The notes under the pieces: generated by a model
Told to the model about the DNA's origin: nothing
What the model saw: the letters and a program-made list of their open reading frames with translations, nothing else
Databases searched by the model: none
Assembly: GCF_029910235.1 (NCBI RefSeq)
Contig: NZ_CP112874.1
Span: 372,001 to 436,000, forward strand
Origin: Pseudanabaena galeata CCNP1313
GTDB lineage: Bacteria; Cyanobacteriota; Cyanobacteriia; Pseudanabaenales; Pseudanabaenaceae
DNA: 64,000 bases
Reading direction: 5' to 3'
Made by a program: the position numbers and the translations under genes
Shown: one piece after another, positions 1 through 64,000 of the stretch
How the letters are laid out: each line of letters begins with the position of its first letter
Numbering within the stretch: the stretch's first letter is position 1

Positions 1-438
1 GAGGCGATCTAGGGTTGATTGCAGTTTTTGCTTTTGTGCGCGTAAATCGTGAACAAATGCTAGAGTTTTGTTAATTGTAATTTCTAAATCTTCAAAGTCA
101 ATGGGCTTCATCAAAAAGTCAAACGCCCCACGATTCATCGCGGTGCGAATGTTTTTCATGTCGCCAAATGCAGAAATAACTACGGCTTTTAGGGGAGATT
201 CAAACTCTGCTAAGTTTGTCAATAAGGTTAATCCATCCATCTTTGGCATTTGGATGTCAGTCAAGATCATGTCAATCGAATTTGATTCTCGGATAATCTC
301 TAGTGCTTCCACCCCATTTTGAGCAAATTGAAAACTTAGCTCTCCATTCCGAATTCTTTTTCTAAATATCTGCTTAAACAGGCGTTGAATTTCAAACTCA
401 TCATCAACGACTAATACTAAATTTGTCCCTTCTTTCAT
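1..438 (-). CDS. Response regulator receiver protein, C-terminus beyond the window
   Basis: A CheY-like receiver domain fills the visible 146 codons. The acidic pair is D12-D13, the phospho-acceptor is D61 in the motif TDIQMPKMDG, a Ser lies in VVISAFGD and the conserved Lys in FLMKPID. After about residue 122 a charged helix starts, and the protein continues past the left edge, so its output domain is unknown. The ATG at 438 has no clear Shine-Dalgarno sequence. It lies 74 bp downstream of the large hybrid kinase on the same strand and is probably its co-transcribed phosphorylation partner; that pairing is inference. Confidence 0.85.
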   Translation of the reverse strand, partial: MKEGTNLVLVVDDEFEIQRLFKQIFRKRIRNGELSFQFAQNGVEALEIIRESNSIDMILTDIQMPKMDGLTLLTNLAEFESPLKAVVISAFGDMKNIRTAMNRGAFDFLMKPIDFEDLEITINKTLAFVHDLRAQKQKLQSTLDRL

Positions 439-512
439 AGTTGAGTTTTGGCGTAGGTATCCTTAAATACCAGTTTGTAAATTATTTTGGTTTGGAATTA
501 GTAGCTTATTTC

Positions 513-3500
513 TTAAGTATATCTGTAAGGTATGGTAACAATTATTTCAGTAAATTGACCAGCATTTGGATTAATAGTTAAAGTACCTTTATGTTGCTTA
601 ACGATTATATCGTGAGTAAGGAAAAGCCCTAACCCAGTGCCTTCTCCTGGAGGTTTAGTTGTAAAGAAAGGATCTAAGATCTGGCTTTGGATCTCTGGGG
701 GAATACCACAACCATTGTCACGAATCCTAATCTCGACGCGATCGCCGAGACTGAGCGTCGAAAGGCTGAGTGTTGGACGATAGTTTTCTGCGTCTTTAGA
801 GGAATCTAGGAGATTCTTTTGGTAACGCATGGCATCACAGGCATTTTCAATGATATTAATGAAAGCCCTACTCATCGATCCCGTTACTAGATCAACTAAA
901 TCTAAATTAGCAGTATAGTCAGTCAGAATTGTGATGTTGAAGTTGTTGTCTAGCATTTTTTTACTGTGATAAGCCAGTTTTAAGGATTGGTCAAGCAAAT
1001 CATTAATTTGAGTCAGTTGTGGGGCTGCCTTAGCCTCATCAGTACGCGCATGTTGCATCATATTAGAGATGATATTTTCGGCTCTTTGACTATGGTTACA
1101 AATCGTCGTGGCATTTTCTTGGATATCGGCGATCACAGTTGTGACAAAATCTGAGGTGTCGAGATCCAAAGAAGGGAACAAAGGCTGAATTGTCTCTAGC
1201 AATTCTTGACTGAGTTCAATCGAGCCTTTTGCATAGTTTGTGACAAAGTTTAGAGGATTGCGTAACTCATGGGCTATACCAGCAGTGAGTGTACCAAGGG
1301 ATGCAAGTTTTTCTTGGGCAATAATTCGATCTTGAGCCTTTATGAGTGCAGTGGTTCGTTCTTTAACTCGCAGTTCGAGACTTTTGTTTAGTTGAGATAA
1401 TTCTTGGAGAAGCTGATCGCGTTCTAGTTCCGTGGCTTTGCGATCGCTAATATCTTCAGAAATACAAATCAAATAATCGGGGTTACCATGCTCATCGAAT
1501 ATAGGAACTTTAATAGTATGAAGAATTCTCCGCCCCAACGACAAACTATCAATTGGTTCTTCAGGAATATCTTCAATTCTACCGAGCGCAAATGACGAAC
1601 GATCCTTTTTTTTAAAGAAATCAGATTGCTCTTTTGGAAACAAATCATAAAGAGAATTACCAATTGCCTGCTCTCTTGTCAAACCAAACATCCTTTCACA
1701 GGTATTATTACATAGCAAAAATTCGCCAAAATTTTCTTCTTTGCCATTTTTGACAAATAGAGCCACTGGTATATTTTCAATAATTGCTTCTAAAAAGTTA
1801 CGTGCTTTTGACAGTTCCTTTGTTCGTTCTTGTACACGCTGCTCCAGCTCGGCATTTAATACTTGCAAGTCTTCAAATACTTGCATTCTCTCAAGTTCGG
1901 CAGATGCTCTCGCACCAAAAATCCTCAGTAATATTTCCGCCCGTTTTGGATTATCTAAAGGTTCGTGATTTAATACGCAAATCACCCCAATCTTCTCTCC
2001 TGCTGAATTTTGTAGAGCCATGCCCATGTAATTATCTGCTTCCATTTTTACCAAATCCTCATCAAGAGGAAATAGCTGTTTTACTCCAGAAGAACAGTTG
2101 TAGATGCCATTACGAAAAGCTGATCCGCAGGGAGTATGATCAATTGGATAAGTAAGATTTGGCTGAATCTGGTTGTTTGTATACCATGCTACAGTTTCTA
2201 GGTTTTCTCCAGCCAATTTAGTAATGAAGACATTGGAAACATCAAGGGCGATCGCAATATGTTTCACTAACTCTGGAAAAAACTCTTTGCCAGTGACAGA
2301 AGCTGTACCTTCCAATAAACTTTGGAGTGCTAATTCTGATTGCTTGCGATCGCTTATATCTCTAACTAAAAGCAAAACTTCATCATCCGTATAAGGGACA
2401 ATTCTCACTTCTTCAGTTTGTACTTTGCCATCTACCAAGATCTCTTGCTCATAGAGTTGAATATCGCCAGTTTGAAGAGCCTCTTCGATCATCTTCATTC
2501 TTTGTTCAACTAAGTTAGGAGATAAATCCTTATCTAGATGAGTTCCCACAAAGTCTTTAGCTTCTCCAAATACTTTAAAGCTATTTGTACTATGGAATTC
2601 AAGATAAGTTCCATCTTTATGGATTCGCATGATGAGATCTGGCAAAGCTCTAATTAAGGCGGCTTTATGGGATTCACTTTCTCGTAAAGCTATTTCTGCA
2701 AGTTTGCGATCGCTGATATCACGACCCAAGATCAGAACTTCATTTTCGCCACAAGCTACCACCCTACATTCTTCAATTTGTAAGAGTCCCCCCACTAAAA
2801 TTTCTTGCTCATATACTTGGATTTGCTTTGTTGCTAAAGCATTATGAATCGCATTCATGCGTCTTTCTGCTAACTCGTGAGGAAGGGTATCTTTTAAATT
2901 AGTACCGATAAAGTCACCAGTTTTACCAATTACTTTAAAGTTACTAGTCGAGTAGAAATCAAGATATATTCCTTCTCGGCTAACCCGCATTACTAAGTCT
3001 GGTAAAGCTTCAATTAAAGCTCGTTGTTTTTGTTCGCTTATCCTTAAGGCTTCTTCATTTGCTTTGCGATCGCTAATATCAGAGACTGAGCCGACAAAGC
3101 CCACGACATCACCATTGGCACTGCGTTCGGGAACGGCTTGTACAAAGCCCCATTTGGTTGAACCATCAGGATAGAGATATTGATGTTCGATGCAATATTC
3201 GACATTATGTCCAAGATTTGACTGTTCGACAAAGTTTGTCCAATCGGCATATACTCTGACGATCTCGTCGGGATGTAAGTTCTTACTCCAGCCATTACCT
3301 AAACTTTCGTCGATAGAAAGTCCAGTGATTAGGAGGGTTTTGGCATTGGCATACGTGCAATTTCCTTTGGAATCGTTGCGAAAGATGCCAACAGGACTCA
3401 TTTCTGAAAGAATGCGATAGTGTTCTTCGCTCCGTTGCAGTTGTTGAGTACGTTCTCGCACTTGCTTTTCTAGGTTGGCATTAAGGATCTCTAGCTCTAA

Positions 3501-3941
3501 TTTGGCTCGTTCGAGGGCTACATACTGCTCTTCGATGGTGCGATCTTTTTTATAACTTCGCAAAGCTTCAGATACAGTTAGGTGAAGATCGTTCTCATTC
3601 CAAGGCTTTGACATAAACCGATAGAGGTTGCCGCGATTGACGACATTGCCAACATCTTCGGCGCGGGCTTGTCCCGTGAGCATTACCTTAAGGATTTTGG
3701 GATAGCGATCGTGGAGTTCGATCAAAAACTGATCGCCTCTCATGTTAGGCATAATCTGATCGGCAATGACGAGGGGAAGTTCGTGTCCACTATCGATCAG
3801 ATCCTCAACAACCTCTAGGGCTTCCTCTGCACTTTCGGCAATTTCAATCATGAAATCAGGAAAGTAGCGCATTAATTGAGTTCTAATGCTAAGAAGAACA
3901 TTGCGTTCGTCGTCAACACAAAGGATCGTTGGGTTGCTCAT
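513..3941 (-). CDS. Hybrid sensor histidine kinase: receiver, PAS x4, GAF, HisKA, HATPase
   Basis: This is a soluble 1142-residue phosphorelay kinase with no membrane segment. In order: an N-terminal receiver (CVDDE, phospho-Asp in VIADQIMPN, residues 1-130), a coiled coil, three PAS domains (about 170-535, each closed by an ISDRK motif), a GAF domain (about 545-700), a coiled coil, a fourth PAS (about 740-860), a HisKA domain with its His near residue 889 in IAHELRNPL, and a HATPase domain with N-box [10 protein letters not shown] and G-boxes DNGCGIP and [11 protein letters not shown]2 and PAS3 resemble each other closely and look like an internal duplication. A leading receiver suggests that it takes phosphate from, or is gated by, another kinase. 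It follows the 4003-5289 kinase by 61 bp on the same strand. The signal is unknown. Confidence 0.9.
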
Positions 3942-4002
3942 AGCTAATTAATAAAACTGGTTGTTTTTTGCTTCAGCGCACAGCACTATAACTGATAGTA
4001 AC

Positions 4003-5289
4003 TCAAGCCTTAAGTGGTATGCCCACAGTAAAGCAACTACCATGCCCAAGCTGACTGTTCAGATCAACATAACCGTTGTGAAGTTCAACAATTTGCTTTA
4101 CTATTGCCAGCCCTATTCCTATGCCTTCGTAATTGCGGTTAAGCCCACTGTCAATCTGTAGAAACGGTTGAAATAACCTGTTTTGATCGCTAGGGGAGAT
4201 CCCAAGCCCAGTATCAGTAATTGCGAAATAAATCCAAGAGTTAATATTTAACACTTCCTGATGATTAGCTCCCTGCTCTAACGAATCTGATGTCTTGGTA
4301 ATACCAGAAGAGGTTATTTGCTTACTGTCTGGCTGATCCATCTTTACTTCCATGCTGACCGCACCACCAGTTGGAGTAAATTTGATCGCATTTTCGAGTA
4401 AGTTAATTAATACTTGCCTTATCCGAATCGGATCGGCTTCAAAGAATTTGATGTCTGGATATATGTTTATCGTAATTTGAATTTGCTTTTTGAGAGCCTG
4501 TTGTTTCACAAAGTCTAGACAGGAATTACATAAATCGGCGATCGGCACAGATTCGATATCGAGTTCCACTAAACCTGTTGTAAGCTTTGAGATATCTAGA
4601 ATATCATTAATCAATTTCAGAAGATGATTACTACTACTTTGAATGAGGGCGATCGCATCCTTTTGACTAGGATTGATCGAGCCATAAATTTCTTCAAGTA
4701 AACATTCCGACATACCCAAGATCGCGTTAAATGGTGTCCGTAACTCATGATTCATCATGGAAAGAAATTCATCTTTTAATTTAGAAACTCTTTTGAGTTC
4801 TACATTAGCGCTCTCAAGATTAGCATTTAGCTCTATTAGTTCTAGATTAGTTTGCTCAAGGGCTACCTGATGCTTGGCAAGTTGTTTATCTTGCTCATAT
4901 CTACGCAAAGCTTCCGCTACAGTTAGCCTCAAATCTGTTTCGTTCCAAGGTTTAGATATAAAACGATAGAGGTTTCCGCGATTGACGACATTGCCAATAT
5001 CTTCAACATTGGCTTGTCCTGTTAGCATCACCTTGAGGATCTGAGGATGGTGGTGATGGACTTCGATTAAAAATTCATCTCCTTTCATCTTCGGCATAAT
5101 CTGGTCGGCAATTACCAGAGCAACATCCCCCCCGTTGGATAATATCTCCTCAATAACTTCTAGTGCTTCATTGCCACTTTCGGCAATTTCAATCTTACAA
5201 TCTGAGAAAAAATGCATTAACTGGTTTCTAAGCATCAGTAGAACATTGCGCTCATCATCAACACAAATAATAGTTGGTTTGTTTGTCAT
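4003..5289 (-). CDS. Hybrid histidine kinase with N-terminal receiver domain
   Basis: A soluble kinase of 428 residues. The receiver (about 1-125, [17 protein letters not shown] near its end) closely matches the receiver of the next gene downstream. A coiled coil follows, then HisKA with the His near residue 180 in NHELRTPFNA, then HATPase with N-box NLLENAIKF and G-boxes DTGLGI and GIGIGLAI. There are no sensory domains, so input probably arrives through the receiver. It is the first gene of the minus-strand cluster that continues through 513-3941 to the receiver protein at the window edge, and the two receivers probably arose by duplication. The start at 5289 is an ATG. Confidence 0.9.
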   Translation of the reverse strand: MTNKPTIICVDDERNVLLMLRNQLMHFFSDCKIEIAESGNEALEVIEEILSNGGDVALVIADQIMPKMKGDEFLIEVHHHHPQILKVMLTGQANVEDIGNVVNRGNLYRFISKPWNETDLRLTVAEALRRYEQDKQLAKHQVALEQTNLELIELNANLESANVELKRVSKLKDEFLSMMNHELRTPFNAILGMSECLLEEIYGSINPSQKDAIALIQSSSNHLLKLINDILDISKLTTGLVELDIESVPIADLCNSCLDFVKQQALKKQIQITINIYPDIKFFEADPIRIRQVLINLLENAIKFTPTGGAVSMEVKMDQPDSKQITSSGITKTSDSLEQGANHQEVLNINSWIYFAITDTGLGISPSDQNRLFQPFLQIDSGLNRNYEGIGIGLAIVKQIVELHNGYVDLNSQLGHGSCFTVGIPLKA

Positions 5290-5350
5290 CAGTTTCTAAA
5301 GATGGAGTTGATATTACTAGGGAATTAAAAATGCGATAGTTCTTTAATAA

Positions 5351-5452
5351 TACCAATTCACGAAGGTGTTGCAACACTTTCGTGAATTAAAAAACAAACC
5401 CCATAAGGATTTTAAAAACATAAAATGGCTATGCCATTTTGTGTTTTGGTAT
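5351..5452. repeat. Family A palindromic element, two hairpins
   Basis: An element of about 102 bp bounded by ATACCAA and TTGGTAT, flanked by TA-rich sequence. It contains one hairpin with arms around AATTCACGAAGGTGTTG and a second around ACATAAAATGGC. It matches, in opposite orientation, the element at 42006-42108. The shared ends and layout suggest a non-autonomous mobile element. Confidence 0.7.
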
Positions 5453-5488
5453 TAGATTTGGATTGGGATCAAGTAGCCCAGTATAGCT

Positions 5489-5555
5489 AAACCCAAAAGC
5501 TAAAATCTTGTTTCGACCGCGTAGCGGTCGAAACAAGATTTTAACTTTTGGGTTT
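5489..5555. terminator. Long perfect hairpin, possible bidirectional terminator
   Basis: AAACCCAAAAG arms flank a long stem ending in CGACCGC-GTA-GCGGTCG. It lies between the end of the giant kinase gene (5588) and the start of the kinase at 5289. Apart from this hairpin and the family A element, the 298-bp gap shows nothing recognisable. Confidence 0.5.
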
Positions 5556-5587
5556 GCATGTCTTATACCTAATAACTTAATTGACGT

Positions 5588-8500
5588 TCAGTAGTGTGGG
5601 GATTCAGTCAAAGGAATAATAACTGAAAATGTGACTCGCCCACTTTGACTTCTAACTTGAATATTACCATCATGCTTTCGCACTATCTGTCGGACAATAT
5701 CTAATCCTAGTCCACTGCCTTCACCTCTTGGCTTGGTTGTAAAAAACGGTTCAAATAGTCTCGGCATTATTTCATCAGGAATTGCAGCACCTGAATTAGT
5801 GATTTCAACTACCACTTGTCCTGATTGCTGCGCGATCGCTATTTCTAGAGTTCCCGCTTTACCGATCGCGCCGATCGCATAGATAGCATTGTCTATCAAA
5901 TTAACCCAAACCTGCGTAAGTGCATCTGGGTCACAGAGAAGATCGGGGACTGGCTCATATCTGCGAATCACCTCTATTCCTTGCTTCAAACGATTTTGAT
6001 ATAGCGTCAAGGCGATCTCAATCCCATCACTAATTTGGATGAGGCTTTTCGCTTCCGATTGGCTTTGATGGCTGTAGGTTTTGAGCGCAAACACAATCTT
6101 TGCAGCGCGATCAACTTCCTGTTGAATGTTGTTAGTACATTGATATTGCAATACCATATCGTACGCTATCTGCAAGATTTCATTGCTATTGTCTGCTTGC
6201 AGGATCGATTCATAGCTTTGCAGGGCTTCTCCTGTCCGCAATAGGATAAGCTGCATTGCTATGTTCTGAAAATTGTTAACGCCTTGAGCTTTTAACGATG
6301 CTTCAATCTGTCGGCGCTGTTTTCGTTCTTCTTTGGTTGAGAGTGTTTGTTGATTTTGGAGCGATGTATTTACTAATCTGAGAAATGCTTCTTGCTGCTG
6401 AGGTGAAAGGCTTTGAATCAATTCTGGAAGCTTTTGTAGAGAGTTCTGAAATGCTGAAAATATATTACTAGCTGCGGCGCGGATTACTCCCAGTGGAGTA
6501 TTAATTTCATGAGCTACACTGGCTGTGAGTTGCCCTAATGCTGCCATCTTTTCAGAAAAAATTAGTTCGTTTTGTGTGGTCTGGAGATTTGTTAAGGCTT
6601 CAGAAAGCTCTTGGGTACGTTCTTCAACTTTTTGTTCTAGGGTTTGAGAGTACTCTTCGAGTTGTTTGGCTTGTAATTGCAACTTTGCTTCAGCAGCTTT
6701 GCGATCGCTGATATCTGTGTGAGTTCCCAACATCCGTAAGGGTTGATGAGAACTATCCCATTCAACAATCTTACCTAACGAAAGAATCCATTTCCAGTCA
6801 CCGTTTTTAGTGCGTTGTCGAAATTCTACGATGTAATTGGCAATTTCTCCATTCACATAGGCTTGATAAGTACCTGCAACTCGCTCTAGATCGTCTGGAT
6901 GCAGACGTTCGATCCACCTAGCGTTTGTTTCCTGAAATTCGGCTGGATCGTACCCCAACATGGTGGCATATTCAGTACTGACGATCGCATTACCAGTTTG
7001 TAGATTGAGATCGTATAGTCCCTGATTTGCAGCCATCAGTGCTAAACGTAGACGTTCTTCGCTATTTTGCATATTCACTTCCGCTTTTTTGCGATCGCTA
7101 ATATCGCGAGCCACCCAAATGACCGATTGCTCACTCATGGGAGAACATCTTGCACTAAACCAGAATTCTTTATCTTGGATCAACAGGCTATATTCATATT
7201 CTTGAGTTTTTTGTTTGTCTAGAGTCTTCCTGATTACTGATAGAAATTGTTCAGATTGTTCGGGCGGAAAAATCTCTTGAATTTTTTTGCCAATGAGTAG
7301 ATCGGGAGGGAGATAAAGCTTGTCTGCATTAGTTGGGGCTATCTTAATATATGTTCCAGTTCGATCTACCACAAAGACAACATCATCCATCCCCAAAAAC
7401 AAGCTGCGTAGTTCTAATTCAGATGCTTGTAAAGCTGCCTCTGTTCTTTTTTGCTCACTGATATCACGCATAATCGTTGATAGGTATTCCAGTTCGCCTG
7501 ATGGGGCTTTATGTGCCATCAAAACTTGCGATACAGGAATCTCTTGTCCTTCTGGAGTCAATATTGCTGTTTCTCCAGTCCAATGACCCTGTTGAACTGC
7601 TTGAGGGATTGCTTTTTGATAGAGTAGATCTAAAGCCCATTGAGGATGGGAATCCTGTATCTGATAACCTGCCAACGATGCGCTTTGCTCAATGTTTAAA
7701 AATTGGCGTAATCTTTGGTTTGTCCAAGTAATTTGACCGTCTGGACTAGCAGTACCAATATAGTCTGAAGACGCTTCTAGAATTCTTAACAAACGTGTTT
7801 GTTCTTTTTCTAGATTTTTGCGATCGCTGATATCCCGCAAAATCCCTTGTAGCCCGATCGCACTTCCATTGACATCAAAAATGGGGGTCATATTTAGCGT
7901 TACCCATAGATAACTACCATCTTGGCAAAGGTGACGGAATTCTATGTTTTGATGCTTCTCTCCTTGCTCTAGCGCCAATCTAGCAGGTGCAATAGCCTTT
8001 TCTAAGTCATCAGGATGAATCAATTTTATTAAGGACTGTCCTATCCATTCACCAATGGAAAAACCAAACATGGTCTGAAACTGGGGAGACAGATAGGTAA
8101 ATATGCTATCGGAATTTGCAGCCCAGATCATGTCATTGGCTCCTTCCACTAGCGTTCTGAATTTATTTTCACTCGCATACAGTGTTTGATAGAGTTGGGC
8201 ATTTTCTATGGAAATTGCAGCTTGAGAGCAGATTAGGTTTAGCACTTCAAGGCGATCGCTTGTAAATGCTCCTATGGTCAAGCTGTTTTCTAGATATAAA
8301 ATCCCGATTAACTTGCCTTGTTTTAGAATGGGCATACATAGAACGCTTTTGGGGCGATATTTGAGAATGTAGCGATCGCTTGCAAATTGGGCATCTTGTC
8401 GGGCATCACTCAAAACTATGGGTTCTAAACTATGCTTGACTTGATTGACGATACCAATCGCCATATCTTCATTGTGTTCTAAGGATAAGGGAGATGGCAA

Positions 8501-11500
8501 TATTTGCGAAGGTTGTCCAGATTCCACGAGCGCGACAATTTGCAACTCTGGTTCTGATTGCAACAGTAAGACGCATTTATCGGCTCCAGAATTAATATTG
8601 GCAATATTTAGGAGCGCTTCTAATAGTTTTGAAAGCTCTATCTCTTCAGAAATTGCTTGCGAAGCTTTTAGCAGAGTCGTTAAATCTATTGCTTCTGAGG
8701 TGCTACTAGAGGAACTGGACGATTTTTTCTGGAAAGAGCCAATGGAGTCTCGAAGAATAGGTGCGAGTAGTTGGGGATAGCGATTTTCGAGGTCGGTGAC
8801 TTTGGCGATTGCTCCCCAGCGAACATAGCCATAATAGGCTTCAGTCATATAGACTTGAGCTATTTTCTCTCTGCCCCAATCAAGATAAAACTTCGCGGCG
8901 AGTTCGTTGGCAAGCGCTTCTTCTTGGATGTAACTGTTTTCCTTTGCACCTGCGATCGCGCGATCGTAAAGTTCGATTGCTTCTAGTTTATTCCCCAATA
9001 CATGTTGACGTTCTGCTTCTACCAAGTAGAATTTGTGTAAATGATTCATTGGTGCATTTTCTGCCCACTGTTTCAGTTTTCCTTGATTGACTGCAACTTT
9101 TTCAAGATATAGAGAACGCTCCGTATCATTCAATGATTGACAAAACTGCAAATAAATTAGAGAACCATAGAAGCAGAACGTCGTGACAACAAATGTTCCG
9201 ACCATACTATCAGCATAGGACTCCAATATCACTGCGTACTCTGCGGCTAATTGATATTGACCAAACAAGTAGGAGAGAACGATTTTATTGCTATATAAGT
9301 AGCAAAGGTCTGAATAATCATAAGCTTTTTGGAGTTTTGGAAGTTCAAGCACTTCAGCAAAGACTTCCCCTTCCACCTGATAGGGGATAGCTGACTGTCC
9401 GAGTAAGTTCAGTACAGTTTGATAATAGATAGCATGGATAATCAGCGCATTTTTTTGTTTGAGATGTAAGAGAATCTGGCCATAGGTTTTCATCTCCACG
9501 GCTAAAGTTGATAGTTCCTGCCCTGCATAATAGGCATGAGAACAATAGATTGCCGCATTTAACGTGCAACCCTCTAAATCTCCTGTTTCTAATCCAATTT
9601 GATGAGCTTTTCTGAAATAGGGTAGCGATCCCCGAAGTGATTCTTTCCAATGACTAATAAAACTATGCACAACAAAATAGGTACGACTTTTGCCGCCCTG
9701 TAGATGAAAACGCTCAAGAACGTTCAAGGCTAGTTGTCCAAACTGGTATCCTGCGTTAAAATCGCCCATAACTCCACAAAGCAGTAATCCATAATCAGCG
9801 TAAGAAAATGGCGAAATCTCACAATTACCGAAAGAAATCAACAACTCAATCTGCTTAAAGACCAATAATGACAACAACATTGGATCTGATTGGAAAGCAG
9901 AGGGTGTCATTTGCGTTAGGACACGCATTGTAGCTAACTGCACTGGATCGGTCATCAGAGGTGAATCTAACAAGCCCAAAATGTCACTATTTATCCATAA
10001 ACTTTTAGTTCTCTCTGCAACTTGTTGAATGTAATCAGGAGTAATTCGTTCGGGGAAATATACGCCTAATAAAGCAAGTAATTGCAATCCAAAATTGAGT
10101 GATTCCTGTGCCTTGCCCTGTGCTTTTATTCCCAATATTTTGATTTCGCATACTCGAATTCTATCAATTAAATTTTCAGTATGGGAGAGTACGATCGCAA
10201 CATATTCCTCCATTTGCGCGTAATTTGTACTTAAATAAGCAACTTCTGCGAACAACTCATAGATCGTTCGAGTTAAATCATGTTGTGTATTCCAGCTATC
10301 TTCTGTTAAATGTTCAATGCAGATTTCTAAATACTGAATTGCCGCATCATAAGCAGTTGATGTTTTAGCTTTTTGAGCCGCCATAAAATTTAATTGTAAC
10401 AGTTGCTCTCGCTCTGCAGCTTGCATAAGACTGCGACCAATATTCAAGTGATTGATCGTGACAAAAAAGCGATTTAATGTTTCTGCCGCTAAAGCCTTGC
10501 TAAGTTGCAGTTGACCAATCGTTAAGTGAGTAAACTGCTTTTGCTCCTCTGGAATCAGCGAATAAGCAGCTTGCTGAACGCGATCGTGCAGAAACTTATA
10601 AGTTGCATTCGCGTCAGTTGGCGCAATAGCATTTGTATCAGTTTGCGAAAAGAACTTATAGTCTTCCGTCGTGGGAATAATAAAACCTTCTTGTAAAGCT
10701 TGCCATAGCGCCGTTGCTGCACTTTCTGGAGGTTGTTGGGAGGCGATCGCTAGCGTCTGTAAATCAAACTGTGCGCCAATACAAGCAGCCACTTTGAGAA
10801 CATCCTGAGTATCTAAAGGCAACTTCTGTAATTGGCTTGCCATAAACTCAACCACATCATCGGCATGAGTTAATCTCGCTTTTGCGATATCGCAATGCCA
10901 ATTATGCAAATCCCAATTAAAAGTAATGCTCTTTTCTTCATATAAAGCCTTAAGCAACTGCATTGAGAAAAAGGGATTTCCTTCAGTCTTTTGATACACC
11001 AATTCTGTCAAAGGTAAAGCGCTGGGCAAATCACAAATCAAAGTATCAGCAATCCATTGATGTATATCGTCTTGGCTCAATGCTTGCAAAGTAATCTTGT
11101 TCACCGTTAAACCCGCCTTGATCACTTCTGATATTGTCATCATCAATGGATGAACTGGCGATACTTCGTTATCTCGATAGGCTCCCAACATCAATAGTTG
11201 TTTTGTGTCTTGTATTAACAGTTGCATTAATTTTAATGAAGACAAATCAGCCCATTGCAGGTCGTCCAAAAACATCACAAGGGGATGTTCGGGCGCGGCG
11301 AAAACTTGAATGAATTTTTGCAGCAGTAAATTGAAGCGATTTTGAGCCGCATTACCAGAAAGTTCAATAACATTAGGTTGACCGCCAATAATTCCTTCTA
11401 GCTCTGGGATCACCTCAACGATGACCTGCCCGTTCTCTCCCACTGCGTCAAGGACTTTGGTTTTCCATACTTTCAGTTGAGCGTCACTTTCACTCATCAG

Positions 11501-12670
11501 TTGTCCGATCAAGCTGCGAAAAGCCTGTACAAAAGCCGAAAAAGGAATATTGCGATTGTATTGCTCAAATTTACCTTTGATGAAGTAACCATGTTTCTGC
11601 ACTATGGGTTTATGGATTTCATTAATGACGACGGTTTTGCCGATGCCCGATGATCCTGCCACTAGCATTAGTTCGCTATTGCCTTGAGAAACTCGCTCAA
11701 AGGTGGCTAAGAGACTAGCTACTTCGGCTTCGCGTCCATAGAGTTTTTCGGAGATGGTGAAGTGATCGCTTAGGTCTCTTGTGCCAATTACAAACTCAGT
11801 AATGGTTCCTATTTCGTTAAGCTGATGCAGACAAACTTCAAGATCGTGCTTTAAACCCAATGCGCTCTGGTAACGATCCTCTGCATCTTTTGCCATTAGT
11901 TTAAAGACAATTTGGGTGATCGCCTCTGGGATCTCTGGGTTCAATTCGCTTACAAATGGTGCTGGCTTAGCAAGATGACAATGCACTATTTCCAAGGGAT
12001 CGTCTGACTTAAATGGCAATTGTCCTGTCAATAGCTCAAACAAAGTTACGCCTAGAGCATAAAAGTCACAGCGATAGTCGATCCCCCGATTCATCCGTCC
12101 TGTTTGGCAGGGAGCCATATAAGCGAGAGTACCTTCTAAGGTATTTGTACTAATTAGCATCTGCGTCTGATGGGGCAGTAATGTCGCTAGTCCAAAATCA
12201 GTTAACTTAATCTGCTTCGTAATCGGTTCAATCAGAATATTGCTGGGGTTGATATCTTTGTGAATCACGCACTGACGATAGAGATCGTCCAAAATTGTTG
12301 CCAGTTGGATCGCGATCGCTAAAACTTCGGTCAGATTGAGAGGATTACCTGAAATGTAATCAGAAAGAGCGATATATCCCTCATCAGGCATGACTAAAAT
12401 GTAGCCATTGCCATAGTTTTCTAAGCCAATAGGTTTAGCAATGCCTTGGGAGTTGAGTCTTTTTGCGATTGTGTAATGGTTTCTCAGTCGAAGCAAATCT
12501 TGATGTGTGGGGTGATCGCTTCTCAATATTTTCAGCACGACAGGCTGACTATCAGCTATGCATATGCCTCGATAGACAATTGTTCTGCTACCAGCATAAA
12601 TTTGCTGCTCTGGTTGATAGCCTTGAATTGGGAGAAAGCGATCGCTACTTTGAGATGGGGATGTCTGCAT
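5588..12670 (-). CDS. Giant Ser/Thr kinase-AAA ATPase-GAF-PAS-histidine kinase
   Basis: About 2360 residues. Domains in order: a Ser/Thr kinase (about 15-275; Lys in VVLKILR, catalytic VIHKDINPSN, Mg-binding DFGLA), an AAA-type ATPase with P-loop AGSSGIGKT near residue 340 and Walker B MFLDDLQWAD, a long helical TPR-like region, GAF (from about 1327), four PAS domains (about 1500-2000), a coiled coil, HisKA with its His near 2052 in VAHEINTPLG, and HATPase with NLIDNAIYAI and GEGSGLGL. This is the large cyanobacterial dual kinase architecture. The ATG at 12670 is preferred because GGAGA lies 8 bp upstream; the in-frame TTG at 12772 would give a longer overlap. It overlaps the upstream kinase gene by 26 bp. 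In the kinase domain the usual APE motif reads APC. The substrate is unknown. Confidence 0.9.
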   Translation of the reverse strand: MQTSPSQSSDRFLPIQGYQPEQQIYAGSRTIVYRGICIADSQPVVLKILRSDHPTHQDLLRLRNHYTIAKRLNSQGIAKPIGLENYGNGYILVMPDEGYIALSDYISGNPLNLTEVLAIAIQLATILDDLYRQCVIHKDINPSNILIEPITKQIKLTDFGLATLLPHQTQMLISTNTLEGTLAYMAPCQTGRMNRGIDYRCDFYALGVTLFELLTGQLPFKSDDPLEIVHCHLAKPAPFVSELNPEIPEAITQIVFKLMAKDAEDRYQSALGLKHDLEVCLHQLNEIGTITEFVIGTRDLSDHFTISEKLYGREAEVASLLATFERVSQGNSELMLVAGSSGIGKTVVINEIHKPIVQKHGYFIKGKFEQYNRNIPFSAFVQAFRSLIGQLMSESDAQLKVWKTKVLDAVGENGQVIVEVIPELEGIIGGQPNVIELSGNAAQNRFNLLLQKFIQVFAAPEHPLVMFLDDLQWADLSSLKLMQLLIQDTKQLLMLGAYRDNEVSPVHPLMMTISEVIKAGLTVNKITLQALSQDDIHQWIADTLICDLPSALPLTELVYQKTEGNPFFSMQLLKALYEEKSITFNWDLHNWHCDIAKARLTHADDVVEFMASQLQKLPLDTQDVLKVAACIGAQFDLQTLAIASQQPPESAATALWQALQEGFIIPTTEDYKFFSQTDTNAIAPTDANATYKFLHDRVQQAAYSLIPEEQKQFTHLTIGQLQLSKALAAETLNRFFVTINHLNIGRSLMQAAEREQLLQLNFMAAQKAKTSTAYDAAIQYLEICIEHLTEDSWNTQHDLTRTIYELFAEVAYLSTNYAQMEEYVAIVLSHTENLIDRIRVCEIKILGIKAQGKAQESLNFGLQLLALLGVYFPERITPDYIQQVAERTKSLWINSDILGLLDSPLMTDPVQLATMRVLTQMTPSAFQSDPMLLSLLVFKQIELLISFGNCEISPFSYADYGLLLCGVMGDFNAGYQFGQLALNVLERFHLQGGKSRTYFVVHSFISHWKESLRGSLPYFRKAHQIGLETGDLEGCTLNAAIYCSHAYYAGQELSTLAVEMKTYGQILLHLKQKNALIIHAIYYQTVLNLLGQSAIPYQVEGEVFAEVLELPKLQKAYDYSDLCYLYSNKIVLSYLFGQYQLAAEYAVILESYADSMVGTFVVTTFCFYGSLIYLQFCQSLNDTERSLYLEKVAVNQGKLKQWAENAPMNHLHKFYLVEAERQHVLGNKLEAIELYDRAIAGAKENSYIQEEALANELAAKFYLDWGREKIAQVYMTEAYYGYVRWGAIAKVTDLENRYPQLLAPILRDSIGSFQKKSSSSSSSTSEAIDLTTLLKASQAISEEIELSKLLEALLNIANINSGADKCVLLLQSEPELQIVALVESGQPSQILPSPLSLEHNEDMAIGIVNQVKHSLEPIVLSDARQDAQFASDRYILKYRPKSVLCMPILKQGKLIGILYLENSLTIGAFTSDRLEVLNLICSQAAISIENAQLYQTLYASENKFRTLVEGANDMIWAANSDSIFTYLSPQFQTMFGFSIGEWIGQSLIKLIHPDDLEKAIAPARLALEQGEKHQNIEFRHLCQDGSYLWVTLNMTPIFDVNGSAIGLQGILRDISDRKNLEKEQTRLLRILEASSDYIGTASPDGQITWTNQRLRQFLNIEQSASLAGYQIQDSHPQWALDLLYQKAIPQAVQQGHWTGETAILTPEGQEIPVSQVLMAHKAPSGELEYLSTIMRDISEQKRTEAALQASELELRSLFLGMDDVVFVVDRTGTYIKIAPTNADKLYLPPDLLIGKKIQEIFPPEQSEQFLSVIRKTLDKQKTQEYEYSLLIQDKEFWFSARCSPMSEQSVIWVARDISDRKKAEVNMQNSEERLRLALMAANQGLYDLNLQTGNAIVSTEYATMLGYDPAEFQETNARWIERLHPDDLERVAGTYQAYVNGEIANYIVEFRQRTKNGDWKWILSLGKIVEWDSSHQPLRMLGTHTDISDRKAAEAKLQLQAKQLEEYSQTLEQKVEERTQELSEALTNLQTTQNELIFSEKMAALGQLTASVAHEINTPLGVIRAAASNIFSAFQNSLQKLPELIQSLSPQQQEAFLRLVNTSLQNQQTLSTKEERKQRRQIEASLKAQGVNNFQNIAMQLILLRTGEALQSYESILQADNSNEILQIAYDMVLQYQCTNNIQQEVDRAAKIVFALKTYSHQSQSEAKSLIQISDGIEIALTLYQNRLKQGIEVIRRYEPVPDLLCDPDALTQVWVNLIDNAIYAIGAIGKAGTLEIAIAQQSGQVVVEITNSGAAIPDEIMPRLFEPFFTTKPRGEGSGLGLDIVRQIVRKHDGNIQVRSQSGRVTFSVIIPLTESPHY

Positions 12671-14561
12671 AGGTTTCTCCAGAGTCCATGACTGGTAAAG
12701 GTAAGCGTACACTGAATGTGGTTCGACCTGATTGACAGTGAACTTGAATATCACCTCCATGTTTTTGGACAATTTGACGCACTATATCCAGTCCCAGTCC
12801 ACTCCCTTCTCCTCTTGGCTTGGTTGTAAAAAATGGCTCAAATAGTCGAAGTCTTATTTCTTCGGGAATTGCTGCTCCTGAATTAGTGATTTCAACTACC
12901 ACTTGTCCCGATTGCGGTGCGATCGCTATTTCTAGAGTGCCTACTTTACCGATCGCGTTGATCGCATAAATGGCATTGTCAATTAAATTAACCCACACTT
13001 GCGTCAGAGAATCTGGATCGCCGAGAAGATCGGGGACTGGCTCATATTTACGAATCACCTCTATTCCTTGCTTGAGGCGGCTTTGGTAGAGCGTCAAAGC
13101 GATCTCAATGCCATCGCTAATTTGGATGAGGCTTTTCTCCCCAGTTTCACTACTGCGATGGCTATAGGTTTTAAGTGCGAAAACAATTTTGGCTGCGCGA
13201 TCGACTTCCTGTTGAATGCTAATGGCATTCTGGCTTTGTTGCACCACCTTATATGCAACTTGCAAAATGTCATAGCATTCAGGAACCTCAAGAATGGGCT
13301 GATAGACTTCTAGAGATGATTCTATCCGTAAGAGAGCGATTTGGTTGGCGATCTCTTGGGTCTCAACCAGCCCCAACGCATCCAGTTCTGTTTGCAATCG
13401 CCGCCGCAGTAGTCGTTCTTCTTTGGTTGAAAGAGACTGCTGCTGCTGAAGTGAAGTATTAACCAAAGCAATAAAAGCAGCCTGTTGTCTAGGATTCAAG
13501 CGTTGCATCAACATTGGCAATTGTTGCAGTAAATTGTTTAAAGCAGCGATAATATTGCCTGTGGCACTCCGAATTACGCCTAAAGGAGTGTTGACTTCAT
13601 GGGCAACGCTAGCAGTAAGTTGTCCTAGGGCTGCCATTTTTTCTGACTGAATCAGTTCTGCTTGAGTAGCTTGAAGGTTCACTAAAGTCTGAGATAGTTC
13701 GTGAGTGCGTTCTTCCACCTTCTGCTCTAGGGTTTGAGAATATTCTTCCAGTTTGAGAAATGAGCTTTCCAATTGTTGCGCCATATCATTAAACGACTTG
13801 GCTAACTCTCCCAATTCATCATCACTCTCAGTTGACAAAGATTGATGCCATTCTCCATTGGCAATTTTCTTAGCAGCTTCATTTAAGAGCAAAGTCCGAT
13901 TAACAATGAGCCATTGCGCTAACCAACGCACGATGATGATCGTTGAGGCTAAAATGATCAGAAAAATTCCTAGGGCGATCGCTCTGCCGAGAACTTTGGT
14001 TTGAATGATCGAACTTGCATCTAATTCGATCGCTAAAATTCCCTCTAAGCGACCAAATTGATCTTTGATGGGTGCATACCCATACAACACAGGTTTATCA
14101 TCTCCATTCTCAAACAAATCATTCTCAACTTTAGGTTGAGATAGGGTAGCACCTTTTTCTAAGAGGATTGGCGTTAATTCTTTTAGAGTTTCTCCCACTG
14201 ATACTGATTGTTGAGAGTCGGGATCGGAATGTAACACAATGTTGAATTGCCCCTTACCTTGCGGACGTAGAGTATAAATGCGTTCAACCCCTTTAGTAGT
14301 AGCTTGAACCGTTTGGATTTGTTTGAGATTAATCGTATAGTAAGGCTTATCCGTATCCTTGGCGCTTAATGTGAGCGAATGATAGTCACTGTCAATTAGC
14401 GGTACTGTTAAACTCAGCAAGTCTAATAGGCGATCATGCATTGCCTGCTGATGTGCTGTCCGAAATTGCCAGTAAAGAGTGGTAGTGAGTACCCCAGCCA
14501 TCAGGGCAATTAAGCCTGAGTAAGCCACAACAACTTTGGTACTGAGATTCCAACGAAACAT
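12645..14561 (-). CDS. Membrane sensor histidine kinase with HAMP domain
   Basis: A 638-residue inner-membrane kinase. A transmembrane helix at about residues 10-30 and a second at about 192-213 bracket a periplasmic sensor of about 160 residues. A HAMP domain (DELGELAKSFNDMA), a coiled coil, HisKA with VAHEVNTPLG, and HATPase with NLIDNAIYAI and GEGSGLGL follow. From the coiled coil onward it is a close paralogue of the end of the giant protein encoded immediately downstream, including an unusually long spacer between the His box and the N-box. A GGGGGA site precedes the ATG. It starts 17 bp after the binding-protein gene, so the binding protein probably presents ligand to the periplasmic domain (inference). 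Confidence 0.92.
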   Translation of the reverse strand: MFRWNLSTKVVVAYSGLIALMAGVLTTTLYWQFRTAHQQAMHDRLLDLLSLTVPLIDSDYHSLTLSAKDTDKPYYTINLKQIQTVQATTKGVERIYTLRPQGKGQFNIVLHSDPDSQQSVSVGETLKELTPILLEKGATLSQPKVENDLFENGDDKPVLYGYAPIKDQFGRLEGILAIELDASSIIQTKVLGRAIALGIFLIILASTIIIVRWLAQWLIVNRTLLLNEAAKKIANGEWHQSLSTESDDELGELAKSFNDMAQQLESSFLKLEEYSQTLEQKVEERTHELSQTLVNLQATQAELIQSEKMAALGQLTASVAHEVNTPLGVIRSATGNIIAALNNLLQQLPMLMQRLNPRQQAAFIALVNTSLQQQQSLSTKEERLLRRRLQTELDALGLVETQEIANQIALLRIESSLEVYQPILEVPECYDILQVAYKVVQQSQNAISIQQEVDRAAKIVFALKTYSHRSSETGEKSLIQISDGIEIALTLYQSRLKQGIEVIRKYEPVPDLLGDPDSLTQVWVNLIDNAIYAINAIGKVGTLEIAIAPQSGQVVVEITNSGAAIPEEIRLRLFEPFFTTKPRGEGSGLGLDIVRQIVQKHGGDIQVHCQSGRTTFSVRLPLPVMDSGETYADIPISK

Positions 14562-14578
14562 CGCTATTCCCCCTGTGA

Positions 14579-16129
14579 TTATTCAACTCCTAAGCTGGCA
14601 CGGTAAGCCTTTAATTGGGCTTCTCGTCCGACGCGATCTGTAGTTTTCTCCCATTCTTGCTCGATTAGTTGCATGGTTTCTTGACGAGTTATTTTCCCTG
14701 AAAGAAATTTTGTTAGAGCCTTATCCAAAATTTCTCGCTGGTAAAGGGCATTTTCAGGAACGCGCAGATCTAATACCATGTTCGGATTTTTCAAACTCAC
14801 TGAAATCCCACCCAAGTATTTACTAACAACGGACTCTTGCATCCCCGCCTCTAACCAGTTTTCACGGTTCGTAAACTGCGAGATGCGGTAGGGATTAAAG
14901 CCTGTAATTCCAATCGTGACATCAACATTTGCTTGTGCAGGTTGACTAATGTAGGAAATCAGCGCATAGCCAGCTTCTTTAACGGCGGGTTTGGCAGCAG
15001 CATTAATCCCTCCAACCCATCCTCCGACCGCCCCATAGGGAGCATGGTTGACTCCATCAATGGCATAGGGACAAAGAAATTTGTCACAGGCTGCTAATTT
15101 ACCCGTTTTGCGATCGAAAACTTGTTGGCTACCTGGCAATACCAATGCACCAAATTTATCAGGGATTTTCGAGATGGCTGGATCGATCGCCAGTGTCCCC
15201 GTATCACCCCAATCTAGGGTCAGCGCACAGCGTCCATCCATAAACAGCTTTCTTGCGCCATCGAGATTCAAAGTTAATTCGTCTGGTGGTGCGTATTGAG
15301 TCGTTTCTTTGTAAATATCAAGCGCTTTAGCAAAAGCCTCGTTATTCACTAATGGCTTCATGGTTTCTCGGTCAAAAAATCCGCCCTGTTGCGTTCCTTG
15401 AGTTTGTAGAAACGAACTAGCGACTGACCAAAAAAGTTGATGGTTGACATGCTTTGGCTGTTTAGCCATGCAGGAACCATAGTCTGGTTGCCCATCAGCA
15501 TTGAGGTCTTGCCCATGAAATTTTTTGGCAACAGCTACATAATCATCCCAAGTTCGTGGAGGAGTTACCCCTGCTTTTTCTAATAAATCCGTGCGGTAGT
15601 AAACCATGTGAAAGTCCCCATCCACTGGAACTGCATAGATTTGCCCCTGATAGGTCGCGGTAAAATCCCGAAAAAAGGGTGCTACATCATCCCATTGCAG
15701 TTGGCGATCGGCTTTTACTAGAGGTGTTAAATTTTCTAGATATCCTGGCACAACAAAGTCAGCCATCCATTGAGGAGAGAAAACTACAACATCATACCGA
15801 TTAGTTTTGTTAGAAAACTCTCGCTGCATAGATGAAAAAACATCTTTAAGCGGCAGCTTTACCATATTGACGTTAGCACCCGTCAATTTTTCAAATTCCC
15901 TTGCTCGACGCTCGACTCCTACACCAATTGGTTTATCAAAGGTAGCAACTGTGATCGTAATCCCGTCAAATCTTTGCTGTTGTACTGGAGTTTCTATTTG
16001 GTTTTCAGCTTGAGTTGTTTTAGAAGTAGGATTATTTGAACTACAACCAACTCCATTGAACAATAAAAGGCTAGTGACAAGTGAGGTAAAGAATCTACGG
16101 TAATTAGCAGCATTGTTGCTAGCAAGCAT
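14579..16129 (-). CDS. Lipoprotein ABC-type solute-binding protein, family 1
   Basis: About 516 residues with a lipoprotein signal peptide: hydrophobic SLVTSLLLF followed by lipobox NGVGC, then a Ser/Thr-rich linker. The mature part resembles family 1 sugar-binding proteins, with VVVFSPQWMADF, YAVPVDGDFHMVYYRTDLL, and a PYGAVGGWVGGI segment. The ATG at 16129 fits the signal peptide; a TTG at 16171 would add 14 residues of poor signal character. No permease or ATPase gene is near, and the next two genes are sensor kinases, so it most likely acts as the periplasmic recognition part of a signalling system. A carbohydrate ligand is suggested by the family but not shown. Confidence 0.88.
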   Translation of the reverse strand: MLASNNAANYRRFFTSLVTSLLLFNGVGCSSNNPTSKTTQAENQIETPVQQQRFDGITITVATFDKPIGVGVERRAREFEKLTGANVNMVKLPLKDVFSSMQREFSNKTNRYDVVVFSPQWMADFVVPGYLENLTPLVKADRQLQWDDVAPFFRDFTATYQGQIYAVPVDGDFHMVYYRTDLLEKAGVTPPRTWDDYVAVAKKFHGQDLNADGQPDYGSCMAKQPKHVNHQLFWSVASSFLQTQGTQQGGFFDRETMKPLVNNEAFAKALDIYKETTQYAPPDELTLNLDGARKLFMDGRCALTLDWGDTGTLAIDPAISKIPDKFGALVLPGSQQVFDRKTGKLAACDKFLCPYAIDGVNHAPYGAVGGWVGGINAAAKPAVKEAGYALISYISQPAQANVDVTIGITGFNPYRISQFTNRENWLEAGMQESVVSKYLGGISVSLKNPNMVLDLRVPENALYQREILDKALTKFLSGKITRQETMQLIEQEWEKTTDRVGREAQLKAYRASLGVE

Positions 16130-16278
16130 TGTTATAGACCTATGGGTGAATTTATTCCAAAAGTGTTGCAAGATAACTTCGAGTTCTCAAAAAGGTATAC
16201 GGAGGCTAGATTTCATCTAAAAAATGACTCCTATATGGTACGCTCGTTCACCCAGATCGTCAAATTCATCCAATTGAA

Positions 16279-16348
16279 ATACCAAGCTAAGAAATGGCTA
16301 CGCCATTTCTTAGTTTAAAAAACCTTACTGGGTTTGGGTTTTAATTCA
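16279..16348. repeat. Family A element, truncated by a family C insertion
   Basis: Begins ATACCAAG, carries the hairpin GAAATGGC-TAC-GCCATTTC and the conserved linker through GGGTTTTAATTCA, then stops where the family C element begins. The second family A hairpin is missing. Confidence 0.55.
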
Positions 16349-16459
16349 ACGTCAGTTCAACGAAAGTGAAAAATGGTAAGAATCGCTAAGCGATTCTTAC
16401 CATTTTTCACCATTTGCGTCGTGCAAAGCACGCCGCAAATGGCTATATCGAACTCACGT
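16349..16459. mobile_element. Family C miniature element, 111 bp (copy C1)
   Basis: Starts ACGTCAGTTC and ends GAACTCACGT. It contains a hairpin around AATGGTAAGAATCGC and one around CCATTTGCGTCGTGC. Its length equals that of copies at 51831 and 52386. The flanks TAATTCA and TGAATTCA resemble a target duplication with one extra base. The rest of the 384-bp intergenic space holds only another short hairpin (about 16470-16510, arms AAAGATGGAAA). Confidence 0.75.
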
Positions 16460-16513
16460 TGAATTCAGCTAAAGATGGAAAATAGCGCAAAGTGCTACTT
16501 TCCATCTTTGAAG

Positions 16514-17647
16514 TTATGCATGAGTCATTAGATATTGACCATTGCCATTGTATTCACCGTCGCAAGTTGCAAAAATTGTCCCTAAGAGCAACAAATAAAA
16601 ACGCCAGATTCGTCGAAATCTGGCATATTCCATGCCATAGTCTAGAGTCTTAGCAATGTCTTGAGAAGCATCAAATCTCTCCAACCATGCGGTCAAAGTC
16701 TTATGGTAGTTGATGCCATTCATATACCAGCGATCAATGGTTTTAAGATCGTGGTTATGATTGGGGACTGCATCATAATTCCAGTAGCGACCGTGAGGGA
16801 AAATGTACTTGTGCGTGAAGCCAGACGACATATGATTTGGAGTACGCACAGTAATGATGTGAATGAATACTTTCCCATCCTCTTTTAGAAAGGAAGCTAG
16901 CTTGTGGAAGGCATTGGTGAGATTTCCCACATGACAGAAGACTCCAATGGAAAGAATCTTGTCGAATTTTTCGGTAAACTGAGCTTCATTCAAATCACCT
17001 TCATGCAGAGTGAAGCGATCAGAACTCAGGAAACTAGAGGGATCTTGCATCTTGCTACGCATGTACTCGCATTGCTGGTGACTCAAATTTAATCCTGTAA
17101 ATCGCACGTTCGGGAACTTCGACATGATGTAATTAGGCACACAGCCCCAACCACAGCCAAAATCCAAAATATTATCACCATCAACAATCTCTAGCCGTTC
17201 AATTACCTGATCGAGCATATGTTTTTGAGATTCTTCTAAATCCACCGCTCCATTTTCCCAAAAACCAGTGCTGTATTTGGGATAGATGACTTGCCAATCG
17301 CCTAGCATCCTATTCAACATGGCTTGAGGTAAGTCATACTGTACCTTCATCAGTTCTCGCGAAGATTCGGCGAGGAGAGCGGATTCCTGTAACACCCATT
17401 CGTAGGGAGCAAGTAGGCTCGGAAAATGCTTAAACAAAATCGGCATGGATGTATGCAATAGCGATCGAAAAACAGAATCTGGTATTTCCATCCCGTTAAC
17501 ATAGGCTTCAGCCATTGCCATTTGGGTTGCATTAAAAGCTCTTGCCATCAATCGCGTCGTTTTGTAAGCTATCAGACTTTTCAGGGTTGTATCTCCCACA
17601 AGAGGGATATGAGATTGTATGTTGGGGAAAGAATTCGTAGCAGTCAT
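16514..17647 (-). CDS. SAM-dependent methyltransferase, cyclopropane synthase/coclaurine N-MT-like
   Basis: A 377-residue class I methyltransferase. The SAM-binding motif is NILDFGCGWGCVPNYI, followed by FTGLNLSHQQCEYMRSKM, which is typical of the cyclopropane-fatty-acid synthase superfamily; the pattern IHIITVRTPNHMSSGFTHKY is like the plant coclaurine N-methyltransferase branch of that group. No signal peptide is apparent. The substrate cannot be told from sequence: lipid acyl chains or a small amine are both possible. The ATG at 17647 has GAGGAACC upstream. It is a single gene, upstream of and divergent from groESL. Confidence 0.8.
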   Translation of the reverse strand: MTATNSFPNIQSHIPLVGDTTLKSLIAYKTTRLMARAFNATQMAMAEAYVNGMEIPDSVFRSLLHTSMPILFKHFPSLLAPYEWVLQESALLAESSRELMKVQYDLPQAMLNRMLGDWQVIYPKYSTGFWENGAVDLEESQKHMLDQVIERLEIVDGDNILDFGCGWGCVPNYIMSKFPNVRFTGLNLSHQQCEYMRSKMQDPSSFLSSDRFTLHEGDLNEAQFTEKFDKILSIGVFCHVGNLTNAFHKLASFLKEDGKVFIHIITVRTPNHMSSGFTHKYIFPHGRYWNYDAVPNHNHDLKTIDRWYMNGINYHKTLTAWLERFDASQDIAKTLDYGMEYARFRRIWRFYLLLLGTIFATCDGEYNGNGQYLMTHA

Positions 17648-17952
17648 GGTGGTTCCTCTCAGTTTAGAAGATTACTCAGACAGGAAATCATGCAAGATAT
17701 CAACTTGAGAACATTTTGTTTTTGATGTGTCAGTTAACAAAATGTTCTCTAAGCTATTGATTTGTAATGTAGTATAGCTACCTATGAGATTTTTAATCGT
17801 TAAAATTTTATTAATGTAGCCGTAAAAAGGTGGTTGTTACAACATGGCAGTAATTACAGTTCATTAAAGGTAAATGTTTTGGGGGTTGACACATTTCTAT
17901 TACACTTGGCGACAAATATAGCTACTCATCTTTTGGGCTTTATAGCAATTAA

Positions 17953-18033
17953 CGCTCAAACCCAAACCAAGAAAAAATTTAAAAGCGTTGCAAAGCAACG
18001 CTTTTAAATTTTTTCTTGGTTTGGGTTTGAGCG
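17953..18033. repeat. Perfect 38-bp-stem palindrome
   Basis: Arms of 38 bp (starting CGCTCAAACCC) pair perfectly around a 5-base loop CAAAG. A partly related palindrome occurs at 30170-30220. It lies upstream of the groESL operator. Between the methyltransferase start and the operator nothing else is recognisable. Confidence 0.75.
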
Positions 18034-18184
18034 AAAAGTGATGAATCTTCGTTTGTGCGAATTTTAAATAAAACTTGCTAGTGTGATTGGGGAATTGTTT
18101 AGAATTCTCTATTTTGAGTCAAAACATAGACAGGTATTGCTTGTACGGTAAGCCGATCTAGTCCCATACTCATTTCGCAGTATA

Positions 18185-18211
18185 TTAGCACTCAGTGAGA
18201 CAGAGTGCTAA
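18185..18211. promoter_or_regulatory. CIRCE operator (HrcA binding site)
   Basis: TTAGCACTC, a 9-base spacer, then GAGTGCTAA: a perfect match to the CIRCE inverted repeat bound by the HrcA repressor. It lies about 95 bp upstream of groES, so heat-shock control of groESL by HrcA is expected. Confidence 0.97.
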
Positions 18212-18305
18212 AGCACACAATATATGACTAAGGTAGGTTTAAAACCAACGTTACGTCATCACTTGCAAAGTCCACTCTGATTAGATTTTAAGGAGGTATG
18301 GCATA

Positions 18306-18617
18306 GTGGCATCGATAACCCTAAATACTGGTACATTGCAACCCCTAGGCGATCGCCTATTGGTTAAAGTAGCATCAAAAGAAGAAAAAACCGTAGGCGG
18401 TATTTTCTTACCAGACACAGCACAAGAAAAGCCTCAAATCGGTGAAGTAACTGCCGTTGGGCTTGGCGCACGCAATGATAAAGGTACTCGTGTAGCCCTA
18501 GAAGTCAAAGCAGGCGATAAAGTTCTTTACTCCAAGTATGCAGGCACTGAAGTCAAGATTGACAGTGTAGATTATCTACTCCTTGCTGAAAGAGATATTC
18601 TCGCGATCGTTGAATAG
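18306..18617 (+). CDS. groES: Co-chaperonin GroES
   Basis: 103 residues, the normal GroES length. The protein opens with a short extension and [12 protein letters not shown], has the mobile loop region [22 protein letters not shown] (split here as read) and the closing [12 protein letters not shown]. It caps the GroEL ring during folding. The GTG at 18306 is the start: AGGAGGT sits 8 bp upstream. An ATG directly after that site (18298) opens only ATG-GCA-TAG and cannot be the groES start. A CIRCE operator lies upstream and groEL follows 155 bp downstream. Confidence 0.97.
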
Positions 18618-18698
18618 AGTTCATAGCAATTAGCTGTTAGCGATTAGCTTTTTTAGATTGCTATTTCACTAGCTTGATAAATTAACAGAAATTTCTCA

Positions 18699-18737
18699 AG
18701 CTAAGAGCCAATAGCTAAGAGCCAATAGCTAAAAGCC
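18699..18737 (+). repeat. 14-bp tandem repeat, 2.8 units, between groES and groEL
   Basis: AGCTAAGAGCCAAT occurs twice in direct succession, followed by the variant AGCTAAAAGCC. It lies in the 155-bp spacer of the operon, in a stretch rich in further AGCT-like words (GTTAGCGATTAGCT near 18640). Confidence 0.8.
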
Positions 18738-18766
18738 TTCCAATTACCAATTACTAAATAAATTAA

Positions 18767-20434
<1,668 letters not shown>

Positions 20435-20454
20435 TCATCGTCCATAGATTCCCC

Positions 20455-20495
20455 AAAAAAGGAGAGGTTACGCTTAGCGTAACCTCTCCTTTTTT
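20455..20495 (+). terminator. Terminator of groESL
   Basis: AAAAAA, then a 13-bp stem GGAGAGGTTACGC closing on its complement, then TTTTTT. The A/T tails make it work in both directions; it sits just after the groEL stop. Confidence 0.85.
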
Positions 20496-20508
20496 GCGTT
20501 AAACTCAA

Positions 20509-21123
20509 ATGAAGTTATTGCCAAAACTCGCTATGACTATTGCAAGCGATCGCCTAAATTTTGCAGAGTACCTCAAGTATATTGAGGGGACTGACTATTG
20601 CTATGAGTTGGTAAATGGAGAATTAATTCCGATGAGTTTGGGGACAGGACAACATGGCGCAGTGATCAAGTTTTTGGAAAAAAATCTCGAAGTCGATATT
20701 GCTGAGCAAAATCAAGACTGGGTTGTATTACCTGCGTTAGTTGGTATTCGTAGTCCCAAAGGTGGTAGATGGGATACCTGTCGAATTCCCGATTTGGTAG
20801 TGATGCCAAAAACTCAATGGCGATCGCTGCAAACTTGTGAGGCAATTATCGAAATCAATCAACCACCGCCGATTTTAGTTGTGGAAGTTGTAAGCGAGTC
20901 AACCAAAAGTACCGACTATCGAGCTAAGCGTGGTGAATATAGCGTATTAGGTATTTTGGAATATTGGGTTGTCGATCCATTGATCAAGAAAATCACCATT
21001 TTTAGGCTTGATGATGGCTGGTATGAAGTTAGTGAATATGTAGGTGATGAGATTGCACAATCACCAACTTTCCCCAATTTGAAATTGACCGCCAATCAAG
21101 TTTTTGGCAACCTGCTAAAATGA
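20509..21123 (+). CDS. Uma2-family (DUF820) putative endonuclease
   Basis: 204 residues of the Uma2 family, a PD-(D/E)XK nuclease-like fold that is heavily expanded in cyanobacteria. The core is visible: RIPDLVVMPK, ILVVEVVSEST, DYRAKRGEY and LEYWVVDP. Biological function is unknown; many copies are linked to mobile DNA. The start is uncertain: ATG at 20509 lies in the tail of the groEL terminator, and ATG at 20533 (residue 9) would also retain the full domain. Confidence 0.8.
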   Translation: MKLLPKLAMTIASDRLNFAEYLKYIEGTDYCYELVNGELIPMSLGTGQHGAVIKFLEKNLEVDIAEQNQDWVVLPALVGIRSPKGGRWDTCRIPDLVVMPKTQWRSLQTCEAIIEINQPPPILVVEVVSESTKSTDYRAKRGEYSVLGILEYWVVDPLIKKITIFRLDDGWYEVSEYVGDEIAQSPTFPNLKLTANQVFGNLLK

Positions 21124-21158
21124 TTCGCAGCTTTTAATAACTTTAAAAATAATCATTT

Positions 21159-21863
21159 ATGACGCAAGAGCCAATCTTAATTCCAGACCATTTAGAAGAT
21201 GCGATCGAGCAAGCGATCGCTGCTACGCATCAGGCGATCGCGGATGGAGCAACTCGCGTCATTGCGGATCTGCGATTTCCTGAACTCAAAGCATTGCCGA
21301 TTGCCTATGAATTTGCTGCTAGTTTTAATCAGCGCTATGGCAATGCATGGCAAGCTATTTTCTCAGACGCAGGTGCGGCGGCTCTAGCAAAACGTGAATG
21401 GGCAGATCTTGAAGTGTCAGTGCGTGGTGTTAACGAAGGACGGAGAGCGATTCGGGAAGAAGATCAAGCTTTTCTCTTAATTGAGCCAACATCAGTTGAA
21501 GTCGAGCAAGTAGAGAAGCTTGTACAGTTAGCAGGCGATCGCCCCTTCGTAATGCTCAATCCTCGCCTTGAAAACAGTGAGGTGGGACTAGGACTAGCGG
21601 CAAGACAGATGCGCGATCGCTTCTTAAGTACTTTCGAGACGGCTTATTACATCAAACCTTTAGAACTTGGTGCATTATGGCGCTGCTATCCGCAAACATG
21701 GCAAGTGTGGCAGCAAACTGAAGAGGGAATGCAAAAACTTGCTGAGGTGGCTCAGCGTCCATCTAGTGATGATATTGATCGCTTATTTCAGCAAAAGACT
21801 GGTAAACAGTCAGGTTCGTTTTTAGGACGTTTGCAGCAGTTTTTGAGCGCTCTATCTCGATAA
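21159..21863 (+). CDS. DUF1995 family protein
   Basis: 234 residues, soluble. Matches the DUF1995 pattern: an N-terminal helical part with TRVIADLRFPE, a middle region with FLLIEPTSVEVEQVEKL, then PFVMLNPRLEN and the segment YYIKPLELGALWRCYPQTWQ (broken here as read). The family is shared by cyanobacteria and chloroplasts, where a plant member (LPA3) is linked to photosystem II assembly; a similar role here is inference. It stands alone, 35 bp after the Uma2 gene on the same strand. Confidence 0.75.
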   Translation: MTQEPILIPDHLEDAIEQAIAATHQAIADGATRVIADLRFPELKALPIAYEFAASFNQRYGNAWQAIFSDAGAAALAKREWADLEVSVRGVNEGRRAIREEDQAFLLIEPTSVEVEQVEKLVQLAGDRPFVMLNPRLENSEVGLGLAARQMRDRFLSTFETAYYIKPLELGALWRCYPQTWQVWQQTEEGMQKLAEVAQRPSSDDIDRLFQQKTGKQSGSFLGRLQQFLSALSR

Positions 21864-21872
21864 AATTCATAC

Positions 21873-21952
21873 TATAGCTATAGCCACCTGTATCAGGACA
21901 AATCAAAACCCAAATAGTATGAGGCGCACTGCCTCATACTATTTGGGTTTTA
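21873..21952. repeat. Family B palindromic element, right end missing
   Basis: Begins TATAGCTATAGCCACCTG, continues through AGGACAAATCAAAACCC to the central stem AAATAGTATGAGGCG-CACTG-CCTC..., then departs from the family just after GGGTTTTA. Confidence 0.7.
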
Positions 21953-21986
21953 ATGTCAGTTCGGAATAAGCTACAAAATTTTAAAA

Positions 21987-22070
21987 GGCAAAACAGTAAA
22001 AGCCTCGCAAGGCGAGGCTTTTACTGTTTTGCCTCCTAGAGAAGATTCGCGCCGTGAATCCTCTCTAGGA
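21987..22070. repeat. Two adjacent hairpins; remainder of gap is repeat-like
   Basis: First hairpin 21987-22033 (arms GGCAAAACAGTAAAAGCC), second 22034-22070 (arms TCCTAGAGA...). From 22150 to 22260 a degenerate inverted repeat of CCCTCTCCC-type words follows, a class common in cyanobacterial spacers and seen again near 23940 and 36330. No gene is visible between 21864 and 22304. Confidence 0.6.
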
Positions 22071-22304
22071 GCTAGTTTGAAACTAAACTAAACTGATGTT
22101 TTCAAAAAAATTCTTGTGATTCATTTGTAGGGCTTACACAAAATCCACATTGTCCTCATCCCCCAATCCATTCTCCCAGAAAGGGAGAATGGGAGTAAGA
22201 ACATTTCTTGTTCCCCTCTCCCAAAAGGTGAGAGGGGCTAGGGGTGAGGGTCTTAGCACCTTTTGCGTAAGTTCTAATTTGTATGGCAATTTCTGTAAGA
22301 AATC

Positions 22305-23687
<1,383 letters not shown>

Positions 23688-23690
23688 TTA

Positions 23691-23811
23691 TATAGCTGCC
23701 ATCGATTTTGTTAGGACAAAAGCAAAACCAAAGAAGAGAATAGATAGCGGCGCGAAGCGCCGCTATTCTCTTCTTTGGTTTTATGTCCTCATACACTTGG
23801 CGGCAGCTATA
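23691..23811. mobile_element. Family B palindromic element (B6)
   Basis: A 121-bp nested palindrome. Outer ends TATAGCTGCCA and TGGCGGCAGCTATA, then TTAGGACA and TGTCCT, then AAAACC and GGTTTT, then a private central stem (arms AAAGAAGAGAATAGATAGCG, loop GAA). It shares its last TATA with the next element. Confidence 0.75.
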
Positions 23812-23922
23812 GCAATGTAAGTTTTGCTTAGGACATAAAACCTAAAAGATGAGGGGTGGCGCAAAGCGCCACCCCTCATCTTTTAGGTTTTGATTTTTGT
23901 CCGAGCTTCTTACGTTGCTATA
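23808..23922. mobile_element. Family B palindromic element (B7)
   Basis: Outer ends TATAGCAATGTAAG and CTTACGTTGCTATA, inner TTAGGACA and TGTCC, central stem with arms AAAAGATGAGGGGTGGCGC. It abuts B6, sharing TATA, as expected of elements inserting at TA. Confidence 0.75.
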
Positions 23923-23939
23923 AAAAGCAATTGCCGTAA

Positions 23940-24200
23940 AAGCCCTCACCCCTAGCCCCTAGCCCGCAGGCTACCGTGTACACACAAGTCTCTCTGTCTA
24001 CGTTTGAGGGTTTAGATCCCCCCCAGCCCCCCTTTTTAAGGGGGGAGAATTTTCTTCTTCCCCCTTTTTAAGGGGGATTGAGGGGGATCATTAGTAACTC
24101 ACGCTATAGCTGATGACTTGTGTGTAAACGGTAGCTCCCGCAGGAGAAGAGTTACGTCACTCCTAAATAGCGAAACTCCTAAATAGCGAACAAGGCTCTT
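23940..24200. other. Repeat-rich spacer without a gene
   Basis: Contains CCCTCACCCCTAGCCCC-type words and an imperfect inverted repeat of AATCCCCC/GGGGGATT-type words (about 24010-24095), both common dispersed motifs of cyanobacterial spacers, then a direct repeat CTCCTAAATAGCGAA (two copies, about 24160-24190). Confidence 0.5.
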
Positions 24201-24227
24201 AAGCGCCTTGTCTGTAAAAATTTGAGA

Positions 24228-25436
24228 TTAATTTTTTAATGCGAAAATCCTGTTGATCACATCTTCGACAACGCGATCGGGTGTGGATGCGCCAGAAGTT
24301 ACACCGACCTTGATTTTGCCCGTGGGCAGCCAATTGGTAGCTTGCTCGATCGCCTTGCCTAGGGGCTTATGTTCAATCGCCTCAGCCGAGAGAATCCGAT
24401 GTACGTCATCAATGTGATAGGAGGGAAGATTACGCTCGATCGCAATTTCTTGTAAATGCGTAGTATTGGAGGAATTGTAACCACCAATCACGATCATCAA
24501 ATCGAGATCCTCTTCTACAATCTCAAACATGGCATCTTGTCGTTCTTGAGTGGCATCGCAAATTGTATTAAAGGAAAGGAAATGTTCATTGACATGTTCC
24601 ACACCATACTTTTGCATCATGGTTTTTTCAAACAACTTACCGATCGCTTCAGTTTCTCCCTTGAGCATCGTGGTTTGATTAGCAACGCCGACTCTTTCAA
24701 GATCGCGATCAGGATCGAAACCTGCGGACATGGCTTTACTGAACTTGGTGAGAAACTCTTGACGATTGCCACCATTGAGCATGTAATTAGCCACATATTC
24801 GGCTTCTTGCATATTTAGCACTACTAGATAGCGCTTGGCATAGGAACTTGTAGCGATCGTCTCTTCGTGATTGTATTTACCATGCACGATGGAAGTAAAG
24901 TCAGCTTTTTTGTGCTTCTCAACGCGATTCCAAACCTTCGATACCCAAGGACAAGTTGTATCAACGATTTTACTGCCAAGTTTGTCTAGTAACTGAGTTT
25001 CCTGCACACTAGCGCCAAAGGCTGGCAAAATCACCACATCACCTTGTTCCACACCTGAGAAATCCTTATTCCCATCATTATTCACAGGTACAAACTGAAC
25101 TTCCATTTCCTTAAGTTTGGCATTTACAGAAGGATTATGAATAATTTCATTAGTAATCCAAATCCGTTCTGTCGGGAACTGAGTGCGCGTTTCATAGGCC
25201 ATCGCTACAGCTCGTTCCACTCCCCAACAAAAGCCAAAGGACTTTGCCAAATAAATCGTTACATCACCTTGTGTATACACATAGTCATGCTCGCGAATGG
25301 TTTGGATCAAGTCACTGTGATATTGCGATCGCATGGTTGATTCGGCTTCTTCTCCATGTCCAAAGCCTTGCCGAAAATAATTAGGCGACTTATGCAAAGC
25401 CCTCCGCATAGCTTGAGTATCGAGCGTATTGTCCAT
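24228..25436 (-). CDS. ispH: 4-hydroxy-3-methylbut-2-enyl diphosphate reductase
   Basis: 402 residues, the longer cyanobacterial and plastid form. IspH is the last enzyme of the MEP isoprenoid pathway and makes IPP and DMAPP from HMBPP with a 4Fe-4S cluster. The three cluster cysteines are seen in [21 protein letters not shown] and [23 protein letters not shown] is the conserved C-terminal substrate motif. Electrons probably come from ferredoxin. The gene is monocistronic with an ATG at 25436. Confidence 0.97.
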
Positions 25437-25509
25437 GCGCTTAGATTAATCCTAGGTAATTGTGCTGAAAGTATTATAACGGGCTAGCGTAAAAATTGAC
25501 CTTGCAGAA

Positions 25510-26589
25510 TTACGGACTAATGGCTGTGACAAGCCTATTTAGCTGATCATCCACATCCTTGCGAGCTAGAAACTCATTAGCCACAGCTACCAAATTCCCT
25601 AAGTTTTTGGGATCGGCTTGAAAGGTAGAAATCTTTTTGTTGACGGGAACTAGAGGCTGATACCGATCATATCCTCCGTCAATCAACTGCGTGGCAATAT
25701 AGTCAATCGAATCAGCGGAACCGTCAGAGAACACATCAAGCAGGGGAATTCCTTTGGTGATGCTCAGCCAATCTAAGGCTCCCCAAGTTTGGGCATCAGC
25801 AGGATTAATTCGGTTTTCCAATTGTCCTGTACCAAATGATGCAACGAGTATATTATCCAAACTTACAGGTTCAGCGATCTCACCCTTTCTCCCCATCTTG
25901 ATACATTCAGCGATCGCGCAGAGAGTTGGATTATTGGCAACTACGCCACCATCAATCAAGGGAACTCCTTTCGAGTTAGGGGGAATCTTAACAGATAAAG
26001 GATTGCTGATAATTGAGTGTTGAGGATCTTTCTTTAAGCTAGCAATATAGTTTTGCTCGGTCAAAATATATCCTGCAAAAGCCGTGGGAGCCGCCGAAGA
26101 ACAACGACAAATCTCCCAAATTGGAATATTTGCAAATTCGGGTTGATTACTTTTAAAAACTACTGCCGTGCGATTGTAGGTGTCATAGGAAACCACGATA
26201 GTTGGAGGTAATGAGTCAAATAGATCTTGCTCGAAAATCTTGGGATCTTGCAGTACAGTTTCCAATCCTTTACTGGGAAATAGGGGTAGTGAAAGATCGA
26301 ATTTCTGAATTCTCGTGAGCAGAGTATTCCACCAAAAGCCTAAGTTCATATTCGGAAAGATATTAATGCCTTTGTCTATATAAAATTGACGAATTTCAGA
26401 AGCAGGTATTCCCTTAGCGATCGCACAAGCAATAATGCTACCTGTTGAAGTTCCTGCAAACAAATCAAAATAATTTTTTAGAGGCTTATCCAATTTCTGC
26501 TCTAAGCGCTCTAAGATCACAGCCGTGATCAGTCCGCGAATTCCACCACCATCACAAGTGAGAATTTTAAATTTACTTGAGCTAGCCAT
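25510..26589 (-). CDS. Patatin-like phospholipase
   Basis: About 359 residues. The patatin catalytic elements are complete: oxyanion motif DGGGIRG near residue 13, nucleophile Ser in GTSTGS, and the dyad Asp in LIDGGVVANNP. The family hydrolyses acyl esters of membrane lipids; the precise substrate is unknown. No signal peptide is seen, so it is probably cytosolic or membrane-peripheral. AGGAAG lies 8 bp upstream of the ATG at 26589; a GTG at 26598 would overlap that site and is rejected. Confidence 0.9.
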   Translation of the reverse strand: MASSSKFKILTCDGGGIRGLITAVILERLEQKLDKPLKNYFDLFAGTSTGSIIACAIAKGIPASEIRQFYIDKGINIFPNMNLGFWWNTLLTRIQKFDLSLPLFPSKGLETVLQDPKIFEQDLFDSLPPTIVVSYDTYNRTAVVFKSNQPEFANIPIWEICRCSSAAPTAFAGYILTEQNYIASLKKDPQHSIISNPLSVKIPPNSKGVPLIDGGVVANNPTLCAIAECIKMGRKGEIAEPVSLDNILVASFGTGQLENRINPADAQTWGALDWLSITKGIPLLDVFSDGSADSIDYIATQLIDGGYDRYQPLVPVNKKISTFQADPKNLGNLVAVANEFLARKDVDDQLNRLVTAISP

Positions 26590-26682
26590 GATTTTCACTT
26601 CCTATAAATCTAAAGTAATGGGCGATCAGCAATTCTCATTATCAAAATTGGTTTCAAAATGAGAATTGTTAATGTGCGACTA

Positions 26683-26798
26683 TATAGCTATAGCCACCTG
26701 TATCAGGACAAATCAAAACCCAAATAGTGTGAGGCGGCGCGAAGCGCCGCCTCACACTATTTGGGTTTTATCTCCTAACAAGAATGGCGACAGCTATA
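26683..26798. mobile_element. Family B palindromic element (B2), 116 bp
   Basis: A complete copy: TATAGCTATAGCCACC ... GGCGACAGCTATA ends, inner TCAGGACA, AAAACCC and GGGTTTT, and a perfect central stem (arms AAATAGTGTGAGGCGGCGC, loop GAA). A near-identical copy is at 50398. Confidence 0.8.
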
Positions 26799-26852
26799 AA
26801 ATAATTATGAGTTGTCATCGTCTCAAAATCTGTCTAGGACTATTAATTAAAT

Positions 26853-27452
26853 ATGGAAAATCCTGCAATTACCGATTACGCAATTCATCCTTTGATTGCT
26901 CAACGTTGGAGTCCCTGCGCCTTTGATAACAAGCCTGTGGAGACCGAAAAACTAGCTCAGTTGTTTGAATCGGCTAGATGGACATCCTCTTGTTTTAATG
27001 ACCAACCTTGGACATTTATCGTCGCAACTAAAGACGACACCGTAAATTATCAAAAACTACTCGATTGCTTAGTGCCTGCTAACGTCGTCTGGGCGCAAGT
27101 TGCTCCCGTATTAGGGCTAGTCATTGCCCAAAAGAACTTTAAACATAATGGCAAACCTAATGCTTGGGCTGAATACGATGCAGGGCAAGCGGCTGCAACC
27201 CTAGTATTACAAGCGACTGCTTTAGATTTAGTCGCGCACCAGATGGGTGGCTTTGATGCAGCTAAGGCGATCGCTGCCTTTAATATTCCTGAAACAGCGA
27301 AACCTGTAGCGGCGATCGCGATCGGGTATGCAGGAGAAACTAGCAATTTGCCAACAGATTTGCAAGAGCGCGAAACTGCCCCTCGCGATCGTCATCCCCT
27401 ATCCAGCTTTGTGTTTACAGGTGAGTGGGGCAATTCAGCTTCATTCGTTTAA
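26853..27452 (+). CDS. Nitroreductase family protein
   Basis: 199 residues of the FMN-dependent nitroreductase fold: N-terminal QRWSPCAFDNKPV, the FMN-contact stretch SARWTSSCFNDQPWTF and the later AEYDAGQAAATLVLQA. Members reduce nitro or quinone compounds using NAD(P)H; the true substrate is unknown. The ATG at 26853 begins MENPAITDY. It is a single gene between repeat elements. Confidence 0.9.
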   Translation: MENPAITDYAIHPLIAQRWSPCAFDNKPVETEKLAQLFESARWTSSCFNDQPWTFIVATKDDTVNYQKLLDCLVPANVVWAQVAPVLGLVIAQKNFKHNGKPNAWAEYDAGQAAATLVLQATALDLVAHQMGGFDAAKAIAAFNIPETAKPVAAIAIGYAGETSNLPTDLQERETAPRDRHPLSSFVFTGEWGNSASFV

Positions 27453-27482
27453 ATTTATAGCACTTTGCGATCCTAGTCCGAA

Positions 27483-27567
27483 ACAGGAAAACATTTGAAA
27501 GCGTTGCTTTGCAATGCTTTCAAATGTTTTCCTGTGAATAGAGAGTGCGCTTCGCGCACTCTCTATT
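27483..27567. terminator. Two hairpins between convergent nitroreductase and psaK genes
   Basis: 27483-27535 has arms ACAGGAAAACATTTGAAAGC; 27537-27567 has arms AATAGAGAGTGCGC with loop TTC-like. They can serve as terminators for both convergent genes. Confidence 0.65.
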
Positions 27568-27571
27568 TTTG

Positions 27572-27844
27572 TTATAGCAAGCCTGCTTGAGCTAAGCCCA
27601 AAATCAGCCCTGCGCCAAGAACATGACCAAAGCTGGTAACGGCTAGGAATTCGGGCAACCCAAAGCCTGAAAATAAACCTGGTAATTGCACTGGTAAGCT
27701 AGGACCAACACCTTTGACTTGAATGCCATAGCGAGCAACAACCAACGCAAATACGTTAGCTGTGATCATTACCAATCCGACACTTGCTGACCAAGTAGGA
27801 GTAGTGGGAACTGCGGCAAGTAAGTTAAAAGCTAGATTTGTCAT
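27572..27844 (-). CDS. psaK: Photosystem I reaction centre subunit PsaK
   Basis: 90 residues with two transmembrane helices (about 20-40 and 63-85) joined by the stromal loop containing YGIQVKG. The motifs [19 protein letters not shown] (19 residues) and [13 protein letters not shown] match PsaK. It sits at the edge of photosystem I in the thylakoid membrane. AGGAAAA lies upstream of the ATG at 27844. Some species have two psaK genes; which type this is cannot be told. Confidence 0.95.
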
Positions 27845-27970
27845 AAATTTGTTTTCCTAAGTCTAATTACCTATAATTTTTTAATTTCCCTAATCCTAAG
27901 AGGTATCTAGACATCAAAAAATTCTTCTTAAGTTAAATTTATTAAACTTAGTAATCGTTTACAGTTACTA

Positions 27971-28003
27971 AAAAGAGAAGCTCACTTTGTGAGCTTCTCT
28001 TTT
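27971..28003. terminator. Short hairpin with A/T tails
   Basis: AAAAGAGAAGCTCAC-TTT-GTGAGCTTCTCTTTT, about 130 bp upstream of psaK. Looks like a bidirectional terminator. Confidence 0.6.
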
Positions 28004-28025
28004 GAATTTTTGTGAGATAAGTTTT

Positions 28026-28288
28026 AAGTAGCTGGGCGCAATTAAAGATAAAACCCCAAGACCTATGGCGCACGCGCAGCGTGCGCCATAGGTCTTGGGG
28101 TTTTGATGTTACGTGGAACTTAGATGGTAGACCTCTTGCTGCTAGCGAAGCAGGGCAAGCACGGGGGCATTGCCCCTACCTCAAAATTTAGAGGTTACTG
28201 TAGGGGCTGTGCCCCCGTGCCAGCCCTAGACCTTTGCTATAACAGGAATTCCTTCCACGTAACATCAGTTAATTATGTCCAGCTACTT
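28026..28288. mobile_element. Family D element carrying a nested family E element
   Basis: Ends AAGTAGCTGGGCGCAATTAA and TTAATTATGTCCAGCTACTT form imperfect terminal inverted repeats. Inside are a perfect hairpin at 28050-28104 (arms AAAACCCCAAGACCTATGGC) and, at 28105-28266, a second unit with ends GATGTTACGTGGAA and TTCCACGTAACATC enclosing the CACGGGGGCATTGCCCCTAC type of dispersed repeat. The right end overlaps the stop codon of the gene at 28287. Confidence 0.6.
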
Positions 28289-29927
28289 AGATTTCTTCTA
28301 GAACTTTAAAGCGAACATGATTAAGAGCAAGCTCGCCAATGGAATAAGGTTGAGGTTGAATTGTCTCAAAAAATATTCCTTTCCCAATTTCTACATGATA
28401 CCAAGGTAATCCCATAAACCAGCGTGTAGGATAGGGACGACTGCCAGTATCATCAGGATTTGATTCCATTGGTAACCATCCAATACTGGGAATATAGAAC
28501 TCAATCCAAACATGGTTGTAATACTGATGCAGAGGGATATTCATCACCAAATCATTTTCATGAGGACATTTATAGCGTCCAACTGTGCGACAAGCAATTC
28601 CATTGAGTCGCGTTAGGGCTAGCAATAAACCTACATATTCACCACAAGAGCCTGTACCTCTAACTAGAACCTCTTCAGGAGCCGCAATATAAGGTGTGAC
28701 GCGATAGGAGAGCTTATCGTAAACATAATCACGAATCAATAACATCTTTCGCAAAATATTAGTTTCATCACCTACTGCCTCCCTAGCTGCGGCTTGAATG
28801 ATCGGATGATCCATGCTCAATCCATCGTCATCCACCAAATAGAGCTTCTGCATTTCGGGAGATAGGTCAGGGATAAATTCTACCTCACTATCCTTAAGTT
28901 CATATTTAATTCCATGCAGCTCTAGGGTCGCTTTCCAGCCAAACATGCGAGATTCTTCGGGTTTTAGATTGCCGAGTTTGAAGGCGGCGACACGCTGACC
29001 ATCCACAATTTCTTCTTCAAAGGGAATCCCAATTGGCTCGATCGCTAATAATTTTTGACGATAGTTATCGGTGGGATAGGCTACTCGCCATGTGAGGTTA
29101 TAGACGGAAGTTGGTTCTTCAGAAGAGAGTTCTTCAAGATAGATCATCTCCACTTTATATCCACTGGTGAGGGTATAGTTTAGCTTTCCATCTTGGTATT
29201 GATCAAATTTGAGGCGATGGATAAAAGTTTTTTCACGGGTAGAAACTGAAAATGGCTGATCTAAGTCGTTAGGATTATCACGAATGTAGTTTTCGTCACC
29301 TGAGTAAACCACATACAAATCATCTCCCCAAAATCCTAGTCCCATCGGATTGGGAAATGGAGTTAAACCACGGTGCAAAATTTCACCTGTTTTGGCATTG
29401 AGGCGATAAATAGTCTCTTCAGTGCGATCGCTCACCCATAATTCTTCACCAACTAGGGTTAGCGCTTCAAAACCTGCCCCGGGGGCATCCATGATGCGTA
29501 GCAAAGTGCGGGTAGCACGTCCAAACACAAAAATCTTGCCAACTTCGCTAGAGCTTACATACACGCCACCATCGGATACGGCAATACCATCAACTCGATT
29601 AGGCAGTTCCATAAATGGCTGCAAGTCAAAGTCAACCATATTGCAGTAATAAATTCCATTGTCCTTAGTAATCCAAAGCGTATCTCCCGCGATCGCTAGG
29701 CCTGTGGCATCTCGAAATTGCAACGCTGTATAGTTATTCAGTACGGTTGCGCCTTCAGAAAGAGGATCGATTTTGAGCAGATGTCCTTGATAGGCATCGA
29801 CACAAAGCGCGTAGGGTTTGCCACTATCTACATTAGTACTTAAATCATCAGTTACATCGGTTTGCCACACTAAACCGTGAAGGTTATAAGCGCCAATGGG
29901 ATAAATCGTGCTTGGTAAGCTAGGCAT
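28287..29927 (-). CDS. Beta-propeller plus transglutaminase-like protein
   Basis: About 546 residues. The first 230 or so are SMP-30/NHL-like propeller repeats (for example GLAIAGDTLWITKDNGIYY, 19 residues, and GVYVSSSEVGKIFVFGR). A linker domain follows, then a transglutaminase-like domain with catalytic Cys in GTGSCGEYVGL, His in YNHVWIEFY and Asp in MESNPDD. It has no signal peptide, so probably acts in the cytosol as a protease or amidase-like enzyme; the substrate is unknown. The ATG at 29927 lacks a clear ribosome site; a TTG at 29966 is the alternative. Its TAA stop lies in the end of a family D element. Confidence 0.8.
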   Translation of the reverse strand: MPSLPSTIYPIGAYNLHGLVWQTDVTDDLSTNVDSGKPYALCVDAYQGHLLKIDPLSEGATVLNNYTALQFRDATGLAIAGDTLWITKDNGIYYCNMVDFDLQPFMELPNRVDGIAVSDGGVYVSSSEVGKIFVFGRATRTLLRIMDAPGAGFEALTLVGEELWVSDRTEETIYRLNAKTGEILHRGLTPFPNPMGLGFWGDDLYVVYSGDENYIRDNPNDLDQPFSVSTREKTFIHRLKFDQYQDGKLNYTLTSGYKVEMIYLEELSSEEPTSVYNLTWRVAYPTDNYRQKLLAIEPIGIPFEEEIVDGQRVAAFKLGNLKPEESRMFGWKATLELHGIKYELKDSEVEFIPDLSPEMQKLYLVDDDGLSMDHPIIQAAAREAVGDETNILRKMLLIRDYVYDKLSYRVTPYIAAPEEVLVRGTGSCGEYVGLLLALTRLNGIACRTVGRYKCPHENDLVMNIPLHQYYNHVWIEFYIPSIGWLPMESNPDDTGSRPYPTRWFMGLPWYHVEIGKGIFFETIQPQPYSIGELALNHVRFKVLEEI

Positions 29928-30413
29928 AGGGTATTTAGACGGGTGAATAGGCGGATAATTTAGCAAGCCTAGGGCTTTCTACAAATTCTGATCTGACTTC
30001 AAAAGCAACATTAGTTCCGTAGCGAAGGCAACAGAAAGAAATTATCGTAAGATTGTGTAGGGGGGGACTTAGCTCCACCTTAACAATCTTACGAGGAAAT
30101 GGAGTAAGCAATCTAGCGATCTCGTTACTAAATTCGTTTACTTGCAGCGCTTTGCGCTCAAACCCAAACCAAGAGATTATTTAAAAGTACTGCAAAACAA
30201 TACTTTTAAATAATCTCTTGTGATTCGTTGTAATCGGTAATTGTTGTAAATACTTGTGCAAAATAAATTACCCAAACCCGTAAAGTTGCGCCCCTGCGTG
30301 GCGCAACTTTACGGGTTTGGGTTTGTAGTTAATTATGCCCATCTACTTAATACAGCCATAGCTTCATTCAACCGTTAAATATATTTTCTTTGATCACACT
30401 CTATGAATAGCAA
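29928..30413. other. Spacer with two palindromes, no gene
   Basis: Holds a weak inverted repeat around TAAGATTGT (30050-30095), a perfect hairpin at 30170-30220 (arms CAAGAGATTATTTAAAAGTA) and a family D-like palindrome at 30270-30322 (arms ACCCAAACCCGTAAAGTTGC) followed by TTAATTATGCCCATCTACTT. Nothing codes here. Confidence 0.65.
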
Positions 30414-31334
30414 ATGAAGCCATATTCTTTACTCACAAGCATTTTGTATATAATCGGTCCAATACTGATTATCGTCAGTCATATTGGTTCGCTACTTGTT
30501 TTCGTAACTGGTTTGTCGTGGGGGGCGATCGCTTGGATCTTGCTACTATATTTCGTTCGTATGCTTGGGACTACGGGCATTTATCATCGATTACTTACGC
30601 ACAAAAGCTACCAAGCTCCTGCGCCCCTATTATGGATAGGCTGTATTGTGACCGCATCGGCAGGACAGATGGGACCAAGTTGGTGGAAAGCACACCACAT
30701 GCACCATCATCAACATTCCGACCAAGCCTTCGACACCCATTCTCCCTATCATCCCAATCAAGGGCTAAAGGGATTTTATTGGTCACAGGGTGGGTGGCTA
30801 TTATCTCCTCATTTTTTTCCTGACAAGTTACCCTCTGACGTAGAAAGCGATCTGGTCTTAAAAGTGATTGATCGATTGCATTTCATCCCCTTAGTCGCAC
30901 TTGGTGCTATCTCGTATTTCATGGGTGGGCTGGAATATCTGGGGGCTTTCTTTCTTAGCACGACATTGCTTTTTCATGGCGTACAAACGGTCAACTCGCT
31001 TAGTCATCTTGTAGGTGAACAGCCATTTATCACTGACGATCATAGTCGCAATAGTGGGCTTGTCGCATTTTTGACTTTGGGTGAAGGTTGGCATAATCTT
31101 CACCATGCTTTTCAGTCATCGAGTCGGCATGGTATTACTATTCGCGATGGTCAAGTTATCTACTTACCAGATCCCACTTTTAGCTTCATTAAACTACTGG
31201 AGTTCTTGAAGTTAGCCACAAAGTTGAGATTGCCTAGCGAAAAAGATTTGTTAGCAAAAGGGCGAATCCAGAAGGTAAAGAATTTAGAATTAGCGATCGC
31301 TTCAGATAGATCGGCTAGATCGGCAAATTCTTAA
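30414..31334 (+). CDS. Acyl-lipid/acyl-CoA desaturase (fatty acid desaturase, type 1)
   Basis: 306 residues with four predicted membrane helices and the three diiron His boxes: HRLLTH, HHMHH and HNLHH. The layout is that of delta-9 type desaturases (DesC group), which put the first double bond in membrane acyl chains and use ferredoxin in cyanobacteria. Regioselectivity is inferred from family only. The first box is close to the N-terminus, after roughly 58 residues, as in DesC proteins. A terminator-like palindrome follows. Confidence 0.85.
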   Translation: MKPYSLLTSILYIIGPILIIVSHIGSLLVFVTGLSWGAIAWILLLYFVRMLGTTGIYHRLLTHKSYQAPAPLLWIGCIVTASAGQMGPSWWKAHHMHHHQHSDQAFDTHSPYHPNQGLKGFYWSQGGWLLSPHFFPDKLPSDVESDLVLKVIDRLHFIPLVALGAISYFMGGLEYLGAFFLSTTLLFHGVQTVNSLSHLVGEQPFITDDHSRNSGLVAFLTLGEGWHNLHHAFQSSSRHGITIRDGQVIYLPDPTFSFIKLLEFLKLATKLRLPSEKDLLAKGRIQKVKNLELAIASDRSARSANS

Positions 31335-31345
31335 TATTGTAACTC

Positions 31346-31402
31346 GCAGATTTCAATACAAAAAAGCCTTGCTAAGCAAGGCTTTTTTGTATTGAAATCT
31401 GC
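31346..31402 (+). terminator. Terminator palindrome after the desaturase gene
   Basis: Arms GCAGATTTCAATACAAAAAA and a core GCCTTGC-TAA-GCAAGGC with T-rich 3' side. Confidence 0.75.
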
Positions 31403-31418
31403 AAGTATTTTCTCATGA

Positions 31419-31534
31419 TATAGCAACGCAAGAGATAGATAGGACAAATCAAAACCAAAAAGATGAGTGGCGGCGCTTCGCGCCGCCACTCATCTTTTTG
31501 GTTTTATGTCTTAAGCAAAACTTACGTTGCTATA
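31419..31534. mobile_element. Family B palindromic element (B8), 116 bp
   Basis: Ends TATAGCAACGCAAG and CTTACGTTGCTATA, inner TAGGACA, AAAACC and GGTTTT; central stem arms CAAAAAGATGAGTGGCGGCG. It touches a family A element at 31534. Confidence 0.75.
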
Positions 31535-31636
31535 TACCAATTTCCGAAAGTGTGGCAACACTTTTACGAATTAAAAACTAAACCTAGTAAGGGCTTTAAA
31601 AACACAAATTGCTTAGCCATTTGTGTTTTTTGTTAT
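31534..31636. repeat. Family A element, right end diverged
   Basis: Starts ATACCAATTTCCGAAAGTG and follows family A through AACACAAATTGC-TTA-GCCATTTGTG; the expected TTGGTAT end is not conserved. It contains the stop codon of the amine oxidase. Confidence 0.6.
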
Positions 31637-32086
31637 GAATCTGTTAGCTTCTCTCGCTCCACTCAATAAAGCACCATGCACAGTTCCTAAATATTTCCCA
31701 TAGGTTGCCTCACCTGCGAAAAACACCCGATCGCCTATGGGTTCTGCCAAGCGATCACAATCTTGAAGAGAACCATTGATCGAAAAAGTAGAGTAAGAAC
31801 CATAGGAAAAGGGGTCATTATGCCATTGAGTCAATAATGTGGCAGTAGGTAACGGAATATCTTTGCCAAACATCGATCGCAAATCAGTCAAGATGTTCTG
31901 TATTGCCTCAGTTTTAGGCATTTGTGATAGCGATCGCGAAAAATCACCGCTAAACATGGCGACTAAAATCGGTTGCTGAATATATTTCTGCCAGTTGTAA
32001 AATTCAATGTAGCGATCGGGAATATTGCCATTGATATAAGCCATCGTGTGAGGTTGTGATGGCCAAAACTGTTGAGGAAATTTTAA

Positions 32087-32095
32087 TACTAATTT
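32087..32095. repeat. Left 9-bp target duplication of the IS4-family element
   Basis: TACTAATTT directly before the left end; the same 9 bases follow the right end at 33237-33245. Confidence 0.9.
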
Positions 32096-33236
32096 CTTAG
32101 TACAGGACAAAAAGTTGCAAAAGTAGACAGGAAGGGGTTTTATAAAAGATAACCACATCACAAATAAAACCCCTATGAAAGAGATTAGCGTATTTTGCGA
32201 AAAGTTACATGAACATCTGCAATGGAATGGAGCAAGACTCTTATTTGTGTCGATGTTCCTGATCGCACTAATGCGAGTAAAGACAGTAAACCTAGCGGAA
32301 ATCGCGACAGGATTTAGTGGAGAAGCCAAAGTCGAATCACACTATAAGCGGTTACAGAGATTTTTTCGAGAGTTTGAAGTGGACTATGAAAGCATCGCTT
32401 TAATGGTCGTCAAAGTGATGAAAATACCTGAACCATGGGTAATCAGTATCGACCGCACCGATTGGAGATTTGGTAAGACGGTATTTAATGTGCTGACATT
32501 GGGAGTAGTGCATCACGGTATCGCATTCCCGTTGGTCTGGATGATGCTGGACAAAAAAGGTAACTCGAACACCCGTGAACGTTGTGAATTGTGTAATCGA
32601 TTTCTGGAAATATTTGGAGATCGCAAAATCGACTTTTTGACCGCAGACCGAGAATTTGTGGGGGAAGAATGGTTTGATTACTTGCTGTGTGACCCATGTA
32701 CCCACTTTCGTATCCGTATTCGCAAAAACACCTTGCTTGACGATGGGCAGAAGCAACTACGGGCTGACGTTTGTTTCCAAGATCTCCAAGTTGGTCAATC
32801 GAAAGTATTGTCTAAGCCGAGGCTTGTTTGGCAACATTGGCTCTATATTGCGGCAATGCGTCTGGAGGATGGCGATTTGTTAATTGTAGCAACCGCTCAT
32901 GACCCTAATACCGCTATTGCTGACTATGCCAAACGTTGGGCGATTGAGACTTTGTTTGGCTGTTTTAAATCCCGTGGCTTTTGTTTGGAGGCTACTCACC
33001 TTCAAGCCCCTGAACGCCTTTCTAAACTTATTGCTTTACTCACCCTCGCTTTATGTTGGGCTTTTTCTTCGGGGCTTTGGCTTGCTCAGCTCAATCCCCT
33101 CAAACCTAAAAAGCACGGTCGCTTACCTAAAAGCATTTTTCGTCTTGGTTTTGATTTTCTGCGTCATATCATCTTTGACATCCATCTCAATTCCGAGGCT
33201 TTCTTCAACTCCATTAAATTTTTGTCCTGTACTTAG
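32096..33236 (+). mobile_element. IS4-family insertion sequence, 1141 bp
   Basis: Terminal inverted repeats: left CTTAGTACAGGACAAAAA, right (complement) CTAAGTACAGGACAAAAA, 17 of 18 matching. It is flanked by a 9-bp duplication and encodes one transposase. Sharp ends and an intact transposase suggest a recent and possibly active insertion. Confidence 0.93.
32175..33236 (+). CDS. IS4-family transposase
   Basis: 353 residues. The DDE catalytic residues appear as Asp in SIDRTDWRFG, Asp in TADREFVGEEW, and Glu in the signature YAKRWAIETLFGCFK, which fits the IS4-family Y-(2)-R-(3)-E-(6)-K pattern exactly. It is full length with no frameshift. The TAG stop is formed by the last three bases of the element itself, so the protein's end is encoded in the right inverted repeat. 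Confidence 0.95.
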   Translation: MKEISVFCEKLHEHLQWNGARLLFVSMFLIALMRVKTVNLAEIATGFSGEAKVESHYKRLQRFFREFEVDYESIALMVVKVMKIPEPWVISIDRTDWRFGKTVFNVLTLGVVHHGIAFPLVWMMLDKKGNSNTRERCELCNRFLEIFGDRKIDFLTADREFVGEEWFDYLLCDPCTHFRIRIRKNTLLDDGQKQLRADVCFQDLQVGQSKVLSKPRLVWQHWLYIAAMRLEDGDLLIVATAHDPNTAIADYAKRWAIETLFGCFKSRGFCLEATHLQAPERLSKLIALLTLALCWAFSSGLWLAQLNPLKPKKHGRLPKSIFRLGFDFLRHIIFDIHLNSEAFFNSIKFLSCT

Positions 33237-33245
33237 TACTAATTT
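33237..33245. repeat. Right 9-bp target duplication of the IS4-family element
   Basis: TACTAATTT, identical to 32087-32095. Confidence 0.9.
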
Positions 33246-34227
33246 ATTTAATGCGCCCATACCCAATCGTTCAATTGCTGCTATCTTCTCTTCGGGCAAT
33301 GCTGGTGAAAACCTAATAGAACCCCGTTTCATTACACCCAATGGAACCGTGACAATCACCTGCGAACCACTAAAAACTCCGCGATCGGTGGTCACTTGTA
33401 CGCCACTATCATCATAGGCAATCTGCTGCACAAGATGCTTAGTCCGAATATCTAAATCTTTGGATAGAGCCTGTACAAGCTGTATATAACCTTGCGGAAA
33501 AACTACATCTGCTCCTGCAAATTCTGAATCTTCCTCAAAACCCTTAATTCCTAAATTCGCAATATCTTCTCCAAATTCACTCTCAATCGCCGAAGATAGA
33601 ATTGCTCGAAAGCCCTTAAGAGTAATTCCTGTAAGTTCTTCTGAATCAATTATTTGTTGAGCGACATCTGCTAGGGTGGTTTGCTGTAATGATTGAGGAG
33701 CCTTTTTTAGATGGTTAACCCTATCCATAAATGCTTGAAAAGCACTGTTTATAAGCAATTCATCAGATTTACTCAGCAGTTGGCTGACATCTTTATAAAT
33801 CCATTGTGATTCAATATCAGAGATCACTGTCTCGATACCAAATTGTTTGACTAAAGGAGAGAGAGGATTTCCATCAATGGTATGAATCCATGCAGCACCG
33901 AGATCCAAAGGAAAACCTAAAGAATTATCTGTCCAAATCCTGCCACCAATGCGATCACGTCCTTCGAGGATAATTACCTGATATCCTTGAGCCTGTAATT
34001 TTTGGGCAGCCGTGATACCTGCAATACCTGCACCAATGACAATGATTTGCTGCTTATCTTCGCTATTGTTTGGTGATGGATTGGCTGTGCGATCATCAGA
34101 GTTACTAAATGCGCCTCCACAGGCACAAAGCCAACTTGTTGCCCCAACATAGGTCAAGTTGCGAGCCTGAAGTAAAAATTTTCGACGATTATATTTGTCC
34201 ATAAAAATTTTGATTACCACTTTACTC

Positions 34228-34272
34228 GAATAGATCAAAGGGCGGCGCATTGCGCCGCCCTTTGATCTATTC
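34228..34272. terminator. Perfect palindrome at the 3' end of glmS
   Basis: Arms GAATAGATCAAAGGGCGGCG around CAT. Read on the minus strand, GAA-TAG in one arm is the last codon and stop of glmS. It probably terminates glmS ahead of the amine oxidase. Confidence 0.75.
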
Positions 34273-36150
34273 AACAGTGACAGATTTGGCGAGATTTCGG
34301 GGTTGATCGACATCTAAGCCGCGATGTGCCGCCACATGATAGGACAGCAACTGCAAAGGAATCACAGTAAGAATTGGCGAGAAAATCTCATCAACTACAG
34401 GAATCGGCAAAATGTGATCAAACACCTCATGCGCCGCAGGATCGTCGAGCGGTGCAACACCAATCAATTTCGCATCTCTAGCCTTTGCCTCTTGCGAATT
34501 TGAGAGAACCTTTTCATATACAGCCCCAGGGGTAGCGATCGCTACGACAGGCACATCTTCATCCAGCAATGCGATCGGTCCATGCTTCATCTCACCTGCG
34601 GGATAACCCTCAGCATGAATGTAGCTGATTTCCTTGAGTTTGAGCGCACCTTCGAGGGCGATCGGGAAGTTAATCCCACGACCTAAGAAAATAAAATCCT
34701 TAGTATGAGTAAACTGACGGGAAAGATCCTCAATGTAACGCTCTTGGCTTTCAAGAATCCGTTCCATATAGGCGGGGAGTTGCCGCAATCCTTCGATGAT
34801 TTCTTGCGCTTTCTCTTCAGTTAATGCACCCTTTGCAATACCAAATTCTATGGCTAGTAAATAGAACATCAGCAGTTGAGCAACAAAGGTTTTCGTGGCA
34901 GCCACACCAATCTCAATTCCTGCTTGGGTATCAATCACCGCGTCAGAAATTCGTCCAATCGAACTTTCCACACGATTGGTAATACCAAGGCAGCGATCGC
35001 CTCTGGATTTGGCAAGTTCCAAAGCGGCTAATGTATCCGCCGTTTCACCCGATTGAGTCACACCGATGACGAGGGTATTCTTCAAGGAAGGAGGTGGCGA
35101 ATAGCGATATTCCGAAGCATATTGGACGCTAGTCGGAACACCCGCAAGCTGCTCTAGTAAATACTTACCAACTAAAGAAGCGTGCCAACTAGTTCCACAA
35201 GCAATAATTTCCACCCGTTCAATCTGGTCGATAAAACCAGTTGGCAAACCTAACTGAATACAATTTGTTTCGCTGATGTAACTGGCTAATCCTGCACGAA
35301 ACACCCCTGGTTGCTCATAGATTTCCTTAAGCATATAGTGCTTAAAGCCCTGCTTCTCCACCATTGTCGGATTCCAGTTCAGAGTTTGGGGCGCACGACG
35401 GAGGCGATCGCCTTTGGCGTTATAGACCTGCACCGATTCTCTAGTTAGTCGCGCAATTTCTCCATTTTCTAAGGGAATCACTGTGCGGGTATAGGCAACC
35501 AACGCAGGGGTGTCGGAAGCACAGAAGTTCTCATCTTTACCAATCCCAATCACAAGGGGAGCCTGTTGACGCACAACCACTAATTCGTCGGGATAGTCAG
35601 CATGGATAACGGCGATCGCATAGGCTCCTTGCAATTTCCCAACCGTTAGTCGCACAGCTTCAAATAGCACCGAAGGCGACTTGTCAGGAATAATATTGCC
35701 TTGTTTCTCTAATTGCGTGAGAAATTCCGCAATCATATGGGGAATCACTTCTGTATCTGTTTCACTGACAAAAATATGACCCAGCGCTTTTAAATCAGTT
35801 CGTAGCAGGTGATAGTTCTCTACAATTCCATTTTGGACAACGGCAAGGTTACCCATTGTATTGGTGTGAGGATGGGCGTTATGCTCTTCAGGTTTGCCAT
35901 GAGTTGCCCAGCGTGTGTGACCAATGCCAATTGGTGCTAGAGGGGCAGTATCGGCATTTAACTTTTCTTCGAGTTGGATGAGCTTACCCTTGGCTCTGAC
36001 CCGATGCAAACTGCGATCGGCTGGGCGATCAAGTAGGGGAATTGTGGCTACGCCTGCGGAGTCGTAGCCGCGATATTCAAGTTTGCGTAACCCTGAGATT
36101 AAAACTTCATTTGCCGAGCGATGTCCGATGTAGCCAACAATTCCACACAT
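34267..36150 (-). CDS. glmS: Glutamine--fructose-6-phosphate aminotransferase (isomerizing)
   Basis: 627 residues. It makes glucosamine-6-phosphate, the first step toward UDP-GlcNAc for peptidoglycan and lipopolysaccharide. The mature N-terminus MCGIVGYIG gives the nucleophile Cys2 of the glutamine amidotransferase domain (about 1-240); two SIS sugar-isomerase domains follow (GTSWHASLVGKY, SQSGETADTLAAL, and FLGRGINFPIALEGALKLKE, 20 residues). The end DQPRNLAKSVTVE is the conserved GlmS C-terminus. No glmS ribozyme is visible in the 346-bp region upstream. Confidence 0.98.
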   Translation of the reverse strand: MCGIVGYIGHRSANEVLISGLRKLEYRGYDSAGVATIPLLDRPADRSLHRVRAKGKLIQLEEKLNADTAPLAPIGIGHTRWATHGKPEEHNAHPHTNTMGNLAVVQNGIVENYHLLRTDLKALGHIFVSETDTEVIPHMIAEFLTQLEKQGNIIPDKSPSVLFEAVRLTVGKLQGAYAIAVIHADYPDELVVVRQQAPLVIGIGKDENFCASDTPALVAYTRTVIPLENGEIARLTRESVQVYNAKGDRLRRAPQTLNWNPTMVEKQGFKHYMLKEIYEQPGVFRAGLASYISETNCIQLGLPTGFIDQIERVEIIACGTSWHASLVGKYLLEQLAGVPTSVQYASEYRYSPPPSLKNTLVIGVTQSGETADTLAALELAKSRGDRCLGITNRVESSIGRISDAVIDTQAGIEIGVAATKTFVAQLLMFYLLAIEFGIAKGALTEEKAQEIIEGLRQLPAYMERILESQERYIEDLSRQFTHTKDFIFLGRGINFPIALEGALKLKEISYIHAEGYPAGEMKHGPIALLDEDVPVVAIATPGAVYEKVLSNSQEAKARDAKLIGVAPLDDPAAHEVFDHILPIPVVDEIFSPILTVIPLQLLSYHVAAHRGLDVDQPRNLAKSVTVE

Positions 36151-36496
36151 AATGCTTAGTTACAAATATCTAAAAATTTTAGTGATTAATTTTTGGTGCT
36201 TTGCAGCAAAAATTAATCACTAACAAACTGTCTGTATTTAACCACGCGAAGTTCCTACTAACTAACCTGACACATAGAAAGAAAAAACTCGCTCAGCGAG
36301 TTTTTTCTTTCTATGTGTCAGGTGGAAGTTTCTAAGACCCTCACCCCTAGCCCCAAGGGCGAGGGGAACAAGAATTTTCTGGATTTTGCTCCCCCTCTCC
36401 TCTCTGGAAGAGGGGGCTGGGGGGTGAGGGCAATCTTCATTCCACGTAACATCAGGTTTTATACGAAATAAGGGGCGCAAAGCGCCCCTTATTTCG
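36151..36496. other. Repeat-filled spacer upstream of glmS
   Basis: Contains a perfect palindrome at 36265-36323 (arms ACCTGACACATAGAAAGAAA), CCCTCACCCC/GGGGTGAGGG inverted repeats (36338-36430), a TTCCACGTAACATC end as in family E (36440-36453), and a hairpin at 36463-36497 (arms ACGAAATAAGGGGCGC) that reaches the stop codon of the next gene. No gene seen. Confidence 0.6.
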
Positions 36497-36997
36497 TTAA
36501 TACCCTAAACTTTCGTTATTTTTATCTTTAGGTAGCTCAGAAACATTAGACGGAACTTCACGCTTGGGGCGCAAAGGAGCAGCTTGCAAAAAAATTGATT
36601 TCTCAGGACTCTCGCGCACCAGATCTCTTGGTCTCTTTTGCACCGATTGCAGCATCTCGTTATCAAAGGAGCCAGCCGCATTGGTTAATTGTCTTTCTTG
36701 GCGTTTGAGTTGTTCAAGCTTTTCATATTGTTGATTCCACTGCTCTTGGGCATATACAGTCCAGCCGTAGATGACAAATAACGAAATTGTGAGTAAAACA
36801 GTGGCGGCGATCGAAAGTTTTTGCGTAGTTATCAAAACTCGCAACCACAGAGGTAAAGGAAACGAGTTAGTTCTTGGCAGCCGCTTAACGTTGCGATTAT
36901 TGGCTGGCTGACGACTCGCTTGCCCTCGTTTGCTCTTGCGATCGAGAGGCTGAGGAGATCTTTGTGGTTCAGGACTTCTCACTCTGCTAGCTGTCAT
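36497..36997 (-). CDS. Conserved cyanobacterial single-span membrane protein, FtsL-like topology
   Basis: About 166 residues. A basic, proline-rich N-terminus of about 55 residues is followed by one transmembrane helix (about 70-90, AATVLLTISLFVIYGWTVY) and a short coiled coil QYEKLEQLKRQERQL, then a proline-rich tail. This short cytosolic part, single span and coiled coil resemble the layout of the divisome proteins FtsL/FtsB, but sequence evidence for that role is absent. The ATG at 36997 has GAAGAG upstream; an in-frame TTG at 37021 is less likely. Function unknown. Confidence 0.7.
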   Translation of the reverse strand: MTASRVRSPEPQRSPQPLDRKSKRGQASRQPANNRNVKRLPRTNSFPLPLWLRVLITTQKLSIAATVLLTISLFVIYGWTVYAQEQWNQQYEKLEQLKRQERQLTNAAGSFDNEMLQSVQKRPRDLVRESPEKSIFLQAAPLRPKREVPSNVSELPKDKNNESLGY

Positions 36998-37096
36998 TTT
37001 TTTAACTCTTCTTTCACTCAAGATTCACCACTGCTACTTTTAGCACTTTCGGGGAGAAATTACCAAGTAGTTTTGAACATTTTGGGATTTATTTAC

Positions 37097-37136
37097 TTGT
37101 CAATAAAAATATTGCTTTGCAAAATATTTATTGACA
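37097..37136. repeat. AT-rich imperfect hairpin
   Basis: TTGTCAATAAAAATATTG and its near complement around GCTTTGC, in the gap between two minus-strand genes. It may end transcription of the DUF192 gene. Confidence 0.45.
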
Positions 37137-37165
37137 AATAATTTCAGACTCTAGAATTATAGTGG

Positions 37166-37813
37166 TCATTGATTTTTTGGCAACAAGAATTTAACAGAAA
37201 CCCGATCGCCTTCTTTTAAACCAAGTTCTTGGGTCAGCCCAGCCCTCACCTCAATCACGTTATCAGCGATAACACCACCCTCAGGATAAATCGGACAGGG
37301 ATCGCTTTGGCAAGTCGTCACATTGCGGGCGATCTCTTTCACTTCACCGTCAAGTAAGAAAATAATATCAAGGGGCGAAGGTGTATTTTTCATCCAAAAA
37401 GCGGTGGGACGTGCAGGCGTAAAGGGAAATAACATGCCGCGATCGTCAGGTAAAGGGGGACGAAACATTAATCCTCTTTCCTGCTCCTTGAAAGTACTGG
37501 CTACCTCTAACTGAATTTCGCGTCCTGCAATGGTTGCTGTGGCAGTAATTGGCAAGTATTGAGCCAGTTCAGAAACTGGTTTGAGTTTAGTTTGAGGTGC
37601 AATAGTCTGGGATGTAGGTGATGATATTGTGGGAGTTGCTGACGGAGATGACGGCTTCGGCACTTCCGTAGAAGCAGGCGCACAACCCATTAGGCTGATA
37701 CTAAGGCTAATACCGAGGCTAACCGTACACAGCTTTATACAAATTATTTGGATCGAACTAGGATTAGGTGTGTCACAATTTCTAGAAGTATCGCCAGTCA
37801 TATTGCCAGTCAT
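37166..37813 (-). CDS. DUF192 lipoprotein
   Basis: 215 residues. A hydrophobic segment and lipobox SLMGC (Cys near residue 44) are followed by a Pro/Ser/Thr linker and one DUF192 domain: KEQERGLMFRPPLPDDRGML, FWMKNTPSPLDIIFL, and PEGGVIADNVIEVRAG. The family is of unknown function and usually exported. Two starts are possible, 37813 and 37801 (MTGDTS), both ATG. It is divergent from the GH57 gene with only 3 bp between the two start codons, so each promoter must lie in the other gene. Confidence 0.85.
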   Translation of the reverse strand: MTGNMTGDTSRNCDTPNPSSIQIICIKLCTVSLGISLSISLMGCAPASTEVPKPSSPSATPTISSPTSQTIAPQTKLKPVSELAQYLPITATATIAGREIQLEVASTFKEQERGLMFRPPLPDDRGMLFPFTPARPTAFWMKNTPSPLDIIFLLDGEVKEIARNVTTCQSDPCPIYPEGGVIADNVIEVRAGLTQELGLKEGDRVSVKFLLPKNQ

Positions 37814-37816
37814 CCT

Positions 37817-40036
37817 ATGTCATATCCTCTACATATCGCATTTATCTGGCACCAACATCAACCTCTCTATAAAAGCGCGATCGCAGGCAAATACCATTTG
37901 CCTTGGGTGAGGTTGCATGGCGTAAAAGATTACTTAGATCTGGCGTTGATGTTGTCAAGATATCCAAAACTACATCAAACGATCAATCTAGTGCCATCTC
38001 TTATTCTACAACTGCAAGATTATGTTGAGGGGAAAGCATTTGATCCTTATTTAGCACTAACCCTGACCCCTGTAGATACCCTAACGCGATCGCAAAAACA
38101 TTTCATCGTTGAGCATTTCTTTGATGCCAATCATCAGACGATGATTGAGCCATATCATCGCTATGCCGACTTGTTGGCGCAAAGGCAAGCCTATGGGATC
38201 GAGTGGTGTGTTAATAATTGGCTAGCACCTGATTTTAGTGACTTACTGGCTTGGCACAACTTGGCATGGATTGATCCCCTCTTTCGCGAAGCCGATCCTG
38301 AAATTGCTGAATGGTACGATCGCGGCAAAGATTTCACCTTAGCTGATCGCCAAAGAATTTATAGCAAGCAGCGTGAGATTATTTCGCGGATTTTGCCTCA
38401 GCATCGGCTCATGCAAAAAACTGGACAACTAGAAATCACGACTACGCCTTATACGCATCCGATCATGCCGCTTTTGGCTGACACGCAGGCAGGACGGATC
38501 GCCGTGCCGCAAATGTATTTGCCCAATCATCGCTTTCGGCATGAGCCTGATATTGCATTGCATCTCGAAAAAGCCAAGGAAGTCTATCGCCAACACTTTA
38601 GCTGCGATCCCAGAGGTTTATGGCCCTCAGAGCAGTCCGTCAGCCCCGCGATCTTGCCCCATGTTTCTAAGCAGGGCTTCTCGTGGCTATGCTCAGATGA
38701 AGGCGTATTAGGTTGGAGTCTGGGACATTATTTCCGTCGTGATGAGCGGGGAGCGATTGACGCACCGCACCTGCTCTATCAACCCTATCGCCTTGAAACT
38801 ATTCACGGGGACTTGGCTATTATTTTTCGTGATCGCCTGCTTTCGGACTTGATTGGCTTTAGCTACGGAGCCTTGTTGCCCCAAGCTGCTAGCGATGACC
38901 TATGCGATCGCTTGATGACAATTCAAAGGCAGCAAAATGAATATTTAGCCGAGCATCCTGAAGGTAAGCCTTGGTTAGTGACGATCGCCCTTGATGGCGA
39001 AAACTGTTGGGAATTTTATCCTCAAGATGGCAACCCTTTCTTGCAGACGCTGTATGAGAATTTGTCTAACAACGAAAATTTAAAACTGGTAACACCATCG
39101 GAATATTTAGACAAATTCCCACCGATCGATAAAATTCCACCGCATCAGTTGCATAGTGGCTCATGGATTGACTCTAGCTTTACGACATGGATTGGTGATC
39201 CTGTTAAAAATCGGGCTTGGGAGTTGCTGGCTGAAGCGCGGCATGTCTTGGCAGATCATCATGAAGCGACTCCAGAGAATAATCCTGAAGCATGGGAAAG
39301 CCTAATGGCTGCGGAAGGCTCAGATTGGTTTTGGTGGTTTGGTGAAGGGCATAGCTCCAACGATGACGCGATGTTCGATCGCCTATTTCGTGAACATTTG
39401 CAGGTAATTTATCGCGCCCTCAATGAGCCTGTCCCCCATGCTTTGCTCTATCCCCTTGAGCCTCACGATGTATCTACTAGCGATCGTCCGACAGGGCTGA
39501 TTGAGCCGATGATTAATGGTCGCTTTGAAAGTGACGACTGGCAAGGTGCTGGTAAAATCGAAATCAGCGGGGCGCGGGGGGCGATGCACCAAAATACACC
39601 TGTCAAGCGTCTATGGTATGGTTACGATCATTTTTATTGCTACTTACGCCTAGAATTTAGTAATCTAGAGAGCGTCTCCCAAAGTAAACTACACTTGTTG
39701 TGGTTTTATCCTAGTCGGATTCATCCCAACAGTCCTGTGGAACTTCTTGATATGCCTGACGTATCGCCGCTAAATTATTTATTTCGCCATCATCTAGCGA
39801 TCGATTTTGCTGATAAGTCAGTCAAACTTCAAGAATCTACAGAAAAATTTCAATGGGAAACTATCGCGACTCATACAAAAATAGGTTTTGAGCAATGTCT
39901 AGAAATTGCTATACCTTGGAGCGATTTGGCAGTTAAGCCCCAGTCTGTGGCACGGCTGGTAATCCTGCTCAGCCAAAAAGAGCATTTTCAGATGTCTCTA
40001 CCCGAATATACGATTATTCCTATTGAAGTACCTTAG
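37817..40036 (+). CDS. Glycoside hydrolase family 57 protein
   Basis: About 739 residues. The N-terminal HIAFIWHQHQPLYK is the first conserved GH57 motif; the likely nucleophile Glu is in GLWPSEQSVSP, followed by WLCSDEGVLGWS; the acid/base Asp is in TIALDGENCWEFY. GH57 enzymes act on alpha-glucans (amylase, amylopullulanase or branching enzyme); glycogen is the plausible substrate here. A C-terminal beta-rich part of about 200 residues resembles the non-catalytic domain of this cyanobacterial subfamily. The ATG at 37817 is chosen because the family homology begins there; 37748 would add 23 unrelated residues. Confidence 0.9.
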   Translation: MSYPLHIAFIWHQHQPLYKSAIAGKYHLPWVRLHGVKDYLDLALMLSRYPKLHQTINLVPSLILQLQDYVEGKAFDPYLALTLTPVDTLTRSQKHFIVEHFFDANHQTMIEPYHRYADLLAQRQAYGIEWCVNNWLAPDFSDLLAWHNLAWIDPLFREADPEIAEWYDRGKDFTLADRQRIYSKQREIISRILPQHRLMQKTGQLEITTTPYTHPIMPLLADTQAGRIAVPQMYLPNHRFRHEPDIALHLEKAKEVYRQHFSCDPRGLWPSEQSVSPAILPHVSKQGFSWLCSDEGVLGWSLGHYFRRDERGAIDAPHLLYQPYRLETIHGDLAIIFRDRLLSDLIGFSYGALLPQAASDDLCDRLMTIQRQQNEYLAEHPEGKPWLVTIALDGENCWEFYPQDGNPFLQTLYENLSNNENLKLVTPSEYLDKFPPIDKIPPHQLHSGSWIDSSFTTWIGDPVKNRAWELLAEARHVLADHHEATPENNPEAWESLMAAEGSDWFWWFGEGHSSNDDAMFDRLFREHLQVIYRALNEPVPHALLYPLEPHDVSTSDRPTGLIEPMINGRFESDDWQGAGKIEISGARGAMHQNTPVKRLWYGYDHFYCYLRLEFSNLESVSQSKLHLLWFYPSRIHPNSPVELLDMPDVSPLNYLFRHHLAIDFADKSVKLQESTEKFQWETIATHTKIGFEQCLEIAIPWSDLAVKPQSVARLVILLSQKEHFQMSLPEYTIIPIEVP

Positions 40037-40060
40037 TGTTGCGTTATTAAAGAGATAACA

Positions 40061-40618
40061 GTGGAAAAGCTAGAAAAGACCAGCATTGAGTCTATTGTTG
40101 AACAGGCTTTACAAGATGGCTACCTGACTCCTGCGATGGAAGCCGAAGTGGGGCGGATTTGCGATAGCGCGTTTGAGCTATCAGTTGAAGAGTATATGGC
40201 TCTTGATCGATTGATGGGTGCATTGCTTACGGGGGAAGTCGTTGCTGTACCTCGCAAGCAATTTATCAACGTCATGGAAGAATTGGTTTTGAGTGAAGCT
40301 GTGGCAAGGGTCGCTGAGATCGAAGCCAATACTAATAAAGTTTTGGATTTGGGGGATATTGCCGCCTATGCGCTCAATCGTTTGCCGCCTTTGTACGCCA
40401 CTACTGAGCAAGGGGCTAATTATCAACGGGACAGAGCGCTTGCTGATCTCCAACATTTGATCGCCCAGCAGGTCAAGGAAGCGATCGATCGCAACCTAGA
40501 TCGTCCTGAATTCTTCCCCGATCGCTCTACTTTTGGCTCGGTCAACAAAGATTCAGTACTTTCGCAGCTTAGCAATCTCCTCCAAGCCTATGCTCCTGAC
40601 TTTGAGGAAAAGGCTTAG
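40061..40618 (+). CDS. ComFB-domain protein
   Basis: 185 residues, starting with GTG at 40061. The centre matches the ComFB domain: INVMEELVLSEAVARVAEIE and IAAYALNRLPPLYATTEQGA (20 residues each). ComFB-type proteins of cyanobacteria have recently been reported to bind cyclic dinucleotides; whether this one does is not shown. It begins 24 bp after the GH57 gene and is probably its operon partner. It converges on and overlaps the next gene by 4 bp at the stop codons. Confidence 0.85.
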   Translation: MEKLEKTSIESIVEQALQDGYLTPAMEAEVGRICDSAFELSVEEYMALDRLMGALLTGEVVAVPRKQFINVMEELVLSEAVARVAEIEANTNKVLDLGDIAAYALNRLPPLYATTEQGANYQRDRALADLQHLIAQQVKEAIDRNLDRPEFFPDRSTFGSVNKDSVLSQLSNLLQAYAPDFEEKA

Positions 40619-41430
40619 GCGTTGATTATTTCTTGATTATTTGGTCGAGCGGCTGGATCGGTAAATAGAAATGACAGGGGATATCTGGGGTTAGCAGCAA
40701 ATCCTAAAATGCCGCGATCGCGATGTTCATAAAGCAATACGTTTTGAGCATCAAATAAAAATGTACCGCCGCGTTGTGTCATATACGATGCATCGGGAAC
40801 ATAGGCGTTCCAATTTCCTAAAACTTCTGCCATATTTCGCAATCGTAAAGTGGCTAGTTCAAAGGGGCGTTGGAATCCGCTACCACCAGCCCATTTAAAG
40901 AAAGAACCTTTCAATGCTGGTAATGGAGATGCTTTGATTATTTCTTGATCGCCGATGAGTTGTGGGGCAAGGCGATCACCTCGATAACCGCGAAAAACTT
41001 CTTTCAAAGTTCCTTGGCTGCCAATTCCTGCACACATCAGCATCAGATTGACCCAAGCACTTTGACCTGATGATAATAGGGGGAATTTAGTAGTTAGTCC
41101 TGAGTAGAGATTTAATTGGCGATGTAGTTCTCCCGTAGCATCGACAAACATCCAATTAGGATCAAAGCCTGTAAATTTACAAAAATATTCTCCCGATTGG
41201 CGATCGCCGATGCCAATTGCCCGAACTGCGATTTCTGCTAATTTCAGGCGTTCGATGTCTCTCTGTATCCACCAAATATATTCGAGACTATCAAAATCAC
41301 CTAGTTGTGGTAAAACTAAAATTAGTTTGCGAAATGCAACTGGACAATTATCAAAAATTGAGGTGACGACACCATCACTTACACGTTGTCGTTGCGCTTG
41401 ACTAAGAATTTTGTAAATGTTTTGCTGCAT
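40615..41430 (-). CDS. Peroxiredoxin-like (AhpC/TSA-2) family protein
   Basis: About 271 residues. It has the thioredoxin-like fold pattern of the AhpC-TSA-2 group, ending in the highly conserved block GGSGFQRPFELATLRLRN, TQRGGTFLFDAQNVLLYEH and RDRGILGFA. The usual redox CxxC is not present; only isolated cysteines (for example DNCPVAF) occur, so peroxidase activity is doubtful. The ATG at 41430 is preferred over an in-frame TTG at 41457. Function unknown. Confidence 0.75.
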   Translation of the reverse strand: MQQNIYKILSQAQRQRVSDGVVTSIFDNCPVAFRKLILVLPQLGDFDSLEYIWWIQRDIERLKLAEIAVRAIGIGDRQSGEYFCKFTGFDPNWMFVDATGELHRQLNLYSGLTTKFPLLSSGQSAWVNLMLMCAGIGSQGTLKEVFRGYRGDRLAPQLIGDQEIIKASPLPALKGSFFKWAGGSGFQRPFELATLRLRNMAEVLGNWNAYVPDASYMTQRGGTFLFDAQNVLLYEHRDRGILGFAANPRYPLSFLFTDPAARPNNQEIINA

Positions 41431-41526
41431 GGGATTGTATTGAGATTGCGATCGCAAGAAAAATTATATGATCAATTTAAGAAACATCTTTTGATGTAAT
41501 CGCATCATCTAATCACAAAATATGTG

Positions 41527-42006
41527 ATGGTAAAGCCAATGAAACCTCCCTTTCATCTTTTAGTGTTTCTTTTTCTGGCAATAATGCCTAGTGCTGCATT
41601 TGCTGAGCCAGTCGCTATCAAAACAACTCCAGCTAGTACGAATTACTATCCTTGGATTGTACAACTCTCTCAAAGTCCAATTGATTGGTTTGCAAGTGAT
41701 GTCAATGCAAAGGTTCAAGGAAAAGCTTATCGAGTTGTCATTCTTCTTGAGGATATTTATAACGTGGTATTTATTGAGCAGGTAACCTTTGGGATGGAAG
41801 GCTGTTGCAAAAAAGTAACCAACGCACGCAAGGTTGACCTCAAAACTTTTGTTGCAAAATTTGGCTTCACAGAAGAGATTAATGGATTTTGGTTTATGCG
41901 TTGGCTCAGCCCAACATCATTCATCTTCCGCTACAAAGATCGCCTTTTTGTAATGACTGCGATCGATAGTCCCGAAGTTAAGGTTGAACCATATGCTGAT
42001 GATTAA
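41527..42006 (+). CDS. Exported protein of unknown function
   Basis: About 159 residues with a clear signal peptide: KPPFHLLVFLFLAIMPS with probable cleavage after AAFA. The mature domain, about 130 residues, is a mixed alpha/beta sequence with two adjacent cysteines (GCCKK). I do not recognise a family. The ATG at 41527 follows a GTG at 41524 directly; 41539 is another possible ATG. The stop codon lies at the edge of a family A element. Confidence 0.7.
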   Translation: MVKPMKPPFHLLVFLFLAIMPSAAFAEPVAIKTTPASTNYYPWIVQLSQSPIDWFASDVNAKVQGKAYRVVILLEDIYNVVFIEQVTFGMEGCCKKVTNARKVDLKTFVAKFGFTEEINGFWFMRWLSPTSFIFRYKDRLFVMTAIDSPEVKVEPYADD

Positions 42007-42108
42007 TACCAAAGCACAAAATGGCGTAGCCATTTTGTGCTTTTAAAACCCTTACAGGGTTTGGTTTTTAATTCACAGAAGTGTTGCCACACTTTTGTGA
42101 ATTGGTAT
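42006..42108. mobile_element. Family A palindromic element, 103 bp
   Basis: ATACCAA ... TTGGTAT ends; hairpins around GCACAAAATGGC and AATTCACAGAAGTGTTG. The reverse complement aligns along its whole length with 5351-5452. Confidence 0.75.
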
Positions 42109-42128
42109 AATGAGTAGCTCACTATACG

Positions 42129-42212
42129 CATAGCAACGCAAGAGATAGTTAGGACAGATCAAACCCAAAATATGAGTGGCGGCGTGAAGCGCCGCCACTC
42201 ATATTTTGGGCT
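42129..42212. repeat. Family B element fragment (B9) overlapping the cyclase stop
   Basis: CATAGCAACGCAAGAG left end, TTAGGACAGATCAAACCC, then a central stem (arms CCCAAAATATGAGTGGCGGC). The right shell is absent: it runs into coding sequence, and the TGA stop of the cyclase lies in the right arm. Confidence 0.7.
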
Positions 42213-44520
42213 CAACTGACTTGAGCCACGCCTTTAGATTAGTTGGTACTGTGGTGAAATGTACATAAATTACTTTAGTATATGGCGATCGCGGTTGGGA
42301 GATATTAGCGATCGCTAACTTATTGTCTAGCACCAGCATCTCCGATGTGACTTGTTCGGGTAGCTGATGATGAGATTGTTGATGCTTTAACACTTTGGCA
42401 TAGATTTCACCTTCAATCTCTAGCTGTTGGGTTTGGTCATAAACTTGAAGATGGAGTTTGAGATTGGTTAATACAGGAACATCCTGATCCGAGAAAATCT
42501 CCGCTCCATAGGGCGATATCTGTCGTAATTCTCCCGTAAATATCTCTGTTCCTAAGTGCTTCTCTTCTAAAAAGCGGTAGGTAATCGGAATAGGCGTAGG
42601 TAATATTTGCAACGAATCACTGAGAGAGGGAAGTTCGAGATTATAGATGCCACCAATTCCACAAATATCGTAGATTGAAATCGGATGCGATACACCTTTA
42701 GGCTCGACCTCCATAGAGCCATTGGTTTTGGCAATTTCCTGTATTTCTGCATAGGTCGTTTCCGAAATTAAGATTTGTCCTCCCACAGTATAGGATTCAA
42801 TTCTGGCGGTGAGATTGACATGATTGCCAACTACAGCATACTTAGCGCGAGATTGGGAACCGATGTTACCTGCTACGACTTCACCTGTATTGATGCCGAT
42901 TCCCATTGCGATTTCGGGCAACTGCATTTGAGTGAGTTTCTCATTTACCGATCGCATTGCTAATTGCATGGCGATCGCACTAGCCACAGCCCTTGCAGCA
43001 TCATCTTCCCGATAAATCGGCGCACCAAATAACACCAGAATTGCATCTCCAATAAACTCATCAATTGTGCCTTGATAAGTGGCGATCGCCTCGGTCATCG
43101 TTCCTAAAAACACATTGAGAATTTCCACAACCTTTTCGGGTGGCATCTTCTCAGAAATTGTGGAAAAGCCCCGTAGATCGCACATGAGGATGGTTACTTT
43201 GCGGCGATCGCCTCCTAGTTTTAGTCCTTCAGGTGTTTCTAATAAACTTTTAACCACAGCATCGGTCAAATAGCGACTAAAGTAAGTCCGAATTTGCGCC
43301 GCCGTGATGGCTAAATAGCTAGTGACAATCACACCGCCACCGAAAAAAGCGATCGCCGCAGGGACAAAGGGCAACCACCAGCCATAGGTTAGTGCGGTCA
43401 AGCAAGATGCAAATAGACTGCTTGCTAAGACTAAGATGCTCAGCGATCGCCACATAATCGCCTGAATTTTGCGCTCCTTGATATTGGTATTGCGCCATTG
43501 CCAAATCAAAGTGGAGCCAACTAGTGACCAACCAAAAATCCAGAGCCATTCCCAATGCTCTTCCCATGACTGAATTGCAACTCGTCCATCAAGGGTACTA
43601 CTGAGAATATGGCTCACAATCTGAGCATGTACTTCCACTCCCGATGTCAAAATTCTGGTACTGCCCAGTCCACCGTCAAGGGGAGTGAAGAACCAATCCC
43701 TCAAACTTACGGCAGTTACCCCAATCATCACAATGCGATCGCGCAAGAGATCGGGGGCGATTTTTCCTTCTAAAATATCCGCCATTCTTACGGTCTGAAA
43801 GCCTTGAAGTGATCGGCGGTAATTAATTATAAATTGATGTCCACCTACATCGATCCGACCGTAACCCCCATCATTATCTCGTAATGGGAATGGATTAAGC
43901 GCTTGCTCAAAGGGAACGGTTTGTTCCCCATCTAAGTAGAGTAAGGCTAGCTGCAAACCAAAACTAAGCCCTACTTTCCCATCGGGTAAAAGCAAAGATA
44001 GTATTCCTCGCCGAATCCTTCCATCCGTATCAAGGGGAAGATTGACTGCGCCAATTTGCTCGACTTGGGCAAGCGCAGGTGGCGGTTTTATATCTGAAAC
44101 TGAGAAATTTGATGCAACTAAATCAGGTGCTTTATAAGCGCCAATTAAATTGGGAGTAGTCTTAAATAGCTGTTCTAGTTGTGGATAGCCGACATCATCG
44201 GTTTTGTCACGGGCAATATCTAAGCCGATCGCACGGGGCTTTTGCTGCCTTACTTTATCTAATAATTGCGTCAATAAAGCATCACCAATTGGCCATTGGT
44301 ATTGACGGATATCGGCTTCGTCAATACCAATAATCACAATACGCTGATCCTCTGGCTCAGGCGATCGCCATCGAAAAAACTGATCGAGCATGGCTAATTC
44401 GAGTGCTTCAAGCCCCCCAATTAGCCGTAAGCCGATCACCAATAGGGAAATTGTGGGCGCAGCGATCGCAATCCCGCGCCATTTCCATAGGGAGTTTTTT
44501 ATTCGAGAGCCAATCGTCAT
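42199..44520 (-). CDS. CHASE2-domain class III nucleotide cyclase
   Basis: 773 residues. One N-terminal membrane helix, a CHASE2 extracellular sensor (about 45-315, with VIIGIDEADIRQYQWPIGD and SGVEVHAQIVSHILS), three clustered helices (about 325-400), a class III cyclase domain (metal Asp in CDLRGFS and in GDAILVLFG), and a C-terminal region with a PilZ-like stretch. The residue that selects purine, normally Lys in adenylate cyclases, is Glu488 (DEFIGD), and the second selector is Ala562 (YAVVG), so the product may not be cAMP. It is followed on transcription by nothing close; the DUF928 gene lies 87 bp upstream on the same strand. The last codons come from a family B palindrome. Confidence 0.92.
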   Translation of the reverse strand: MTIGSRIKNSLWKWRGIAIAAPTISLLVIGLRLIGGLEALELAMLDQFFRWRSPEPEDQRIVIIGIDEADIRQYQWPIGDALLTQLLDKVRQQKPRAIGLDIARDKTDDVGYPQLEQLFKTTPNLIGAYKAPDLVASNFSVSDIKPPPALAQVEQIGAVNLPLDTDGRIRRGILSLLLPDGKVGLSFGLQLALLYLDGEQTVPFEQALNPFPLRDNDGGYGRIDVGGHQFIINYRRSLQGFQTVRMADILEGKIAPDLLRDRIVMIGVTAVSLRDWFFTPLDGGLGSTRILTSGVEVHAQIVSHILSSTLDGRVAIQSWEEHWEWLWIFGWSLVGSTLIWQWRNTNIKERKIQAIMWRSLSILVLASSLFASCLTALTYGWWLPFVPAAIAFFGGGVIVTSYLAITAAQIRTYFSRYLTDAVVKSLLETPEGLKLGGDRRKVTILMCDLRGFSTISEKMPPEKVVEILNVFLGTMTEAIATYQGTIDEFIGDAILVLFGAPIYREDDAARAVASAIAMQLAMRSVNEKLTQMQLPEIAMGIGINTGEVVAGNIGSQSRAKYAVVGNHVNLTARIESYTVGGQILISETTYAEIQEIAKTNGSMEVEPKGVSHPISIYDICGIGGIYNLELPSLSDSLQILPTPIPITYRFLEEKHLGTEIFTGELRQISPYGAEIFSDQDVPVLTNLKLHLQVYDQTQQLEIEGEIYAKVLKHQQSHHQLPEQVTSEMLVLDNKLAIANISQPRSPYTKVIYVHFTTVPTNLKAWLKSVEPKI

Positions 44521-44553
44521 TTTAAAAAATATTAGTAGATCTTGGCTTTGCTT

Positions 44554-44601
44554 TGAGAGATAAGAATGGGCGACGCTTGCGTCGCCTCTTCTTATCTCTC
44601 A
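44554..44601. terminator. Hairpin between DUF928 and cyclase genes
   Basis: Arms TGAGAGATAAGAA and a core GGCGACGC-TT-GCGTCGCC. It could attenuate transcription between the two genes. Confidence 0.6.
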
Positions 44602-44607
44602 GAGTTT

Positions 44608-45429
44608 TTAATAGTTGTTTTTGTTAGGTTTGACAATGCTCTCAGACCTTGCCTCGTTAGTCTTCACAAACGTATGTGGAAGAACCCGATTTAGATTAGC
44701 TGACTTTAGCAGTGCGTTCCATTCTCCAACAATCTCAGCATCTTTAGGGGTATCTTGCATGGCTTCGGCTAAAGTTTGCACAGTTTCATACCATAGGCCC
44801 TCTTGAGCAAACAGAGCTGCACGCTCTATAGGCTGCGAAGCTTCTTTAAGTTGAGTGACTAAATTCTGTTTAGGTAAAACCCTTCTCATAGTGCCAATTA
44901 CCTTTAAATCTTGTAAATTTCCAATTCTAGGAACCCTTGAAAACTCCCATGCATAGCTTGTATCAAGTTTTAAACCCTGTACATATTCAGGAAGCTTAAA
45001 AGCTATGATGCCAGCCTTACTCTTAAGATAAAAAGTAGCTCTGTAAATTCTTTTACCTTTCGCTAGCTTAATATCATCCTCCCATAATGTGAAGGATACT
45101 TCACCATCAAATTCTGGGATCAGGAAATAAATTGTAGGACGTTCTGAAATTGTCAGAGGGACTGGAGAGTTTTTTACTTCCAAGTCTGGCACTAGACCAA
45201 TTAGACAAAATTTTTCATTAGTACAACCAGCACTACGAGTAATACCAGGGGTTGAGACTATGGGAGTACCAAGATTGGTGGGGGGAACATAACGCACTCT
45301 GCGTGACTGGGCTTGGGCTGAAGATGTCAAAAGACTCAATGAAAATGGTAAAGCTACTGTACTTACAGCTAAACAAGAGCAAGCCGATACAGCTAAAATC
45401 CTTTTCGGTGAAAATTTGGTCAAAAACAT
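44608..45429 (-). CDS. DUF928 exported protein
   Basis: 273 residues with a signal peptide ending SSAQA. The mature protein matches DUF928: PVPLTISERPTIYFLIPEF (19 residues), VSFTLWEDD, then TSYAWEFSRV and the helical GLWYETVQTLAEAMQD. DUF928 genes are regularly found beside CHASE2-domain genes in cyanobacteria, as here, suggesting a periplasmic partner for the CHASE2 sensor (inference). ATG start at 45429. Confidence 0.88.
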   Translation of the reverse strand: MFLTKFSPKRILAVSACSCLAVSTVALPFSLSLLTSSAQAQSRRVRYVPPTNLGTPIVSTPGITRSAGCTNEKFCLIGLVPDLEVKNSPVPLTISERPTIYFLIPEFDGEVSFTLWEDDIKLAKGKRIYRATFYLKSKAGIIAFKLPEYVQGLKLDTSYAWEFSRVPRIGNLQDLKVIGTMRRVLPKQNLVTQLKEASQPIERAALFAQEGLWYETVQTLAEAMQDTPKDAEIVGEWNALLKSANLNRVLPHTFVKTNEARSESIVKPNKNNY

Positions 45430-45580
45430 GGTGCGATCGCCTCTAGAAAAGTGATCTTTGTGGGTATGGTATGCAGCTTAGATTGCTACTAGCACACCCA
45501 CAAGATAGTTTGGTACTAATAAAGATTGCATTTCTTCGCAAAAAGTTGCTAGGGACATTCGACTGAACATTGTTACGAGA

Positions 45581-45629
45581 GTCAATTTTATTGAAAGTCC
45601 GCCGATGGCGGACTTTCAATAAAATTGAC
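45581..45629. repeat. Perfect palindrome upstream of petN
   Basis: Arms GTCAATTTTATTGAAAGTCC, core GCCGATGGC. The 335-bp gap between the DUF928 start and petN shows otherwise only a loosely repeated GAAAATTGC word. Confidence 0.6.
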
Positions 45630-45764
45630 TTTTAGGCTGCAATTCTCATTATGAAGCCGATTTTTACAATGAAAATTGCTGACTTTTAGGGCTTCAGCTT
45701 TCTCTTTGGCACTGTAAAGCGTATGATAATGCTAATAAAAATTTATTTAAATTGTTGCGAAACT

Positions 45765-45854
45765 ATGGATATCTTGTCATTGGGTTGGTTTGGTGTACTT
45801 GGTATGTTTACACTTTCGATCGCTTTTGTCGTCTGGGGACGCAACGGGCTGTAA
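45765..45854 (+). CDS. petN: Cytochrome b6f complex subunit VIII (PetN)
   Basis: A 29-residue single-helix protein: [15 protein letters not shown] followed by a hydrophobic stretch and the invariant end VVWGRNGL. This is the usual length and pattern of PetN, a small subunit needed for b6f assembly in thylakoids. It was found by reading the spacer directly, since it is too short for most gene callers. The TAA stop is inside the left arm of the palindrome 45851-45897. Confidence 0.95.
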
Positions 45855-45897
45855 GAATTAAGAAAGGGGCGCAAAGCGCCCCTTTCTTAATTCTTAC
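45851..45897. terminator. Perfect palindrome overlapping the petN stop codon
   Basis: Arms GTAAGAATTAAGAAAGGGGC around GCAAAGC. Acts as the probable petN terminator. The following gap to 46090 holds no gene; it has a loose direct repeat AGGCTTATCC (45961 and 46031). Confidence 0.75.
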
Positions 45898-46090
45898 CGA
45901 TTAAAGTAAAAGCTTCCCAATTGAGGGCACTGGTTGTTAAAGAAGTGATTAATAGCTACAAGGCTTATCCAGTAAGAGTTTATGGTAATTGAGTAGCAAA
46001 GCCGTAAAAAGCTTACCCAGAAACAATTTGAGAGGCTTATCCCTTTTTAGCAGTCCAGAGCCACGGGGCAAAGCCCCGCCACTCTGTTTT

Positions 46091-47275
46091 TTATGCACCA
46101 CCATTGGGGCGAATCAAGACGATGGGAGTCTGTTCCGCAGCATTCCCCGCAGGATTCATTAATAATGCTTGGTTGAGGAGCTTTTCGGAGGCTCCTGAAG
46201 TTGCCGCCAACACTTTGACCCGACGCAAATCGTTGACATCGACGATCGCGGCTTCTAGTCCTGTACCTGCTTTGATCTCATCAACCACTGCTTGAGGATC
46301 TTTAGGACCCAAAACGATAAATTGATCATAGGGCGGCAAAGTTCCTGTCACATCATCGATCAGTCGTGCCTGATCGCCAGCCAACATATAAAACACCCCA
46401 GGCAATCGCAGAAACGCTTTGGCTAAAGCCCCAACAATAAAGGCAAAAGCAACTCGCCAAGCCCCTGACTCATTAATCAATGATTGTAAACCACAAGCCG
46501 TGGCGAGGCTGGAAGTACTTTTAAAGTAGTAGCAAAGACGCTTGGCTAACCACTTGGGCTTAATGTCACTGGGATGATAGAAATTGCCTTGCATAATTGC
46601 GATCGGGGTTTCGGCGATTGTCACAATATCACCCGCTTGAGCATGACTCATTACATAGCGCTGCATCACCTCTACGGGATTATCTCCCGCCGATAAAATG
46701 TGAGTGCGGATGGGCAACACATCTGCGTCGGGTGTGGGTCGCCAACGTTCCCTTTGATTGGCATCAGGAAACTGTAAGGGGATAATGCAATGCTTGACTT
46801 TTTCTTCGCGTCCTGCGGGCCCGTAAATTGTGTAATGAACTCTTACCCATACAGTTTTCAGTTCTTCTAAGTTTTTGCCACTCAGGTCAATCTGAATTTC
46901 AATCCCTGTACTGTGATTAGGGGAAACAATATATGATTCCCAATAGTCGTCATTTCGACTGGTGACATTAGGATGGCGCGATCGCAACTGTACTTGGCTT
47001 TTGATTCCATCAAGGCTGTCACTAGACAATATCGAGATTACAGGATCTACTTCGACTAGGAATACATCCAAATTGCGAGTTTTGTTCGTGGCCGTTAGTA
47101 TCAATTCCAAACGATAGTGATCAGGCTCATAGGTCAAAAACTGCCAAATTCCACTATCAAATTCTAGTAAGTTGCCTTGACGAGTGGTGTATTGCCACTC
47201 AAACAATAACCACAACAGCGCAACTAGACCACCCAAAACCGCGATCGCAATACCCACACCAATCAAAATATTCAT
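46091..47275 (-). CDS. F420-0:gamma-glutamyl-ligase-like membrane protein
   Basis: 394 residues. One N-terminal helix (about 5-25, GIAIAVLGGLVALLWLLF), a beta-rich region of about 150 residues, then a domain like the F420 ligase family: LPIRTHILSAGDN, AGDIVTIAETPIAIMQG, FIVLGPKDPQAVVDEI and GLEAAIVDVNDLRRVKVLA (19 residues). The family name comes from homology to CofE; most cyanobacteria do not make F420, and the extra membrane and beta domains suggest another role. The gene is conserved across cyanobacteria by recollection, function unknown. Confidence 0.75.
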   Translation of the reverse strand: MNILIGVGIAIAVLGGLVALLWLLFEWQYTTRQGNLLEFDSGIWQFLTYEPDHYRLELILTATNKTRNLDVFLVEVDPVISILSSDSLDGIKSQVQLRSRHPNVTSRNDDYWESYIVSPNHSTGIEIQIDLSGKNLEELKTVWVRVHYTIYGPAGREEKVKHCIIPLQFPDANQRERWRPTPDADVLPIRTHILSAGDNPVEVMQRYVMSHAQAGDIVTIAETPIAIMQGNFYHPSDIKPKWLAKRLCYYFKSTSSLATACGLQSLINESGAWRVAFAFIVGALAKAFLRLPGVFYMLAGDQARLIDDVTGTLPPYDQFIVLGPKDPQAVVDEIKAGTGLEAAIVDVNDLRRVKVLAATSGASEKLLNQALLMNPAGNAAEQTPIVLIRPNGGA

Positions 47276-47375
47276 AAGCCTTAAATACCTACTTCCTAAT
47301 CTTTAAGCCCTAAAAGTAATGACCATTTTTTTGAGATGTGGCAAAGCCACACCACAAAAAAATAGTCGCTAACCT

Positions 47376-48170
47376 CTAATCTCTACTAATAGATTGCTTG
47401 AGAGTTTTACAAAGTTCAGCGATCGCATGTAAGCCACCATCAGGCTCTGCCAGTTTCCGCACCATCGCACTACCGACGATCGCCCCATCAGCATTCCAAT
47501 CGATCACTTGTTTGGCATGTTCAGGTTGCGAGATGCCAAAACCAACGGCGATCGGTTTATCTGTGATTACTCTCAGTTGCTCAATCATCGTCTTGACACC
47601 CTTAGCAACTTCAGTACGCACGCCCGTAACACCCGTAGCGCTGACCACATAAATAAAACCCTGTGACTTTGCGGCGATCGCGGCTACGCGATCGGGTGGA
47701 CTAGTGGGCGCAATTAACAAAATCACTTCAATACCTGCTTTTTGAGCAGGTTCTAATAAAACATGGGATTCTTCAAGAGGTAAGTCGGGAACTACTAGCC
47801 CACGCGCTCCTGCTTCATAAATTGTTTGCAAAAACTTTTCTACACCCATATTCAAGATGGGATTGTAGTAGGTAAATAAAATAATTGGCGATCGCAGTTC
47901 TGGCGCAACGACTCGGACAACATCTAAAACTTTTTCTAGGGTTGTCCCATTTTGTAAGGCTCTTGTCGCTGCGGCTTGAATTACGGGCCCATCAGCAAGT
48001 GGGTCAGAGTAAGGTACACCAAGCTCGATCATGTCCGCACCATTTTGATCCAAGACCCGCAAAGCTTTTGCTGTCGTCTCTAAGCTAGGATCACCAGCCG
48101 TAATGAATGGAATAAGAGCAGGTTGCCCTTTAGCTCGCAGTTCTTCAAATCGAGCGGAAACGGATATCAT
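47376..48170 (-). CDS. trpA: Tryptophan synthase alpha chain
   Basis: 264 residues, the normal TrpA length. It cleaves indole-3-glycerol phosphate and passes indole to TrpB. Motifs: PFITAGDP, the catalytic Glu in [16 protein letters not shown] with the following Asp, and the phosphate-binding [12 protein letters not shown] and GAIVGSAMV. It is separate from other trp genes, as usual in cyanobacteria. ATG at 48170. Confidence 0.97.
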
Positions 48171-48248
48171 GACGTAAAAATTCCCACAAAATGTAGTCCC
48201 GTATTATAGTAGCGCCTCATGGCTACTTGTTACTGATACCAGTTCAAG

Positions 48249-48295
48249 CCAATAGGACTGAATTCATTGCTTCGCAAAGACTTCAGTCCTATTGG
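48249..48295. terminator. Palindrome containing the stop codon of the 73-residue protein gene
   Basis: Arms CCAATAGGACTGAA and complement. On the minus strand CAA-TAG in the arm is the last codon and stop of the neighbouring gene. Confidence 0.65.
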
Positions 48296-48510
48296 GGTTT
48301 GCACTTCCCAGTGCGAATTAGTCCGACTTGTTTGGTGATCGCTTCACCTTGAGAGGTAAATGCTCCCCATGTTTCTACAGCATTTAAAATTTCCTCACGG
48401 CGATCGCTGTTGACAATTTCGCAAACACCAGTATCACGTTTACAAATGAACCACTGTTTTAAGGCAACGCGATCGTAGGGATTTTGTGAATTGTTAATTT
48501 GAGTAGACAT
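48289..48510 (-). CDS. Small conserved cyanobacterial protein, unknown function
   Basis: 73 residues from the ATG at 48510; a longer alternative start at 48537 is less likely. Hydrophilic, with three cysteines (WFICKRDTGVC, GKCKPQ). The stretch NPYDRVALKQWFICKRDTGV (20 residues) looks like a conserved core. No family function is known to me. It lies between palindromes at both ends. Confidence 0.65.
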   Translation of the reverse strand: MSTQINNSQNPYDRVALKQWFICKRDTGVCEIVNSDRREEILNAVETWGAFTSQGEAITKQVGLIRTGKCKPQ

Positions 48511-48532
48511 AAGTACCCGCACAGAATAAATA

Positions 48533-48590
48533 CCCAAACCCTTAAGGTTGCACCCTACAGGGGTGCAACCTTAAGGGTTTGGGTTTGTAA
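48533..48590. repeat. Family D palindrome
   Basis: Arms ACCCAAACCCTTAAGGTTGC around ACCCTACAGGGGT, followed by TTTGTAATTAAT as in other family D copies (30270, 54677). Confidence 0.6.
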
Positions 48591-48727
48591 TTAATCTCTC
48601 ATGATTTGTGTAAAGTAGCAGCTTGCATCATTTCCCTAAACGTAGTAAAAGAAATCATAGATTTGTTAAGGTTTTGTAAAATATTGCAACCTACTTAAGA
48701 GATACTCAATAAATATAAACATTGAAA

Positions 48728-49318
48728 ATGGCGTTAACTATGGCGCAAGTCTTTGGAGAATTTACAGAAGATTTTTCGGAAAGAAGCGAATTTTTGGTTC
48801 TTGGATTTTCTCCATCCTCTCTACCAATTCAGCTACGCTGGAAGACAAATGGGCTTTCAGCTGATTTCCTAGGAGACTATGTTAAAAACTTTTTCCCAGG
48901 CGATACTAGTGCTGCCTTAAATAAACAAACTGAAGTTCGTCATGCAGTTAGTTTTGTCGCTAATGAATTGCTGGAGAATGCAATGAAATACAGTGATAAA
49001 AGTGCAGGACAACCAATTAATTTGGAAGTACATTTGTTCAGTGATCGCCTAATATTTATATCAAAAAATAGTGTTAATCAAGATGCGATCGCTAATTTTC
49101 ATTCTTACTTACAAAAAATTACCACTGGTGATGTTGGTGAGATGTATATTAACCAAGTTGAAAAAAGTGTTGACATTGATGAATCTGAAAGTTCTGGACT
49201 TGGCTATTTGACCATGATTATGGACTATGATGCAGTCCTAGGTTGGAAGTTTGAACAGATTTCTGACAATAATCCCGCCACAATAGTAACAACAATGGTG
49301 CAGTTGCCTCTCTAGAGA
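48728..49318 (+). CDS. RsbW/anti-sigma-type ATP-binding protein
   Basis: About 195 residues. The central VANELLENAMKYSD is an N-box of the GHKL ATPase fold, and ESSGLGYLTMIMDYD is in the place of the G-box region, as in RsbW-like anti-sigma kinases of cyanobacteria (the icfG/slr1861 type). A STAS protein gene follows. The family acts by phosphorylating STAS antagonists. The start is ATG 48728 or 48740. The true coding end is the TAG at about 49313-49315, so the last base pairs given are approximate. No PP2C phosphatase gene is adjacent. Confidence 0.72.
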
Positions 49319-49425
49319 CTTATTTAACAGAAACTATTTACAGAAACTATTTGAGTCTTTTCTAGTTAGTGTTACTAAACGCATTAATCAAATTAATCAA
49401 GTTTGTATTAGGAGAATTTCAAAGA

Positions 49426-49770
49426 ATGGAAGTTAAAGGAGATGATTATCGGGTCTGGTATGAACAAGCAGATACAGTTATCTATTGTCAAGGATCTTTA
49501 CGTCTAGCAGGTACGGAAGAATATGCCCCAATTGTCCAAATTTTAGAAAATGTAATTGGACAAAACCCTAAAAAGATCACTCTAAATCTCTGTCAATTAG
49601 AATTTTTAAATAGTTCAGGCATTAATGTTCTATCTAAGTTTGTGATCAAAGTTCGCCAAAAAGAGACTATTAAGATTACTGTACAAGGCTCGGAAAACAT
49701 ACCTTGGCAAGGGAAATCTTTAAAAAACTTGCAAAGATTAATGCCTTCTCTCAATCTGGATTGGATTTAA
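49426..49770 (+). CDS. STAS-domain anti-sigma factor antagonist-like protein
   Basis: 114 residues from ATG 49426, with AGGAGA 11 bp upstream; a GTG at 49369 would add 19 residues. The STAS fold is visible: VIYCQGSLRLAG, KKITLNLCQLEFLNSSGINV (20 residues) with the candidate phospho-Ser in LNSSG, and KFVIKVRQKE. It probably forms a partner-switching pair with the upstream ATPase. Its TAA ends at 49770, exactly beside the stop codon of the convergent gene. Confidence 0.85.
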   Translation: MEVKGDDYRVWYEQADTVIYCQGSLRLAGTEEYAPIVQILENVIGQNPKKITLNLCQLEFLNSSGINVLSKFVIKVRQKETIKITVQGSENIPWQGKSLKNLQRLMPSLNLDWI

Positions 49771-50271
49771 TTAATTGACTTCCTTCAGCATGTTTTTGCT
49801 GATTTTGCAGGTGATTTCGTTACGAATAATTCCCAAAAGGCTATTAATCACGGCTGGCGAGACATGCCCAGTGTCCACCTCGCGCCCCGAAACTTGTGAT
49901 AAAAATGTCAAAATCTGTTTTGGCAAGATTAATGTCATTCCATTTTTGAGATGTAGTTCTAATTTATAAACTCCTGTAACCACAGGATAAGCGCTGTATT
50001 GACCTAATCCATTGATAGCCTGTCCACCAACATCAAAATAACTCAATTGTACATATCGATATGTAGGCGGCTGGCTACTATAACTATAAAGCTCTTGCTT
50101 AATTAATTCCGAAAGGTCAATACAATTATTAGCCTGTGCGAATGCCAAACATTGCTCTAATGCTCTAGTTAACGGCAACTTATTAATTGCTTCTTCTGAT
50201 TCCATCTGCAATTCTAGAGCTGATAGGACATCGTTTAGACTGGGGGCAGAGCTAGTTTTAGTGGCTGACAT
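49771..50271 (-). CDS. Uncharacterised protein, weakly AbiTii-like
   Basis: 166 residues, soluble. An N-terminal helical part (residues 10-65, with TRALEQCLAFAQANNCIDLS and ELIKQELYSY) is followed by PPTYRYVQLSYFDVGGQA and a beta-rich part. The order of short helical bundle, then P-x-Y-R, weakly recalls AbiTii domains of phage-defence proteins, but I cannot confirm it. It abuts the STAS gene stop to stop. Function unknown. Confidence 0.6.
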   Translation of the reverse strand: MSATKTSSAPSLNDVLSALELQMESEEAINKLPLTRALEQCLAFAQANNCIDLSELIKQELYSYSSQPPTYRYVQLSYFDVGGQAINGLGQYSAYPVVTGVYKLELHLKNGMTLILPKQILTFLSQVSGREVDTGHVSPAVINSLLGIIRNEITCKISKNMLKEVN

Positions 50272-50397
50272 GGGGATTTGCGCTAAATAAATCTATTGCT
50301 AAGTAGTTCAGCATAGTTAAAACCCAAAACCAAAGTTAGAGCCATCTGCGTATCGGGCGGCTCTAACTTCTCGGTTTTAAGCTTACTTATGCCTAGT

Positions 50398-50513
50398 TAT
50401 AGCTATAGCCACCTGTATCAGGACAAATCAAAACCCAAATAATGTGAGGCGGCGCGAAGCGCCGCCTCACATTATTTGGGTTTTATGTCCTAACAATAAT
50501 GGCGACAGCTATA
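50398..50513. mobile_element. Family B palindromic element (B3), 116 bp
   Basis: Complete copy, almost identical to 26683-26798; in the centre the arm reads AAATAATGTGAGGCGGCGC against AAATAGTGTGAGG in B2, with the matching change in the other arm. The remaining part of the 379-bp gap has one more short inverted repeat around GTTAGAGCC (50334-50372). Confidence 0.8.
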
Positions 50514-50650
50514 CTAAGTAAAATTAGGGCATAAAACTCATAAAGTAAAGATGATGCCAATGTGCCCCCTACTGGATGCAGTTTTCACATTGGCACACAC
50601 TTATGATAATCGGCTAAAATGAACTTCAAAGTTATTCTTGCCTAAAGTCC

Positions 50651-51766
50651 ATGCTCACTTCCGATCGCACTGTTAAACAAGAAAATACATCCGCCGTTAT
50701 TGATGTAGATGTCCCCAAACGGGGGATGCCCGTTACGATCATTACAGGTTTTTTGGGCAGTGGCAAAACCACTTTACTCAATCACATTTTACAAAACCAA
50801 CAGGATTTAAAGGTTGCAGTTTTAGTAAATGAGTTTGGGGATATCAACATTGATAGTCAATTATTAGTGTCCATCGATGAAAACATGATGGAACTGAGTA
50901 ATGGCTGTATCTGCTGCACCATCAATGATGGCTTGGTGGATGCTGTTTACAACGTCCTTGAAAAAAGCGATCGCATTGATTACATGATTGTTGAGACTAC
51001 AGGTGTGGCTGATCCCTTACCGATCGCGCTCACTTTCTTAGGTACTGAGTTGCAGCATTTGACTCGCCTTGATTCGATTTTGACGGTAGTTGATGCTGAA
51101 GCCTTTACCTCTGAGCATTTCAAAAGTGAGGCAGCCTACTCCCAAATTATGTATGGCGACATTATCATTCTCAATAAAACCGATCTAGTTGGCGAAGAAA
51201 AGCTGCAAGAACTAGAGGCTTACATTAATAAGACCAAAACTAAAGCTCGGATTTTGCGATCTCAGTTGGGCGTTGTGCCACTGCCATTGATTCTAGATGT
51301 CCAGATTGACCAATCAGCGATCTTTACTATTGGGTCGTCCACTCAAGAGGCTGATCATCACGATCATAGCGATCACGCCCATCACGACCACGACCACGCT
51401 CATGCCCATGAACACAGCCATGATGCCGATTGCCAAGAGGAGCATCACGATCATGATCATCATCACCATTCTCATCACCTAGATAACGACGGGTTTATCT
51501 CAATTTCATTTCAAAGCGATCGCCCCTTTGATCTTGACAAGTTTCAAAACTTTTTAGATAAGCAATTACCGATTGATGTTTTCCGAGCCAAGGGTATTTT
51601 GTACTTTGCGAATATTGACAATCGCTACGTCTTTCAACTGAGTGGCAAGCGCTACGAACTCAAAACTGATGATCGTGGTAAAGCTTTAAACAATCAGTTA
51701 GTCATTATTGGGCGAAATTTGCACCGCGAAGAACTATTAGCACAGCTTACTGACTGTCTTGTCTAA
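50651..51766 (+). CDS. CobW/COG0523 GTPase, zinc-type metallochaperone
   Basis: 371 residues. P-loop GFLGSGKTTLLNHIL, metal-binding CxCC in GCICCTINDGL, EThG region VETTGVADPLP, and NKTD for guanine. Between about residues 235 and 277 there is a loop very rich in His and Asp (many HDH repeats), then the CobW C-terminal domain. COG0523 proteins deliver metal to client enzymes under limitation, often zinc under Zur control. No Zur box was identified. ATG at 50651. Confidence 0.93.
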   Translation: MLTSDRTVKQENTSAVIDVDVPKRGMPVTIITGFLGSGKTTLLNHILQNQQDLKVAVLVNEFGDINIDSQLLVSIDENMMELSNGCICCTINDGLVDAVYNVLEKSDRIDYMIVETTGVADPLPIALTFLGTELQHLTRLDSILTVVDAEAFTSEHFKSEAAYSQIMYGDIIILNKTDLVGEEKLQELEAYINKTKTKARILRSQLGVVPLPLILDVQIDQSAIFTIGSSTQEADHHDHSDHAHHDHDHAHAHEHSHDADCQEEHHDHDHHHHSHHLDNDGFISISFQSDRPFDLDKFQNFLDKQLPIDVFRAKGILYFANIDNRYVFQLSGKRYELKTDDRGKALNNQLVIIGRNLHREELLAQLTDCLV

Positions 51767-51775
51767 CAGAAAACC

Positions 51776-51816
51776 AAATTTTTTGTGGTGCGGCTTCGCT
51801 GCGCCACAAAAAATTT
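51776..51816 (+). terminator. Terminator hairpin after the CobW gene
   Basis: Arms AAATTTTTTGTGG and complement, core CGGCTTCGCTG. Confidence 0.6.
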
Positions 51817-51823
51817 AGCTCTC

Positions 51824-51830
51824 TATTTTA
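51824..51830. repeat. Left 7-bp target duplication of family C copy C2
   Basis: TATTTTA, repeated exactly at 51942-51948. Confidence 0.85.
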
Positions 51831-51941
51831 ACGTGAGTTCGATATAGCCATTTGCGGCGTGCGAAGCACGCCGCAAATGGCGAAAAATGGTAAGAATCGC
51901 TTAGCGATTCTTACCATTTTTCGCTGTCGTCGAACTGACGT
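51831..51941. mobile_element. Family C miniature element, 111 bp (copy C2)
   Basis: Ends ACGTGAGTTCGA and TCGAACTGACGT. Internal hairpin one: arms GCCATTTGCGGCGTGC; hairpin two: arms CGAAAAATGGTAAGAATCGC, loop TTA. No coding capacity. Confidence 0.88.
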
Positions 51942-51948
51942 TATTTTA
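51942..51948. repeat. Right 7-bp target duplication of family C copy C2
   Basis: TATTTTA, same as 51824-51830. Confidence 0.85.
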
Positions 51949-51977
51949 CTGTGCTTCCCTTGTGGGCGCTTTTTTGA

Positions 51978-52295
51978 TTACGCGTGAACAGCTAGGCGAT
52001 CGCATAGTTGATCGGCTTGAATTACCCCCTCAACGCGATCAACAGGCGCTCCATCTTTAAATAGAACTAATGTTGGCAAAGCATAAACTTTGTACTGTGA
52101 GGCGAGATCGGGGTAATTATCAGTATTGATCTTGACAATTTGAACTTTGTCTTTCATCTTTTCACTAACCTTGTCCAAAATCCCTGTCATCAATTGGCAA
52201 GGACCGCACCAAGGCGCATAAAAGTCTACCAGAACAGGCAATTCTGAACTTTCTAATAGCTCATCAAAACTACCAAACTGCTTTTTTACTGACAT
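51978..52295 (-). CDS. trxA: Thioredoxin
   Basis: 105 residues, the standard length. Active site WCGPCQ preceded by VDFYAP, then the cis-proline in YALPTLVLF. It reduces disulfides in target proteins, fed by ferredoxin- or NADPH-thioredoxin reductase. ATG at 52295. It is a single gene between repeat elements; which thioredoxin type (m, x or y) is not certain. Confidence 0.95.
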   Translation of the reverse strand: MSVKKQFGSFDELLESSELPVLVDFYAPWCGPCQLMTGILDKVSEKMKDKVQIVKINTDNYPDLASQYKVYALPTLVLFKDGAPVDRVEGVIQADQLCDRLAVHA

Positions 52296-52371
52296 GTAGC
52301 GATCACTCCTCTAAAAACTCAATTCTATAACAATTGCCATAAAAGTAGGCGATGCTATTTTTGTCGGCACA

Positions 52372-52543
52372 TAAAACCTAAAAAGACGTGAGTTCGATAT
52401 AGCCATTTGCGTCGCGCGAAGCACGACGCAAATGACGAAAAATGGTAAGAATCGCTTAGCGATTCTTACCATTTTTCGCTTTCATCGAACTGACGATAAA
52501 AAGACAAAGGCGCTGCGAAGCGCCTTTGTCTTTTTAGGTTTTA
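52372..52543. repeat. Palindrome interrupted by family C copy C3
   Basis: Left outer arm TAAAACCTAAAAAG (52372-52385), then the family C insertion, then the rest of the left arm, loop and right arm ending TTTTTAGGTTTTA (52543). Without the insertion and one TAAAAAG, the arms pair perfectly: AAAACCTAAAAAGACAAAGG with its complement. Confidence 0.85.
52386..52496. mobile_element. Family C miniature element, 111 bp (copy C3)
   Basis: Ends ACGTGAGTTCGA and TCGAACTGACGA, same two hairpins and the same length as C1 and C2. It is flanked by an exact 7-bp duplication TAAAAAG (52379-52385 and 52497-52503). It lies inside another palindrome. Confidence 0.9.
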
Positions 52544-52603
52544 AATCATCGGTAAAATTTCTCCAAAAACCGATTTATACCTATCGCCATTTTAGTTGAA
52601 ACC

Positions 52604-52660
52604 CAAAACCCAAAAGAGAGTTGCAGCTCGGAGCGCTGCAACTCTCTTTTGGGTTTTGGT
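52604..52660. repeat. Palindrome upstream of efp
   Basis: Arms CAAAACCCAAAAGAGAGTTG and complement, about 75 bp before the efp start, so it may lie in its leader or end upstream transcripts. Confidence 0.55.
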
Positions 52661-52734
52661 TAGGTTTAAATTTTTTTTGTCGCAAAGGTTACATCGCTAG
52701 GATAAAATTGTCACTGGCTATTACTCAATCTGCA

Positions 52735-53295
52735 ATGATCTCTAGTAACGATTTTCGACCCGGCGTAACAATTGAACTTGATGGCGAAGTCTGGCGTGTA
52801 GTTGAATTTTTACACGTAAAGCCAGGCAAAGGTTCGGCATTTGTCCGTACCACCCTAAAAAGCGCTATGACAGGTAAAAACCTAGAAAGAACTTTCAGAG
52901 CTGGGGAAATGGTTCCTCAAGCTGTTCTTGAAAAAAGCTCTATGCAGCATACCTATAAAGACGGAGAAGATTATGTCTTTATGGATATGCAAAGCTATGA
53001 AGAAGCTAATTTGACTTCGGCTCAGATCGGTAGTCGTGTCAAGTACATCAAAGAAGGCATGGAAGTCAATGTCGTGCGCTGGGGCGATCGCGTAATCGAT
53101 GTGGAGTTGCCCAATACGGTTGTACTAGAAGTAATTGAAACTGATCCCGGACTAAAGGGTGATACGGCAACGGGTGGTAGCAAAGCTGCTAAGGTGGAAA
53201 CTGGCGCATCGATCAATGTTCCGCTATTTGTGAATATTGGCGATCGCATTAAGATTGATACTCGGGAAGACACGTATTTGGGGCGTGAAAATTAG
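52735..53295 (+). CDS. efp: Translation elongation factor P
   Basis: About 186 residues, the normal EF-P size. Starts [17 protein letters not shown]; the tip loop [13 protein letters not shown] contains the conserved Lys; the KOW and OB domains follow ([31 protein letters not shown], 20 residues). EF-P relieves ribosome stalling at proline runs. A longer in-frame reading from 52621 runs through a palindrome and is rejected. accB follows at once. Confidence 0.97.
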
Positions 53296-53787
53296 GTGGA
53301 ATTTAGCTTAGATCAAGTACGTGAATTAGTCACGATTCTAAATAAGACGGATATTACCGAACTGACGCTAGAATCAGGTGATGTCCGTCTGAGCATCCGT
53401 AAAAGCGAAACTAGAGTTTCGGCAATACCCGTTGCCATGCCAACATCTGCGGTCATCTCCGCCGTAAACTCGCCAGCGATCGAGCACACTGCTACAAGCC
53501 CTGTCGTGCATACCACCACAGTTGCTGACTCTCTTCCATCCAAAAAACTTGTTGAGATTACGTCACCGATGGTTGGTACGTTTTATCGTTCTCCAGGTCC
53601 TGACGAAGCTCCCTTTGTGGAGATTGGCGATACTGTCAAAAAAGGTCATACAGTTTGCATCATCGAAGCGATGAAGCTAATGAATGAGATCGAATCAGAA
53701 TCTTCTGGCAAAATCGTCGAAATTTTAGTGGAAAATACTCAACCAGTTGAGTATGGTCAAGTTCTAATGCGAATCGAAGCAAATTAA
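53296..53787 (+). CDS. accB: Biotin carboxyl carrier protein of acetyl-CoA carboxylase
   Basis: 163 residues, starting with GTG immediately after the efp stop. N-terminal domain with LTIESGDVRL-like [15 protein letters not shown], a Ser/Thr/Ala-rich linker, and the biotinyl domain [20 protein letters not shown] with the biotinylated Lys in EAMKLM. It carries carboxybiotin for fatty acid synthesis. The efp-accB order is conserved in cyanobacteria and implies translational coupling. Confidence 0.97.
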
Positions 53788-53861
53788 TCCCAAAAAAGAT
53801 CTGATTTACCGAAATTATCAATCAAATTACCTTCAGGGTGCTTTTTGAAATTAATTTGCAG

Positions 53862-53935
53862 AACCAAAAAGATGAGTGGCAGCGCTTTGCGTTGCCACTC
53901 ATCTTTTTGGTTTTATGCCTTAAGCAAAACTTATA
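53862..53935. repeat. Family B element fragment (B10)
   Basis: Central stem with arms CCAAAAAGATGAGTGGCAGC and the right shell GGTTTTATGCCTTAAGCAAAACTTA; the left shell is missing and the right end merges into the next family B copy. Confidence 0.6.
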
Positions 53936-54187
53936 ACTGTCGCCATTCTGTTAACGCCAGTTCGATATTGCCATTTGCGTCGTGCAAAGCACGACGCAAA
54001 TGGCAATATCGAACTGGCGTTAAGTTAGAAAGAGGGCTTGGAGACCAAGCCCCAATCTCAGCGTTCCACTTTTGTCGAACTGACGTTCTTGTTAGGACAT
54101 CAAACCCAAATAGTGTGAGGCGGTGCGAAGCACCGCCTCACACTATTTGGGTTTTGATTTGTACTGATACAGGTGGCTATAGCTATA
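53932..54187. mobile_element. Family B element (B4) interrupted by family C copy C4
   Basis: Left end TATAACTGTCGCCATTCT, then the family C insertion (53954-54086), then TCTTGTTAGGACATCAAACCC, the central stem (arms AAATAGTGTGAGGCGGTGC) and right end AGGTGGCTATAGCTATA. The uninterrupted order matches the reverse of 26683-26798. Confidence 0.8.
53954..54086. mobile_element. Family C element, rearranged (copy C4), 133 bp
   Basis: Starts ACGCCAGTTCGA and ends TCGAACTGACGT. Its first part is a perfect palindrome at 53951-54023 (arms start TTAACGCCAGTTCGATATTG, 34 bp); the second hairpin is degenerate (GGGCTTGGAGACCAAGCCC). Flanks TCTGTTA and TCTTGTTA are a near-exact duplication. Confidence 0.75.
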
Positions 54188-54232
54188 CATTGCTATCAAA
54201 TTTCAAAAAGTCTTTGAGTTTGGTTTGAAGAA

Positions 54233-54262
54233 CAAAAAAACAGATTTATGATCTGTTTTTTC
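54233..54262. terminator. Rho-independent terminator-like hairpin
   Basis: AAAAAAACAGAT-TTATG-ATCTGTTTTTT. It lies upstream of the small membrane protein gene. Confidence 0.7.
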
Positions 54263-54384
54263 TATGCCTTCTGATATTTTTAGACCCCACTTAAGAGATA
54301 TTGCGCTTAATTGTAAATAATTGTTAAGATAATTTCATCAAAAAAGTAACTTATCAAGTAACTTTCAATCTTAATGAGAGAACT

Positions 54385-54621
54385 ATGGAAACCAAATTTG
54401 ACTTTAGTGGCGATAAACTTTTTACCCCGATCGCTTTTCGTGAAGACTTTAATCAATTTGCGCGTCTAAGTGAAACCCAAGCTTGGTCAATGTTTTTTAC
54501 AGCAAGTCGTGAAGATAATGCCCTCGGTTTCAGTAGAGCCGTAGGAAGATTTTGGACAGGATTATTAGTCGCGACAGTTGTGGAATCAATTCTCGGCGTT
54601 ACAATTTTTCATGTATTTTAA
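54385..54621 (+). CDS. Small single-span membrane protein, possibly a divergent HLIP
   Basis: 78 residues: a polar N-terminus and one transmembrane helix at about 57-77. The helix carries the spacing G54-R55, G59, E67, G71. High-light-inducible (HLIP) proteins have N-G-R-x4-G-x7-E-x3-G in their chlorophyll-binding helix; here G-x7-E-x3-G is exact, the GR-to-G gap is one residue shorter and the Asn is replaced by Val. The usual upstream E-x2-N/H is not clear. A role in pigment binding is therefore a hypothesis. ATG with GAGAGA upstream. Confidence 0.7.
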   Translation: METKFDFSGDKLFTPIAFREDFNQFARLSETQAWSMFFTASREDNALGFSRAVGRFWTGLLVATVVESILGVTIFHVF

Positions 54622-54676
54622 TTTACTCTCTTACTTCTTAAATCTCTATAGTCACGCTACTAAATGTTTGTAGTTA

Positions 54677-54727
54677 CCCAAACAAATAAAGTTGCGACCC
54701 TAGGGGTCGCAACTTTATTTGTTTGGG
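54677..54727. terminator. Family D palindrome after the small membrane protein gene
   Basis: Arms CCCAAACAAATAAAGTTGCG around ACCCTAGGGGT, then AATTAATTACGTTCATCTACTT. Confidence 0.65.
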
Positions 54728-54781
54728 GCGGCAATTAATTACGTTCATCTACTTATACTGCCTCAAGAAATATGGGGAAGT

Positions 54782-55318
54782 CTAAGAACCACGTACATTT
54801 TTGATCAACCAGTTAAACTTGGCTTCGGCTAATTCTAAGTTACTGAGCATAGACTGACCAAACCCACCTAAATGAGATTCTAAATCATCTAGATCATAGC
54901 CATATCCAAGGCGGCTCACAGTACCACGTAGGCGATCAGAAAGGCAAAGGCAGATAGCGCGATAAAGTCGTGACGAAAAATTTGTATCCTGTTGTAGTTT
55001 CGACAAAAGTTGCACTCTTGGGATTGACAGTACAATGCTTTCTTCTAGCGATCGCACACTAGCAAGGGGAGGTCGAGTGTCGATAAAAGATACTTCACCA
55101 ACTATTTCTCCTTCAGAAATTCTGGCAAGCTCTTTATGATCTTGAGACTCAATCGCAACACTAAACGAACCACTCACAACAATGTACAGAGCTTCACTGA
55201 TCTGACCTTCGCGAATTAATAAGCGATCGGGCGCAATTGTTTCCTTTTTGCCTTTCTGGACAAACCAGTCAAGGTCACTATTATTGAGTTCGCTAAAGAA
55301 AAGTAAAATTTTCTTCAC
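54782..55318 (-). CDS. Stand-alone cyclic nucleotide-binding (Crp-like) protein
   Basis: 178 residues with one cNMP-binding domain at about 10-130: RLLIREGQISEALYIVVSGS (20 residues), and the phosphate-binding cassette GEIVGEVSFIDTRPPLASV with Glu and Arg in place. After it comes a helical tail without a recognisable helix-turn-helix, so it is not a DNA-binding Crp. It may sense cAMP or cGMP from cyclases such as the one at 42199 (inference). The GTG at 55318 has AGAGGTT upstream. Confidence 0.85.
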   Translation of the reverse strand: MKKILLFFSELNNSDLDWFVQKGKKETIAPDRLLIREGQISEALYIVVSGSFSVAIESQDHKELARISEGEIVGEVSFIDTRPPLASVRSLEESIVLSIPRVQLLSKLQQDTNFSSRLYRAICLCLSDRLRGTVSRLGYGYDLDDLESHLGGFGQSMLSNLELAEAKFNWLIKNVRGS

Positions 55319-55436
55319 TTTTAACCTCTGTAACTGGATAAAACGTAAGAATTCATATTCTTGCAGATTCTTTTGTACAAATAGTAAAGCTAGTTCAAAA
55401 ATTTATGAAATAGTGACTTTAAGATTTCTAAATATA

Positions 55437-55540
55437 ATACCAACGTCAAAAGTGCGATCGCACTTTAGGGGATAAAGAATCAAATCTAGTAAGGTTCTAA
55501 AAAAACAAAGCGGCTAAGCCGCTTTGTTTTTTTGTATGGA
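55437..55540. repeat. Degenerate family A element
   Basis: Starts ATACCAACGTCAAAAGTGCG, has a linker like family A (AATCTAGTAAGGTTCTAAAA) and a hairpin AACAAAGCGGC-TAA-GCCGCTTTGTT that probably also terminates pgi. Confidence 0.45.
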
Positions 55541-55543
55541 GAT

Positions 55544-57133
55544 TTACAAGATCAACATCATTTTTAAAGTTGTTGGTTTTGATAGGTCTCCTTCAAATAG
55601 AATTTTGCAATTGGCATGAAGATGACGCGCAATGTGATATAGAGACTCAATCTCATCTAAAGCATCTATTCTGCTCGCAATTTCTTCTAGGGAGAGAGAC
55701 ACATCTGATGCTCTTAAAGCATCAACAAGTTTCTTTTGTAAAGCAAGTACCTTTGCTCCAGCTTTTTTGCCAGCCTCAACACCTGGTTGATGATAAGCAT
55801 TGATATTCACCAACGAAGCATAAAAGCTCACAGCACGTTCATATAGCGCAATCAATGCGCCAACTGTAAGTTCAGAAACACAAGGGATCGTCACTGTAAT
55901 TGAGTCCCTACCATTTTCATAGAGAGCGCTACGTGTACCTTGCAAGAACCCTAACAAATAATCGCCCGTGACAACACCTTCTTCTACTTCGGGATGAGGC
56001 TTAGCTGAGTCCTGTAAAACTTCGATGAAAGTTGCAAAAAAGTTAGGAACGCCTTCCCGCAGTTGTTGTACATAGGCATGTTGATCCGTAGATCCTTTAT
56101 TACCGTAAACAGCGATACCCTGATACACCGTATTGCCATCAAGATCATTCTCTTTACCGAGAGATTCCATTACCAGTTGTTGCAGATAGCGACTAAACAA
56201 CAGGAGCCGATCTTTGTAGGGCAAAACTACCATGTCTTTTTCGCCCTTACCGTTGCCCGTAAAGTACCATGACATCGCGAGAAGAGCCGCTGGGTTTTGG
56301 CGAACATCTTCAATGCGAGTGGCTGCATCCATTAAACTTGCACCGCGTAACAATTCACGAATATCAATGCCTTGCAGAGCCGCAGGCAATAAACCAACTG
56401 CCGATAGTTCTGAGGTTCGACCACCGATCCAGTCATACATGGGGAACTGATCGAGCCAACCATTAGCGATCGCGTATTTCTCCAACGCACTACCAACACC
56501 TGTAATCGCGATCGCCTGTTTCGCAAAATCTAAACCTGCTTGTTTAAAAGCAAACTCGGCTTCTTTCATGCCATTGGCGGCTTCAGGAGTACCGCCAGAC
56601 TTAGAAATTACCAATACTAATGTGGTGCTGAGGCGATCGCCTAATAGGTCAAGCACTAAGTCGATCCCATCGGGATCGGAGTTGTCGATGAAACTGATTT
56701 TAAGGGGAACATCCGCCTTCGCAAAGCATTGGGCGACAAATTGGGGGCCTAATGCTGAACCACCGATACCAATTGACAGAATATCCGTAAACTTTGCAGC
56801 CTGTGGTGGGTGGATGCTGCCTTCATGAACCTTCTTGGTAAAGTCTTCGATGCGATCAAGAGTCTCAGTGATATCTTGACTTAATGCTTCTGTGGGGGCA
56901 ATCTCAGGCGAGCGCAGCCAGTAATGTCCGACCATACGTTGCTCATCGGGATTGGCGATCGCACCTGACTCTAATGCTTTCATATCTGCGAAAGCTTTGA
57001 CAAACTTAGGTTGTATCTCTGTCACAAAGTCTGGCGTAAACCTGATCCGACTGATATCTACGTAAAGACCTAACTCTGAATGGTAGTACAGCCAGTCTTG
57101 ATAACGTTGCCACAGTTCCACAGCCGAACTCAT
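55544..57133 (-). CDS. pgi: Glucose-6-phosphate isomerase
   Basis: 529 residues. It interconverts glucose-6-phosphate and fructose-6-phosphate. The SIS-fold motifs are [32 protein letters not shown], the catalytic His in [13 protein letters not shown], and the catalytic Lys in [15 protein letters not shown] at 57133. The gene stands alone on the minus strand. Confidence 0.97.
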
Positions 57134-57570
57134 ACGAACCTCACTTTGCTCTTTGTGAATAGCTTAAATGTGCATACCTTAAGGTTTGTGCGACTTAATC
57201 AAGACTCAATTTTTTGTGGCGAAGCCACGCCACAAAAAATTGAGTCTTGATTTTACTGCGCGTCTTTAAGGAGATGCACAGTCCCAATCGTAAGTGATAA
57301 ATAGCAACCTTGTTTGATGTTATTTCTACAGATTGCGATCGCCTAGGATTTTTAGATTTATTGTTTTAAGCGCTATAGGCGATAAAAACGCCAAAATCGG
57401 TTATTAAGTCTACGTTAAGAAGTGCATCAAAGTTGGTTTGCTAACACCTGCAAAGTGTTATGGTGATCTCATAGCCAAATCAGCTATTCGGCGCAGTGGG
57501 GTAATTAAAAACAAGATTGCGCGTGTCAATTTTATTAACTGATTTGGAACTCAGAAGCGAGGTCATAGAG
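57134..57570. other. Divergent spacer pgi/lrtA with one palindrome
   Basis: Holds a perfect palindrome at 57197-57252 (arms AATCAAGACTCAATTTTTTG). The remaining 320 bp are the promoter and leader of lrtA; a long leader is known for lrtA mRNA in cyanobacteria. No gene or clear promoter box was identified. Confidence 0.5.
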
Positions 57571-58146
57571 ATGAAACTTGTAATTCAAGGCAAGAATATT
57601 GAAGTCACGGAAGCCATCCGCGAATATGTTGAGCAAAAGATCGACAAAGCGGTGAGCCATTTCCAAGCATTAACCACAGAGGTAGATGTGCATCTATCTG
57701 TGGCTCGCAATCCTCGCATTGCTTCGAGCCAATCGGCTGAGGTAACTGTCTATGCAAACGGATCTGTGATCCGTGCCGAGGAAAAGAGCGAGAATTTGTA
57801 TGCAAGTATCGACCTAGTTGCTGACAAAATTGCTCGTAAGTTGCGGAAATTTAAAGAACGCAAGAGCGATCGCGCTGCTGCGAAAACTAGTATCGCTGTT
57901 ATTGAGCAACCACCAGTGCCTCTGCCAAACGACAATCGTGTGGTTGAGTTGCCTACTCAAGTGGTGCGAAATAAATACTTCGCTATGCCTGCTTTGTCTG
58001 TGGATGAGGCTCTGGAACGGTTGGAGTTAATTGATCATGATTTCTATGTTTTTCGCAATGCTGATACGGGGGAAATCAATGTGGTTTATGAACGTAATCA
58101 TGGCGGTTATGGTGTGATCCAGCCCCATGATGTCAAGAAACATTAG
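57571..58146 (+). CDS. lrtA: Ribosome hibernation promoting factor, long form (LrtA)
   Basis: 191 residues. N-terminal S30AE domain [20 protein letters not shown] (20 residues) through [10 protein letters not shown]-like [16 protein letters not shown], a linker, and the long-HPF C-terminal dimerisation domain ([20 protein letters not shown], 20 residues, then [13 protein letters not shown]). It makes 100S ribosome dimers in the dark or under stress; lrtA is the light-repressed transcript of cyanobacteria. An ATG at 57571 fits the family start; the longer reading from 57517 is rejected. Confidence 0.95.
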
Positions 58147-58187
58147 CCACAGCTTGTAGGAGAGAGCGCTTTGCGCTCTTCTATCTT

Positions 58188-58228
58188 CTAAAAAAAGGAA
58201 GGGCGCAAAGCGCCCTTCCTTTTTTTAG
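58188..58228 (+). terminator. Terminator of lrtA
   Basis: CTAAAAAAAGGAAGGGCGC-AAA-GCGCCCTTCC followed by TTTTTTT. Confidence 0.8.
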
Positions 58229-58260
58229 GTTTAAATTTGCTACGCTATAAGGATAAGGGA

Positions 58261-58330
58261 TGTGCAGTAAAATAAAGAGCCGATTTCTGTTGCCTCGGCA
58301 ACAGAAATCGGGTTCTTTATTTAAAGCACA
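58261..58330. repeat. Palindrome in the queF upstream region
   Basis: AAATAAAGAGCCGATTTCTG and its complement around TTGCCTCGGCAA, with outer TGTGC/GCACA. It lies 70 bp before queF and could affect its leader. Confidence 0.55.
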
Positions 58331-58397
58331 AAGCCCTAAAGCAAATTCTTGCTCAGTTTCATTTTTTTCATTTGTTATTTTTTATCTCAGGGCAGAC

Positions 58398-58784
58398 ATG
58401 ACTGTTAAGTACGGCGAACAAGCGATCGCAGAAGCAACCCTCACTACTTTTCCGAACCCACGCATCGGCAGAGATTACAACATTCAGATTACCCTTCCTG
58501 AATTTACGAGTAAATGTCCATTCTCAGGCTATCCCGACTTTGCCACAATCTATATTTCCTATACACCTAACCTTGTGCTGGTGGAACTCAAGGCAATTAA
58601 GCTGTATATCAATAGCTACCGCGATCTCTTTATTTCCCATGAAGAGGCGGTCAATCAAATTCTGGATGATTTTGTAAAGGCTGGAGATCCCCTCAGAATT
58701 AATGTCAAAGGTGATTTTACGCCTCGTGGGAATGTGCATACAGTGGTGGAAGTAAATTATTCCAAACCTCAAGAAACCATCTAG
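58398..58784 (+). CDS. queF: preQ0 reductase (7-cyano-7-deazaguanine reductase)
   Basis: 128 residues, the short QueF type. It reduces preQ0 to preQ1 with NADPH in queuosine synthesis. The catalytic Cys is in SKCPFSGYPDFA; VELKAIKLYINSYRD is the substrate-binding stretch with the following His-Glu (ISHEE). The ATG at 58398 matches the family start; a reading from 58260 would translate the upstream palindrome. No other queuosine genes are adjacent. Confidence 0.95.
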   Translation: MTVKYGEQAIAEATLTTFPNPRIGRDYNIQITLPEFTSKCPFSGYPDFATIYISYTPNLVLVELKAIKLYINSYRDLFISHEEAVNQILDDFVKAGDPLRINVKGDFTPRGNVHTVVEVNYSKPQETI

Positions 58785-58840
58785 CCCTAAGAAACAATCT
58801 AGCTTTAGATGCGTCACATTGATATGAGGGCAGTTGATTC

Positions 58841-59275
58841 ATGAAAATTCAAAAAAAATACCAATCATCGGCTAATGCTGAAATCAATCTAACTGCTTTG
58901 TTAGATGTGGTGTTTTCAATTCTGGCGTTTTTTATCTTGTTGTCAGCCGCCTTGACTGTGCCAAGTCGGGTTGGTATTGATTTACCAATTAGCGATCGCA
59001 GCAGTCAGGGTGACACAAACGCAGGCGATCTTCAGCCAGCAGATGTTTTCATCATCACTCTTGATCCTGCAGGACAAATGTTAAAGGATGGAAAATTGAT
59101 TCCACCTCAACAGTTAGCTCAGGAGATCAATGGTTTCCTAGGCTCCTCTACACGAGGTATGGTCGTACTGAGTGCCGATGATTCAACTGTCTCCTATCAA
59201 ATTGTCATTAGCCGTCTGGCAGAGTTAAGGGCTATTGCGGGTAATCGAGTGGCGATCGCCACGTCCCGATCTTGA
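58841..59275 (+). CDS. exbD: Biopolymer transport protein ExbD
   Basis: 144 residues with one transmembrane helix (about 20-42) carrying the conserved Asp in LTALLDVVFSILAFF. The periplasmic domain follows. ExbD with ExbB uses the proton gradient to drive TonB. The TonB-like gene follows 53 bp downstream; no exbB is seen nearby. Confidence 0.9.
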   Translation: MKIQKKYQSSANAEINLTALLDVVFSILAFFILLSAALTVPSRVGIDLPISDRSSQGDTNAGDLQPADVFIITLDPAGQMLKDGKLIPPQQLAQEINGFLGSSTRGMVVLSADDSTVSYQIVISRLAELRAIAGNRVAIATSRS

Positions 59276-59328
59276 TGCAAGTGCTTTGCTTAGTAAATTT
59301 ATACTTACAAAATACTTAACACAAAACC

Positions 59329-60471
59329 ATGTTGCCGACTGAACCGAAGAGTGAAATAACTGTAATTCAAACAGAGCAACCCATGTTGAACTCTAAAAAT
59401 ACAGTTGTGGCAAATAATCCGATGCGTCAATTTGCGAATAAAGTAGGCGGTCTAATCATGAAGTACCCATTTGGGGTACTTGTGTTGAGTTCTCTCGGCA
59501 TCCATGCAGCCTTTGCCTTGGTCGCACCAAATCCACTCAAAAAACCAGAACCTCGTGAAGTTGTCGTCTCAACGCTTCCAGTAGTCAAGTTACCTCCCAA
59601 GACATTAACTACTAACTCAAAGACAAATAAATCACTCATTGATAATTTATTTGTCAAATCTGCACCCAAAACTAACTCACCCCTGAATCCATTTCCCGAT
59701 ATATCTAGCAGTAGCCCATTAACTACCTTAGACTTAGATAGCTTCAGTAATTTTGAGGATTTACCACCAGTTGCTGATCCGTTTTCAGTTCCTCCATTAC
59801 CCGACGACATTGATAAACCACAGTTTGTAAAACCGAAAAGTCCTGTACCGACACCACCCAAAAATCCCCCTACTCAGCCGCGCTTTAACCAGTCTGAGCA
59901 GATTGATAACACTAGCCCGCCGCCTGTTAAGCAAACAGATAATATCAAGCCTGAGTATCAAAATGGTGGTCTTAAAAAGGATGTAACCTCACCTCCTGCG
60001 ACAACTAAAAAATCTGCCAATGGTGAAGATGCCAATAGCACAAGAAATTTACAAGGAGCCGTAGCTGCTAACTCTTCTAATAGCGATCGCCCTGAAAAAG
60101 AAATTGGTAATATTTCGGCACTCTATACTACTGACAAGCAAATCATTGATTTATTGTCTAAAAATTTAATTAGGAATACTCAAATTGCCCCTGCGGATGC
60201 CTTGATATCTAATCCTGATCTCAATCGAGAAAAAGGTGTGACTTGGATTCCTCCAAAAGTAGCTAATACTTCTGGGAAAAGTGGCTCCGTCACATTTATG
60301 TGGCTTGTTGATCCTAGTGGTGAAGTCCAAACTAGGTTTTTAAAGTCTAGTGGGATTAAGGAGTTAGATGATATTGCTAGAGAAACGGTTAAAGACTACA
60401 AATTTAAACCAATTGAAGATCCTCAAAGTGGTAAGTATCGTCTTGTGACAGCTAAATATGATTTTCCTTAG
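59329..60471 (+). CDS. TonB-like energy transducer
   Basis: 380 residues: a 45-residue cytosolic lead, one membrane helix (about 47-63, FGVLVLSSLGIHAAFALVA, 19 residues, with the conserved His), a long Pro/Lys/Asn-rich periplasmic spacer, and a TonB C-terminal domain (SVTFMWLVDPSGEVQTRFLK, 20 residues, and ARETVKDYKFKP). It would carry energy to outer-membrane receptors for iron complexes or vitamins. The ATG at 59383 (residue 19) is an alternative start. Confidence 0.88.
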   Translation: MLPTEPKSEITVIQTEQPMLNSKNTVVANNPMRQFANKVGGLIMKYPFGVLVLSSLGIHAAFALVAPNPLKKPEPREVVVSTLPVVKLPPKTLTTNSKTNKSLIDNLFVKSAPKTNSPLNPFPDISSSSPLTTLDLDSFSNFEDLPPVADPFSVPPLPDDIDKPQFVKPKSPVPTPPKNPPTQPRFNQSEQIDNTSPPPVKQTDNIKPEYQNGGLKKDVTSPPATTKKSANGEDANSTRNLQGAVAANSSNSDRPEKEIGNISALYTTDKQIIDLLSKNLIRNTQIAPADALISNPDLNREKGVTWIPPKVANTSGKSGSVTFMWLVDPSGEVQTRFLKSSGIKELDDIARETVKDYKFKPIEDPQSGKYRLVTAKYDFP

Positions 60472-60540
60472 AAGGCAGCACTTTGAGCCGTCCTCAAAAA
60501 AAAGAAAAGGTGACGCAAAGCGACACCTTCTGTAACAATA

Positions 60541-60577
60541 AATAGTAATGGCGGTGCGAAGCGCCGCCATTACTATT
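60541..60577. terminator. Hairpin between convergent tonB and lipoprotein genes
   Basis: Arms AATAGTAATGGCGG around the TGCGAAGCG core, with a weaker hairpin before it at 60508-60530. Confidence 0.65.
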
Positions 60578-60590
60578 TTTCAAGCCTTGC

Positions 60591-61670
60591 TTAGGGATAG
60601 ATAATCGGAAAATCTTGCACATAATTGCCATCACAGGCATATTTAGCACGATATTCTTGTAAAACCATGCGATCGCCTTCTAATTTATAAAGAGCCGATG
60701 AGCCACAATCACCAACCCCTCGAAACTTGGTGAAATTGGTTAAAGTCTGCGATCGCACATTAAATCTTGGCAAACCAGCGATCGAGCGATCGGTAATCCG
60801 TTTAGGCTTTTCGCCTTCTTTTGGCTCTTGGAAACTATCAAATTCGAGAGGGATCGCACGGGGGGTTGGAGACTCATCGATCCATAGAACATATTCAAAG
60901 TTACCTTGATAAGCAGCTAGGAAACACTGAATTTGGACTAAATACTTTTTATCAGAGATTTTGAATGCCTTTGAACCCATGCCATTTTTTCCATCTTCGG
61001 CACGGAAGTTATCCTTGCAAACCCCCAAACTTTCACGGTTTTGGAGTACATATTGCAACGGATCAGAAGGGGGATTTGTTGCCGAAGAGTTAGATTTGTT
61101 AGATCTTGTAAGATATCGTAGTAACTTTTCTTCTGTTAATTTTTGATTCGGAAAAGTCACCCGTAATACAGGTTCAGGATTTTGAGTGGTAGGTGATTCG
61201 AGAGTATATATATATCCTTCATTGTTAAACTCGATTGCCCCATCTTTTTGAGGATTATAATTGGTTGCTTCTAAGTCCAAACCACCGCTACCATCTTTAT
61301 TGCGGCTGATGTAATAGCGTGGGCGATTAGGTTCCTTAGAGTCGGCACAAATATAAACGCGATAATTGGAGGTTTCTCCGTAGGCATAAATCACTCTTGT
61401 TTTGCCACAGATGATATCGCCTTCAAGTTCTTTGATGTCGCCAATGCCGATCGCTTTTGTGGAGGCTTTTGAGGAGGCAGCAACAGGCTTTTGGGGATTC
61501 GCATCAGGAGATGGAGTCACTGTTTTAGAAGTGTTTGTTGTGGTGATTGTGGTTGTGGACTGCGAACTATTGGGGGATGGGGCTAATGAGTTTGGGGTTT
61601 CCTGATTGGTACATCCCAAAAATATCAGACTAACCATTGCTGCCGTTAAGCCAAGTCGATTTTGCAACAT
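60591..61670 (-). CDS. DUF1176-like lipoprotein
   Basis: 359 residues. Signal peptide with lipobox FLGC (Cys20), a Ser/Thr/Pro linker to about residue 70, and then a domain whose end, FTKFRGVGDCGSSALYKLEG (20 residues) and RAKYACDGN, resembles DUF1176, a family of unknown exported proteins. Six or more cysteines in the mature part could form disulfides. ATG at 61670. Confidence 0.72.
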   Translation of the reverse strand: MLQNRLGLTAAMVSLIFLGCTNQETPNSLAPSPNSSQSTTTITTTNTSKTVTPSPDANPQKPVAASSKASTKAIGIGDIKELEGDIICGKTRVIYAYGETSNYRVYICADSKEPNRPRYYISRNKDGSGGLDLEATNYNPQKDGAIEFNNEGYIYTLESPTTQNPEPVLRVTFPNQKLTEEKLLRYLTRSNKSNSSATNPPSDPLQYVLQNRESLGVCKDNFRAEDGKNGMGSKAFKISDKKYLVQIQCFLAAYQGNFEYVLWIDESPTPRAIPLEFDSFQEPKEGEKPKRITDRSIAGLPRFNVRSQTLTNFTKFRGVGDCGSSALYKLEGDRMVLQEYRAKYACDGNYVQDFPIIYP

Positions 61671-61982
61671 GAATCCTTCTCCTGATAATTGCTCTCTAGT
61701 ATAGCGATCGCTACTTTACAGCGCTTTGCGCTGACATAAACCCCAGAAATATTTTTGAAAGCGGTGCAAAGCGACGCTTTCAAAAATACTTCTGTAATAC
61801 ATAAAGCTTCAATAAACTGTATCGCGATTTTGATGTAGATAAGATAAAAAACGCAAACCCTGACTATGATTGTTTTTTCATTTTGCAAAGCCCTACGGTT
61901 TAAGACATAAAACCTTATAGAGAGTTCCGATCATTTTTGTAATGAATTGCCGCACTCCGTGAGGCAATTCATTACTTCTTTT
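61671..61982. other. Spacer with two palindromes, no convincing gene
   Basis: Hairpins at 61744-61795 (arms CAGAAATATTTTTGAAAGC) and 61939-61975 (arms GTAATGAATTGCC). An 80-codon reading on the minus strand (61646-61888) crosses the first hairpin and overlaps the lipoprotein start, so it is not accepted. Confidence 0.55.
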
Positions 61983-62627
61983 CTATGCAATTCTAGCTGT
62001 CCCACGTAATTGCTTGGCATACCATTGGGAAACTGGATCTAATCCTGCTAGTTGACTAATCTCAATTCCATTATGTCCATGCTCTTTTCCTGAACTATGA
62101 ATATATTCATCATTACCGATATAGATACCAACATGAGTTGCCTTTGTCGGATTCCCGAAAAAGATTAAATCACCGATTTGCATTTCCTCTAAAGTTACTG
62201 CTTCTGCAAATGCTTCTTGTTGATAAGCATCACGCGGAATCGAAATACCAACCGAAGCAAAAGCTGCTTGCATCAATCCTGAACAATCATAATTGGGGGC
62301 AACTGTCCCACCCCACAAATACTCATTGGGTGTTGCCATTGCTTGTCGGATAAAAGTGATGACATCGGGAAGGCGATCGCGTATTTCGCTAGCACTTAAA
62401 GCGGGCGGTAAATTATCGATAAAACTTTGGCGATCGCTTAGTTCTAACTTCTCAACATCTTGACGATCAAGTAAGCCCGTATAGTTATCTTCTAGTAATT
62501 GAATTTTTAGAAAACTTGGCTCAGATGATAGTACTTCTAGATATCTACCCTTTGCCATCTGCGTCGCAAGGCGATCGAGTTGGGGTGAATCATAAATATT
62601 AATATCAGCCAAACTGCGATAAATCAT
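61983..62627 (-). CDS. NlpC/P60-family cell-wall endopeptidase
   Basis: 214 residues. An SH3b-like N-terminal domain (about 1-75) precedes the NlpC/P60 domain: Cys in NYDCSGLMQAAF, His in THVGIYIGND and a third residue in YIHSSGKEHG. The layout is that of cyanobacterial gamma-D-glutamyl-diamino acid endopeptidases, which cut peptidoglycan stem peptides. No signal peptide is visible. The ATG lies only 2 bp after the MazF stop, so it shares the toxin operon. Confidence 0.92.
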   Translation of the reverse strand: MIYRSLADINIYDSPQLDRLATQMAKGRYLEVLSSEPSFLKIQLLEDNYTGLLDRQDVEKLELSDRQSFIDNLPPALSASEIRDRLPDVITFIRQAMATPNEYLWGGTVAPNYDCSGLMQAAFASVGISIPRDAYQQEAFAEAVTLEEMQIGDLIFFGNPTKATHVGIYIGNDEYIHSSGKEHGHNGIEISQLAGLDPVSQWYAKQLRGTARIA

Positions 62628-62629
62628 AA

Positions 62630-62983
62630 CTAGATCCCAAGGGTATGTCTCAAAGCTTGATCAATTTCAGTCGTTGGCAGTGAGCCGATTACATTGTGAA
62701 TTGCGGAAGTCGTGATCGTTGTCAGGTTATCGGTCATTACCACTGAGTCAGTGAGCAAACCTGATTGTTTTCCTGCGATCGTGTTCAACATTACCAAGAC
62801 TCGACTAGGATGAATACTCCTGATCATCCGACTCGTAATCATCGCCACCACTATTTGTGGCAGTCCTGTTTGCAAGTTATCAGCTTGGACAATTATTGCT
62901 GGTCTTGTTTTAGCTGTAGTCAAATTTGAGTTGGGGAAAACTACAAGAACAACATCTCCACGTTTAATGTTTTTTGGCGGCAT
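62630..62983 (-). CDS. MazF/PemK-family toxin
   Basis: 117 residues: KRGDVVLVVFPNSN, KTRPAIIVQADNLQ, and TDSVVMTDNLTTI match the MazF/PemK endoribonuclease fold. Such toxins cut mRNA and are held by an upstream antitoxin. The start overlaps the antitoxin gene by 20 bp, showing translational coupling. The sequence specificity is unknown. Confidence 0.88.
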   Translation of the reverse strand: MPPKNIKRGDVVLVVFPNSNLTTAKTRPAIIVQADNLQTGLPQIVVAMITSRMIRSIHPSRVLVMLNTIAGKQSGLLTDSVVMTDNLTTITTSAIHNVIGSLPTTEIDQALRHTLGI

Positions 62984-63212
62984 CGTAATTATCGTAAATA
63001 CTCATTTCGGGGCTATCCCACTCTTCAGCAAAAGTAAATAAACTAGCTCTTAATATCTGTGCGTCGGCTCTATTAATGCCAAGGGATTCTAAATTAATCT
63101 CATCTGACTTTAGAAATGTAACGATAACTTTTGTGCCTTCGGGTATGCCTGTGGGTAGATCGGTGATCTTGATCTGTCCATTACGGTAGAGACCTTCAAA
63201 ACTGGTGAGCAT
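62964..63212 (-). CDS. Antitoxin partner of MazF/PemK
   Basis: 82 residues. The N-terminus GLYRNGQIKITDLPTGIPEG (20 residues) and KVIVTFL resembles the small beta-strand DNA-binding antitoxins found with cyanobacterial MazF toxins; the C-terminal half, rich in acids (AEEWDSPEMSIYDNY), would wrap the toxin. Assignment rests mainly on position and overlap with the toxin gene. It may repress its own promoter. Confidence 0.75.
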   Translation of the reverse strand: MLTSFEGLYRNGQIKITDLPTGIPEGTKVIVTFLKSDEINLESLGINRADAQILRASLFTFAEEWDSPEMSIYDNYDAAKKH

Positions 63213-63249
63213 AGCGAACTATTCCATGATTTTGGAGCGACGTTATCTC

Positions 63250-63306
63250 TTAAGATACCAAAAAGAGAGGCGGCGCTTCGCGCCGCCTCTCTTTTTGGTA
63301 TCTTAA
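63250..63306. repeat. Perfect palindrome upstream of the toxin operon
   Basis: Arms TTAAGATACCAAAAAGAGAG with centre GGCGGCGC-TTC-GCGCCGCC, 38 bp before the antitoxin start. Confidence 0.7.
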
Positions 63307-63401
63307 AACAATTAGTACGAACTACGGGTTGCATTATCATACTTTGCTGCTAGTATGTGTGCATCAAAATTGAAAACTTATAAAGTGAGCTAGCAATAGC
63401 C

Positions 63402-64000
63402 GTGACCGTGCAGCTTCCCCCCCTTCCCGAAATTCATCACCCTAAGATTCAGGCGCTTTTCCAGAAGAGCGATCGCGAACTCGTGACGCTATTTCAAAGA
63501 CATCCTGAAGAGGGTCAATATTTTGCAGCGATTTTTTGTCGCTATGGACAGGTGCTATATACCTTAATCGGTACAGCAACGCGATCTCCAGTGCAGTCAG
63601 ACTACTTATTTGTAAAGACTTGGGAATATATCTACCACGAGATGCGAGTGCTAGACTTGCGGGCTAACAAACCGCATCTATCTTTGCAAAGTTGGCTGAT
63701 TAATATTGCCGCGATGATGATCAATCGTGCCGAAGTCCCACCCGTTGAAGACATTCAATATTCTCTCAAAGATACACCGCCCGTATTTTGGTGCTACCTT
63801 AATCAAGCGTTAAATCAAATGGCTGGTAACCTACGTCTGATACTATTGTTGTCTCAAACTTTTCAATGGAGCCATACGCGCATCGCAGCTTACTTACATG
63901 CTGAAGGCGAAAACATCTCTGCTAGTGATGTTAAGCAGCTTCTAGTCAAGGCTTATCACGCCTTAGAAGAGGCCCTTCCCGAAGATATCCGAGACATTTA
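63402..64000 (+). CDS. Sigma-70 family (ECF-like) sigma factor, runs to the window edge
   Basis: About 199 codons are visible, open to the right edge. The start is GTG at 63402 or 63408. Region 2 is suggested by FAAIFCRYGQVLYTLI and LFVKTWEYIYHEMR, followed by LSLQSWLINIAA; region 4 by NQALNQMAGNLRLILLLSQT (20 residues) and WSHTRIAAYLHAEG with a later helix DVKQLLVKAYHALEEAL. This resembles a cyanobacterial group of sigma-like proteins. Region 4 is atypical. If the last two bases TA open a stop codon, the gene ends at the edge. Confidence 0.7.
   Translation, partial: MTVQLPPLPEIHHPKIQALFQKSDRELVTLFQRHPEEGQYFAAIFCRYGQVLYTLIGTATRSPVQSDYLFVKTWEYIYHEMRVLDLRANKPHLSLQSWLINIAAMMINRAEVPPVEDIQYSLKDTPPVFWCYLNQALNQMAGNLRLILLLSQTFQWSHTRIAAYLHAEGENISASDVKQLLVKAYHALEEALPEDIRDI

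Follow-up and report, generated by a model that had tools for sequence, protein, structure and literature searches.

Mutations caused by template switching at quasipalindromes have been described for E. coli, yeast and phage T4 (PMC7202029). In such mutations, one arm of an imperfect inverted repeat is copied, which makes the repeat perfect, and the published signature of these switches consists of homogenised arms and inverted spacers (PMC8604942; PMC8794818). For yeast coding genes, Abraham and Hazkani-Covo (2021) reported both signatures, even a flip from GAA to TTC, and ten spacer inversions in coding DNA (PMC8604942). For RNA genes, Monttinen and Loytynoja (2022) proposed that template switching makes and keeps perfect stems without two-step compensation; in their account, compensation together with loop inversion is the strongest possible support and is extremely rare, and the evidence for a role in maintaining stems is circumstantial (PMC8794818, section 9). 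Recurrent flips of hairpin loops are also known as chloroplast small inversions (Kim and Lee 2005; Catalano 2009; both via PMC12928735). Two kinds of short bacterial repeats have to be considered as well: MITEs of the IS630/Tc1-mariner type, which are non-coding and accompanied by a TA duplication, and the REP palindromes of intergenic DNA, which PMC3733652 describes as having a GTAG or CGTC tag at one of their ends and a stem length of 6-13 bp.

Here, we analysed a stretch of 64,000 nucleotides (the window; C1:372001-436000) from the 5.84-Mb genome of Pseudanabaena galeata CCNP1313 that contains several copies of a hairpin-bearing repeat, family B. Quasipalindrome mutation, as summarised in PMC7202029, has been studied with reporter genes and at single hotspots, whereas family B offers many natural copies, an uncorrected inverted repeat within the same units and a rate estimate of about 280-fold. 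Unlike the yeast cases of PMC8604942, the changes affect intergenic hairpins and a bacterial mobile element, and both loop orientations are equally frequent. Unlike the genes treated in PMC8794818, the hairpins here are not known to be RNA genes; co-change of the arms and inversion of the loop are each frequent among them, although rarely in the same hairpin pair. Beyond the loop flips of chloroplasts, as presented in PMC12928735, family B shows arms that change together, is a mobile family with dispersed copies and permits an estimate of the rate. Family B shares shortness, lack of coding capacity, the TA duplication and the terminal TATAGC with IS630/Tc1-mariner-type MITEs, the latter motif also ending an IS630-type element of the same genome; however, the ends of that element differ beyond TATAGC and it is a candidate mobiliser only. 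An assignment to the REPs was rejected because family B has a 26-bp stem and no terminal GTAG or CGTC tag, and because TATAGC stands at both ends, invariant in 40 aligned copies. Family B is a mobile-element family without a description in the literature searched; it most likely shows an already known mechanism, template switching at inverted repeats, on a scale large enough for measurement.

Anatomy and distribution of the family-B element

Family B is a non-coding mobile element (MITE) of about 116 bp with TATAGC termini and a TA target duplication. The numerous copies are short, lack coding capacity and terminate in inverted repeats (TATAGC on either side); family B is best explained as a non-autonomous transposable element with TA as its insertion target. 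From the outside inwards, the unit consists of the terminal TATAGC, 16 nt whose sequence is not the same at the left and the right end and also varies with the subfamily, the AGGACA/TGTCCT shell, a short spacer of unequal length on the two sides, and a core hairpin of 26 bp with a 3-nt loop (Table 1). A previous reading of the window, made from the sequence only, had listed nine copies. A family-B unit or core is indeed present at eight of these positions. The ninth, 53932, was rejected: its start resembles a family-B end and its core is an unrelated palindrome. One copy, in reversed orientation at about 54072-54187, was missing from the list. The same reading had stated that both arms always match, which holds for six of the eight listed family-B cores and fails for the copies at 23691 (extra ATAG on one arm) and 53862 (a G.T pair). 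The region 53862-54187 is a composite of three hairpins, namely a truncated family-B core, the unrelated palindrome and the reversed copy. In the region 23691-23922, genome G005 carries another, different family-B-like copy.

Table 1 Positions of family-B copies, their parts and other hairpins in the window
Feature	Position	Strand	Remarks
Family-B copy	21873..21975 (end approximate)	+	right end degenerate; core 21905-21951 perfect, 21 bp, 5-nt loop
Family-B MITE, subfamily 3	23691..23811	+	extra 4-nt ATAG on one arm only
Family-B MITE	23808..23922	+	first TATA common with end of 23691 copy; right shell with one base change; core 23837-23891 perfect
Family-B MITE, subfamily 1, 116 bp	26683..26798	+	intergenic, between divergent genes (patatin-like and nitroreductase-like by Pfam)
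Terminal TATAGC, left, 26683 copy	26683..26688	+	alignment columns 1-6, invariant in 40 copies
Shell AGGACA, left, 26683 copy	26705..26710	+	
Core hairpin, left arm, 26 bp, 26683 copy	26715..26740	+	
Loop GAA, 26683 copy	26741..26743	.	TTC in other copies
Core hairpin, right arm, 26 bp, 26683 copy	26744..26769	-	
Shell TGTCCT, right, 26683 copy	26771..26776	-	reads TCTCCT here, an uncompensated change
Terminal TATAGC, right, 26683 copy	26793..26798	-	
Family-B MITE, subfamily 2	31419..31534	+	core 31451-31505 perfect
Family-B copy	42129..42220 (end approximate)	+	right end lost; core 42164-42210 perfect, 21 bp, 5-nt loop
Family-B MITE, subfamily 1	50398..50513	+	one compensated double change; core and loop same at orthologous locus of G012
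Core of 50398 copy	50430-50484		perfect pairing
Family-B core without left end	53862..53912	+	one G.T pair
Perfect 35-bp palindrome, unrelated to family B	53951..54023	.	at listed position 53932
Family-B copy, reversed	54072..54187 (start approximate)	-	core 54102-54154 perfect
Non-family-B hairpin	20454..20496	.	differs from G005 by one double change and the inversion of its 1-nt loop, from G019 by three doubles and one single
Non-family-B hairpin, 14 bp	27537..27567	.	two singles relative to G012, where the loop reads GAA instead of TTC
Non-family-B hairpin, perfect 25-bp stem	57197..57252	.	imperfect in G012, flanks only 2.4% apart

The pattern TATAGCN{10,20}AGGACA yielded 301 matches in the genome, with left ends of the form TATAGCTATAGCC... 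entering twice, and its reversed control 11. A uniform sample of 400 kb contained 18 family-B cores, which extrapolates to about 263 (also given as 260) per genome. Matches were obtained in all 23 genomes of the genus that were searched, our own included, and in none of 15 genomes from other families of the class. Among 28 family-B loci of other genomes (L121-L148), 24 have a core, which is perfect in 20, and four have no detectable core. The TA duplication can be read from one clear empty site, which G005 provides at the 26683 locus (GTGCGACTATAAAATAA versus GTGCGACTA[TATAGC...GCTA]TAAAATAA); further candidate empty sites are less clear. Searches of the literature on transposable elements, MITEs and inverted repeats of Pseudanabaena, on cyanobacterial MITE hairpins and on bacterial MITEs and covariation gave no description of family B among the matches listed.

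The presence of an IS630-type element with terminal TATAGC suggests that a TA-targeting transposase is the likely mover of family B. Seven identical elements of 1022 bp with a DDE_3 protein have only TATAGC in common with family B. Two IS630-type elements were recorded, one in seven copies (L272-L278) and one in 11 (L279-L289), with the ends TATAGCGGTTTTCAAATGAGC and TATACTTTA. No transposase enclosed by paired family-B ends was found among 22 end pairs lying 500-2600 bp apart, which were inspected in part gene by gene. The sole pair with two family-like ends, L162, was discarded as an autonomous partner; it represents two separate copies that flank an ABC1-kinase gene.

Covariation of the core arms among copies

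From 85 complete elements, we dropped eight of subfamily 3, 13 that are not 116 long and five that lie more than 16 bases from the consensus. The remaining 59 copies of equal length (25 of subfamily 1 and 34 of subfamily 2) were registered on their fixed outer ends. The core is perfect in 50 of them and contains a mismatch in nine; the claim that both arms always match is therefore too strong, and the contrary outcome named with it, uncompensated mismatches in most copies, is absent. In total, the cores carry 35 compensated double changes and 11 single changes, while independent arms predict 0.36 doubles. The 35 doubles comprise 18 distinct ones, shared changes being inherited. The five diverged copies among those left out have 26 doubles and 14 singles, of which the two copies from the uniform sample contribute seven and ten, respectively. 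Since many copies were recruited via their similarity to copies of the window, the sampling was checked for bias: eight copies found through their ends alone have six doubles and two singles, and three copies from the uniform sample have three doubles and no singles.

The covariation proposed earlier is confirmed and strong. For an alignment, 40 copies (39 distinct) were chosen from the 85 elements, 24 of subfamily-1 type and 16 of subfamily-2 type; two of the 40 (L109 and L056) are absent from the 59 as too diverged. In this alignment, 16 of the 26 core pairs carry changes in both partners and no pair varies in a single partner. The observed covariation score was not reached by any of 500 shuffles. 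The exchange of G/A in one arm with C/T in the other between the 26683 and 50398 copies, which had served as the example, is real, and the 50398 form also occurs at the orthologous locus in G012. By contrast, none of the 12 shell and terminal pairs changed on both sides, and the AGGACA/TGTCCT shell of the 59 copies shows 20 singles and no double. The shell is thus an internal control, showing that correction is limited to the continuous palindrome. Of the sites outside the core, only 2.7% are changed in the same copies.

When all units are oriented by their outer ends, 24 of the 59 copies have a GAA loop, 26 TTC, five AAA and four TTT, and mixed forms do not occur. The resulting ratio of 29:30 between GAA/AAA and TTC/TTT does not stand for 29 independent flips. 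A change from GAA to TTC requires either one inversion or three simultaneous changes. Moreover, four of the five arm haplotypes that are present in more than one copy were found with both loop orientations, which means that several flips occurred.

The changes are unevenly distributed along the stem. Unique changes amount to one double and seven singles in the nine pairs next to the loop and to 17 doubles and four singles farther out (Fisher p 0.0014), with the L017 and 54102 copies as exceptions and with a base composition that varies along the stem. This contrast fits a foldback in which the stretch near the loop primes and only the outer part is copied. Changes in the nine pairs also fall short of expectation, so that some constraint may act on them.

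Changes at orthologous loci

For 109 family-B cores with flanks from our genome, a spanning match was present in 12 cases in the 959 kb of G012 that were compared, and seven of these are gapless in the core. The seven loci differ by five doubles and no single, which shows, for a small sample, that the arms of family B change together in place. Four of these doubles lie in L052:495, where 41 of 592 flanking positions differ (6.9%). The loop is the same at five loci, changed from TTT to TTC at one and inverted at one. The latter locus, L024, has one double and flanks that differ at 35 of 143 positions, and the pair may be non-orthologous. A secure flip in place was thus not found among the seven gapless loci, so that flips of family B are either slower than arm correction or predate insertion. 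The 5:0 count does not include five family-B loci whose cores align with gaps; they contain seven doubles and nine singles, all singles but one belonging to L159:12671. The core of the 42129 copy differs from its G012 counterpart by two doubles. In the intergenic region of the 31419 copy, G012 has a copy that is displaced by about 25 bp, with a truncated left end and an equally perfect core that differs by three doubles; it is perhaps a separate insertion.

A first comparison between our genome and G012 covered 52 hairpins, of which 30 align without gaps and have flanks that are 5.0% apart. These 30 hairpins differ by 14 doubles (0.8 expected), 39 singles and four other double mismatches, and their loops are the same, inverted and otherwise different in ten cases each. 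Core and loop are unchanged in the three family-B members of this set. Every change therefore sits in the other 27 hairpins, whose loops are the same in seven, exactly inverted in ten and otherwise different in ten cases. Five of the 14 doubles belong to a single hairpin, L214:12384. As singles outnumber doubles at these loci, correction is weaker or incomplete there. A looser, loop-registered comparison of 43 hairpins (nine of the 52 being lost or unaligned) gave 50 doubles, 80 singles and eight others; it includes non-homologous stems, and the gapless set was used instead. At orthologs with short loops, singles are rarest in pairs 6-11 and commoner near the loop and beyond, in a count from which reciprocal comparisons were only partly removed. 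Indels mirrored in both arms were observed at three distinct loci (L213:3498; L176:11856 with L179; L175:13028 with L185). Other flagged cases can also be read as substitutions, and the hairpin L214:17712 has a one-sided indel. At the hairpin 34228-34272, the inner stem matches the corresponding place of G012 and the outer stem is another, nearly fully paired sequence; with flanks 11% apart, homology is uncertain.

Hairpins are abundant in this genome far beyond family B. The window contains 37 hairpins with a score of at least 14, compared with none in one order-2 Markov shuffle. In 464 kb, 209 hairpins reach a score of at least 16, of which 174 are perfect, and family B accounts for 25 of the 282 with a score of at least 12. 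Perfect hairpins (145 of 175 in the uniform 400 kb) extrapolate to about 2,100 per genome. Per 100 kb, 12.5-54.6 hairpins reach a score of 16 in seven genomes of the genus, compared with 0-5 in seven from other families. The value for G012 is high because its stretches had been selected for the vicinity of family-B matches, and the other families were sampled with 20-40 kb each, mostly of higher G+C content.

Template switching as the probable cause and alternative explanations

The co-change of the arms in family B is very probably explained by template switching during replication (quasipalindrome correction), that is, by a known mechanism acting at an unusual scale. After insertion of the element, replication would occasionally switch template within the near-perfect palindrome and rewrite an arm with its partner as the template. 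Mutations of a single arm would then be either erased or passed to the other arm, giving rise to compensated doubles and mirrored indels. The loop would mostly be kept if the new strand folds back onto itself, and arm correction with a kept loop is what section 9 of PMC8794818 expects from such a foldback. A switch to the opposite strand that runs through the centre would leave a reverse-complement loop. The shell and the outer ends lie outside the continuous palindrome and would thus escape correction and retain single changes. Arms made identical by copying are visible as doubles among copies, as doubles at orthologous loci and as mirrored indels. Reverse-complement loops occur in place at other hairpins, and in family B among copies only, not securely in place. 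Other hairpin-copying reactions could leave the same trace; we infer that template switching during replication, by foldback and opposite-strand routes, is the source and that selection on structure is not needed. The sequence-only reading had left open whether the structure is selected or the arms are copied onto each other. Arm copying is favoured by the excess of doubles over singles in spite of the few changed sites outside the core, the undiminished change of the core, the 15 transversions among the 35 doubles, the co-change of family-B arms at fixed loci, the unmixed loops, the loop flips in place at other hairpins, the mirrored indels and the uncorrected shell.

Selection of the hairpin as an RNA, for instance as a two-way transcription terminator or an mRNA stabiliser, would turn the doubles into ordinary compensatory evolution, which we regard as unlikely. 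It would agree with the location of the hairpins: according to a simple home-made gene call, none of the 209 with a score of at least 16 and only two of 257 non-family-B hairpins at score 12 lie within predicted genes. The density of other hairpins peaks between convergent genes (5.45 per kb; tandem 3.10, divergent 2.12), as does that of the 25 family-B copies (0.50, 0.25 and 0.23, respectively). Moreover, the base of the stem is A-rich on the left and T-rich on the right. Because of the high density between convergent genes, some selection is possible in addition, and some copies may possibly also serve as terminators. However, selection for structure normally lowers the total amount of change, and the core has changed as much as the rest of the element, with 0.0264 events per site compared with 0.0267 outside. 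The ratio is 0.99 (bootstrap 0.71-1.38, from resampled copies with shared ancestry remaining in it) if doubles and half of the singles are counted per pair, on the assumption that erasure and transfer of an arm mutation are equally likely. When distinct changes are counted once, the values are 0.45 per core pair and 0.51 per outside site. There is thus no sign of constraint on the core taken as a whole, as expected for copying of arm onto arm in the absence of selection. Under an assumed steady state, the standing mismatches imply that correction per hairpin exceeds mutation per site about 279-fold (161-614).

The kinds of change also argue against selection of an RNA. While 20 of the 35 doubles are transitions, 15 are transversions, for which there is no route through G.U. 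Core mismatches in family-B orientation are four G.U and five A.C; in the transcribed orientation of tandem contexts, the corresponding numbers of 22 and 14 (p 0.24) are not decisive. Furthermore, unmixed loops are found in both orientations, copies between divergent genes, such as that at 26683, are equally perfect, and a search with 4227 Rfam families at the gathering score gave no match in the window. A functional RNA structure is commonly held to be best supported by compensatory changes, and here such changes arise at a seemingly neutral rate. This is a warning that covariation alone is insufficient for naming structured RNAs in hairpin-rich genomes.

Gene conversion between elements could swap complete cores, so that both arms change together. 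Some doubles do recur with the same loop, for instance that of columns 41/79, which is present in six subfamily-1 copies that all have TTC. However, 12 private doubles are without a donor among the 59 copies, which are a subset of the genome's copies, and shuffling whole right arms among copies 2000 times gave a mean of 4.9 and a maximum of 11 doubles. Doubles and loop inversion at orthologous hairpins outside family B also speak against such swapping, which is improbable as a source of the pattern.

It is still less probable that only copies with perfect hairpins transpose and that perfection reflects selection on the mobile element instead of repair in place. The hairpin belongs to the element as a regular component, and the stable loop orientation at the few fixed family-B loci would allow flips to belong to the mobile phase. 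Against this stand the doubles without singles at fixed orthologous family-B loci (L052:495; a small sample), the doubles in the copy at 42129, which has lost an end, and at hairpins outside the family, and the changes of equal age outside the core, which stay single. Assembly graphs with a short k can be confused by perfect inverted repeats, and arms of 14-19 bp fall below the usual assembly k; an assembly artefact as the source of loop orientation and arm identity is hardly credible, because loop flips were seen with arms of 14, 15, 17 and 19 bp and because errors of this kind should produce neither doubles in the arms nor mirrored indels.

If template switching is the cause, family B represents a large natural set of palindromes with an uncorrected control inside the same units. 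The role of template switches in perfecting stems, which is circumstantial for RNA genes according to section 9 of PMC8794818, would become measurable in terms of rate, tract length and loop flips. A wider proposal, which we put forward only tentatively, is that replication of short inverted repeats is unusually prone to switching in this genus. Quasi-palindromes would then drift to perfection, the perfect hairpins of the genome would reflect mutation bias and not selection, and compensated changes would be neutral. Simple loss of ExoVII or SbcD was rejected as a cause; the large subunit of ExoVII and SbcD are present in all 23 searched genomes of the genus. Two SbcD-type matches above the threshold were obtained in 22 of these 23 genomes, and none of 15 others has two; the second SbcD-like nuclease may be linked to living with the hairpin load. 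In our genome, the SbcD-like loci are L294:3751-4917 (G000:C1:3827751) and G000:C1:3356765, the shorter of which follows an RNase HII gene. Loss of RNase H2 has been linked to quasipalindrome mutations in yeast (PMC3820800), a parallel that is only suggestive for the RNase HII/SbcD-like locus. The intergenic DNA is also full of perfect short-loop hairpins of many other families, such as the family with a 1-nt loop, GCGAAAAATGGTAAGAATCGCT, at 16366, 51880 and 52436.
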